Assembly: GCA_031280635.1 (NCBI GenBank)
Contig: JAITGK010000127.1
Coordinates: 1-33,162, forward strand
Direction: 5' to 3'
Origin: Synergistaceae bacterium
Lineage (GTDB): Bacteria > Synergistota > Synergistia > Synergistales > Aminobacteriaceae
Length of the DNA: 33,162 bases
The translations under genes were made by a program, and so were the position numbers. Below, piece by piece: positions 1-33,162 of the stretch. The notes beneath the pieces were generated by a model. That model saw only the letters and a program-made list of their open reading frames with translations. It was not told the DNA's origin and ran no database searches. How positions within the stretch are numbered: position 1 is the first letter of the stretch; every line of letters starts with the position of its first letter.

Positions 1-116
1 GCGTCATAGGCCCAATGGTTCATCGGCACGTCCATGAACGGATTGAGCGCCGCGAGCGCCGGGGCCGCGAAGGCCGCCAATACCAAAACCGCGACTGCCA
101 CTACATACTTTTTCAT
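1..116 (-). CDS. SLH-domain porin-like outer membrane protein, N-terminal part (cut by window edge)
   Basis: The first 38 residues are visible. They form a clear Sec signal peptide (MKKYVVAVAVLVLAAF, cleavage near AAPALA) followed by NPFMDVPMNHWAYDA, the start of an S-layer homology (SLH) domain. From family knowledge, Synergistota carry abundant outer-membrane porins built as signal peptide, SLH domain and beta-barrel; the SLH domain ties the barrel to the cell wall. The ATG at 116 is preceded by AGGGGG at about 10 nt. Upstream lies a leader of about 320 nt or more with a 16-bp tandem repeat, suggesting its own, possibly strongly controlled, transcription. The barrel itself is outside the window, so the porin call rests on the start only; another SLH-anchored envelope protein is possible. 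Confidence 0.75.
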   Translation of the reverse strand, partial: MKKYVVAVAVLVLAAFAAPALAALNPFMDVPMNHWAYD

Positions 117-528
117 TGCTGTTTTTCCCCCTAAATATTTGCTTTTTGGCCGTTCGCGCCTTCCGGCTTCGCTGCCCGGCTGTAGGGGGAATTTGGGATA
201 AGTTTCCTCGTTTCCTTGTCCCTTTCTCCCCATTACTGGCTTGCTCAGTTACCGGCTGGTTCGGCTCCCGGCTTGCCCGGTTGCCGGCTGTTCGGCCTTT
301 CAGCGCTTTCCCGTCTTGTTTGCTCTCCCTTGCTGGCTTTTTGGGGGAAACACACCTCTCTTTCCCGCCCTCGGGGTTTCACAAACTGGGAAACATGAAC
401 CGCCGCTCTCATTTCTTCATTTGAGAGCGTGATGATAATACACCATCTCAAGGTTTTGTATTTAGGTCTTAAGACCCATTTTCCAGAGAGAAGGATTGGG
501 GGGCTCCGCCATAAAAATCTCACGCGCG
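117..528 (-). promoter_or_regulatory. Long untranslated region upstream of the SLH protein gene
   Basis: No convincing gene lies in these roughly 410 bases; the short open frames on both strands have no ribosome-binding site or recognisable product. Reading the minus strand, a TATTAT box lies at 435-440. It could be a -10 element and would give a leader of roughly 310 nt before the ATG at 116. The leader is rich in purines on the sense strand and holds a 16-bp tandem repeat (226-289). Strongly expressed surface-protein genes often have long stable leaders, which is the inference here. No -35 box could be matched with confidence. Confidence 0.35.
226..289 (-). repeat. 16-bp imperfect tandem repeat, 4 units, in the SLH gene leader
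   Basis: On the minus strand the hexamer AGCCGG starts units at 289, 273 and 257, and the variant AGCCAG starts one at 241. The spacing is exactly 16 bp each time. The units share AGCCGG-N-A/G followed by C/G-rich sequence ending in GCA or CC. The repeat lies in the presumed 5' leader of the SLH porin gene, about 110-175 nt before its start codon. Confidence 0.6.
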
Positions 529-556
529 GGCCGCGGGGACGACGCTCCCCGCGGCC
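511..556 (-). terminator. Probable Rho-independent terminator of abgT
   Basis: A perfect 11-bp GC-rich stem (529-539 paired with 546-556, loop 540-545) starts 21 nt downstream of the abgT stop on the minus strand. A run of five T follows on that strand at 513-517, about 11 nt after the stem. That gap is longer than usual, so termination efficiency is uncertain. Confidence 0.5.
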
Positions 557-577
557 TTCGCGTTTGTCGCCATAGCG

Positions 578-2116
578 TTACTTCAAGAATATGTTGCCGC
601 CCGGCCCCAGGGGAAGGTTCAACGTGACCCACACGCTGAGTTGGATCAGCCACACAATGGTGAAGCTGAAGGAGAAGGGAAACATGTTGGCGATGACGGT
701 ACCCATGCCGGTGTCCTTCTCATAGCGCTGGGCGAAGCCCAAGATCAGGGGCATGTACGAGAAAAGAGGGGTGAGGGGGTTCGTGATGGAGTCGCCGATA
801 CGGTAGGCCACCTGCGTTACCGCTGGATCCAGGTTGAGCAGCATCAGCATTGGGACGAACACCGGCGCGAGAATGGCCCATTTAGCCGACGCCGAGGCAA
901 TGAAGATATTGATGAGGCACGCGGTGAAAACAATGCCGATTAGAAGCGGAACGCCGGTGAAGTTCAAGCTCTTCAAGACCCCCGCGCCCTTGATGGCGAT
1001 GATCGCGCCCAGGTTGCTCCAATTGAAATAGCTCGCGAACTGGGCCGAGAAGAAGCACAACAGGATATAGGGCGCCATGTCCCTAAAGGCGTTGGTGATG
1101 TCGGCGAAAAGCTGCTTGTCGTTTCCATATTTTCCGCTGACAAAGCCATAGACGGCTCCGGGAATGAAAAAAAGGACCGTGACGGTGACGATGATGCCGC
1201 TCATGAACGGGGAGCTGGGCGCCATGATGGATCCGCCCTTGGCGGGGTCTCCCATAAAGGGGTCCGAGCCCAGGCACATTAGCGCCACCACGAGCGCCGC
1301 CGCGCAGAAGGCCTTAAAGGCGGCCTTTAACCCCTTTCGCTCCTGAGGGGTGAGTTCTCTTTCTGAATCCACCTTGCCGTACCTGGCGAGGTCAATCCCG
1401 GCGTAGCGGGGAATGAGCACTTTCTCGGATACCAGCACCCCCGTCAGTGTCAGCAGGAAAGACGAGGTCAAAAGGAAATAGTAGTTGATAGCGGGGGACG
1501 CCGCGTAGTTGGGGTCGATCATCCGCGCCGCGAGCTCCGTAAAGCCATAGGCCAGGGCGTCGCTGATGCCCAGAATGGCGCAGGCGCAGAAGCCAGCTGA
1601 CACGGAGGCCAAGGCGGTGAACATGCCCACCATGGGGTTTCGACCCATGCTCAGGTACGTGGCGGCCGCCAAAGGAGGCATGACGACGAAGGCGGAGTCC
1701 CCCGCCACGTTGCCGCTGATGCATACGAAGACGATGATCGCCGTGACCAGCACCGGAGAGACCTTTAACAACATCCTCCGCATCAAGGCCGCGAGGAACC
1801 CGCTCCTCTCGGCGACGCCCGTGCCGATGACGGCCACGAGCACCACGCCCAGCGGGGGGTAACCGGAGAAGTTGGTGACGGCGAGGCTCCATATCTTGCG
1901 AAAACCCTCTTTGGAGAGAAGGTTGACCACCGTCACCGTAGCGCCCGTCCCCGGATGCGTGGCCTGGACGCCAAAGATAGCGCACAACCACGAGACCACC
2001 AACACCGTCGCCGCCAAGATGATGAACAGCGATATAGGGTGCGGCAGCTTGTTTCCCGCCCGCTCAATCCACGCCAAAAAACCCTTTGTGGGAACCCCTT
2101 CTCGCGCGCTTTCCAT
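578..2116 (-). CDS. abgT: AbgT-family transporter
   Basis: A 512-residue multi-pass membrane protein of the AbgT family, whose best known member imports p-aminobenzoyl-glutamate and others export sulfonamides with the proton gradient. Seen here: hydrophobic segments throughout, starting with LFIILAATVLVVSWLCAIFG near residue 30. The conserved-looking stretches are GTGVAERSGFLAALMRR, GNVAGDSAFVVMPPLAA and GDSITNPLTPLFSYMPL. Length is normal for the family (about 500-510). I chose the ATG at 2116 (MESAREG) because AGGAG sits 9 nt upstream; an ATG at 2125 overlaps that ribosome-binding site. The gene seems to be transcribed alone: repeat A with a terminator-like end separates it from the upstream abgB gene, and a strong stem-loop follows its stop. 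The nearby AbgB-like amidohydrolase suggests a shared role in uptake and hydrolysis of acyl-glutamate-type compounds; the exact substrate is not shown. Confidence 0.88.
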   Translation of the reverse strand: MESAREGVPTKGFLAWIERAGNKLPHPISLFIILAATVLVVSWLCAIFGVQATHPGTGATVTVVNLLSKEGFRKIWSLAVTNFSGYPPLGVVLVAVIGTGVAERSGFLAALMRRMLLKVSPVLVTAIIVFVCISGNVAGDSAFVVMPPLAAATYLSMGRNPMVGMFTALASVSAGFCACAILGISDALAYGFTELAARMIDPNYAASPAINYYFLLTSSFLLTLTGVLVSEKVLIPRYAGIDLARYGKVDSERELTPQERKGLKAAFKAFCAAALVVALMCLGSDPFMGDPAKGGSIMAPSSPFMSGIIVTVTVLFFIPGAVYGFVSGKYGNDKQLFADITNAFRDMAPYILLCFFSAQFASYFNWSNLGAIIAIKGAGVLKSLNFTGVPLLIGIVFTACLINIFIASASAKWAILAPVFVPMLMLLNLDPAVTQVAYRIGDSITNPLTPLFSYMPLILGFAQRYEKDTGMGTVIANMFPFSFSFTIVWLIQLSVWVTLNLPLGPGGNIFLK

Positions 2117-2142
2117 ATTCCACATCTCCTTTCTTTTCTTTA

Positions 2143-2245
2143 ATAACGGATTGCGCGATCACGCGCGGAAATAAGAGACCAAAAGCCGGATACAAACGGT
2201 AAAAACTTTGCGCGTAAAAGAGCCAACGGCTCTATAACGGATTGC
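2143..2245 (-). repeat. Interspersed repeat element, copy A
   Basis: One of about seven copies in the window of a roughly 90-bp intergenic element. Read on the minus strand it starts with the hairpin AGAGCC-GTT-GGCTCT followed by TTTTACGCGC, and runs to CGCGCGTGATCGCGCAATCCGTTAT. This copy is flanked by an identical 12-bp direct repeat, ATAACGGATTGC (2143-2154 and 2234-2245). It lies just after the abgB stop, so its hairpin plus T-run probably ends the alsT-abgB transcript. Confidence 0.75.
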
Positions 2246-2246
2246 C

Positions 2247-3686
2247 TCAGTGAGGCTTTACCTCAGGGGGAATGGCGCAGTGGTACTTGCCATCGGCGGT
2301 GCGGGCGCGGAACTCCGCGGCGGCTTTTTCCAGCAGGTCAGGCTTTGTCAGCAGCTCCACTCCGGCCATGGCCAGCGCCTTGCCCGCCATGAGCATTCCC
2401 TTGTGGCATATCTCGGAGCGCCCGGCCGCCACCCACTGCCAGGAGTGCTCCACCGTCCCGAAGGGGAAACAGGCGACGCCCATCTGCCCCGTGGGAACGT
2501 TGAAGCTCACGTCGCCCACGTCCGTGGAGCCGGGCATGGCGGCCTCCGTGGCGTAGAAGGGCAGAATGTCATTGGCGACGGGCTTCGCGGCGATGCGCTT
2601 CGCTTCCTTGACAAAAGAGAGGCCGTACATGTCAATGAGGCTGGAGTAAGCCCGCTCCTTGTCGCGTTCGCTCAACGTGCCGATAAAGCGCTTGGCGTAG
2701 GCCTCGTCCTCGGCGGTCACCTCGAAGGGGCCGACCTCAGTCATTTTTTCGTGGAGCAGTCGAGCTAGAACCTCATTGGGAATGACCTCCGCGCAGGCGC
2801 TGTCCCATTCTATGGTTAGCTCCGCGCCGGTCATGAGGGCCGCGCCTTTGGCGATGTCGGCGACGCGCTCGTAGATCTCCGCCACCTGCGAGGTTTTTGG
2901 GGCGCGGATGAAGTAGAGCGACGTGGCCTGAGGCTGTACCACGTTCGGGGCGCGCCCGCCGCCGTCGATGAGGGCGTAGTGAATCCGGGCCTCTTGAATC
3001 ACGTGCTCCCGGAGGTAGTTGACCCCCACGTTCATCAACTCCACGGCGTCCAGGGCGCTGCGCCCCAGGTGAGGCGCGGCGGCGGCGTGGGCGGGAATAC
3101 CCTTGAAGTGGAAGTAAATCTGGAAGTTGGCCAGGCTGCTCATGGACATGGAGCGGTTTGTCGCGAAGGGGTGCCAGGTCAGGGCCGCGTCCAGCCCGTT
3201 AAAGACCCCGGCGCGCGCCATGTACGCCTTGCCCGACCCGCTTTCCTCGCCGGGACAGCCGTAATAGCGCAGCGTTCCGCCAAGGCCGCTTTCCTTCATG
3301 TAGTCCCTCAACGCCACGATAGCCGCCAGGGAGCCCGCCCCCAGGGCCTGATGCCCGCAGCCATGCCCGTGGGCGTCCTCCGCCAGGGGCGCTCGCTGGG
3401 TGGAGTTCGCCGCCTGACTGAGCCCCGCCAGGGCGTCGTACTCGCCCAGAAAACCGATGGCGGGGCCTTTGCCATTGGAAAACGTCGCGATGAAGGCGTG
3501 GGGCATGTCCGCCACCCCGCGCTCCACCTGAAAACCCTCCTCCGCCAGCGCGCCGCAGATGGCGTCGGCGGATCGGGCCACGGCGAAGCGGATCTCCGCG
3601 CACTCCCACACTTTGTCGCTCACGCCAATAGAGAGGTCTCGCTTGGCCTCCACCAACGCTGATATTTTGTCTTTAAGCTCGTTCAA
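2247..3686 (-). CDS. abgB: M20-family amidohydrolase, AbgB-like (aminobenzoyl-glutamate utilization B type)
   Basis: A 479-residue zinc amidohydrolase of the M20D/AbgB type, predicted to cleave an amide bond in an N-acyl amino acid such as p-aminobenzoyl-glutamate. Visible metal and catalytic motifs: HGHGCGH (about 106-112, Cys and His ligands), CPGEESGSGK (about 144-153, the Glu pair), TWHPF (about 171-174) and STDVGDVSF near the C-terminus. The dimerisation domain with the IPAHAAAAPHLGRSALDAVE stretch lies at about 197-216. Length matches E. coli AbgB (481). The start is a TTG at 3686 with AAGGAG 10 nt upstream. The open frame continues far upstream of that codon, but only because it is antisense-like shadow sequence inside alsT. 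The gene lies 17 nt behind alsT, so the two are one operon. No AbgA partner is present here. Confidence 0.85.
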   Translation of the reverse strand: MNELKDKISALVEAKRDLSIGVSDKVWECAEIRFAVARSADAICGALAEEGFQVERGVADMPHAFIATFSNGKGPAIGFLGEYDALAGLSQAANSTQRAPLAEDAHGHGCGHQALGAGSLAAIVALRDYMKESGLGGTLRYYGCPGEESGSGKAYMARAGVFNGLDAALTWHPFATNRSMSMSSLANFQIYFHFKGIPAHAAAAPHLGRSALDAVELMNVGVNYLREHVIQEARIHYALIDGGGRAPNVVQPQATSLYFIRAPKTSQVAEIYERVADIAKGAALMTGAELTIEWDSACAEVIPNEVLARLLHEKMTEVGPFEVTAEDEAYAKRFIGTLSERDKERAYSSLIDMYGLSFVKEAKRIAAKPVANDILPFYATEAAMPGSTDVGDVSFNVPTGQMGVACFPFGTVEHSWQWVAAGRSEICHKGMLMAGKALAMAGVELLTKPDLLEKAAAEFRARTADGKYHCAIPPEVKPH

Positions 3687-3703
3687 CGCAAGCGCGCTCC
3701 TTT

Positions 3704-5110
3704 CTACTTCGAAAAACCCTTGATAAACTCCGGATCGGCTTTGGGATCGGACTCCCCCGCCTTGTGGCGCTTGACGTAGTCGGCGTAGACCTTGCGAGTC
3801 ACCCCAGACAGAAGCAGTATCGCCACCAGGTTCACCAGAGCCATGACGCCGTTGAAGAAATCCGCCATTTCCCACACCAACGGCACGTCGCTGACCGCGC
3901 CAAAAAAGAGCATCCCCAACACGACGACGCGGAAGACGAACAAGCCATAGCCGCCAAAGCCGGGGAAGATATAGCCCAGGTTGCTCTCCCCGTAGTAATA
4001 GTTTCCGAGGATCGAAGTCCAGGAGAAGAAGGCGAGGGCGACGGTGATGAGGATTGGACCCAGCTCGCCGACGGTGGCCCTGAGCGCCAGCTGCGTGAGT
4101 TCGATGCCGGTCTTCCCGGAACCTACTTCCCCAGACAGCAAAACAATGGCGGCGGTCGCCGTGCAGATCAGAATGGTGTCCACAAAGACCCCCATCATGG
4201 CGACGAAGCCCTGACGGGCCGGGTGGTTGACCTCGGCCGTCGCGTTGGCGTTGGGGGTGGAGCCCATGCCCGCCTCGTTGGAGAAGAGCCCTCTGGCCAC
4301 GCCATACCTGAAGGCCATCGCCACGGTGTACCCCAGTATCCCGCCAGCCACGGGTTTGACCCCAAACGCGCTTGTCACTATCAGGCGCAGGACGGAGGGC
4401 AGAAGGGTGATGTGCGTGATCACCACGTACAAGGCGACAAGGATATACATGAGAGCCATGATCGGAACGACGATCTCGGCCACTCTCGCTATACGCCTCA
4501 GCCCGCCGAAGATCACGAGCCCCGTCAGGATCATCACCGCCACCGCCACCGACGCCTTGTCCGCCCCGAACGTCCCGGCGGCGGCCGCGATGGAGTTGGT
4601 CTGCACCGCGTTGAAGATCAACGCCATGGATATGGTGATGCAAACCGCGAACAGAATGCCCATCCAGCGCTGCCCTAAGCCCCTTTCGATGTAGTAGGCC
4701 GGGCCCCCGCGGTACGTCCCGTCGCCTTTGCTGACGCGGAAGACCTGGCCGAGAGTCGCCTCCGCCATAATCGTCGCCATGCCGACCAAGGCGGTCATCC
4801 ACATCCAAAAGATAGCTCCGGGCCCGCCCGACGCCAGAGCCGACGCCACCCCCGCCAGGTTGCCCGTGCCCACTTGGGCCGCCAGGCCGGTGCACAGCGC
4901 CTGAAAAGAGGTAATACCGCCTGTTTTCTCCCCACGCAGTCCCTTCAAGGTGACTTTGAACATGTAGACGAAGTACCTGATCTGCGGAAAGCCAAGCCGG
5001 ATGCTGTAGTAGACCCCGGCGCCCAGCAACAGCCAGATCATGAGCCACCCCCATAAAACCCCGTTGCACGCGATGAAAAACGACATCAGCCTGGCTTGAA
5101 TTTCCTCCAT
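3704..5110 (-). CDS. alsT: Sodium:alanine/glycine symporter (AGCS family)
   Basis: A 468-residue AGCS-family transporter (AlsT/DagA type) that imports alanine, glycine or similar amino acids with sodium. Seen: about ten hydrophobic helices and family-typical stretches, including FQALCTGLAAQVGTGNLAGV (about 69-88), GGPGAIFWMW, GGPAYYIERGLG, FRYGVARGLFSNEAGMGS and FFSWTSILGNYYYGE. Length is normal for the family (450-490). The ATG at 5110 has AAGGAGG about 8 nt upstream. It is the first gene of a two-gene operon with the AbgB-like amidohydrolase, suggesting that the amino acid or amide imported or released by one is handled by the other. A perfect 12-bp palindrome overlapping a TATAAG box lies just upstream and may be an operator. 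Confidence 0.9.
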   Translation of the reverse strand: MEEIQARLMSFFIACNGVLWGWLMIWLLLGAGVYYSIRLGFPQIRYFVYMFKVTLKGLRGEKTGGITSFQALCTGLAAQVGTGNLAGVASALASGGPGAIFWMWMTALVGMATIMAEATLGQVFRVSKGDGTYRGGPAYYIERGLGQRWMGILFAVCITISMALIFNAVQTNSIAAAAGTFGADKASVAVAVMILTGLVIFGGLRRIARVAEIVVPIMALMYILVALYVVITHITLLPSVLRLIVTSAFGVKPVAGGILGYTVAMAFRYGVARGLFSNEAGMGSTPNANATAEVNHPARQGFVAMMGVFVDTILICTATAAIVLLSGEVGSGKTGIELTQLALRATVGELGPILITVALAFFSWTSILGNYYYGESNLGYIFPGFGGYGLFVFRVVVLGMLFFGAVSDVPLVWEMADFFNGVMALVNLVAILLLSGVTRKVYADYVKRHKAGESDPKADPEFIKGFSK

Positions 5111-5136
5111 TAGAACCCCTCCTTAGATTCGCGCTC

Positions 5137-5148
5137 ATAAGCGCTTAT
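5137..5148. promoter_or_regulatory. 12-bp palindrome upstream of alsT, possible operator
   Basis: ATAAGCGCTTAT is a perfect palindrome 26 nt before the alsT start. On the minus strand it overlaps TTATAAG, a possible -10 box, so a bound repressor would block transcription. The binding protein is unknown; the MurR/RpiR regulator encoded next door is one candidate by position only. Confidence 0.3.
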
Positions 5149-5157
5149 AATTACCCA

Positions 5158-5222
5158 TATGGGGCTCCGCCCCTCAAACAAAACCCCGCTTAGGGGTCGG
5201 GAACCCCTAAGAACCCCATTTA
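5158..5222. repeat. Second interspersed repeat type (CTTAGGGGTC hairpin element), copy 1
   Basis: It contains GGGGCTCCGCCCC followed by the stem CTTAGGGGT/ACCCCTAAG and AACCCCATTTAT. A second copy with the same order of parts (GGGGCCTCGCCCC, CTTAGGGGTC/GACCCCTAAG, AACCTCATTTAT) lies at 9063-9120. A partial inverted copy lies at 7773-7835. Confidence 0.65.
5175..5211 (-). terminator. Terminator-like hairpin after rpiR
   Basis: On the minus strand the 9-bp stem (5211-5203 with 5197-5189, loop of 5) is followed by CGGGGTTTTGTTTG. It lies about 40 nt after the rpiR stop and would end the glnA-rpiR transcript. The hairpin is part of the interspersed element at 5158-5222. Confidence 0.45.
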
Positions 5223-5250
5223 TTCGGCGTTTCCTTTATTCGGCGTTTTC
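5219..5250. repeat. Tandem 16-bp duplication abutting the rpiR stop codon
   Basis: TTTATTCGGCGTTTCC (5219-5234) is followed at once by TTTATTCGGCGTTTTC (5235-5250), with one mismatch. The second unit touches the rpiR stop at 5251. Confidence 0.7.
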
Positions 5251-6162
5251 TTACTCTCGGCTGCCGTTGACCCTTTGTGGTATGCCGATTAAGGTCTCGT
5301 CAACGACGTATCTGTCGTACTTTTGAACCCGTTTTGCCGCGATCTTGCCGTTTTTCAAAAAGATCGCGTACAGCAGCGCGTGGGTCAGGATCATCGGGGC
5401 CGCGTAGGCGTCGATAAAGGTGATGGTCCATTGAGGCGTCAGGAGCAGGCAATCCGCGTAGGCCGCCGCTGGAGAGAGCACGCTGTCCGACATCACAATG
5501 ATCTTCGTCTTAGAGCTTGTTTTTCGTAAAACTTCCAAAATTTTGTTCGTGCTGGTGGGGTATCGGGGAAAGCTGAAGGCCAAAACGGCGTCGTTTTCCG
5601 TCATGTCAGCGAACGCGGCGAAATCGGGAATGTCGAAGCGAGTCAATTTGATGACGTTTTTACGAATGATGCTCAGATAGGAAGTCGCGTAGTCGGCGAG
5701 AAAGTGGTTGAGCCCCCCCGCCACGGCAATAACCTTTTCCGCGGCGGCGAGGAGGTCCGCGGCCCGCTCCAGCGCGGCGGCGTCGAGGCCGCGGTATGTT
5801 TTGTCAATGCACTTGCCCTCTAAGGCGAAGATCTCGCCGATAACCTTCCGCACCCCTTCGGCTCCAGCCTTGGCCACACCCTGAAGGCTGTCGTGTCCGT
5901 GGTTTTCCTCACCGATCTGGGCGCGGATCGCTTCTTGAAGGCCAGGGAACCCCTTGTACCCTAGAAGGCGCGCGAAACGCGTGACGCTTGGCTCACTGAC
6001 GCTGGTGGCGAACGAGAGTTCCGTTATGCTCGAATACGCTAGGTCCGCGTAGTTCTGCGCGATAAAGCGGGCGAGAATGTACTGTTTGGGGCTGAAAAAC
6101 TCGCTCCGCGACCTCAGGCGCTCCAGCAACGCCCCCTTGGGGGACGCGCGTTTCCCGCCCAT
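5251..6162 (-). CDS. MurR/RpiR-family transcriptional regulator
   Basis: A 303-residue regulator with the two-domain plan of the RpiR family. The N-terminal helix-turn-helix region lies at about 20-95; its recognition part is SITELSFATSVSEPSVTRF at about 41-59 and LGYKGFPGLQEAI follows. The C-terminal SIS domain from about 125 to 280 normally binds a sugar phosphate or related ligand (VIAVAGGLNHFLADYA, AVLAFSFPRYPTSTNKI, TKIIVMSDSVLSPAA). The ATG at 6162 has AAGGGGG 9 nt upstream. The gene follows glnA by 26 nt, so both are one transcript. It probably controls this nitrogen or amino-acid locus; direct repeats upstream of glnA are a candidate binding site. The ligand cannot be read from the sequence. 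Confidence 0.88.
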   Translation of the reverse strand: MGGKRASPKGALLERLRSRSEFFSPKQYILARFIAQNYADLAYSSITELSFATSVSEPSVTRFARLLGYKGFPGLQEAIRAQIGEENHGHDSLQGVAKAGAEGVRKVIGEIFALEGKCIDKTYRGLDAAALERAADLLAAAEKVIAVAGGLNHFLADYATSYLSIIRKNVIKLTRFDIPDFAAFADMTENDAVLAFSFPRYPTSTNKILEVLRKTSSKTKIIVMSDSVLSPAAAYADCLLLTPQWTITFIDAYAAPMILTHALLYAIFLKNGKIAAKRVQKYDRYVVDETLIGIPQRVNGSRE

Positions 6163-6188
6163 GCGACAGTCCCCCTTTCCGGTACTCT

Positions 6189-7577
6189 CTAGAAATAAAG
6201 CTCGTACTCTTGAGGCGCGGGAGCGTTGTAGACGTAGTCGGCCTCAGCCCTCTTGGCCGAGATCCAAAGGTCGAACAGTTCCTTGGGGAAAACCGGTTCC
6301 AGATACTGATGGTCTTTTTCCAAGCCATCCATGACGGCGTGTAGGTTGAGGGGGAACTTCCCAGCCCCGCCGGAGCTCGCGTCGCCGAACTTCAGCGCCA
6401 CGGGGTCGCGCCCGCGCAGAATCCCGTCGCACCCGGCCAAGGTCATTGCCGCCAACATGTAGTGGACGTTGGCTGAGGCGTCCCCCGTGCGGTACTCCAT
6501 GCGCACCTCTTTTTTGCCCAGGTAGCCGGGAATCCGGACGGCGGCGTTGCGAGAGGCCTTGGCGAAGCTGGCGCTGACGGGGGCCTCATAGCCCGATATC
6601 AGCCGTCGGTAGCTGTTGGTGCTGGGGTTGGTGAAGGCCAGCAGACTTCCCGTAAGGCTGTGTTCCAAGAGCCCCGCGATGTAGGAAAGCCCCTGGCGGG
6701 AAAGCCCGTAAAGCTCGTCGCCGATAAAAATAGACGCGCCGCTTTTTTCGAGAAACTGATGGACGTGCATTCCACTGCCGGCCATTTTGTAAAGGGGCTT
6801 GGGCATAAACGTGACCTTCAGCCCCATCTTGTCGGCCACTGAGCGGATGATCCACTTGGCCAGACAGACGTTGTCCGCCGCCTTCTGAATGTTCATGAAG
6901 TTTAGCTCGATTTCGAGCTGGGACGCCCCCACCTCGTGGTGGTGGTACTTGACTGGGATGCCAATTTCCTCCATGAGGGACACCGTCCGATTACGAAAGT
7001 CCATGTAGCGGTCGTCCGGCGGAAGGCGGTGGTATCCCTGATGGGGGGCGAAACGCGGGTTGGTGTCGAAACCGTGTCCCAGGCCCTCGGCCGAGCCCAC
7101 CGAGTAAAAAGAGCCCGTCACGTCACACCCATACTCCACGGAGTTAAAAATGTAGAACTCCAGCTCCACCAAGGCCCGCATGTCGTCGGCGATGTTTTTC
7201 TCCCGGAGGAAACCGCGGGTTTTCTTGACGATGTTCCGGGGATACTGGTCGAAGAGGTCGCCGCTGGCGGTGCGCACGTCCCCAAGCGCGTGAAGGATCC
7301 GAAAGCCGCCCCGTTTCTCGATAAAGGCGGTCTCCTCGTCCGGCACAATGATCATGTCGGACTCCGTAACCTTGGCGTAGCCGTAGTTGGACGCGTCAAA
7401 GCCGATGCCCTTCTTGAAGAGCTCTTTTGTGGCGTAGGACTTGGGCAGGGTCACGCTGCGCAGGCTTCCGTTCAGGTCCAGGGCTATCAGGTTCAAGAAA
7501 TCGAAAGCGCCGTCTCCAAGGTATTTTTCGAGAACCATTTCGCCCACCGCGCCAAACTCCGCATCGCGCGTTTCCAT
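6189..7577 (-). CDS. glnA: Glutamine synthetase family protein (type I fold)
   Basis: A 462-residue protein of the glutamine synthetase family, which joins ammonia to glutamate using ATP. Motifs seen: VELEFYIF (the E-x-E metal pair), HHEVGASQLEIEL (the two further Glu ligands), FMPKPLYKMAGSGMHVHQ, NSYRRL, RIPGY, RTGDASANVHYMLAA and the family-typical C-terminal YELYF. In the substrate loop NGSGMH is expected in classical enzymes but here it reads AGSGMH, so the Asn is Ala. I recall this variant from some anaerobe enzymes, but it leaves open a gamma-glutamyl ligase with another amine substrate. I chose the ATG at 7577 because AGGAGG is 9 nt upstream; a TTG at 7583 is too close. It is first in an operon with the RpiR regulator. 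Confidence 0.85.
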   Translation of the reverse strand: METRDAEFGAVGEMVLEKYLGDGAFDFLNLIALDLNGSLRSVTLPKSYATKELFKKGIGFDASNYGYAKVTESDMIIVPDEETAFIEKRGGFRILHALGDVRTASGDLFDQYPRNIVKKTRGFLREKNIADDMRALVELEFYIFNSVEYGCDVTGSFYSVGSAEGLGHGFDTNPRFAPHQGYHRLPPDDRYMDFRNRTVSLMEEIGIPVKYHHHEVGASQLEIELNFMNIQKAADNVCLAKWIIRSVADKMGLKVTFMPKPLYKMAGSGMHVHQFLEKSGASIFIGDELYGLSRQGLSYIAGLLEHSLTGSLLAFTNPSTNSYRRLISGYEAPVSASFAKASRNAAVRIPGYLGKKEVRMEYRTGDASANVHYMLAAMTLAGCDGILRGRDPVALKFGDASSGGAGKFPLNLHAVMDGLEKDHQYLEPVFPKELFDLWISAKRAEADYVYNAPAPQEYELYF

Positions 7578-7608
7578 TGTCAATCGCCTCCTGAAATTTA
7601 TTTCCCGC

Positions 7609-7638
7609 GACGTTTCACGTCCCTATGACGTTCCACGT
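7609..7638. promoter_or_regulatory. Two 12-bp direct repeats in the glnA leader, possible regulator site
   Basis: GACGTTTCACGT (7609-7620) and GACGTTCCACGT (7627-7638) are 18 bp apart start to start and each has ACGT at both ends. They lie 32-61 nt before the glnA start, downstream of the predicted promoter, where a bound repressor could act as a roadblock. The co-transcribed RpiR protein is an obvious candidate, by inference. Confidence 0.4.
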
Positions 7639-7687
7639 TGAAGATAAATTTTCACGAATCAAGAACAATGAAATTTTATTTTCATAA

Positions 7688-7716
7688 AGCTTACATTTTC
7701 TTAACGCCCATGTCAA
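7688..7716 (-). promoter_or_regulatory. Probable sigma-70-type promoter of glnA
   Basis: On the minus strand a perfect TTGACA (7716-7711) is followed after exactly 17 bp by TAAGCT (7693-7688), preceded by TG. The -10 is weak but the -35 and spacing are ideal. It predicts a leader of about 100 nt carrying the direct repeats. Confidence 0.5.
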
Positions 7717-7772
7717 GGAGGTTTTAACTTCTGAATCCCACATTCGACATATCAGCTTAAAAAAACGCCGAT

Positions 7773-7843
7773 CCAATGGGGTTCTTAGGGGTCCACGACT
7801 CCTTGGGGTCCACGACCCCTTGGGGTCCACGGCCTCAGCCGTG
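7773..7843. repeat. 17-bp tandem repeat within a partial hairpin-type repeat element
   Basis: GGGGTCCACGAC starts at 7788 and 7805, with a variant ending GGC at 7822; the period is exactly 17. The left part, AATGGGGTTCTTAGGGGT, is the inverted end of the repeat at 5158-5222. The last unit runs into a hairpin CACGGC-CTCA-GCCGTG (7828-7843). It looks like a decayed and locally expanded copy of that element. Confidence 0.6.
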
Positions 7844-7931
7844 AGTCCCGCCGCCAGCGCTGAGGGAAAACGCGCCGCCGCGGGTGGTAACCGTGAAAGT
7901 CCAGGCTTGACAGTAAGAATGGTTAGCTAAA

Positions 7932-8022
7932 GGCGTTGGCTCTTTTCCGCGCAAAGTTTTTGCCGTTTATATCCGGCTTTCGCTCTCTTATCTCCGCGCT
8001 TGATTCCACAACCCGCTATGAG
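7932..8022 (+). repeat. Interspersed repeat element, copy B
   Basis: Begins GCGTTGGCTCTTTTCCGCGC and ends with the shared right end CAACCCGCTATG. The middle keeps AAAGTTTTTGCCGTTTATAT and TCTCTTATCTCCGCGC. Same element as copies A, C, D, F and G. It lies in the long gene-free stretch between glnA and the secreted-protein cluster. Confidence 0.75.
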
Positions 8023-8112
8023 ATATTCTAATATGAAACATTCTGAAAGCGAGGATTGCTTATCGCGAAAATACTAAAAGTCTATTGGCAGCGGCAAATT
8101 TTTCGCAAAAAA

Positions 8113-8438
8113 AAGTACGGTAAACCAGGGTTTTCCGTACATGTCCCGGATTATACATAAAACTATTCTCATGTAAAAGAGCCATAAGGTTCATATTTTT
8201 AAGTTCATTGGAATCATATTGTATAGTCTTTAATAATCAAAAATTTCAAATTCTCAAGACCCAACTTCCACCCGGTGAAACCCTATCTTCAAAGCTAAAA
8301 GTCATTGTTACAACTGATTGAATTTCACATTCAAGTCCCGCGTGTTTCCCTTACTCCGAAGGGACGCTCAGAAAGCGGGGTGATCTGTCGGAAAAAGCGT
8401 CAGCGAGGATGTACGGAAAACCCTGGTTTACCGTACTT
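8113..8438. mobile_element. 326-bp element bounded by perfect 30-bp inverted repeats
   Basis: The 30 bases at 8113-8142 are the exact reverse complement of 8409-8438. Each end is itself nearly palindromic (GTACGGTAAACC / GGTTTTCCGTAC). The 266 bp between are AT-richer than the surroundings and hold no gene I can support. CAAAAA-like sequence flanks both sides, so a target duplication cannot be told from a plain A-run. The structure fits a miniature transposable element or a pair of inverted REP-like palindromes; no known family was recognised. Confidence 0.6.
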
Positions 8439-8701
8439 CAAAAATTAGCTTTAAGCCTTATGGCGGTCAAGTTTACAAACATAGCGATCGGCGTTTTTAC
8501 GTCGATTTCTAATACAAGGACAGTTGCGTGAGAGGGGGTGTTTGACTTCCAGGTTTACGCGCGATAACCCAGAGGGCGGGACATGAGGCGCAATCCGCTG
8601 AAAGCCAACAAGGGAAGTCGACGAGAAGGAGAGCGGTCGAAAGATTGAGCTGGGCGGAAGATAGGAATTTTCCGCGTGATTTCCCAAAAGGAGGGAAAAA
8701 G
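8439..8701. other. Upstream region of the first secreted charged protein; start of a duplicated unit
   Basis: No gene seen. From about 8521 the sequence is repeated further right: AGTTGCGTGAG at 8522 recurs at 9003, CCAGGTTTA at 8549 recurs at 9033, and 22 identical bases at 8585-8606 recur at 9239-9260. The untranslated part is thus conserved between the two copies as well as the signal peptides are. Confidence 0.6.
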
Positions 8702-8986
8702 ATGAAAAAAGTAGTTGGTTTTTGTGTTCTTTCGGCGATGGTGGTGAATTTTGTCGCGGCAGGGACGGCGCAGGCGAGTTCGTCCGTTTTCCGCGCGGAA
8801 GAAAAAAAGTCCTTGGCTCGGACTGGAAGCCCTCAGCCGCTTTCCTCTCACGCGGAGAGAGAGCGCCGCGAGCGTCTTGAGCGCGAGCGCCAGCAGCGTC
8901 TTGAGCGCGAGCGCCGTGAGCGTCTTGAGCGCGAGCGCCGTGAGCGTGAGCGTCGTGAACAGCAACAGCACGGACGTCGCCGTTAA
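8702..8986 (+). CDS. Small secreted Arg/Glu-rich charged-helix protein, copy 1
   Basis: A 94-residue protein of unknown function. It has a signal peptide (about 1-25, MKKVVGFCVLSAMVVNFVAA, cleavage near TAQA) and a short mature N-terminus SSSVFRAEEKKSL. The tail is almost only Arg, Glu, Leu and Gln. In the tail the 8-residue unit RLERERQQ/RLERERRE is repeated three times (24-bp units in the DNA). Such alternating E/R sequence forms a stable single alpha-helix or coiled coil. The protein should end up outside the cytoplasmic membrane. The ATG at 8702 has AGGAGG 8 nt upstream. Two related genes follow on the same strand; the gene at 9325 is a direct duplicate. I do not recognise a described family. 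Confidence 0.7.
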   Translation: MKKVVGFCVLSAMVVNFVAAGTAQASSSVFRAEEKKSLARTGSPQPLSSHAERERRERLERERQQRLERERRERLERERRERERREQQQHGRRR

Positions 8987-9062
8987 CGCTCATCGCGAGG
9001 ATAGTTGCGTGAGGGGGATGTTTTGAGGATTCCCAGGTTTAGAAAACGCTAATCAAACACTT

Positions 9063-9120
9063 TGGGGCCTCGCCCCAAGCCCTAACTTAGGGGTCACAGA
9101 CCCCTAAGAACCTCATTTAT
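9063..9120. repeat. Second interspersed repeat type, copy 2
   Basis: GGGGCCTCGCCCC, then the 10-bp stem CTTAGGGGTC/GACCCCTAAG with loop ACA, then AACCTCATTTAT. Same part order as the copy at 5158-5222. Confidence 0.65.
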
Positions 9121-9210
9121 AGTGGTTGGCTCTTTTCCACGCGAAGTTTTTTCCACTTATACTAGGTTTTTAGCCTCTTATTTCCGCGTATGATTACGCA
9201 AACCGCCATA
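9121..9210 (+). repeat. Interspersed repeat element, copy C
   Basis: Runs from GTGGTTGGCTCTTTTCCACGC to GATTACGCAAACCGCCATA, in the same orientation as copies B and G. It sits inside the duplicated unit that carries secreted-protein copy 2. Confidence 0.75.
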
Positions 9211-9324
9211 ATCAGCGCTTTCTCAGATGGCGGGAAACGAGGCGCAATCCGCTGAAAGCCGACAATGGAAGCGGGTGGACGGGAAGGAGAGCGGTCGGAA
9301 GACTGAAGTGGGCGGAAGAAAAAG

Positions 9325-9681
9325 ATGAAAAAAGTGATTGGTTTTTGTGTTCTTTCGGCGATGATGATGAATTTTGTCGCGGCAGGGACGGCGCGCGCGG
9401 GCTCGTCTGTTTTCCGCGCGGAAGAAAAAAAGTCCTTGGTTCAGACTTCAGAAGAAGGCCGTCAGCGGCTTTCCTCTCGCGCGGAGAGGAAGGAGAGGGA
9501 GAAGGAGAGAGAGCGCGCGCGCGTCGCGCAGAGGGAGAAAGAGGAGGAAGAGAAGGAGTGGGGCGTACCCCGCTGTCAGCTTCCTGAGTTCCGCAAACGC
9601 CAGCAGCGTAAGAAAGAACGTAAAGAACGTCTTGAGCGCGAAAAACTTCGACTTGAGCGTGAAATAGGAAGTGGCAATTGA
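9325..9681 (+). CDS. Small secreted charged protein, copy 2 (shifted C-terminus)
   Basis: A 118-residue paralogue of the 94-residue protein at 8702-8986. The signal peptide and mature start are nearly identical (MKKVIGFCVLSAMMMNFVAA, then SSVFRAEEKKSL). After that the body diverges into a Lys/Arg/Glu-rich stretch with an interrupting WGVPRCQLPEF. The last codons are out of frame with copy 1. The old ending still exists in another frame just past the stop, where ATTGAGCGCGAGCGCC leads to the shared CGCCGTTAACG. Compared with copy 1, about 35 bp holding the AGGAGG site are missing upstream of the ATG, leaving only GGAAG, so translation may be weak. Function unknown; it may be a decaying copy. 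Confidence 0.6.
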   Translation: MKKVIGFCVLSAMMMNFVAAGTARAGSSVFRAEEKKSLVQTSEEGRQRLSSRAERKEREKERERARVAQREKEEEEKEWGVPRCQLPEFRKRQQRKKERKERLEREKLRLEREIGSGN

Positions 9682-9947
9682 GCGCGAGCGCCGCCGTTAA
9701 CGTTCGTTGCGTGGACAGTTTACGCGCTTTGGGGAATGACGGCGTCATAATTGGGTTGCGTAATCACGCGCGGAAAAAATAAGAGTAAAAAGCTGATATG
9801 AACGGCAAAAACTTCGCGCGAAAAAGAGTCAAGGGCTCTAATATCGAAAACTTCTTTCCCCTTAGGCGTTAGACGCGCGCGTAACAGCGTAACAAGCGTC
9901 GGGAAGTTGGTTGTGGTCATGGGACTGTCGAGAGAGGAACACGCGCG
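9682..9947. other. Spacer between copies 2 and 3 with repeat copy D
   Basis: No gene. Starts with a remnant of the duplicated unit (CGCCGTTAACG, then a TTGCGTGGACAG fragment), followed by interspersed element copy D (9745-9841) and about 105 bp leading to the third gene. Confidence 0.55.
9745..9841 (-). repeat. Interspersed repeat element, copy D
   Basis: Opposite orientation to B, C and G. On the plus strand it reads GGGTTGCGTAATCACGCGCGG at one end and AGAGTC-AAG-GGCTCT, the variant hairpin, at the other. Confidence 0.75.
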
Positions 9948-10520
9948 ATGAAAAAGGTGACAGGAAGTTGTGTTTTGGCGGTTATGGGGTTGAATTTCGT
10001 CTTGATGGACATGGCGTGGGCGTTGCCTATTTCCTCTCAAACGGAGGCGCGAAAACTAGCCGCTCCTTCGGGTCGGGAGCGTGAGAGAGAGGAAAAGGAA
10101 CGTCGCGGGCAAGGCCAACAGCGAGAAGAAGACCGCAAGCCGCCGCGGAGACCGCAAGAGCGCAAGCCAAATCCAGATAGGCCGCAACCGCCCAGACCAA
10201 AACCAGATAGGCCGCAGGGGTATAGGCCAAATCCGGATAGACCGCAACCGCCTAGACCAAAACCAGACAGGCCGCGACCGCCTAGACCAAGGCCAGATAC
10301 ACCGGAGGAAGACCACAAACGGCAGCAACTGATGGAACAGCACCGCAAGCGGCAACAACAAGTACAAGAAGCTAACAAGCGGCGGGAAGAGGAGGAGGCG
10401 GCGAAAGCGCGAGTCCAACAGGAAGAGAAACAAGTTGAACGGGAAGAAAAACGCCGTGATTACGTGGATTCCACTTTAGACTTGCTCAAATCGATTGTTG
10501 AAGCTGTGGAACAGCGGTGA
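9948..10520 (+). CDS. Secreted Pro-rich repeat and charged-helix protein, copy 3
   Basis: A 190-residue secreted protein related at its start to the genes at 8702 and 9325 (MKKVTGSCVLAVMGLNFVLM, cleavage near AWA). After a basic linker comes a proline-rich section (about 66-112) of 10-residue units alternating PNPDRPQPPR, PKPDRPQGYR and PKPDRPRPPR, encoded by 30-bp DNA repeats. From about 118 a long charged helix rich in Gln, Glu, Lys and Arg follows, ending with DYVDSTLDLLKSIVEAVEQ, an amphipathic helix. The Pro-rich part would form a stiff rod and the rest a helical stalk, as in envelope-spanning or wall-binding proteins; that is inference. The start has a moderate GAGAGG site about 11 nt upstream. 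The Synerg-CTERM gene follows after 20 nt and is probably co-transcribed. Confidence 0.7.
   Translation: MKKVTGSCVLAVMGLNFVLMDMAWALPISSQTEARKLAAPSGREREREEKERRGQGQQREEDRKPPRRPQERKPNPDRPQPPRPKPDRPQGYRPNPDRPQPPRPKPDRPRPPRPRPDTPEEDHKRQQLMEQHRKRQQQVQEANKRREEEEAAKARVQQEEKQVEREEKRRDYVDSTLDLLKSIVEAVEQR
10145..10311 (+). repeat. 30-bp coding tandem repeats (Pro-rich decapeptides)
   Basis: Four to five units encoding variants of P-x-P-D-R-P-x-x-x-R. A 60-bp higher order is visible: the pair PNPDRPQPPR plus PKPDRPQGYR is followed by PNPDRPQPPR plus PKPDRPRPPR. Such arrays can gain or lose units by slippage. Confidence 0.75.
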
Positions 10521-10540
10521 ACCGTTAAGGAGGTAGTATC

Positions 10541-11398
10541 ATGAGAAAGTTTTTTGTGTTAGCTCTTTTGGCGGCAATATGGATCAGCGTCGGCGCGGCG
10601 ATGTCCGAGGCGGCGACTCATTCCCCACAGGATGGCGCGGAACTCGAGAATCTCTTTTATGGGGGTACTCTGGGAGATGGAGACGTAATCGAGCTGATCT
10701 CGGACGGCGACTACAAACTTTCCAACTCGCTTGAAATTTCTGGAATAAGCTTGGAGATTATAGGAAACAACGCTACCATCGAGCCCGAGCCCAGCTCTTA
10801 CAGTGTTTACGACGCGTTTCTTGTGGATGGCGGCGCTTTGCGTGTCGAAAACGTCATTATCATGAACTACGATCCCGCTTATGGATTTAGTATAACGAAT
10901 GGCGCTAGCGTTGAGCTGCGGGACGTTACGCTTGACAATTGCGTCGCGGGTTTCTATGTCGAAGATTCTTCTCTTTCCTTGCTTGGCGGCACGACCATCG
11001 GAGCGTCTAGCACGGCAATCTGGTACGTGGGCGACAGCGACATTTCTATAGAGCGGGACGTCGAGCTGAGGGGCAAGTTGATTATCGATAACCCAGAACT
11101 ATCGACAGCGGAGTCTATTGCCCAAAAAATCGGCGAGTGGTTCTCTCCAGCCCCCATCCCTGAGGCCTTCGCTAATGGCGAATACTCTGTCTTGGATTAT
11201 GCCAACAGCATCGACTCTGGCGAAATCGCGACCGCTATCGCTGACTATAACAACGCTTTGACAGGTGACGCGCCTGGTGGATATGGCGATAATGATGATA
11301 GAGATGGCGGCGGCGGTTGCGACGCGGGTTTAGGAGCTTTAGGGTTACTGGCGGCTCCACCGATTTTTTTAAGACGGAAAAAAGCGAGCGGCAATTGA
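10541..11398 (+). CDS. Secreted beta-helix-like protein with Synerg-CTERM sorting tail
   Basis: A 285-residue exported protein. Residues 1-25 are a signal peptide (MRKFFVLALLAAIWISVGAA, cleavage near SEA). From about 40 to 185 short alternating hydrophobic strands (LEISGISLEIIGNNATIEPE, VENVIIMNY, VELRDVTLDNC, LSLLGGTTIG, ISIERDVELRGKLII) suggest a right-handed parallel beta-helix. The C-terminus is GGGGCDAGLGALGLLAAP, a few hydrophobic residues, then RRKK. This is the Synerg-CTERM pattern known only from Synergistetes and thought to be processed at the envelope at or near the Cys. AAGGAGG lies 7 nt before the ATG. It follows the Pro-rich protein by 20 nt, so they probably act together at the cell surface. 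Ligand or partner unknown. Confidence 0.75.
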   Translation: MRKFFVLALLAAIWISVGAAMSEAATHSPQDGAELENLFYGGTLGDGDVIELISDGDYKLSNSLEISGISLEIIGNNATIEPEPSSYSVYDAFLVDGGALRVENVIIMNYDPAYGFSITNGASVELRDVTLDNCVAGFYVEDSSLSLLGGTTIGASSTAIWYVGDSDISIERDVELRGKLIIDNPELSTAESIAQKIGEWFSPAPIPEAFANGEYSVLDYANSIDSGEIATAIADYNNALTGDAPGGYGDNDDRDGGGGCDAGLGALGLLAAPPIFLRRKKASGN

Positions 11399-11431
11399 CA
11401 TACTCCCACGGCTATAGCCGTTGGCTTTCCT
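11393..11431. mobile_element. IS200/IS605-like terminal fragment
   Basis: AATTGACATACTCCCACGGC followed by TATAGCCGTTGGCTTTC resembles the hairpin-bearing ends of IS200/IS605-family elements as I remember them (TGACATACTCCCACGGCTAAAGCCGTGGG). No transposase gene is near, so it is a solo end or remnant. It overlaps the stop codon of the Synerg-CTERM gene. Confidence 0.45.
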
Positions 11432-11458
11432 AATCGCGATGTCGTAAAGCGGTTGACA

Positions 11459-11480
11459 AGGGGGGCTTCAGCCCCTCTTT
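11459..11480 (+). terminator. Possible terminator downstream of the Synerg-CTERM gene
   Basis: Stem GGGGCT (11462-11467) with AGCCCC (11470-11475), extended by flanking AG/CT pairs, then TCTTT. It lies 64 nt after the stop. The loop is only 2 nt and the T-run short, so strength is uncertain. Confidence 0.4.
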
Positions 11481-11482
11481 GC

Positions 11483-11530
11483 GTGTGCCCAGCATGGGCG
11501 ATAACTTGGAGGTGAAAGTCCTCTACAGGC
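11483..11530 (+). mobile_element. 5' stub of a group II intron
   Basis: GTGTG at 11483 fits the GUGYG start of group II introns. It is followed by CCCAGCATGGGCG and then GGAGGTGAAAGTCC at about 11508-11521, motifs typical of the first domain of bacterial group II introns as I remember them. The intron breaks off after about 48 bp, where repeat copy E begins; no reverse transcriptase gene or domain V is present. Confidence 0.5.
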
Positions 11531-11532
11531 TT

Positions 11533-11579
11533 TAGCGCCGTTGGCTCTTTTTCGCGCGTGATCGCGCGACCCGCTATAG
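11533..11579 (+). repeat. Interspersed repeat element, copy E (internally deleted)
   Basis: Only about 47 bp: GCCGTTGGCTCTTTTTCGCG is joined directly to CGTGATCGCGCGACCCGCTATA. The left and right ends match the full element but the middle (about 45 bp) is missing. The junction lies at CGCGC, which occurs on both sides of the missing part in full copies. Confidence 0.7.
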
Positions 11580-11765
11580 TCCTTCTTTCCCTTCCTGGTC
11601 ATATCTTGTCATATTTTGATTTTGATTTCAGGCGTCTCAGTTGTCTCTCCGTCATCCCCAAACTTGCCGCCCCCCCATTGCTCGCGCTACCCGACAAAAC
11701 TCTCTCTATCACCCTCACGCGCTTCGTCTCGTCTCCGCTCAACGTCACCCGTTCCTGTCTCACGC

Positions 11766-11811
11766 GGACATTTTCACAGACGAGTTATGAGAGGACATTA
11801 TCACAGACAAA
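11766..11811. repeat. Two direct repeats, 27 bp apart, resembling an IS end
   Basis: GGACATTTTCACAGACGAG (11766-11784) and GGACATTATCACAGACAAA (11793-11811) share 16 of 19 bases. The pair, separated by TTATGAGA and followed by TGACACGTC, resembles terminal sequence of some DDE-type insertion sequences from memory. No transposase is present. Confidence 0.4.
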
Positions 11812-11829
11812 TGACACGTCATTTAGGTA

Positions 11830-11858
11830 TTGACAATTGCGCGGGTGATTGCTAATCT
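11830..11858 (+). promoter_or_regulatory. Promoter of the hrcA-grpE-dnaK-dnaJ operon
   Basis: A perfect TTGACA (11830-11835) is followed after 17 bp by TAATCT (11853-11858). Transcription would start about 11865, placing the CIRCE operator in the leader, as is usual for this operon. Confidence 0.6.
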
Positions 11859-11876
11859 ACCCGTAGGTTAAATGCG

Positions 11877-11903
11877 TTAGCACTCACTTATATAGATTGC
11901 TAA
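11877..11903. promoter_or_regulatory. CIRCE operator (HrcA-binding site)
   Basis: TTAGCACTC-N9-GATTGCTAA matches the CIRCE consensus TTAGCACTC-N9-GAGTGCTAA with one mismatch in the right arm. It lies 57 nt before hrcA. HrcA bound here would keep the chaperone operon low until heat or unfolded protein draws GroE away from it. A lone GATTGCTAA also occurs at 11847-11855 inside the promoter spacer. Confidence 0.93.
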
Positions 11904-11930
11904 TATCGACCTTGTAGGAGGTCTAAGCGC

Positions 11931-11966
11931 ATGACGACAAAACGAGGCGGCGTTGGCTTATGCTGA
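11931..11966 (+). CDS. Possible leader peptide overlapping the hrcA start
   Basis: An 11-codon frame, MTTKRGGVGLC, starts 9 nt after a perfect AGGAGG (11916-11921). Its stop at 11964-11966 overlaps the first codons of hrcA, whose ATG is at 11960. The hrcA frame itself has no start codon nearer to this ribosome-binding site. The layout suggests translational coupling. It could also be a chance frame, with ribosomes reaching the hrcA ATG directly. Confidence 0.4.
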   Translation: MTTKRGGVGLC

Positions 11967-12979
11967 CGGAGAGGCAGCTGGGGATCGTGCTGGCGGTGGT
12001 CTATGAGTACATCAAAACGGGCGAGCCCGCTGGATCGCGGACGATCACTAAGAAGTACATCAAGGGTCTGAGTCCCGCGACGATACGCAACGAGATGGCC
12101 GACCTGGAGGAGATGGGGTATTTCTATCAACCTCACACCTCGGCGGGACGCCTGCCGACGGCGAAATCCTACCGGGTCTACGTGGACTCCGTGACCTCGC
12201 GGGAGCGCCTCCGCCCGCGCGAGACCATCGAGTGGCAGAGGGAGATTGAGAATCGCCGCAATGGCATCGAGGACCTTCTGCATTACGTGACGCACATGCT
12301 GTCCCGCCTCACGAACTACGTGGGGGTGGCGGCCGTGGCGGGCCTGGACGCCACGGAAATCCAGCACATCGACCTTATGCCCTTGGGCGGGTCGCACATC
12401 CTGGCGTTGATCGTCCTGCGGGGAGGGTTGGTCCACCATTCCCAGTTCCCGCTTCCCTGCGAGGTTGAGCCTGCCGCCATTGAGGAGCTGACGCGGCGGA
12501 TCAACACTGTGGCCTCAGGGCGCGCCTGGAGTGAGGTTCGGGACGTTCTGTACAGTTTTGTCTTGAATGGGCTGGAAGACGTGGAGGAAGCTTGCCGCAT
12601 GGCCTTGCGGGAGCTGGATAACTTCCTCACTATGCAGAACTACCGCTTTTTCAGCAGCGGGGCGCAGTACATCCTAAACCTACCCCATTTCCAGACCCTG
12701 GGGCGGCTCCAAGCCGTGCTGTTGCTCTTGGAGCAGGAGAAGCCCTTAGCGAGGATGATCGAAAACTGCCGCCTGAGCGAGGCCTTGAAGGTCAGCATTG
12801 GCGAGGACAACGACGCCGAGGGCGTGGAGGGCATGGGCGACAACGCGATGATCCTGATACCCGCCCAGGCCAGACAACAAAAGGCCGTCTTGGGCCTGAT
12901 CGGTCCTTTGCGCATGGACTACGAGCGCTCGATAAACATCTTGGAAGCCATGGTGGATGCTTTGAGCAAGAAGCCGTGA
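11960..12979 (+). CDS. hrcA: Heat-inducible transcription repressor HrcA
   Basis: A 339-residue repressor of class I heat-shock genes; it binds CIRCE. Seen: an N-terminal winged-helix (about 1-70) starting MLTERQLGIVLAVVYEYIKT with GLSPATIRNEMADLEEMGYF and HTSAGRLPTAKSYRVYVD, both family hallmarks. The C-terminal GAF-like effector and dimer domain includes LPLGGSHILALIVLRGG-type sequence near 153 and ends GLIGPLRMDYERSINILEAMV. Length is normal (about 340). The ATG at 11960 has only a weak GAGG upstream; the strong site belongs to an overlapping short leader frame. First structural gene of the chaperone operon and regulated by its own product through the CIRCE just upstream. Confidence 0.96.
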   Translation: MLTERQLGIVLAVVYEYIKTGEPAGSRTITKKYIKGLSPATIRNEMADLEEMGYFYQPHTSAGRLPTAKSYRVYVDSVTSRERLRPRETIEWQREIENRRNGIEDLLHYVTHMLSRLTNYVGVAAVAGLDATEIQHIDLMPLGGSHILALIVLRGGLVHHSQFPLPCEVEPAAIEELTRRINTVASGRAWSEVRDVLYSFVLNGLEDVEEACRMALRELDNFLTMQNYRFFSSGAQYILNLPHFQTLGRLQAVLLLLEQEKPLARMIENCRLSEALKVSIGEDNDAEGVEGMGDNAMILIPAQARQQKAVLGLIGPLRMDYERSINILEAMVDALSKKP

Positions 12980-13003
12980 ATGATTTAGAGAGGGGGAAAC
13001 ACA

Positions 13004-13558
13004 ATGGACGCGCGGCAGGCCGCGGGGGAAAAAGAACACGACGAGGGCCAGGTCTTGAGCGCGGAGGCTGGCGGCGCGGACGTCCAGGAAGCTCTAGAGC
13101 TGGAAGATACTGTGGAGTCCGAGCTGGACAGCCTGAAAAACCAGCTAGCGACGGCACGGGCAGACCTCTACAACTACCGCCAGAGGGTGGAGCGCGAACG
13201 CGCCAAGACTAGAAGCCTGATTGCGGAGGAGAAGGCCGCGGAGTTCCTGCCGGTGCTGGATAACCTGGACAGAGCGCTCCTCGTCCCGGAAGAGGCGGCG
13301 GCAAAGGACGTGCTGGCGGGAGTGCGCATGGTGCGAAAACAGTTTCTGACGGTGCTGGAAAACTCCGGAGTGACGGTTATCCCCACCGTGGGTTGCGCCT
13401 TCGACCCGTCGCGGCACGAGGCGATAGAGACGGAGTTCGTGGAGGACACGGGGCAGGACGGCGCGGTGTTGGGCGAGCTCCTGCGCGGCTACCAGACGCC
13501 CGAACGCGTCCTCCGCGCCGCCCAGGTACGCGTGGGACGCCTGCGTCCCGAACGCTGA
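13004..13558 (+). CDS. grpE: Nucleotide exchange factor GrpE
   Basis: A 184-residue DnaK cochaperone that releases ADP from DnaK. The acidic N-terminus (about 1-40) is followed by the long dimer coiled coil (ESELDSLKNQLATARADLYN), then RVERERAKTRSLIAEEKAAEFLPVLDNLDRAL. The beta-wing domain follows (GVTVIPTVGCAFDPSRHEAIETE and GYQTPERVLRAAQVRVGR). All are typical. Start at ATG 13004 with GAGAGGGGG about 8 nt upstream. It lies 24 nt after hrcA and 36 nt before dnaK in the same operon. Confidence 0.95.
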   Translation: MDARQAAGEKEHDEGQVLSAEAGGADVQEALELEDTVESELDSLKNQLATARADLYNYRQRVERERAKTRSLIAEEKAAEFLPVLDNLDRALLVPEEAAAKDVLAGVRMVRKQFLTVLENSGVTVIPTVGCAFDPSRHEAIETEFVEDTGQDGAVLGELLRGYQTPERVLRAAQVRVGRLRPER

Positions 13559-13594
13559 ACATAGAATATGTGAGTTGAAACGGAGGAATAGATT

Positions 13595-15409
13595 ATGGCA
13601 AAAGTGGTAGGCATCGACTTGGGAACGACAAACAGTTGTATCGCGGTGCAGGAGGGAGACCAAACGACTATCATCTCCAACGCTGAGGGCATGAGGACCA
13701 CGCCGTCGGTGGTGGCTTTTACGAAGGAGGGCGAACGCCTGGTAGGCCAGCTCGCCAAGCGTCAGGCCATCGTCAACGCGGACAGGACAGTCATCTCCAT
13801 CAAGCGAGAAATGGGTACGGACCACCGTGTCGCCATAGACGACAAAAAATACACTCCTCAGGAGATCTCCGCGATGATCCTGCAAAAGCTGAGGCGCGAC
13901 GCGGAGGACTACCTGGGCGAGCCAGTGAAGCAGGCTGTTATCACCGTCCCAGCGTATTTCACGGACGCCCAGCGCCAGGCCACCAAGGACGCGGGAACCA
14001 TCGCGGGACTGGAGGTGCTGCGCATCATCAACGAGCCCACGGCGGCCTGCCTGGCCTACGGCGAGAACAAACAGGAGGAGCACAAAATTTTGGTGTTCGA
14101 CCTGGGCGGCGGAACCTTCGACGTGTCGATCCTGGACGTGGGGGAGGGCGTTTTCGAGGTACTGGCCACGGCGGGCGACAACCGACTGGGCGGCGACGAC
14201 TGGGACAACCGCATCGTAGACTGGATGACGGCGGAGTTCAAAAAGGCCGAGGGCGTTGACCTGAAAAACGACCGCATGGCTATGCAGCGCCTGCGCGAGG
14301 CGGCGGAGAAGGCCAAGGTAGAGCTGTCCTCCATGATGGAGACCACGATCTCCCTGCCCTTCATCACGGCGAACCAGAGCGGCCCCAAGCACCTGGAGAT
14401 GAAACTGTCCCGCGCGAAGTTCGAGGAGATGACCGCCGACCTCATGGACCGCACTATTAAACCATCGAAGCGAGCCATTGAGGACTCTGGCCTAAAGATC
14501 GGCGAAATCAACAAGATCCTGCTGGTGGGCGGCTCCACCCGCATGCCCATGGTGCAGAAAAAAATTGTGGAGCTTCTAGGCAAGGAGCCCACCAAGGGGA
14601 TTAACCCCGACGAGTGCGTGGCGGCGGGCGCGGCCATACAGGGCGCGATTCTCAAGGGCGATCACAAGGACATCGTGCTGGTGGACGTGACCCCCCTGTC
14701 CCTGGGTCTAGAGACCCTGGGCGGCGTGTTCACCAAGATCATAGAGCGCAACACGGCCATACCGGTCTCTAAAAGCCAGGTATTCAGCACGGCGGCCAAC
14801 AACCAGACTCAGGTGGAGATCATGGTGCTTCAGGGAGAGCGCGCCATGGCCAGCGACAACGTGAAGTTGGGTCAGTTCGTGCTAGACGGCATACCACCAG
14901 CGCCGCGGGGTATCCCGCAGATCGAGGTCACGTTCAACATAGACGTCAACGGCATTTTAAACGTCTCGGCCAAGGACAAGGGCACGGGCAAGAACCAAAA
15001 AATCACGATTCAGTCCTCAAACCTCTCCAAAGAGGAAATTGAGCGTATGAAAAACGACGCGGACTCTCACGCTGACGAGGACAACAAGAAGCGTGAGGTC
15101 GCTGAGGCGCGCAATGAGGCCGACGGCGCGATGTTCGCCGCTGAGAAGCTGATGAGCGACCACGGCGACAAGATGAGCGCGGAAGAAAAGGGCAAGGTGA
15201 ACTCCCGCGTGGAAGACCTTAAACACGCCCTGGAGGCCGGCGACGTGAGTCGCGTGAAAAGCGCGAAAGCTGAGTTGGAAAAGACGATACAGGAGTTCTC
15301 CACGCGCCTGTACCAGCAAGCCGGGGCCGACCAGCCAGACTCTCCGAGTGGGCAGTCCGACGGAGACGCCGTGGACGCGGAATTTACCGACAAGGGGACG
15401 GGGGCATAG
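13595..15409 (+). CDS. dnaK: Chaperone protein DnaK (Hsp70)
   Basis: A 604-residue ATP-driven protein-folding chaperone. The ATPase domain starts [16 protein letters not shown] (residue 6) and contains [48 protein letters not shown] and [11 protein letters not shown]. The substrate-binding domain includes [20 protein letters not shown] and [20 protein letters not shown], followed by the helical lid and a short acidic tail ending [10 protein letters not shown]. Compared with the E. coli protein (638) the lid and tail are somewhat short, as in many anaerobes. ATG 13595 has CGGAGG 8 nt upstream. Confidence 0.97.
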
Positions 15410-15456
15410 GCCTCCGCGTTCGAGTCTGCCAGCAGGCGGCGTGAGATATAAAAAGG

Positions 15457-15477
15457 CGGAGGAGGCAATCTCCTCCG
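15457..15477 (+). promoter_or_regulatory. Hairpin between dnaK and dnaJ that pairs a Shine-Dalgarno-like run
   Basis: A perfect 8-bp stem, CGGAGGAG (15457-15464) with CTCCTCCG (15470-15477), loop GCAAT. No start codon lies at a usable distance from the GGAGGAGG. The stem may act as a processing or attenuation point that lowers dnaJ relative to dnaK; it lacks a T-run, so full termination is unlikely. Confidence 0.45.
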
Positions 15478-15493
15478 TTCTCAATGATTCGGG

Positions 15494-16630
15494 GTGTTGT
15501 GGTTGGAAGATTTGTATCAGATACTGGGCGTCGCGCGGGACGCCTCTCAGGCGGAGCTCAAGAAGGCGTACCGCCAGCTTGTCCGCCAGTACCACCCGGA
15601 CACGAACAAAGACAACCCGGAGGCCGAGGAGAAGTTCAAGAAAATCAACGCGGCCTACTCTGTTTTGAGCGACCCCGAAAAACGCGCCCGCTACGACCAG
15701 TTTGGCGCCACGGACAGCGGAGGGGGTAATCCCTTCGAGGGCGGGTTTGCCGGTGGGTTCGGGGATATTTTCGGAGATTTGTTCGAGCAGGTTTTCGGTG
15801 GGGGTATGGGCGGAAGACGCTTCGACCCCAACGCGCCCCGGCGCGGCGCGGACTTGGAGATGAACGTTCGCGTCACTCTGCTGGAGGCCGCTAACGGCGC
15901 GGCGCGCAACCTGGAGATCCCCCGGTGGGACAGCTGCCCCACCTGTCGCGGCACGGGCGCGAAACCGGGCACGTCCCCCAAGACCTGCGGAACCTGTGGT
16001 GGGCGTGGTCAGGTGGAGAGCGTTCAGCGCACGCCTTTCGGGCAGTTTGCCTCCGTCAACACCTGCCCCCAATGCCAAGGCGGAGGCAAGGTCATTCAGG
16101 AACGTTGCGAAGAGTGCGGAGGGCGCGGCCAGGTGCGTAAGACCCATCAAGTGGAGGTCAAGGTGCCCCCGGGGGTGGAGACAGGAACGCGGCTTCGCGT
16201 TACCGGCGAGGGCGAGGGCGGACTGAACGGCGGACAGCGCGGAGACCTTTTCCTGGTGATCGAGGTTCAGCGCCACAAGGACTTCGAGCGTGAGGGGGGT
16301 GACCTCCACAGTCGTCTGGTACTCACTTACCCCCAGGCGGTGCTGGGCGCGTCCATCGAGGCGTCAACGCTGATCGATGGCCAGGAGAAAATCGACGTCC
16401 CGCCGGGGACAGCCCACGGACGCGTTCTGAAGCTTAGGGGCAAGGGAATGCCGCGCCTGCGCGGGCCGCGGGGTCGTGGCGACCTCTACCTCCATGTGTT
16501 CATCGACGTCCCGTCGAAGCTGACGGACAAGCAAAGGGAACTCGTCACCGCTCTGGCCAAAGAGATGAACGTTCCCGTCAGCGCGGGCGAGGAAGGGATT
16601 TTCGACAAGTTCAAAAAGTTCTTTGACTAA
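15494..16630 (+). CDS. dnaJ: Chaperone protein DnaJ (Hsp40, zinc-finger type)
   Basis: A 378-residue class I J-protein that delivers clients to DnaK and stimulates its ATPase. Order of parts: J domain (about 4-70) with HPD in QYHPDTN; Gly/Phe-rich linker (about 75-115); four zinc-finger motifs [24 protein letters not shown] and CEECGGRG (about 152-218); and the two-part C-terminal client-binding domain. The start is uncertain: GTG at 15494, or TTG at 15503 (giving EDLYQILGV directly). The TTG has the GGGG at 15491-15494 in better spacing. No strong ribosome-binding site is present, so coupling or weak initiation is likely. Confidence 0.95.
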
Positions 16631-16641
16631 AGGATCGGGTC

Positions 16642-17499
16642 ATGGGTGTAGAGTACAAGGACTATTACGGGATTTTAGGCGTAGAGCGCGCGGCCTCACA
16701 GGACGATATCCGCAAGGCGTACCGAAAGCTCGCGAAAAAATATCACCCCGACGTGTCGAAGGACAAAAACGCGGACGCCCGCTACCGAGAGATCAACGAG
16801 GCCTACGAGGTGCTAAAAGACTCCAACAAGCGGAGCCGCTACGACACTCTGGGCGAGAACTGGCGGCAAGGGCAGGATTTTGCCCCTCCGTCCGACTGGG
16901 ACGCGGGCGGTCGCGTGAAGTATGGCGGCGAGTGGGCGAGCTTCAGCGACTTCTTCAAGACGCTTTTCGGTGGGGACTTTGGATTTTCGGAACCGGCCCG
17001 GCGCGACAGCCAAGCGGAACTTGTGATTTCCCTGGAGGACGCGGCCCGCGGCGGGCTCCACACCCTGACGTTGCGCCCACCAGGACAGGCCGCGCGGACG
17101 ATCCGCGTCAACCTGCCCAAGGGCGTTTCCGAGGGCGCGCGCATCCGCCTGCGGGGCAAGGCCCTAGGGGGTGGAGACCTCTACGTGACCTTGCGTTTGG
17201 CGTCCCATCCCACATTTGAGGTGGACGGGCACAACCTGATTCGTTCCGTAAGGGTAACGCCCTGGCTGGCCGCGCTGGGCGGCGCGGTCTCCGTCGGCAC
17301 TCTGGACGGCGACGTTGAGATGAAGCTCCCACCAGGAACGCAAAACGGGCAAAAACTGAGGCTAAGGGGCAAGGGGCTCCCCAAGCGCGACAATGAGGGC
17401 AGCGGAGACCTTTACGTCCGCGTTGAGGTCGCGATCCCCACGCGCCTGACTCAGCGCCAAAAGGAACTCTGGGAGGAGCTGGCGAGGCTGGGAGAGTAA
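16642..17499 (+). CDS. DnaJ-like cochaperone without zinc fingers (CbpA type)
   Basis: A 285-residue class II J-protein. The J domain (about 6-72: DYYGILGVERAASQDDIRKA, HPD in KYHPDVSKD) is followed by a linker and directly by the C-terminal domains typical of DnaJ/CbpA (RIRLRGKALGGGDLYVTLRL; VEMKLPPGTQNGQKLRLRGK), with no Cys-rich region. The length fits CbpA-like proteins (about 300). ATG 16642 follows AAAGGA by 6 nt and comes 11 nt after dnaJ, so it is the last gene of the chaperone operon. It probably gives DnaK a second client specificity; whether it binds DNA like E. coli CbpA cannot be told. Confidence 0.9.
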   Translation: MGVEYKDYYGILGVERAASQDDIRKAYRKLAKKYHPDVSKDKNADARYREINEAYEVLKDSNKRSRYDTLGENWRQGQDFAPPSDWDAGGRVKYGGEWASFSDFFKTLFGGDFGFSEPARRDSQAELVISLEDAARGGLHTLTLRPPGQAARTIRVNLPKGVSEGARIRLRGKALGGGDLYVTLRLASHPTFEVDGHNLIRSVRVTPWLAALGGAVSVGTLDGDVEMKLPPGTQNGQKLRLRGKGLPKRDNEGSGDLYVRVEVAIPTRLTQRQKELWEELARLGE

Positions 17500-17516
17500 C
17501 AGCCGTCGCTGCCCCC

Positions 17517-17708
17517 TCACGCCTCTGATTTGATCTTGACAGCTTGCCTGCTTTTGTAAAAACCGCAGGACGGGCACGCGCTGTAGCTCAGGGTCATATC
17601 CCCGCAGTGGGGGCACGTCGTGACGCTGGGCGCGTTGAGCGCGCCCAACCAGTGGGCCTTCCTTCGCGCCGTGCGCGCGTGGGAGGTCTTTCTTTTGGGC
17701 GTTGCCAT
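17517..17708 (-). CDS. rpmF: 50S ribosomal protein L32
   Basis: A 63-residue ribosomal protein starting MATPKRKTSHARTARRKAHW, with two CxxC pairs (CPHC and CPSC) that bind zinc, the usual form of L32 outside zinc-independent variants. Length is normal (about 57-63). GAGGGG lies 5-6 nt before the ATG at 17708. It is last in the ackA-yceD-rpmF operon. Its end faces the end of the cbpA-like gene 17 bp away, and I see no strong terminator in that gap. Confidence 0.96.
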   Translation of the reverse strand: MATPKRKTSHARTARRKAHWLGALNAPSVTTCPHCGDMTLSYSACPSCGFYKSRQAVKIKSEA

Positions 17709-17752
17709 TCTTTTCCCCTCTCTTTCCCATAAGCAGGAGCTAGCTTGCTCCT

Positions 17753-18298
17753 TTATTCTTTCAACGCGCCGCGCAGAAGCTCGAAGCGGGGGTCACCCTG
17801 TCGCGGAGAGCAGGAACACGGACCCTGGTTTAAGTCAGCCCCGCACTGGGAACACAGCCCCGCGCAATCCTCTCGGCAGAGCATCCTATAGGGAAGGAGA
17901 GTTACGAGACTCTCCCACACCTGGTCCGCTACGTCCAACGTCCGGCCCAAAAAGTCCACTTCCACGGGCAGATATCCGTCGCGAAGCTCCATGTTCTCCA
18001 GGTCGCGCGGGTAATAAAGATACAGCAACTCGTCCGAAATTGCAAGCCCGGCCTCCGCCAAACAGCGCGCGCACTCTCCTTTTACCCACGCCGCCAGGGA
18101 AAGCCGAAGGGACAAAAGCGAGTCCTCCAGCCAACGAGCCTCCGCGCGGACGGAAAATCCGCTGGGGAACTCAAAGCGTTGCCCCTCGAAGGTCAGCCCT
18201 CCAGGAACTTGGGCTTCCCACGTTTTTTCAACGGAGGACTCGCGGCCGCGAGGTAGTTCGATGATGAAAACCCACCCCTCCGGCATATTCAATGTCAC
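17753..18298 (-). CDS. yceD: YceD/DUF177 family protein
   Basis: A 181-residue member of the DUF177 family, almost always encoded just before rpmF, as here (44 nt gap). It is linked to 23S rRNA accumulation in plants and bacteria, with unclear mechanism. The C-terminal half has the typical [21 protein letters not shown] section and the Cys-rich [16 protein letters not shown] with two Cys pairs likely to bind a metal. The GTG at 18298 overlaps the ackA stop by 4 nt. An in-frame ATG at 18286 (MPEGW) with GGAG 11 nt upstream is an alternative start. Confidence 0.85.
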
Positions 18299-19488
18299 TC
18301 CACCAAGCGCTTGGTGTCGCGGGCGATGACTAGCTCCTCGTCGGTGGGGACGACCACCACCTTGACCCGCGAGTCATCTGTGCTGATAATGGCTTCTTTG
18401 GAGCGGACTTTGTTCTTCGAGGCGTCCAGTCCAATGCCCAGGAACTCGAGTCCCTGGCAGACCATGGCGCGCACCGTCGCGCTGTTCTCGCCAACCCCAG
18501 CCGTGAACACGACCGCGTCCAGCCCGGCCATGGCGGCGGCATAGGCCCCGATGTACTTCTTGATCCCGTAGGTCAGGGTCCGCAGGGCGAGGTTGGCGCG
18601 CGCCTCTCCTCGCTCCGCCGCGGCCTCAATGTCGCGCAAGTCGCTGCTGACGCCGGAGAGCCCCAGCATCCCGCTCTTTTTATTGAGCAGGGAGTCCACG
18701 TCTTTAGAGGAGAGCTTTTCCGCCTCGGCGATGAACATAGGGATCGCTGGGTCCACATCGCCGCACCGGGTTCCCATGAGAACCCCCGCCAAGGGCGTAA
18801 AGCCCATGGAGGTATCCACGGACTTGCCCCCGTCCACGGCGGTAATGGAGCTGCCGTTGCCCAGGTGACAGGTCACGATCTTTAGTTTTTCCACCGGCCT
18901 GCCCAGCATCTCCGCCGCGCGGCGCGAGACGTAGTAGTGACTGGTACCGTGGAAGCCGTAGCGGCGCACGCCGTACTTCTCGTAATATCCGTAGGGTACC
19001 CCATAAATGAAGGCGGTATTTGGCATTGTCTGATGAAACGCTGTGTCGAAAACACCCACCTGCTGAACCCTTGGCAAGACCTCGGTGACGGCCTCGATCC
19101 CCATGATGTTCGCGGGGTTGTGGAGCGGCGCGAGGGGGACGCACTCCTTTAGGGCCTCCATGACCTTCGCGTCGATTTTAACGGAAGTCGCGAACTTCTC
19201 ACCAGCGTGGACGACCCGGTGTCCCACCGCGCCCAGCTCGCTCAGGGAGGAAAGGGCGCCTGTGGATTTGTCCAACAGCGCGTCCAGGACGAGCTTGATC
19301 CCCGTCTTGTGGTCGGGGATGGGGGTCTCGGCGACAATCGGCTCCAAGCCCGTTTTTGTGTGCTTGATCAAAGACCCCTCGATACCAATGCGCTCCACCA
19401 ACCCCTTCGCGAGAACCGTTTCTTTGTCCATGTCAAAAAGCTGGTACTTCAAAGACGAACTGCCGCAGTTGATGACCAAAACCTTCAT
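18295..19488 (-). CDS. ackA: Acetate kinase
   Basis: A 397-residue enzyme that makes ATP and acetate from acetyl phosphate, the main substrate-level ATP step of amino-acid fermentation. Motifs: [15 protein letters not shown] at the start, [13 protein letters not shown] (about 173-185), [53 protein letters not shown]. Length matches the family (about 400). The ATG at 19488 has GGGGGA 8 nt upstream; a longer open frame continues upstream but has no support. No phosphotransacetylase gene is adjacent. First gene of the operon with yceD and rpmF. Confidence 0.96.
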
Positions 19489-19577
19489 TGTCGCAATCCC
19501 CCATCCTGAATATATTCCAACCGCGAAAAACAGCGCCGTCCTCGCCGCCAACGGTTTTGGAAATAGCGCCTTTTTGT

Positions 19578-19583
19578 TATACT
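19578..19583 (+). promoter_or_regulatory. -10 box of tmcAL; transcript may be leaderless
   Basis: TATACT lies 7 nt before the tmcAL ATG at 19591, so transcription would begin at or next to the start codon. No Shine-Dalgarno sequence precedes the gene and the -35 region (TTTTGG) is weak. Confidence 0.4.
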
Positions 19584-19590
19584 CTTGAGC

Positions 19591-20898
19591 ATGAAAACGC
19601 TCTATCCCAACGACGCTGTTATCGGCATCACCGCCGAGTACGACCCGTTCCACAACGGGCACGCGCTCCATGTCGCCCGCGCCCGCGCCCATCTTGCTGA
19701 GGAAGGGAGAAAACATGTCCCCGTCGTCGCCGTCTTGTCCTCCAGCTTCACGCAACGGGGCCTTCCCGCCTTGGTTGATAAATGGACCCGCGCCCGTATG
19801 GCTCTGGCCGGCGGGGTGGACTTGGTACTGGAGCTGCCCTTCGCCTGGGCCTGCAACGCGGGACCGGACTTCGCCAAGGGAGCCGTTGATATTCTCGCCG
19901 CGGCGCGCTTCGTGACACACCTTTCCTTCGGCGTGGAAGACCTCCCCCTTCCCCATGAGACGAAAAACCCTATCTCCGCTCTCCACATGGCCGTTGACAT
20001 TCTAATCCATGAGTCCCACGCTTTCAAGCTGAACCTCAGAAAAGCCCTCGGATCGGGGGTCTCCTACCCGAAGGCCGTGGCCTTGGCTCTGGAGCGGGAA
20101 AGCCCCGGCCTCGGCGCGTTCGTCTCCGCGCCTAACAACTCCCTGGCGCTTTCCTATCTTTTGCGCGTCCGCGAAAAGAACTACGGGCTCGTCCCCCTTC
20201 CCATTCGTCGGGAGGGCGTGGGGCATCGGGATGAAAACGTGAGACCTCCCTTTGCCAGTGGAACGGCGATACGCGCGGCGCTGGCCGCTTTCTCCCCCAA
20301 AGCCTGGGGGCGGTTGTGGCTCGTCATGCCGGAGTCCTCCTTGACCCTTCTGCGGGAGGAGGAGGGACGTGGGCGGCTTTGCGTGGGTGCGACCTCGCTG
20401 CTGTGGCCGCTCCTGCGGGGGCTTTTGGTGCGTTCGGGGCCGGAACCGCTGCGGGAGTGCGCGGGTATGGACGAAGGGTTGGAAAACCTTTTTTCGAGGC
20501 ATTGTCTCGACGCGGATTCTTATGATGACTTCATCGGGCGGTGCGTGTGCGCCCGTTACACAAGGAATCGTCTTCAGCGCCAGATAACCCGATGTCTGGC
20601 GGGGCTCAGTCGTGCCGTGAACGCGGCGCTGAGTCAGGCCCCGCCGCCCTACATCCGGGTGCTTGGTTTCAACGAGCGCGGACGCGCCCTGCTCCGCGCG
20701 CGAAGGAAAGACCCCGAAGCCGTGACGCCGGTGATCACGCGACTGGCCGCCGCTGGGGGACAGATCGCGAACCTGGCGGCGGAGTTGGAGTTCCGCGCCT
20801 CGCGCCTCCGGGAGCTTCTCCTTCCCTGTCCTGACCTCCGTTATGAGGAAAAGCAGAAACCCTTAAAAGCGCTATCGCGCTGGGAGGCAAACGTATAG
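19591..20898 (+). CDS. tmcAL: tRNA(Met) cytidine acetate ligase TmcAL (YlbM/DUF795 family)
   Basis: A 435-residue nucleotidyltransferase-fold enzyme that uses ATP and acetate to put the N4-acetyl group on C34 of elongator tRNA-Met. Seen: [20 protein letters not shown] with the HxGH-type signature, [20 protein letters not shown]-like section, [32 protein letters not shown], and the C-terminal [15 protein letters not shown]. Length is typical (about 400-430). The start is the ATG at 19591; no ribosome-binding site is seen. The gene is divergent from ackA; linking an acetate-using tRNA enzyme with acetate kinase may be chance. Its stop lies 2 nt from the pgm stop on the other strand. Confidence 0.9.
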
Positions 20899-20900
20899 AA

Positions 20901-22547
20901 TTATCCCCCGATCGCGTCGGTCACGATCTGGCGGGCTTCATCCTGAATTTGCCGCAAATGGTCTTCCCCCTTGAAGCTCTCAGCGTAAATTTTATAAAGG
21001 TCTTCTGTGCCTGAGGGACGCGCGGCGAACCAGCCGTTTTCGGTGACGACCTTGAGTCCGCCAATGGGCGCGTTGTTGCCCGGCGCGTTGGTCAGCTTGG
21101 CGGTGATCTTTTCCCCCGCCAGACTGTCCGCCTTGACCATATCGGGTGAAAGTTTGCCCAGAACCGCCTTTTGCTCCGGCGTGGCCGGGGCGTCGATGCG
21201 CTCATACAGAGGCGCCCCGTATTGTACCGTCAGGCTGGCATAGTGTTGAGCGGGGTCTTTTTCCGTAACGGCGGTGATCTCCGCGGCCAAGAGGTCCATG
21301 ATGATCCCGTCCTTGTCGGTGGTCCAGACCGATCCGTCCCTGCGCAGGAACGACGCACCCGCGCTTTCCTCCCCACCGAACCCGAGCTCGCCGCTCATCA
21401 GGCCGTCCACGAACCACTTGAACCCCACAGGCGTCTCACAGAGTTTGCAGCCAAGACCCTCTGTTACCCTGTCGATAATGGAACTCGACACAACGGTTTT
21501 CCCCACCGCCGCGCCCTTTTTCCAAGCGGCGCGCGTCTTGAAAAGGTGTTGTATCGCCACGGCAAGGTAGGCGTTGGGATTCATGAGCCCCGACGGCGTC
21601 ACGATGCCGTGGCGGTCGAAATCGGTGTCGTTACCGAAGGCCACGTCGAAATTGTCCTTCATGCCCACCAGGCTTGCCATGGCCCAAGGCGATGAACAGT
21701 CCATGCGAACCTTGCCGTCGTGATCCACCGTCATGAAACTGAAGGTGAAGTCTATCCGTTTGTTTACGATTTTCAGGTTCTTCAAGCCATAAATGCTAGC
21801 GATAGGCTCCCAATAGCCCACTCCGGAGCCGCCCATCGGGTCGACCCCAACGCGTACCTCGGATTCCCGAATCACGTCCATGTCCACCACGTTCCGAAGG
21901 TCGTTGACGTAGGGCAAGATATAGTCGTAAACCCGCGTGGTCGGGGCGATTATAGCCTTTTCAAAGGACAGGCGCTTAGTGGCGCCGGCGCCAGACGCGA
22001 TGAGCTCGTTGGCGCGGTTCTGTATCGCCGCCGTGACTTCCGGCGATGCGGGCCCCCCGTTGGGCGGATCGTACTTGATGCCCCCATCGCCTGGGGGGTT
22101 GTGCGACGGCGTGATCACCAGACCGTCCGCTGTGCCGCTGCCCGCGCGTTCTTTGTTCCAAACCAGGATAGCGCGGGAGACAACGGGGGTTGGGGTGTAC
22201 CCAAGGCCGCTTTGAACTACGATCTCGACGCCCTGGGCCGCTAGAACCTCGACGCAGGTGCGGAGGGCGGGCTCGGATAGCGCGTGGGTGTCCATGCCGA
22301 TGAAGAGGGGTCCGGTAATGCCCGCGCCCTTGCGATACTCGGCGACTGCCTGGGCGACGGCCATGATGTGGGTTTCATTGAAGCTGTTTCTCGACGAGGA
22401 CCCCCTGTGCCCCGAGGTCCCAAACGCCACTCTGTGGGCGGGTTCGGAGGGGTCGGGTTTGTTCGTGTAGTACTCGCTGATAAGGCGCGGGATGTTGACC
22501 AGCATTTCTGGCGGCGCGGCTTTTCCGGCAAGCGGTGAGAGACTCAT
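20901..22547 (-). CDS. pgm: Phosphoglucomutase (alpha-D-glucose phosphate-specific)
   Basis: A 548-residue phosphohexomutase that interconverts glucose 1- and 6-phosphate. Features: [19 protein letters not shown] (about 41-59), the catalytic phosphoserine loop [20 protein letters not shown] (about 143-162), the metal-binding [11 protein letters not shown] (about 300-310), the sugar-binding [15 protein letters not shown] and the phosphate-binding [17 protein letters not shown] near the C-terminus. Length equals the E. coli Pgm type (546). ATG 22547 has GGAGG 9 nt upstream. It likely supplies precursors for glycogen or cell-surface sugars. Transcribed alone, divergent from gdhA. Confidence 0.96.
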
Positions 22548-22591
22548 CAGGATCGACCTCCAAATAAAAGTTATGGATAGATATATTGAAT

Positions 22592-22597
22592 ATTATA
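22592..22597 (-). promoter_or_regulatory. -10 box of the pgm promoter
   Basis: On the minus strand TATAAT at 22597-22592 lies 44 nt before the pgm ATG. No good -35 was matched; TG directly before the box may help. Confidence 0.4.
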
Positions 22598-22617
22598 CAT
22601 GCAAAGGGCAAGCCACG

Positions 22618-22626
22618 TGCTATGAT
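22618..22626 (+). promoter_or_regulatory. Extended -10 promoter of gdhA
   Basis: TGCTATGAT is an extended -10 box (TGn plus TATGAT). It lies 74 nt before the gdhA ATG. No -35 box is evident, as is common for extended -10 promoters. Confidence 0.45.
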
Positions 22627-22700
22627 ATTAAAAAGGATGCGCGCGCCCGAGCGGGGGCGTTGGGATTGAACGTTTTCAAATTTATGGAGGTGGATGCTGT

Positions 22701-23987
22701 ATGGAGATGGAAGCTGTGACGAGAAGGACGGCGACGAACGTTTTGTTGGACACCGCGTTGAAGAATTTTTACGGCGCGGCGGAGGAAATGGGACTCAGCG
22801 AGAACCTGATAGCGGTGCTGGGCAATTCCGAGCGCAGGCTGGAAGTTTCCGTGCCGGTAGAGATGGACGACGGCTCCATTCGGGTATTCAAAGGATACCG
22901 CGTGCAGCACTCCACCGCTATTGGCCCAGCAAAGGGCGGGATACGGTTCCATCCCGACGTGGACGTCGACGAGTGCGAGGCTTTGGCCATGTTAATGACG
23001 TGGAAGTGCTCTTTGGCGGGCATCCCCTATGGCGGCGGCAAGGGCGGCATTGCCTGCGATCCGCTGACCATGTCCATGAAGGAGAAAGAGCGCATGACCC
23101 GCGCTTTCGCGGCCCGGATAGCGCCCATTATCGGCACGTGGCAGGACGTTCCGGCCCCCGATGTCAACACGGGCGGCCAAGAGATGGTGTGGCTCATGGA
23201 TACCGTGAGCAAGTTGCGCGGCCACGTGGAACCGGGGGTATTCACGGGCAAACCCATCAGCTATTGGGGCTCCCGTGGGCGAACGGCGGCCACCGGTTAC
23301 GGCGTCGCCACCTGCGGTATTGAGCTTCTGAAGGTGCTGGATCGAGATCCAAAGGGCGCCGTGGTGGCCGTGCAGGGATTTGGCAACGTGGGCAGTTACA
23401 CGGCTCTGACCATGGCGGCGGCAGGCGCGAAGGTCGTGGCCATCAGCGATGTGACGGGAACCTACTACTCCTCCAAGGGGCTTGACGTCCAAAAGGCGTT
23501 CGAACACGTCACCGCGCATCCCAAGAAACTTCTGGAGGGCTTCACCTGCGACGGCTGCGAGAAAAAAGGTCTTTCCGACGTGCTCTTCGTGGACTGTGAC
23601 CTGCTTTTCCCCTGTGCGTTGGAGGGGGCAATCAACGAGAAGAGCGCGGGGCAGGTCAAGGCGAAAAACATCGTTGAGGGCGCCAACGGCCCCGTGACTC
23701 CGGAGGGCGACGCGATATTGGAGAACAAAGGAATCCTCGTTGTTCCCGACTTCCTCGCCAACTCCGGCGGCGTTATCGGCTCTTACTTTGAGTGGGCGCA
23801 AAACCTCTCGGGCTACTTCTGGACGGAGGAAGAGTACAACAATCGCTTGATCCACATAATGAAGGGAAACTTCAAGCTGGTCTGGGACTACGCTCAGAGC
23901 GGAAAGGTCAAAATGCGCCGCGCCGCCTTCATGGCCGCGATTCAGCGTGTGGCCGACGTGGAAAAGCTGCGAGGCGTATTCCTGTAA
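22701..23987 (+). CDS. gdhA: Glutamate dehydrogenase (Glu/Leu/Phe/Val dehydrogenase family)
   Basis: A 428-residue enzyme that converts glutamate to 2-oxoglutarate and ammonia with NAD(P)+, a key entry step in glutamate fermentation. Substrate domain: GYRVQHSTAIGPAKGGIRFH, MTWKCSLAGIPYGGGKGGI with the active-site Lys, and PAPDVNTGGQEM. Dinucleotide domain: GRTAATGYGV and VVAVQGFGNVGSYTAL (GxGxxG). C-terminal VEGANGPVTPEGDAIL and LANSGGVIGSYFEW are conserved. Two Cys in FTCDGCEKKG are less usual. Length is normal for the hexameric type (about 415-430). ATG 22701 follows GGAGG by 10 nt. A weak hairpin separates it from the binding-protein gene. Confidence 0.95.
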   Translation: MEMEAVTRRTATNVLLDTALKNFYGAAEEMGLSENLIAVLGNSERRLEVSVPVEMDDGSIRVFKGYRVQHSTAIGPAKGGIRFHPDVDVDECEALAMLMTWKCSLAGIPYGGGKGGIACDPLTMSMKEKERMTRAFAARIAPIIGTWQDVPAPDVNTGGQEMVWLMDTVSKLRGHVEPGVFTGKPISYWGSRGRTAATGYGVATCGIELLKVLDRDPKGAVVAVQGFGNVGSYTALTMAAAGAKVVAISDVTGTYYSSKGLDVQKAFEHVTAHPKKLLEGFTCDGCEKKGLSDVLFVDCDLLFPCALEGAINEKSAGQVKAKNIVEGANGPVTPEGDAILENKGILVVPDFLANSGGVIGSYFEWAQNLSGYFWTEEEYNNRLIHIMKGNFKLVWDYAQSGKVKMRRAAFMAAIQRVADVEKLRGVFL

Positions 23988-24017
23988 CAGAGGGCAACCT
24001 GCCAAGGCTCGGCGGTC

Positions 24018-24041
24018 AAGGGGGGCCCTGCCCCCCTTTAT
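24018..24041 (+). terminator. Terminator-like hairpin after gdhA
   Basis: AAGGGGGG (24018-24025) pairs with CCCCCCTT (24031-24038), loop of 5, followed by TATAAATTT. It lies 31 nt after the gdhA stop. The T-run is short, so read-through into the next gene is likely. Confidence 0.5.
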
Positions 24042-24060
24042 AAATTTGGAGGTGTTGTTG

Positions 24061-25566
24061 ATGAGGTTTTTAAAGATTTTTCTGTGCGCAACGCTTGTTG
24101 TGACGTGCGTTCCAGCGGGAGCGGCGGAGCTGGAAACCCTGAACGTGGGCCTGCCAGGCGACGCCGTTGCCCTCGACACGATGCAGGCGGTGGACACCAT
24201 ATCTTTTTCCGTTGCCCGCCACATCAGCGAGCCGCTTCTAACCGTGGACGGGCAAACAAAGAAGATCGTTCCCGTACTGGCGGAGAGGTGGGAGCTTCTC
24301 GACTCCCAGACCTACAAGTTTTACCTCAGAAAGGGAGTCAAGTTTCACAACGGGGAGCCTTTGACGGCAGCGGACGTGGTTTTTTCGCTGACGCGCGCGG
24401 CCACCAGTTCCGTGCACGCGAAAGCGAGGGGCAAGTTCATCGACGTCAACGGGTTTCAGATCATCGACGACCACACCTTGATCGTCAAAACCGTTGGTCC
24501 AGTCGGGGGCTGGCTGGAGACGATGAAACACCCCTACGCCGTCATCTTGAACAAAAAAGCCGTAGAGGCGGCGGGCGCCGATTACTTCAGAAGTCCCGTG
24601 GGCACTGGTCCCTTCAAGTTTAAGAAATGGACAAAGGGTGAGCGAATTGAGCTCGAAGCCTTCGACGAGTATTATGGCCGAAAGCCCCGTTTCAAGAACT
24701 TGAACTTCTTCGTCATTCCGGACGACAGCAGCCGGATCATCGCGTTGGAGACGGGGAAAATCCACATGACCTACGCTGTTCCCCCCAACGACATGGAGCG
24801 TCTCAACGCCCCGTCGTCCCCGGTGCGGGCGGTGAAGGGACAGGGATTGGTGATGATCTACTTTGGGATGAACACTCGAAAAAAGCCTCTGGACGACTCC
24901 AGGGTGCGAAAAGCCATCGACTACGCCATCAACAAGGAGGCGTACAACCAAGTCGTCTATCAAGGGCTTTCGGTGGCGCCCGACGGACCTCTGCCGCCTG
25001 CTGGCGCGTACACGCCCAAGGGATCCAAGGCCTATCCTCACGACGTTGAGAAGGCCAAGGCCCTGCTGAAGGAAGCGGGCTATGCTGGCGGTTTTCCGCT
25101 GAAGCTCTGGGTCATCAACTTTCAAGACCGGATCAACGGGGCCACCGTCATACAGTCAATGCTGTCTCAGGTGGGGATTGAGGTTCAGATCGAGGTTTTC
25201 GAGGCGGGCGTATTCGACGAAAAAATAAAAGAGGGTGAGCACGACCTGCTGATTCACACGTGGGGAATGCAAACAAACCGCGACGTGGGGCACTATTGGC
25301 TCTCGCTTTTCCACTCCCAGAGCATAGGCAACACCAACCGGACGTTCTTGAGCGACAAGCTCATCGACGAACTGTTGGACAAGTCGAATTCGACAATTGA
25401 CACCGAGGCCCGCAACGTCCTCTTTCAGCAAATATGGGAGAGGCTCGACGAACTGCGCCCCATGATCGGCCTTGCTGTGCCCAGTGAGCTCTATGGCGCT
25501 CGAAAGGACTTGACAGGGGTGGACGAGCTTCACGACGGCCGCGTCAACTATTTGGGAAACCTGTAG
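24061..25566 (+). CDS. ABC transporter solute-binding protein, family 5 (peptide/nickel type)
   Basis: A 501-residue exported binding protein of the DppA/OppA family. A signal peptide (about 1-21, MRFLKIFLCATLVVTCVPAG) leads to a mature start at AELETLNVG. Typical family sections are ISEPLLTVDGQTKKIVPVLA, YKFYLRKGVKFHNGEPLTAA (the family 5 signature), SPVGTGPFKFKKW and VRKAIDYAINKEAYNQV. The Cys in VVTC does not make a good lipobox, so it is probably periplasmic and not a lipoprotein. ATG 24061 has GGAGG 8 nt upstream. No permease or ATPase gene is next to it; it must work with subunits encoded elsewhere. The URO-D family gene follows after 13 nt. Confidence 0.9.
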   Translation: MRFLKIFLCATLVVTCVPAGAAELETLNVGLPGDAVALDTMQAVDTISFSVARHISEPLLTVDGQTKKIVPVLAERWELLDSQTYKFYLRKGVKFHNGEPLTAADVVFSLTRAATSSVHAKARGKFIDVNGFQIIDDHTLIVKTVGPVGGWLETMKHPYAVILNKKAVEAAGADYFRSPVGTGPFKFKKWTKGERIELEAFDEYYGRKPRFKNLNFFVIPDDSSRIIALETGKIHMTYAVPPNDMERLNAPSSPVRAVKGQGLVMIYFGMNTRKKPLDDSRVRKAIDYAINKEAYNQVVYQGLSVAPDGPLPPAGAYTPKGSKAYPHDVEKAKALLKEAGYAGGFPLKLWVINFQDRINGATVIQSMLSQVGIEVQIEVFEAGVFDEKIKEGEHDLLIHTWGMQTNRDVGHYWLSLFHSQSIGNTNRTFLSDKLIDELLDKSNSTIDTEARNVLFQQIWERLDELRPMIGLAVPSELYGARKDLTGVDELHDGRVNYLGNL

Positions 25567-25579
25567 AGAGGTTTGTCTC

Positions 25580-26578
25580 ATGACAATGACCCACAGACAG
25601 AGGATAGAAAACGCCTTGGCCTTCAAGCCGACCGACAGAGTACCCTACAGCTTGTGGCGGCACTTTCCCAACTTGGATCGTCACCCTCGCAGAATGGCCG
25701 AGCTTTGCCTGGCCGCCCAGAAACGCTACGACCTGGACTTCGTCAAGCTCATGCCCTATGGCCTATATAGCGCCGTCGATTATGGGCTGGATTTGACGGT
25801 CGACGTCACCCAGCCGCCTGTCGCGCGCGAGCCCCTCATAAAGCGCGTGGAAGATTGGGACAAGCTGCGCCCGGTTCCTGGGACGCGCGGTGAATACGCC
25901 ATACTTCTGGAATCGCAGCGCCTGCTGATCGAGATGATGACGGAGCCAGTTCCGTTTGTTCAGACGATTTTCAGTCCGCTGACGACCGCGGCTAAACTTA
26001 GCTCCCCGGAGATAGTGAAGCGGCATATCGCCCAAGACCCGCGTCGGGTGCGCCGGGCCCTGGAGATCATCACGGCGACGACAAAGCGGTTTCTCAAGGC
26101 GTCGCTGGAGGTCGGTCTCGACGGCGTGTTCTTCGCCACGCAGATGTCCACAGAGGGCCTGCTCCCCGTCGCCGTTCACGAGGAGTACGTCAAGAAGTTC
26201 GACTTGGAAGCGCTTGAACCCGTCAAAGGGGCGACCTGGTTTAATATTTTGCACGTTCACGGAGCGAAACCACTCTTGAAGGAGACGCGGGACTACCCCG
26301 TCCAAGCGCTGAACTGGCACGACAAGGATGAGGGTCCGAGCATGAAAGAAGTCAGGGAATTCAGCTCTCTGGCGTTCATGGGAGGCTTGAGTCATGGGGA
26401 GTATTTTGACAGAAAAGACAACCCACTGATCGTTAAAGACGTGCTTGACGCCGAACGGGAGGGACGCGGCGTCATTCTCGCGCCGGGCTGTGTGCTTTCA
26501 CCAGCGGTTTCGGAGGAAATGTGCGGACTCGTCCACGAGAGCGTTTTAAAAACGAGGGGCGATCGCCCCAACGCCTAG
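25580..26578 (+). CDS. Uroporphyrinogen decarboxylase (URO-D) superfamily protein
   Basis: A 332-residue TIM-barrel protein of the URO-D/MtaA superfamily. It starts TMTHRQRIENALAFKPTDRV, the usual opening, and has GLDGVFFATQMSTEGLL (about 179-195), NILHVHGAKPLL (about 222-233) and GVILAPGCVLSP (about 297-308). In zinc methyltransferases such as MtaA the metal ligands are H-x-C and a later Cys; here the first pair is His225-x-His227 and Cys304 is kept. It is therefore not a classical heme enzyme on sequence grounds, and may be a corrinoid or other methyltransferase, or a decarboxylase of an unknown substrate. ATG 25580 follows GAGAGG by 8 nt and comes 13 nt after the binding-protein gene, so they form one operon. 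Its stop lies in the end of repeat copy F. Confidence 0.8.
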   Translation: MTMTHRQRIENALAFKPTDRVPYSLWRHFPNLDRHPRRMAELCLAAQKRYDLDFVKLMPYGLYSAVDYGLDLTVDVTQPPVAREPLIKRVEDWDKLRPVPGTRGEYAILLESQRLLIEMMTEPVPFVQTIFSPLTTAAKLSSPEIVKRHIAQDPRRVRRALEIITATTKRFLKASLEVGLDGVFFATQMSTEGLLPVAVHEEYVKKFDLEALEPVKGATWFNILHVHGAKPLLKETRDYPVQALNWHDKDEGPSMKEVREFSSLAFMGGLSHGEYFDRKDNPLIVKDVLDAEREGRGVILAPGCVLSPAVSEEMCGLVHESVLKTRGDRPNA

Positions 26579-26690
26579 AGCCGTTGGTTCTTTTATGAAC
26601 AAAACACATAATATAGTGGGTTGCGTAATCACGCGCGGAAATAAGAGACCAAAAACCTGATATACACGGCAAAAACTTTCGGCTTTAGGG
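26577..26690. repeat. Interspersed repeat element, copy F (rearranged)
   Basis: It begins inside the URO-D gene stop with AGAGCCGTTGGTTCTTTT, the hairpin end of the element. A core in the opposite orientation follows (26613-26680: TATAGTGGGTTGCGTAATCA to AAAAACTTTCG), whose own hairpin end is degenerate. The first hairpin plus T-run can end the URO-D transcript. Confidence 0.65.
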
Positions 26691-26714
26691 GCAAGCGCTC
26701 TGTCAGGTATCTTG

Positions 26715-27488
26715 TTAGATGGGGCGCTTGTACCCACGCTGGATTTTGCCGCCCAGCCACAGGGCGGCCTCGAACAGCAGGTAAAGTGGGACGCCCAGCG
26801 TGACCTGAGAGACCACATCAGGTGGGGTGAGTACTCCCGCCAGGAAGAAGATCAGAAGGACGGCGTGGGGCCTGTAACGCGCCGCGACTTGGCGCCGTAT
26901 TACGCCCGCCGCCATGAGTACTAGGAGGGCCAGGGGCATTTGGAGCAGAAGTCCTGTCGCCATCATCAGGTTGAACAGGAGCGCCAAGTACTCTTTCAGG
27001 CCCCAAAGCGCCTCTACCCCGTCTCCAGCTCCAAAGGACAGGAAAAAACCGAACACGACGGGCGCTAGGAACCGGTAACACACTGCCGCTCCAGCAAAAA
27101 ACAAAACGGGCGCGGCAAACAGCACCGCGCTCACGTAACGAAACTCCTTGCCGCGCAATCCCGGCCACAAAAAAAGCGCCGTCTGCGCGCAAAAAAACGG
27201 CGCGGTGAGGACAATCCCCGTCCACGCCGCCAAGCGCAGGTGAGCCATGAACTTCTCGGCGGGGGCGAAAGTATGGAGCGTCACATGAAACCCCGCCAGC
27301 GGCTCAGTCAGAAAAGAGGCAATGTGAGAAGAGAACGCGAACGCGATCAGGGTCGCGGTGAAAAAAATGGCCAACGCGGCGATGACGCGCCTGCGCAACT
27401 CCTCCAGGTGCGGCTCCCACTCCTCCCAGGCCCCGGGGAAAAGTTCCGATTCCGCGTGAGCGCCAGTCCTGTCAGTCTTTTGACTCAC
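26715..27488 (-). CDS. tatC: Sec-independent protein translocase TatC
   Basis: A 257-residue membrane protein, the signal-recognition subunit of the twin-arginine translocase that moves folded proteins out of the cytoplasm. The cytoplasmic N-terminus carries HLEELRRRVIAALAIFF, the conserved substrate-recognition part, and six hydrophobic helices follow. LTPPDVVSQVTLGVPLYLLFE at about 220-240 is the usual TatC ending. ATPase genes are not needed for this system. The GTG at 27488 has GAGG 6 nt upstream and lies inside the end of tatA (17-bp overlap), which shows tight coupling. No tatB is seen; TatA may serve both roles. The operon also encodes two proteins with twin-arginine motifs. Confidence 0.93.
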   Translation of the reverse strand: MSQKTDRTGAHAESELFPGAWEEWEPHLEELRRRVIAALAIFFTATLIAFAFSSHIASFLTEPLAGFHVTLHTFAPAEKFMAHLRLAAWTGIVLTAPFFCAQTALFLWPGLRGKEFRYVSAVLFAAPVLFFAGAAVCYRFLAPVVFGFFLSFGAGDGVEALWGLKEYLALLFNLMMATGLLLQMPLALLVLMAAGVIRRQVAARYRPHAVLLIFFLAGVLTPPDVVSQVTLGVPLYLLFEAALWLGGKIQRGYKRPI

Positions 27489-27645
27489 CTTTATCCTCAG
27501 ATTTCGCGCTCTCGCTGTTCAGCGCTGACTTGAACTCGCGGATGGCCGACCCCGCCGCGCGTCCCACCTCCGGCAAGCGCTTTGCCCCGAAAAGCAACAG
27601 CGCCAAAACTATCAAAAGGGCGATCTCTCCCATTCCCAGATTCAT
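27472..27645 (-). CDS. tatA: Twin-arginine translocase subunit TatA
   Basis: A short 57-residue protein. It starts MNLGMGEIALLIVLALLLFG, a single membrane helix, then AKRLPEVGRAAGSAIREFKS, the amphipathic helix with the conserved FG-x-x-x-LPE pattern, and a short charged tail SEDKGESKD. This is the exact plan of TatA/TatE. The ATG at 27645 has GGAGG 5 nt upstream. Its last 17 bases overlap tatC. TatA forms the pore or weakens the membrane during export. Shorter than many TatA proteins (about 60-90) but complete. Confidence 0.93.
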   Translation of the reverse strand: MNLGMGEIALLIVLALLLFGAKRLPEVGRAAGSAIREFKSALNSESAKSEDKGESKD

Positions 27646-27688
27646 ATTGACCTCCCGTGGCGGGGGTAATTCCCCCTATCTTACTCCT

Positions 27689-29176
27689 TCAAAAAGGAAA
27701 ATCGCCGTTTGTGGAGGGAAGAAAAAGGGTCTCGGCGGATTCCTCCGGCAAGGTTGGCCTCATCCCTGGCGTGGACGTCTGGGACGAGACGCCTCGCGCG
27801 ACAAACGCCTTGGGCTCCGCGGGGCAGACGTTCAGGCAGCCCCCGCACCCGATACAGTACTTGACGTCAAACTCCGGCACGGTCAACGAACCGTTGGGTA
27901 CCATCCGCAGAGCGCGCGTTGGGCAGACCTCAGCGCAGGCTCCACAGGACTCGCCCCTGGTGATAACCACGCAGTTCGAGCGCGTGAAAGTCGAAAGCGC
28001 AATCCGCGTTCTCCGCTTCTCCTCGCGCGGTAAAGAATGTATCGCTCCGGCCGGGCAGACGTTTCCGCACTCCACGCAGTTGTACTGGCAGTATCCATAG
28101 GTGTAGTCCAAGTAGGGGAGGTAGCGCTCGCTGGCCTGAATGATCCCCACAGGACAGGCGGCGGCGCAGGCGAGGCAGCTGATACAGTGACCGGCGAAGT
28201 GGCCAACGTTCCGCGCCCCAGGCGGAAGAACCCTGTCGATGAAAGCCGCCGCGCTTAGGCGGTCGGCCAAAAAACTCCGTCCTAGGCGGCGCAAGGGACG
28301 CCCGGACAAATACGCTAACCCTGCCGCGTAGGTCGCCAGATTTGCCAGATTTCCGGTTTTACGGAGAAATGTCCTGCGCCTCACATCCACGGCGGAAACC
28401 AGTCCGTAGTCCAGCGCCCCCACCACGCAGGTTTTCGCACAGTTTAAACACATCACACAGCGGTCTCGATCCAACCTTCCGCGCTTGGCGTCAACGCAGT
28501 TCATGGGACAGGCCCTCTCGCAATTGCCGCAGGCGACGCAGGCGTCCCGGTTGAGCCTTATGCCGAAGGGCGCGACGCGAGAGCACAAGCCGAACACGAT
28601 GCCCACAGGACACCAGTCGCAGAAGCGGCGACCTCGCGCGGCGGCAAACAGCGAAACCGCGGTGAAGACCGCTACTCCCCTTAAGACCAGAGGCGCCGCG
28701 GCGGCAAGTCCCTCGGCGGCGAGAGCGGAGAAGCCACGCACTCCGTGCCCGAAGATCGCCATAGGCTCGAAGGCTTTGAGTCCCAGCGCGGCCAAAATGG
28801 GAATGATGTAACGCTGCCGCCAGGGGGAGATAAATTTCGGCGTCAAAAACTTTTTCAGTTTTCCCCGCGCCGCCAGGGCAGACACCTTTCTCACCGCTTC
28901 CTGAGCCGTCCCCAAAGGACAGACAAAACCGCAATACCAGCGCCCAAAGATCACAGCGATCGCAAGCCACCCCAACACCGCGGCGGCCAGTGGTCCACCC
29001 CGCGCCAGAGCTCCGGAAAATTGCGCTCTCATATAATCCGCTCGGAGTCCCTGCCATTGCAGCAATGAGGAGGTAAAAAACCGAATGAAAAGAAACAGCG
29101 CCGACAAAGCGATAACCCAACGCAGCCAGGCTAAAACCCTGTAACGCCGGCGCTTTGCTTTCGCGGTGACGAGCAT
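27689..29176 (-). CDS. NapH-NapG-like fused polyferredoxin membrane protein with internal twin-arginine motif
   Basis: A 495-residue electron-transfer protein that looks like two proteins joined. Residues 1-255 resemble NapH/MauN: four or five hydrophobic segments, the motifs YCGFVCP (81-87) and CDWCP (186-190), then two 4Fe-4S sites (Cys 213/216/219/223 and 240/243/246/250). At 266-273 the sequence RRRTFLRK is followed by a hydrophobic stretch (about 276-292), as in a Tat signal. Residues 320-460 resemble NapG/MauM with four more Cys clusters (331-341; 363-374; 402/411-418; 441-451). It probably moves electrons from a quinol or low-potential donor across the membrane. The ATG at 29176 comes 1 nt after the DUF362 gene stop; tatA and tatC follow. 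The electron acceptor is unknown. Confidence 0.8.
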   Translation of the reverse strand: MLVTAKAKRRRYRVLAWLRWVIALSALFLFIRFFTSSLLQWQGLRADYMRAQFSGALARGGPLAAAVLGWLAIAVIFGRWYCGFVCPLGTAQEAVRKVSALAARGKLKKFLTPKFISPWRQRYIIPILAALGLKAFEPMAIFGHGVRGFSALAAEGLAAAAPLVLRGVAVFTAVSLFAAARGRRFCDWCPVGIVFGLCSRVAPFGIRLNRDACVACGNCERACPMNCVDAKRGRLDRDRCVMCLNCAKTCVVGALDYGLVSAVDVRRRTFLRKTGNLANLATYAAGLAYLSGRPLRRLGRSFLADRLSAAAFIDRVLPPGARNVGHFAGHCISCLACAAACPVGIIQASERYLPYLDYTYGYCQYNCVECGNVCPAGAIHSLPREEKRRTRIALSTFTRSNCVVITRGESCGACAEVCPTRALRMVPNGSLTVPEFDVKYCIGCGGCLNVCPAEPKAFVARGVSSQTSTPGMRPTLPEESAETLFLPSTNGDFPF

Positions 29177-29177
29177 G

Positions 29178-30089
29178 TTACACGGCCAGTCGCTCTATTT
29201 TCAGCTTCGTGAGGTCGATCTGCCCGAACCCGGCCTCGGCGGCGAGGCGGATGTGCCCGATGTCTGAGGGCTCTCGGCCCAGCATCCTCGCGGACGCGGC
29301 GTCCGCCGCCACTACGTCGGGGGAGAGAATCTGCGCGTTCATCGTGACGATATCCTCCCGCGAGCCGCCCCTGGGCCCGTACCGCGTGATGACACGGTAG
29401 GCGTCCACTACGTTTAAGTCGGGCTTACGAGCGTTCAGAAAGTCCGCGATACAGGCTTGAAGGCCCTTGGAGTGGTATTCGTTCCGGTTCCAGACGCAAC
29501 CCATCAGGTTCTTTATGGAGATGCTGACGCCCGCGCCGCCATGGTGCTTCAGCACGGGGACGCTGACCAAAACGTCGCACTCCAGAAGGGACTCGTGAAT
29601 TTGCGTGGATTTCAGCGCCGAGCCGGCCACGTCAATCTTCTGGTAGTACCCCTGACTTTCCGCTGGGGCGTGTACCCCGCCCACGGCCTTCACCGCCGCG
29701 GCGATTCCGCTGCCGTTCCAGGAATTCTCCCAATATTCTATCGAGTGATCCAGCACCAGGACGCGCCTAGCTCCCGCGTCGAGGCAGTGTTTGATGACGC
29801 GCGCCACCAACTCCGGGGAGGTGTTGGCCGCCGCGCTTTCGGCCACGTCCCAAGACATGTTGGGCTTGACGACGACGGTCTGTCCGGATTTGACGAATCG
29901 ACCTATACCTCCCAGCGCGGCGATGCCCCGGTCGAACATCGCGGCGGGTGAGCCGCCCCTCAGCGCCACCAGGTCGGGAGGGGAGTCCTCCGCCCTCGCC
30001 TTCCCAGTCCGAAGTCCCTTGGGAAGCAGAAGCGCCCCGGCCCCTAGGCCAACGGAAAGGGTTTTCTTCAAAAATTCACGCCGTTCCAT
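29178..30089 (-). CDS. DUF362 domain protein with a Tat signal peptide
   Basis: A 303-residue exported protein. It begins MERREFLKKTLSVGLGAGAL, a classical twin-arginine signal (RREFLK), with cleavage near KARA at about 33. The body is the DUF362 domain: VVVKPNMSWDV (about 76), VLVLDHSIEYW, the conserved VPVLKHHGGAGVSISIKNLM (about 178-197), and NVVDAYRVITRYGPRGG. DUF362 proteins often occur with 4Fe-4S proteins; some carry the cluster themselves, this one does not. The ATG at 30089 has AAGGAGG 8 nt upstream. First gene of the operon with the polyferredoxin, tatA and tatC, so the translocase and its cargo are made together. Function not established. Confidence 0.85.
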   Translation of the reverse strand: MERREFLKKTLSVGLGAGALLLPKGLRTGKARAEDSPPDLVALRGGSPAAMFDRGIAALGGIGRFVKSGQTVVVKPNMSWDVAESAAANTSPELVARVIKHCLDAGARRVLVLDHSIEYWENSWNGSGIAAAVKAVGGVHAPAESQGYYQKIDVAGSALKSTQIHESLLECDVLVSVPVLKHHGGAGVSISIKNLMGCVWNRNEYHSKGLQACIADFLNARKPDLNVVDAYRVITRYGPRGGSREDIVTMNAQILSPDVVAADAASARMLGREPSDIGHIRLAAEAGFGQIDLTKLKIERLAV

Positions 30090-30157
30090 AAAAACAACCT
30101 CCTTACTGTACTGCGAAAATAGAAGTAGTTCGTGGTCGAAAAAGATCACGGCCCACC

Positions 30158-30256
30158 GCTCTGAAGCCGTTGGTTCTTTTTCGCGCAAAGTTTTTGCCGT
30201 TTATAGCCAGGCTTTTGGCTTGTATTTCCACGCGCGATTATACAAACCGCTCTAAG
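30158..30256 (+). repeat. Interspersed repeat element, copy G
   Basis: Runs from AAGCCGTTGGTTCTTTTTCGC to GCGCGATTATACAAACCGCTC. ACCGCTCT occurs on both outer sides (about 30155 and 30245), like the flanking repeat of copy A. It separates the DivIC-like gene from the DUF362 operon. Confidence 0.75.
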
Positions 30257-30258
30257 AG

Positions 30259-30540
30259 TCAAGGAGTTTGCCTCTTGATCACGTAAACCCGCTCCTTTGG
30301 AAACGCCAGGTTGTACTGTTCCCGCGCCAAGTGCTCAAGGCCCTCCCGTGTCTCGTAGAATGTGACCTTTTCCCTGTAGTCCATGACGCGGCGCTCTGTC
30401 TTTTCCAGCTCCCTGGAACGCTCTTTCACCTCGGATCGGAGTCGGGCAATTTTCTGAAACTCGAAAAAATACACCGTGCCCGCGATGAACAAAAATAGCG
30501 CCCCCACGGCGGCGGCGAACATCCAGCGCAGACGCGGCAC
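30259..30540 (-). CDS. Septum formation initiator family protein (DivIC/FtsB-like)
   Basis: A 93-residue bitopic membrane protein: short cytoplasmic start, one transmembrane helix (about 8-27, FAAAVGALFLFIAGTVYFFE), a coiled coil (about 30-62, IARLRSEVKERSRELEKTER) and the compact end GLEHLAREQYNLAFPKERVYVI. This is the FtsB/DivIC plan; these proteins link early and late parts of the cell-division machine with FtsL and FtsQ. The GTG at 30540 uses GGAGAG lying in the end of argS, 4 nt upstream of it. Co-transcribed with argS. Confidence 0.85.
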   Translation of the reverse strand: MPRLRWMFAAAVGALFLFIAGTVYFFEFQKIARLRSEVKERSRELEKTERRVMDYREKVTFYETREGLEHLAREQYNLAFPKERVYVIKRQTP

Positions 30541-30544
30541 GGGC

Positions 30545-32263
30545 TTACATTCTCTCCGGCGCGGAGACGCCCAGAAGGGCGAGACAACGGGCGAGCGCCA
30601 CCCGCGCGGCCTCTATCAGCAACAGGCGGCCCGCCTCGATGGGCGCGGCCTCTCCAAGAATCCGGTTCGTGTTATAGAAGGCATGGAAGCATCCCGCCAG
30701 GTTGGAGGCGTAGACGGTAATGGCGTGAGGCGCTAGGTCACGAGAAGCGCTTTCCATCTCCCCTGGAAACACGGCAAGGCAATCAGCCAGTTCTCGCGCC
30801 TCCCCGTTATCGAACACCTCTGGCGGGACGTCGAAAATGGCGCTCAAGTTTCCCCCACGTTCCCGCAGCTCTCGCATAACGCCGCATATACGGGCATGGG
30901 CGTACTGGACGTAGTATACGGGGTTGTCGCTATTTTGTCGTTTAGCAAGCTCCAGGTCAAAGTCCAGCGAGCTGTCGCTACGCCGCGTTAGGAAGAAGTA
31001 GCGCGTGGCGTCTACGCCCACTTCGTTCAGCACATCGCGCAGGGGAACGAACTGCCCCGACCGAGTGGACATGGGAACCTGAACGCCGTCCCGCACCAGA
31101 TTCACGAACTGAATCAGCAAAACGTCCAAGTCCTCTGGCTTCCTGCCGACGGCCTCAACTCCGGCTTTCATCCGGGGAATGTAGCCGTGGTGATCCGCTC
31201 CCCAGATATCGATGACCCGGTCAAAGCCCCGATCGAATTTTTCCTTATGATAGGCGATGTCCGAGGCAAAGTACGTGGGAGCGCCGTTGTTGCGGATCAG
31301 CACCCGGTCTTGATCATCCACAAAGTCTGAGGCCTTGAACCACACCGCCCCGTCGGCCTCGAAGGCGTAGTCGCGCCTCTTCAGCTGTTCCATCGCCTTG
31401 GAGACCAGGTTGCGCTCGTAGAGGCTGCTCTCGGAAAACCAAACGTCGAACTTCACACCAAAGTCCTCCAAGTCACGCTGGATGCCCTCCAAGATCACCT
31501 CGCCCGCGAAACGCTTGAACCAGGGCAGGCTTTCTCCCAATGGCAAAGACAGAAAGCGCCCTCCTTCGCGCTCTATCGCGTCTTCAGCCAGGTCGTAGAT
31601 GTAATCCCCTTTGTACCCGTTCTCCGGGAACGGCGCCTGATCCTGCCGACCCTGGAGCTCGAAGTAGCGAGCCTGAGTGGAGCGGCCTAGTATCTCCATT
31701 TGGAGCCCCGCGTCGTTGACGTAGTACTCCCGCTCTGCCTTCCATCCGGTGAAGGACAGGAGGTTCGCCAGGACGTCGCCCACCGCCGCGCCCCGCCCGT
31801 GGCCGATGTGGAGGGGGCCGGTGGGGTTGGCGCTGACGAACTCCACCTGCGCCCTGCGCCCCGCCCCGGCGTTCGAGGAGCCGTAGGACTCCCCAGCGTT
31901 CAGAACGTCGCGAACGACGCTCTGGAACCATTTTTTTGACAGGAAAAAGTTGATGAAGCCAGGCCCCGCAACCTCGATTTTGTCCACGAGACCGTTCGCC
32001 TCAGCCGCTTGGGTCAGAGCGGCCGCGACCTCCGCCGCCAATTCTTTGGGAGACACGCTCATGAACTTGGCGAGTTGCATGGCCGCGCTGGTGGAGCGAT
32101 CTCCCTGTCCTTCCCGCTTGGGGCGCTCGATCTCCGCGAAGAAGTCCTCAGGCAAGGTTTTTCCTCTCGTCGCGGCAATGTCCCCTAATGCGTTCCCCAC
32201 AAGGACCTTCAGGTAGTTTTCGATGGAGCCAGTAACATTTTGAAGCAAGCGAACCCCCTCCAT
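30545..32263 (-). CDS. argS: Arginine--tRNA ligase
   Basis: A 572-residue class I aminoacyl-tRNA synthetase. Features: N-terminal Add1 domain for tRNA elbow contact, SANPTGPLHIGHGRGAAVGD with the HIGH motif, YYVNDAGLQ, WGADHHGYIPRMKA, MSTRSGQ in place of the KMSKS loop (usual for ArgS), and the anticodon-binding DALR domain with VQYAHARICGVMRE. I chose ATG 32263 (MEGVRLLQNV) because this is where the family similarity begins. A strong AAGGAG lies 24 nt upstream and instead fits an out-of-frame ATG at 32280. An in-frame ATG at 32347 has no ribosome-binding site. Confidence 0.93.
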   Translation of the reverse strand: MEGVRLLQNVTGSIENYLKVLVGNALGDIAATRGKTLPEDFFAEIERPKREGQGDRSTSAAMQLAKFMSVSPKELAAEVAAALTQAAEANGLVDKIEVAGPGFINFFLSKKWFQSVVRDVLNAGESYGSSNAGAGRRAQVEFVSANPTGPLHIGHGRGAAVGDVLANLLSFTGWKAEREYYVNDAGLQMEILGRSTQARYFELQGRQDQAPFPENGYKGDYIYDLAEDAIEREGGRFLSLPLGESLPWFKRFAGEVILEGIQRDLEDFGVKFDVWFSESSLYERNLVSKAMEQLKRRDYAFEADGAVWFKASDFVDDQDRVLIRNNGAPTYFASDIAYHKEKFDRGFDRVIDIWGADHHGYIPRMKAGVEAVGRKPEDLDVLLIQFVNLVRDGVQVPMSTRSGQFVPLRDVLNEVGVDATRYFFLTRRSDSSLDFDLELAKRQNSDNPVYYVQYAHARICGVMRELRERGGNLSAIFDVPPEVFDNGEARELADCLAVFPGEMESASRDLAPHAITVYASNLAGCFHAFYNTNRILGEAAPIEAGRLLLIEAARVALARCLALLGVSAPERM

Positions 32264-32280
32264 ATTCCGCAAACTTCCAT
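32209..32280 (-). CDS. Possible 23-codon upstream frame overlapping the argS start
   Basis: ATG 32280 stands 7 nt after AAGGAG and opens MEVCGIWRGFACFKMLLAPS plus three residues, ending at 32209 inside argS in another frame. Good ribosome-binding context but no conserved product recognised. The same place also reads as a -10 box (TATACT, 32287-32282), in which case transcription would begin inside this frame and it would not be translated. Confidence 0.25.
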   Translation of the reverse strand: MEVCGIWRGFACFKMLLAPSKTT

Positions 32281-32347
32281 AAGTATACTCCTTATTAACG
32301 AATGGTATTGCTTCTGGATTCATCACCAGAAGCGCCAGGTTACTCAT

Positions 32348-32531
32348 GGAGCGAACGTGAAAGCGTGTGTGAACATCACAGGGAATTCCTATACTTTCAC
32401 CCCATCGATGATTTAATAATTTAACGCGTTTTCCATAGCAGTGGATCGTGTTAGAATTGAAAACACTTCACCTAAGTGGGTATACCTCCAACAGAGTGTG
32501 AAAGATGGGGCTTATGAGGAGAGACGTATAA
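32348..32531. other. Divergent intergenic region between argS and the ATPase gene
   Basis: About 184 bp, AT-richer than its surroundings. On the plus strand TTGAAA (32457-32462) and TATACC (32481-32486), 18 bp apart, form a plausible promoter for the ATPase. CACTT-cacct-AAGTG in the spacer is an inverted repeat. TGAAAG and CTTTCA form a further loose inverted pair near 32360-32400. Confidence 0.4.
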
Positions 32532-33162
32532 ATGACCATTCACAAGATAGAGAAGTTCTTCAACACAGCGGGGCCAGGCAAAGAAGGTCTGAATTATATG
32601 TTGGATCCATTGCGCCGTATCAATTACGACGAGATAGCTACTTTAATTGACCAACAGCGTTATTTCGTGTTGCACGCGCCGCGGCAGACGGGAAAGACAA
32701 CGTCTTTGCTGGCAATGGCGGATAAAATCAACGGCGAGGGCAGGTATTATTGCGTGTATGTCAACGTCGAAACGGCTCAGACGGCCCGCAATGATGTCGC
32801 GAGAGGCATGAATACAATCCTTTCGCGTCTAGAAAATGCCATAAAACGTTTTTTGGATAGGTCCATTTCCGATGTGAAATCTATTCGTGAAAAAAACAGT
32901 GGAGATTCCTTACTTATAGATGCTTTGGAACGTTTTTGCGGAGACCTAGACAAGTCTCTGGTGTTGTTTATAGACGAGATAGACGCGCTTGTCGGCGACA
33001 CGTTGGTATCGGTACTGCGCCAGCTTCGCGACGCTTACGTGGTCAGGCCGCGGTTTGCCCCAATCTCCGTCATCCTCTGCGGCGTGCGCGACATAAGAGA
33101 CTACCGCATCCACCGCTCAGACGGAGAAATCATCACCGGGGGAAGCTGTTTTAACGTCACCG
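32532..33162 (+). CDS. AAA-type ATPase of the AAA_35-like group, N-terminal part (cut by window edge)
   Basis: 210 residues are visible. The start MTIHKIEKFFNTAGPGKEGL then LDPLRRINYDEIATLIDQQR and YFVLHAPRQTGKTTSLL is the usual opening of a large group of ATP-binding proteins in which the N-terminal ATPase may be joined to a nuclease-like C-terminus. Walker A is APRQTGKT (49-56); Walker B is LVLFIDEI (143-150), with DAL following. The ATG at 32532 has GAGGAG 10 nt upstream. Base composition is lower in GC than the neighbouring housekeeping genes, and such genes are commonly multi-copy and accessory. Function unknown; the C-terminal domain is outside the window. Confidence 0.8.
   Translation, partial: MTIHKIEKFFNTAGPGKEGLNYMLDPLRRINYDEIATLIDQQRYFVLHAPRQTGKTTSLLAMADKINGEGRYYCVYVNVETAQTARNDVARGMNTILSRLENAIKRFLDRSISDVKSIREKNSGDSLLIDALERFCGDLDKSLVLFIDEIDALVGDTLVSVLRQLRDAYVVRPRFAPISVILCGVRDIRDYRIHRSDGEIITGGSCFNVT

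Follow-up and report, generated by a model that had tools for sequence, protein, structure and literature searches.

A family of exported, charged low-complexity proteins upstream of hrcA in a Synergistaceae bacterium, with signs of duplication and damage

Results

Organization of the locus

The window, i.e. the whole stretch of 33,162 nucleotides that was analyzed (contig JAITGK010000127.1 of assembly GCA_031280635.1), contains a row of four genes on the plus strand, which we call g1 to g4 (Table 1). They are preceded by a gene on the minus strand, whose translation reads like a glutamine synthetase, and followed by hrcA-grpE-dnaK-dnaJ, which we recognized from their translations and which start downstream of a CIRCE-like sequence. 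The original prediction, made from the DNA alone, described g1, g2 and g3 as three genes with a common type of signal peptide. Open reading frames are indeed present at the predicted starts, and their N-termini are alike beyond chance; by eye the signal peptides follow the pattern MKKVxGxCVLxxM..NFV and carry an A-x-A cleavage site. The predicted spacing of 20 nt between the stop of g3 and the ATG of g4 is also correct, and a strong SD sequence (AAGGAGGT) precedes g4. Probably g4 is cotranscribed with g3; the connection between the two would be a shared transcript at most. An Rfam search of positions 7500-12100 gave no match. Folding of the g1 and g2 leaders resulted in z values of -1.6 and -1.2, which give no sign of a structured-RNA leader.

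Table 1. Positions of genes, leaders and repeats in the window.
Feature	Position	Strand	Description
Glutamine synthetase-like gene	6189-7583	-	
g1 leader	8517-8701	+	8561-8661 homologous to 9215-9319; 8517-8557 recurs at 8998-9041
g1	8702-8986	+	94 aa; signal peptide and RLERERRE repeats
Tandem repeat in g1	8861-8947		24-nt unit, 3.6 copies
g2 leader	8998-9324	+	second tandem-duplication unit; palindromic stretch and MITE at 9042-9223
Palindromic stretch	9046-9110		GGGGCCTCGCCCC and TTAGGGGTCACAGACCCCTAA
MITE copy, g1-g2 gap	9116-9212	+	
g2	9325-9681	+	118 aa; signal peptide and Lys/Glu/Arg-rich body; 3' end probably frameshifted
MITE copy, g2-g3 gap	9753-9841	-	
g3	9948-10520	+	190 aa; signal peptide, Pro-rich decapeptides, predicted C-terminal charged helix
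Tandem repeat in g3	10167-10299		30-nt unit, 4.4 copies
g4	10541-11398	+	285 aa; predicted secreted, possibly beta-helix-like body, Synerg-CTERM tail
hrcA-grpE-dnaK-dnaJ	from 11960		downstream of CIRCE-like sequence
Further MITE copies	7935-8019, 30169-30250	+	
Further MITE copies	2147-2237, 26612-26678	-	

Paralogy and tandem duplication

In a 130-nt region that includes the signal peptide (8695-8824/9318-9447), g1 and g2 are 92% identical on the DNA level. The N-termini of g1 and g3 align with a score of 66 over 40 residues, compared with a maximum of 42 in a null of 128 unrelated signal-peptide-like N-termini. Judged by sequence, g1, g2 and g3 are true paralogues, of which g3 is the more diverged. 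The first segment of the g1 leader is repeated directly 3' of the g1 stop; g1 and g2 are therefore two tandem-duplication units, and the leader of the second contains a palindromic stretch and a MITE, which interrupt it. This arrangement of repeats shows that a unit of leader plus gene was duplicated in tandem to give g1 and g2. The genes g1 and g3 also contain tandem repeats in their coding regions (Table 1); since their units are near-exact, they suggest a variation of the unit number by slippage.

Among the matches listed, the genome of the window holds four copies of the family, namely g1, g2, g3 and a copy on contig C145. The conserved N-terminal part consists of the signal peptide plus, in g1, g2, the C145 copy and a relative from another genome (G023, see below), an x-V/I-F segment behind it. 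A further candidate (C18:31574) was rejected as a family copy; its likeness is confined to about 40 bp where an unrelated secreted protein begins.

Divergence and damaged copies

The comparison of g1 and g2 revealed 8 nonsynonymous and 2 synonymous codon differences in 42 codons. The resulting values (dN 0.107, dS 0.125) are close to neutral, and pairs that include the C145 copy have a dN/dS of about 0.4 to 1.1; all these estimates cover 42-52 codons and have a wide error. The g2 leader is devoid of 35 bp, which in g1 contain the SD sequence AAGGAGGG; the same segment is present, slightly altered, upstream of the C145 copy. Past the stop of g2 a g1-like ending (ERERRR-TAA) can be read in another frame, and the 3' end of g2 has probably lost its original frame by a frameshift. 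In the C145 copy a g1/g2-like start is joined to a g3-like middle (GQxQQREEDRKPP) with a frameshift between the two, and an IS terminus is located about 56 bp upstream of the ATG. Damage is seen in two of the four copies, g2 and C145. Single-base frameshifts may be assembly errors, as the draft genome consists of 187 contigs and has an estimated contamination of 8%. A leader is also found next to the same IS terminus at C108:189-282; because this terminus is multi-copy, we did not accept C108 and C145 as one locus and kept them separate.

Charge pattern and predicted helices

The mature bodies of g1 to g3 are rich in Arg, Lys and Glu and have a net charge of +8 to +10. In the body of g1, opposite charges are paired at i/i+4 (z 4.2), and none of 5000 shuffles reached this value. 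The pairing is weak in g3 and in the G023 protein (z 1.5 each) and absent in g2 (z -0.4); of the three proteins, g1 alone shows a charge register like that of a single alpha-helix. Single alpha-helix (SAH) domains have a high content of Arg, Glu and Lys (PMC5347031, PMC5812594). The RLERERRE repeat of g1, with its pairing of opposite charges far above shuffles, is similar to these domains; g2, in contrast, has no such register, and g1 to g3 differ further in being exported bacterial proteins, with a helix in g3 that is only predicted. This helix occupies the C-terminus of g3 (residues 119-189, about 70 residues) in a single-sequence model, in which the Pro-rich part has no structure; the model assigns it a high confidence, which for a lone charged helix is no proof of a helix. 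The description of the three proteins as charged rods hence applies to g1 and, in g3, to the C-terminal helix, but not to g2.

None of the three proteins has a Pfam or NCBIfam match above cut-off, in agreement with the predicted absence of a described family. They share with the acid-shock protein Asr (NF033636) that they are small, exported, basic and repetitive; the scores, however, are 20 bits for g3 and 13.5 bits for g2, with no match for g1, while the cut-off is 50.

The Synerg-CTERM protein g4

The tail of g4 (residues 256-281) matches all 27 positions of the Synerg-CTERM model TIGR04564 with 22.9 bits, a narrow margin over the cut-off of 22.5; in the genome search it scored 27.5 bits. 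The predicted Synerg-CTERM gene behind g3 is in this sense confirmed. The tail has the Gly-rich/Cys, hydrophobic and basic parts of this signal, a layout similar to that of GlyGly-CTERM/rhombosortase tags (PMC3237569) and MYXO-CTERM/myxosortase tags (PMC11980579). The N-terminus (MRKFFVLALLAAIWISVGAAMSEA) resembles by eye a signal peptide. The body, on the other hand, is without relatives, and g4 resembles proteins from other genomes mainly by its tail; g1 to g3 have no tail of this kind. The body had been predicted to be beta-helix-like. It matches PF13229 with 19.9 bits (E 6e-4), below the gathering score of 25.9, and a single-sequence model (pLDDT 53) places stacked strands at residues 48-182 with low confidence. 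Among the closest PDB shapes beta-helix lyases predominate; no match has an E below 0.001. Together, these values at best hint at the proposed fold.

Elsewhere in the same genome only one other place exceeds the Synerg-CTERM cut-off (C77:10537-10614, L136; 31.6 bits); six further matches are all below it.

Distribution in Synergistota

We searched 188 Synergistota genomes, a set that covers about half of the GTDB species, with a profile and detected the family in its own genome and in G023, a member of a second genus, plus one weak match that was taken as chance. The signal-peptide family has, accordingly, a relative in one of the 187 other genomes; narrower searches agree. The G023 sequence was itself a row in the profile, and its membership therefore rests on pairwise searches (E 3e-5) and on the empirical null: its alignment scores with g1 and g2 are 62 and 65, compared with at most 42. 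The G023 protein has a His-rich end. The gene behind it encodes, by its translation, a product that resembles an ABC-transporter binding protein, and no Synerg-CTERM gene was found near it. No family match was obtained in a genome from the same genus as the window (G001, 86% complete). A comparison of the 8 kb upstream of hrcA in two near relatives (L042 and L044; HrcA 94% and 91% identical) revealed other genes in place of the g1-g4 block; the likeness of the DNA ends about 130 bp upstream of hrcA. The layout of g3 is kept by no match examined. These data support the claim that related exported charged proteins are restricted to a lineage; the search for homologues with conserved signal peptide and gene order, whose absence had been named as a refutation in the original prediction, came out mostly against the proposed envelope system.

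Several weaker signals were discarded. The weak profile match mentioned above, in G067 (E 8.5e-4, positions 24-62), has a stop inside and was treated as chance. Weaker matches of g2 in other genomes were taken as composition matches, most of which miss the signal peptide; reading the ORFs at L007, L009 and L018 revealed no such protein. A scan of named genomes with g2, which may omit the genome of the window, found no relative.

Discussion

The genes g1 to g3 probably encode lineage-restricted, Sec-exported low-complexity polyampholyte paralogues in turnover, with g4 as an independent sorted protein. The family gained a copy by tandem duplication, as in the leader-plus-gene unit of g1 and g2, and the repeat numbers would vary through slippage. 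Loss of copies is visible at sequence level in the frameshifted C145 copy, which has an IS end near its start, and in g2, from which the SD region and probably the original 3' frame are missing. Where the products are intact, they may act in the periplasm or envelope as cationic proteins, disordered or helical, and may bind anionic polymers of the surface or buffer stress, similar to Asr-type proteins. The g4 product would be a surface protein with a predicted sorting via its tail; its partnership with the charged proteins is unsupported. The conserved feature appears to be export and not the body or the neighbourhood. Against a family in turnover count the signal peptide, whose recognizable form in all four copies and in another genus argues that export is selected, and the good SD sequence and non-random helix charge register of g1.

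The original prediction went further and proposed a working lineage-specific envelope system, in which g1 to g3 act as stiff helices or rods together with the sorted g4. The common signal peptides, the charge register of g1, the long helix in the g3 model and the short gap between g3 and g4 are in favor of such a system, which we nevertheless regard as quite unlikely: in no second genome of those searched do relatives of g1 to g3 lie beside a Synerg-CTERM gene, g2 has no charge register, copies are damaged and the divergence is nearly neutral. With the block also absent upstream of hrcA in the near relatives and two of four copies damaged, what stands of the prediction is a set of related, exported, charged and lineage-restricted proteins and not a four-part system. 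Also quite unlikely is a more specific version, namely a new Synergistaceae family of exported single-alpha-helix proteins with a surface rod length varied by slippage and with g3 functionally coupled to g4.

It is unlikely, too, that the genes are plain junk, that is chance open frames in GC-rich repeat DNA from which no functional protein is made. The near-neutral divergence of g1 and g2, the frameshifts in g2 and the C145 copy, the lost SD region of g2 and the MITEs in both gaps are what such DNA would exhibit; yet the signal peptide is recognizable across the paralogues and G023, an SD sequence precedes g1, and the amino acid likeness of g1, g3 and the G023 protein lies in one frame. Very unlikely is a function as Asr-like acid-shock or stress proteins, i.e. 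exported, basic, disordered protectants. Size, export, net charge and the weak NF033636 matches agree with it, but these scores are far under the cut-off and may be explained by composition alone. The preferred reading of exported paralogues in turnover describes a gene family that is duplicated and broken inside one genome while its export signal is still recognizable; it is an example of low-complexity secreted orphan genes in a genome where insertion sequences and MITEs abound. Provided that its product is made, g1 would be a candidate for a bacterial single alpha-helix that is exported.

Dispersed repeats

The MITE-like element has a length of about 95 bp, the consensus TATAGCCGTTGGCTC...AACCCGCTATAA and short terminal inverted repeats; its first bases are reminiscent of Correia elements. 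Among the matches listed, the own genome contains 34-47 scored and about 335-348 candidate copies. The genome from the same genus has one partial copy, and 24 other relatives have none. The MITE upstream of g2 includes a sigma-70-like match (9134-9163), which we discarded as too weak.

The IS terminus (TTAGAGTATCTATC...; e.g. C145:5118-5231 and C108:4-117, L003 and L147) is absent from the window. Among the matches listed it has 40 scored places (79 candidates), most of which lie at the ends of contigs, and is probably behind many of the assembly breaks. The palindromic stretch after g1 (Table 1) is possibly another dispersed repeat.

Follow-up and report, generated by a model that had tools for sequence, protein, structure and literature searches.

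A polyferredoxin with an internal twin-arginine motif encoded alongside DUF362, tatA and tatC genes in a Synergistaceae bacterium

In the window, by which we mean the whole 33,162-nucleotide stretch of Synergistaceae DNA that was analysed, four genes on the minus strand follow one another in the order DUF362, polyferredoxin (PFD), tatA and tatC (Table 1). The PFD gene is a single open reading frame encoding 495 amino acids that fills positions 29176 to 27689. The DUF362 gene most likely starts at the ATG at 30089, which is preceded by AAGGAGG, giving a Tat signal that reads MERREFLKK; the TTG start listed at 30188 is unsupported by homologues. TatC scores over its family cut-off at 180 bits, carries a glutamate at the position that presumably corresponds to Glu103 of the Escherichia coli protein, and is the only TatC match in the whole genome. 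This gene order is kept across most of the loci compared, and in two genomes where tatAC lies elsewhere (G030 and G005), the DUF362 and PFD genes nevertheless remain adjacent. A gene for a URO-D/MtaA-like methyltransferase lies just past tatC on the opposite strand (25580–26578).

Table 1. Features of the operon and of the polyferredoxin gene, with the support for each
Feature	Position	Strand	Support
DUF362 protein, 303 aa, N-terminal Tat signal MERREFLKKTLSVGLGAGALLLP	29178..30089	(-)	PF04015 E=2e-45; TIGR01409 over cut-off
Polyferredoxin (PFD), NapH-NapG-type fusion, 495 aa	27689..29176	(-)	Pfam, NCBIfam, homologue alignment
NapH-like membrane half, residues 1-203	28568..29176	(-)	Fer4_5, TIGR02163 partial, AlphaFold model
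Predicted third cluster site on the cytoplasmic side (CX3CP and CX2CP motifs)	within 28568..29176	(-)	
Two cytoplasmic 4Fe-4S motifs (predicted), residues 213-250	28427..28540	(-)	Pfam Fer4; cysteines invariant, 32 homologues
Twin-arginine codons R267-R268 (CGC AGG)	28373..28378	(-)	sole 100% conserved linker residues, 56 homologues
Weakly hydrophobic Tat-dependent segment (predicted), about residues 274-293	28298..28357	(-)	low hydrophobicity
NapG-like domain (residues 331-451) with four 4Fe-4S motifs, predicted to lie outside the cytoplasm	27824..28186	(-)	Pfam Fer4_7 and others; invariant cysteines
C-terminal tail F-P-F, residues 493-495	27692..27700	(-)	F-[PA]-F in 82/85 complete C-termini
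tatA, 57 aa, MNLGMGEIALLIVLALLLFGAKRLPEVGR...	27472..27645	(-)	read from sequence; family aligned across loci
tatC, 257 aa, GTG start overlapping tatA end	26715..27488	(-)	PF00902 E=5e-53

The first-pass annotation had described the PFD as a NapH–NapG-type fusion in one chain, and the open reading frame does join a NapH-like half to a NapG-like cluster half. Pfam places Fer4_5 at residues 65–98 and Fer4 modules on both sides of the twin-arginine motif, and the NCBIfam matches are partial, with 62.8 bits against a cut-off of 213 for NapH (TIGR02163) and 31.9 bits against a cut-off of 269 for NapG. The AlphaFold model (pLDDT 79.7) contains four long helices ahead of the motif, spanning residues 2–35, 61–77, 138–159 and 162–181, and a weak helix after it at 277–290; a fold search of the PDB with this model returned weak ferredoxin-type matches and nothing better. 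The several membrane helices earlier placed before the motif are thus borne out, but the two cytoplasmic 4Fe-4S sites counted with them become three in our prediction (C82/C86/C186/C189, C213–C223 and C240–C250). Four further sites follow the motif (C331–C341, C363–C374, C402/C411–C418 and C441–C451), and the cluster cysteines of all seven sites are invariant among the 32 homologues aligned.

Residues 266–273 read RRRTFLRK, and this Tat-like motif lies where it had been reported, in mid-protein and before a hydrophobic segment. The arginine pair that can be aligned across the family is R267–R268, and in 56 near-full-length homologues these are the only positions of the 58-residue linker that are conserved in every sequence, the next best being F270 (82%), G286 (82%) and L271 (77%). 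Because R267–R268 is invariant and F270 and L271 come next, the conserved RRxFL corresponds to the Tat consensus. The pair is kept in all 32 aligned full-length PFD homologues and in 61 of 63 distinct PFD sequences of the Synergistota and Treponemataceae. The two that lack it are L058, a contig-end fragment with an apparent RD whose tail reads on in no frame, and the remote homologue L189. The segment after the motif is far less hydrophobic than TM1–TM4 (median 7.4 versus −0.04 to 2.4, on an approximate, position-independent scale whose values are not comparable with published apparent free energies), which makes it the least Sec-like of the membrane segments. It is followed by the basic stretch RPLRRLGR.

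When the genome was scanned with a Tat-signal profile, the DUF362 protein ranked first and was the sole credible N-terminal Tat cargo, although the profile is insensitive enough that further cargoes may exist; the other three matches are weak and either lie in an antisense frame or lack RR. Its arginine pair is invariant in 33 of 33 homologues, as are H183 and K193 in the homologue alignment. A sequence search of the PDB gave no credible relative, and the structural model (pLDDT 87) matches LarA structures with E-values down to 9e-8 and TM scores of about 0.4–0.5. The 10-residue spacing between H183 and K193, candidate residues for a nickel-pincer cofactor, is that between His174 and Lys184 of LarA1, and DUF362 shares Pfam clan CL0471 with the LarA superfamily (DUF2088; PMC11770544). 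In contrast to LarA, the DUF362 protein is predicted to be Tat-exported, is shorter, and is only about 14% identical. The genome also holds a LarC-type Ni_insertion gene, which we rejected as a marker of operon carriers, since 90 of the 101 genomes searched have it whether or not they carry the operon. Among the open-access papers searched, we found none that joins DUF362 with twin-arginine or Tat export, and the link to the PFD is a first starting point for working out what this uncharacterised exported family does.

The C terminus of the PFD may provide the physical connection between the two proteins. Almost every chain finishes with F-[P/A]-F (82 of the 85 C-termini that are complete), and two of the three exceptions (L139 and L222) have no DUF362 neighbour; the simplest guess is that the tail docks to DUF362. 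One of these, L139:6002-7342 in genome G005, is a second, shorter PFD paralogue with the motif SRRAFLIK, which sits beside a flavodoxin-like gene in surroundings that contain neither DUF362 nor tatA nor tatC. Among Synergistota loci without a PFD (L134, L135, L137, L138, L141 and L142), tatAC stands beside other Tat-signal proteins, including molybdenum oxidoreductases, flavodoxin-like and other proteins, and tat genes in this phylum therefore tend to sit with a cargo. The strongest alternative to our reading draws on these loci: the PFD could be Tat-targeted and yet function without DUF362, the operon reflecting only a common need for Tat export. The L139 paralogue and the G679 homologue L222, which have the motif and no DUF362 found nearby, favour this idea, as does the placement of tatAC next to other cargo in PFD-less Synergistota. 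We consider it unlikely, though a serious contender, since DUF362 and PFD stay together even where tatAC has moved away, and since F-[PA]-F is present in nearly all PFDs beside DUF362 and missing in the two that stand without it.

Across genomes, the PFD and TatC occur together. Of 188 Synergistota genomes, 44 encode the PFD, 71 encode TatC and 42 encode both, so that TatC is found in 42 of 44 PFD genomes versus 29 of 144 others (Fisher p 3e-20, with shared ancestry ignored); the two PFD genomes that lack TatC are 77% and 55% complete. Among 200 Treponemataceae genomes, TatC is present in all 22 that encode the PFD versus 18 of the 178 others (Fisher p 1e-18, again ignoring shared ancestry). 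In the PFD tree, a 19-member Treponemataceae clade with full support (100/100) and internal depth of its own nests inside Synergistota. The operonic TatC proteins are placed likewise in the TatC tree, largely apart from the TatC of operons without a PFD. As the Treponema copies branch from within Synergistaceae in the gene trees, the cassette probably crossed a phylum boundary, and the simplest direction is from Synergistota into Treponema. A termite-gut origin of the Treponema carriers is suggested by the naming of the isolates rather than by any statement in the records.

The named Treponema carriers are metagenome-assembled genomes, and mis-binning of single cases is therefore possible. That all Treponema copies are mis-binned Synergistaceae contigs, with no true transfer, strikes us as improbable. 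The GC content of the operon is somewhat above that of its flanks in L050, L054 and L055, as it also is in Synergistaceae loci, and the TatC rows L158 and L160 fall deep within the subclade of the window, both of which would suit mis-binning. Against it stand the depth and support of the 19-member clade in the PFD tree and its matching placement in the TatC tree.

The arginine pair is less strictly kept among more distant relatives. The first-pass annotation had proposed that homologues should show conservation of RR, which holds for 56 of 56 near-full-length sequences and fails in 11 of the 23 remote Spirochaetota homologues that are readable, the other 12 having kept the pair. The variants in these 11 are RA (two), RK (three), RL (two), RF, RS, RE and KR, such that the first arginine is retained in 10. 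Some of these operons encode a DUF362 with an intact RR beside a PFD that has lost the full pair, and strict dependence on RR is therefore not universal. In G209 (L189/L241) both cargoes are without the pair, with RA in the PFD and RK in DUF362. At the TatC position compared across loci, which we take to be Glu103 of the E. coli protein, this genome has a threonine, whereas the remaining TatC sequences of the alignment, as far as they span it, have glutamate. This is a single case, and G491, whose PFD has KR, retains the glutamate. A looser requirement for the pair in tethered signals fits the finding that a Rieske protein with a twin-lysine change keeps some Tat interaction (Tooke et al., PMC5449189). 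Whether the internal signal of a tethered protein needs the full pair becomes a testable question with these one-arginine homologues.

An experimentally studied putative homologue bears directly on the role of the motif. Q1NSB0 from the delta proteobacterium MLMS-1, a "polyferredoxin" formed by a NapH–NapG fusion, has five segments, seven predicted clusters and an RR before segment five, and reporter fusions with RR-to-KK controls showed that it requires both Sec and Tat (Tooke et al. 2017, eLife, PMC5449189). It is very improbable that Sec instead inserts segment five by itself, or that the segment is not inserted, the RR being an ordinary positive-inside cluster and the four C-terminal clusters either cytoplasmic or unfolded during export: the PFD is arginine-rich, basic residues before helices are common and the pair is absent in 11 of the 23 remote homologues, but within the linker only R267–R268 are fully conserved and F270 and L271 extend them to RRxFL, the segment is weakly hydrophobic, tatAC shares the operon and co-occurs with the PFD, and the homologue needs Tat (PMC5449189).

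We therefore hold with high confidence that the PFD belongs to the dual Sec–Tat-targeted polyferredoxin family of Tooke et al., that the TatAC encoded downstream exports its cluster domain, and that DUF362 is a second cargo. Gene order, motif conservation, co-occurrence and the hydrophobicity pattern support this reading, and dual targeting, demonstrated for the homologue, would extend to the window protein by analogy. Assembly by Sec and then Tat had already been predicted for this chain, and the prediction is strengthened by an RR conserved within a variable linker, a last segment that is the least Sec-like, tatA and tatC as the next genes, a single-copy tatC, and the dual targeting of a homologue of the same architecture (PMC5449189). 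In the mechanism that we propose, Sec/YidC would insert the four NapH-like helices co-translationally, leaving the two 4Fe-4S motifs and the CX3CP/CX2CP site on the cytoplasmic face. Weak hydrophobicity of the fifth segment and the basic residues behind it would keep Sec from finishing the insertion, and this segment, with its RRxFL, would wait in the cytoplasm as the last four clusters are put in place. TatAC would then move the folded cluster domain outward, with the neighbouring DUF362 protein as the other likely substrate. We infer a partnership in which the PFD and DUF362 probably form a transmembrane electron path, leading from the cytoplasm or the quinone pool to an exported partner of LarA fold.

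A more far-reaching version of this model is tentative, and we would sooner expect it to fail in some part than to hold throughout. Here the operon would be a self-contained, transferable cassette in which TatAC serves mainly the two cargoes and DUF362 docks on the F-[P/A]-F tail; it would have moved from Synergistota to termite-gut Treponema, and the second arginine could be dropped from its membrane-tethered internal signals. In the G209 lineage, the TatC glutamate that would read this arginine would have gone too.

Several known systems resemble the PFD. Like the actinobacterial Rieske proteins (Sco2149, QcrA), it is predicted to have Sec-inserted helices followed by a Tat-dependent last helix that carries a cofactor domain outward; it differs in having five segments rather than three and a polyferredoxin as cargo, and a Rieske-type protein is ruled out because Pfam finds only 4Fe-4S families and no Rieske 2Fe-2S domain. 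The NapGH quinol dehydrogenase likewise pairs a NapH-type membrane ferredoxin with a Tat-exported, four-cluster ferredoxin of the NapG type. Whereas NapGH accompanies nitrate reductase, the PFD is a single chain with DUF362 and tat genes alongside, and a NapGH complex proper is excluded because neither the NapH nor the NapG score comes near its cut-off and because the two halves are fused in one reading frame.

The closest counterpart is Q1NSB0, for which homologues have been listed in several phyla (Tooke et al. 2017, PMC5449189). Compared by its published description, the PFD shares with it the NapH–NapG fusion, the five membrane segments, the seven predicted 4Fe-4S sites (three inside and four outside) and an RR directly before a weakly hydrophobic fifth segment with basic residues after it. 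The architecture is thus not new to science (PMC5449189), and because the PFD agrees with every testable feature of the family, the first-pass annotation was right about a protein whose kind was already known. Unlike Q1NSB0 as reported, the PFD shares its operon with genes for DUF362, TatA and TatC (PMC5449189 mentions neither "DUF362" nor "operon"), and the arginine pair is degraded in some of the remote homologues described here. The additions to the family are this translocase and DUF362 operon, a history that probably crosses phyla, the tail at the C terminus and the remote homologues that have lost part of the arginine pair. With the window protein and its relatives, the experimentally described class of dual Sec–Tat proteins reaches Synergistota and Treponema, the latter probably of termite guts. 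A dual-targeted protein that seems to travel with its own translocase provides a compact natural setting for the possible co-evolution of cargo and machine.
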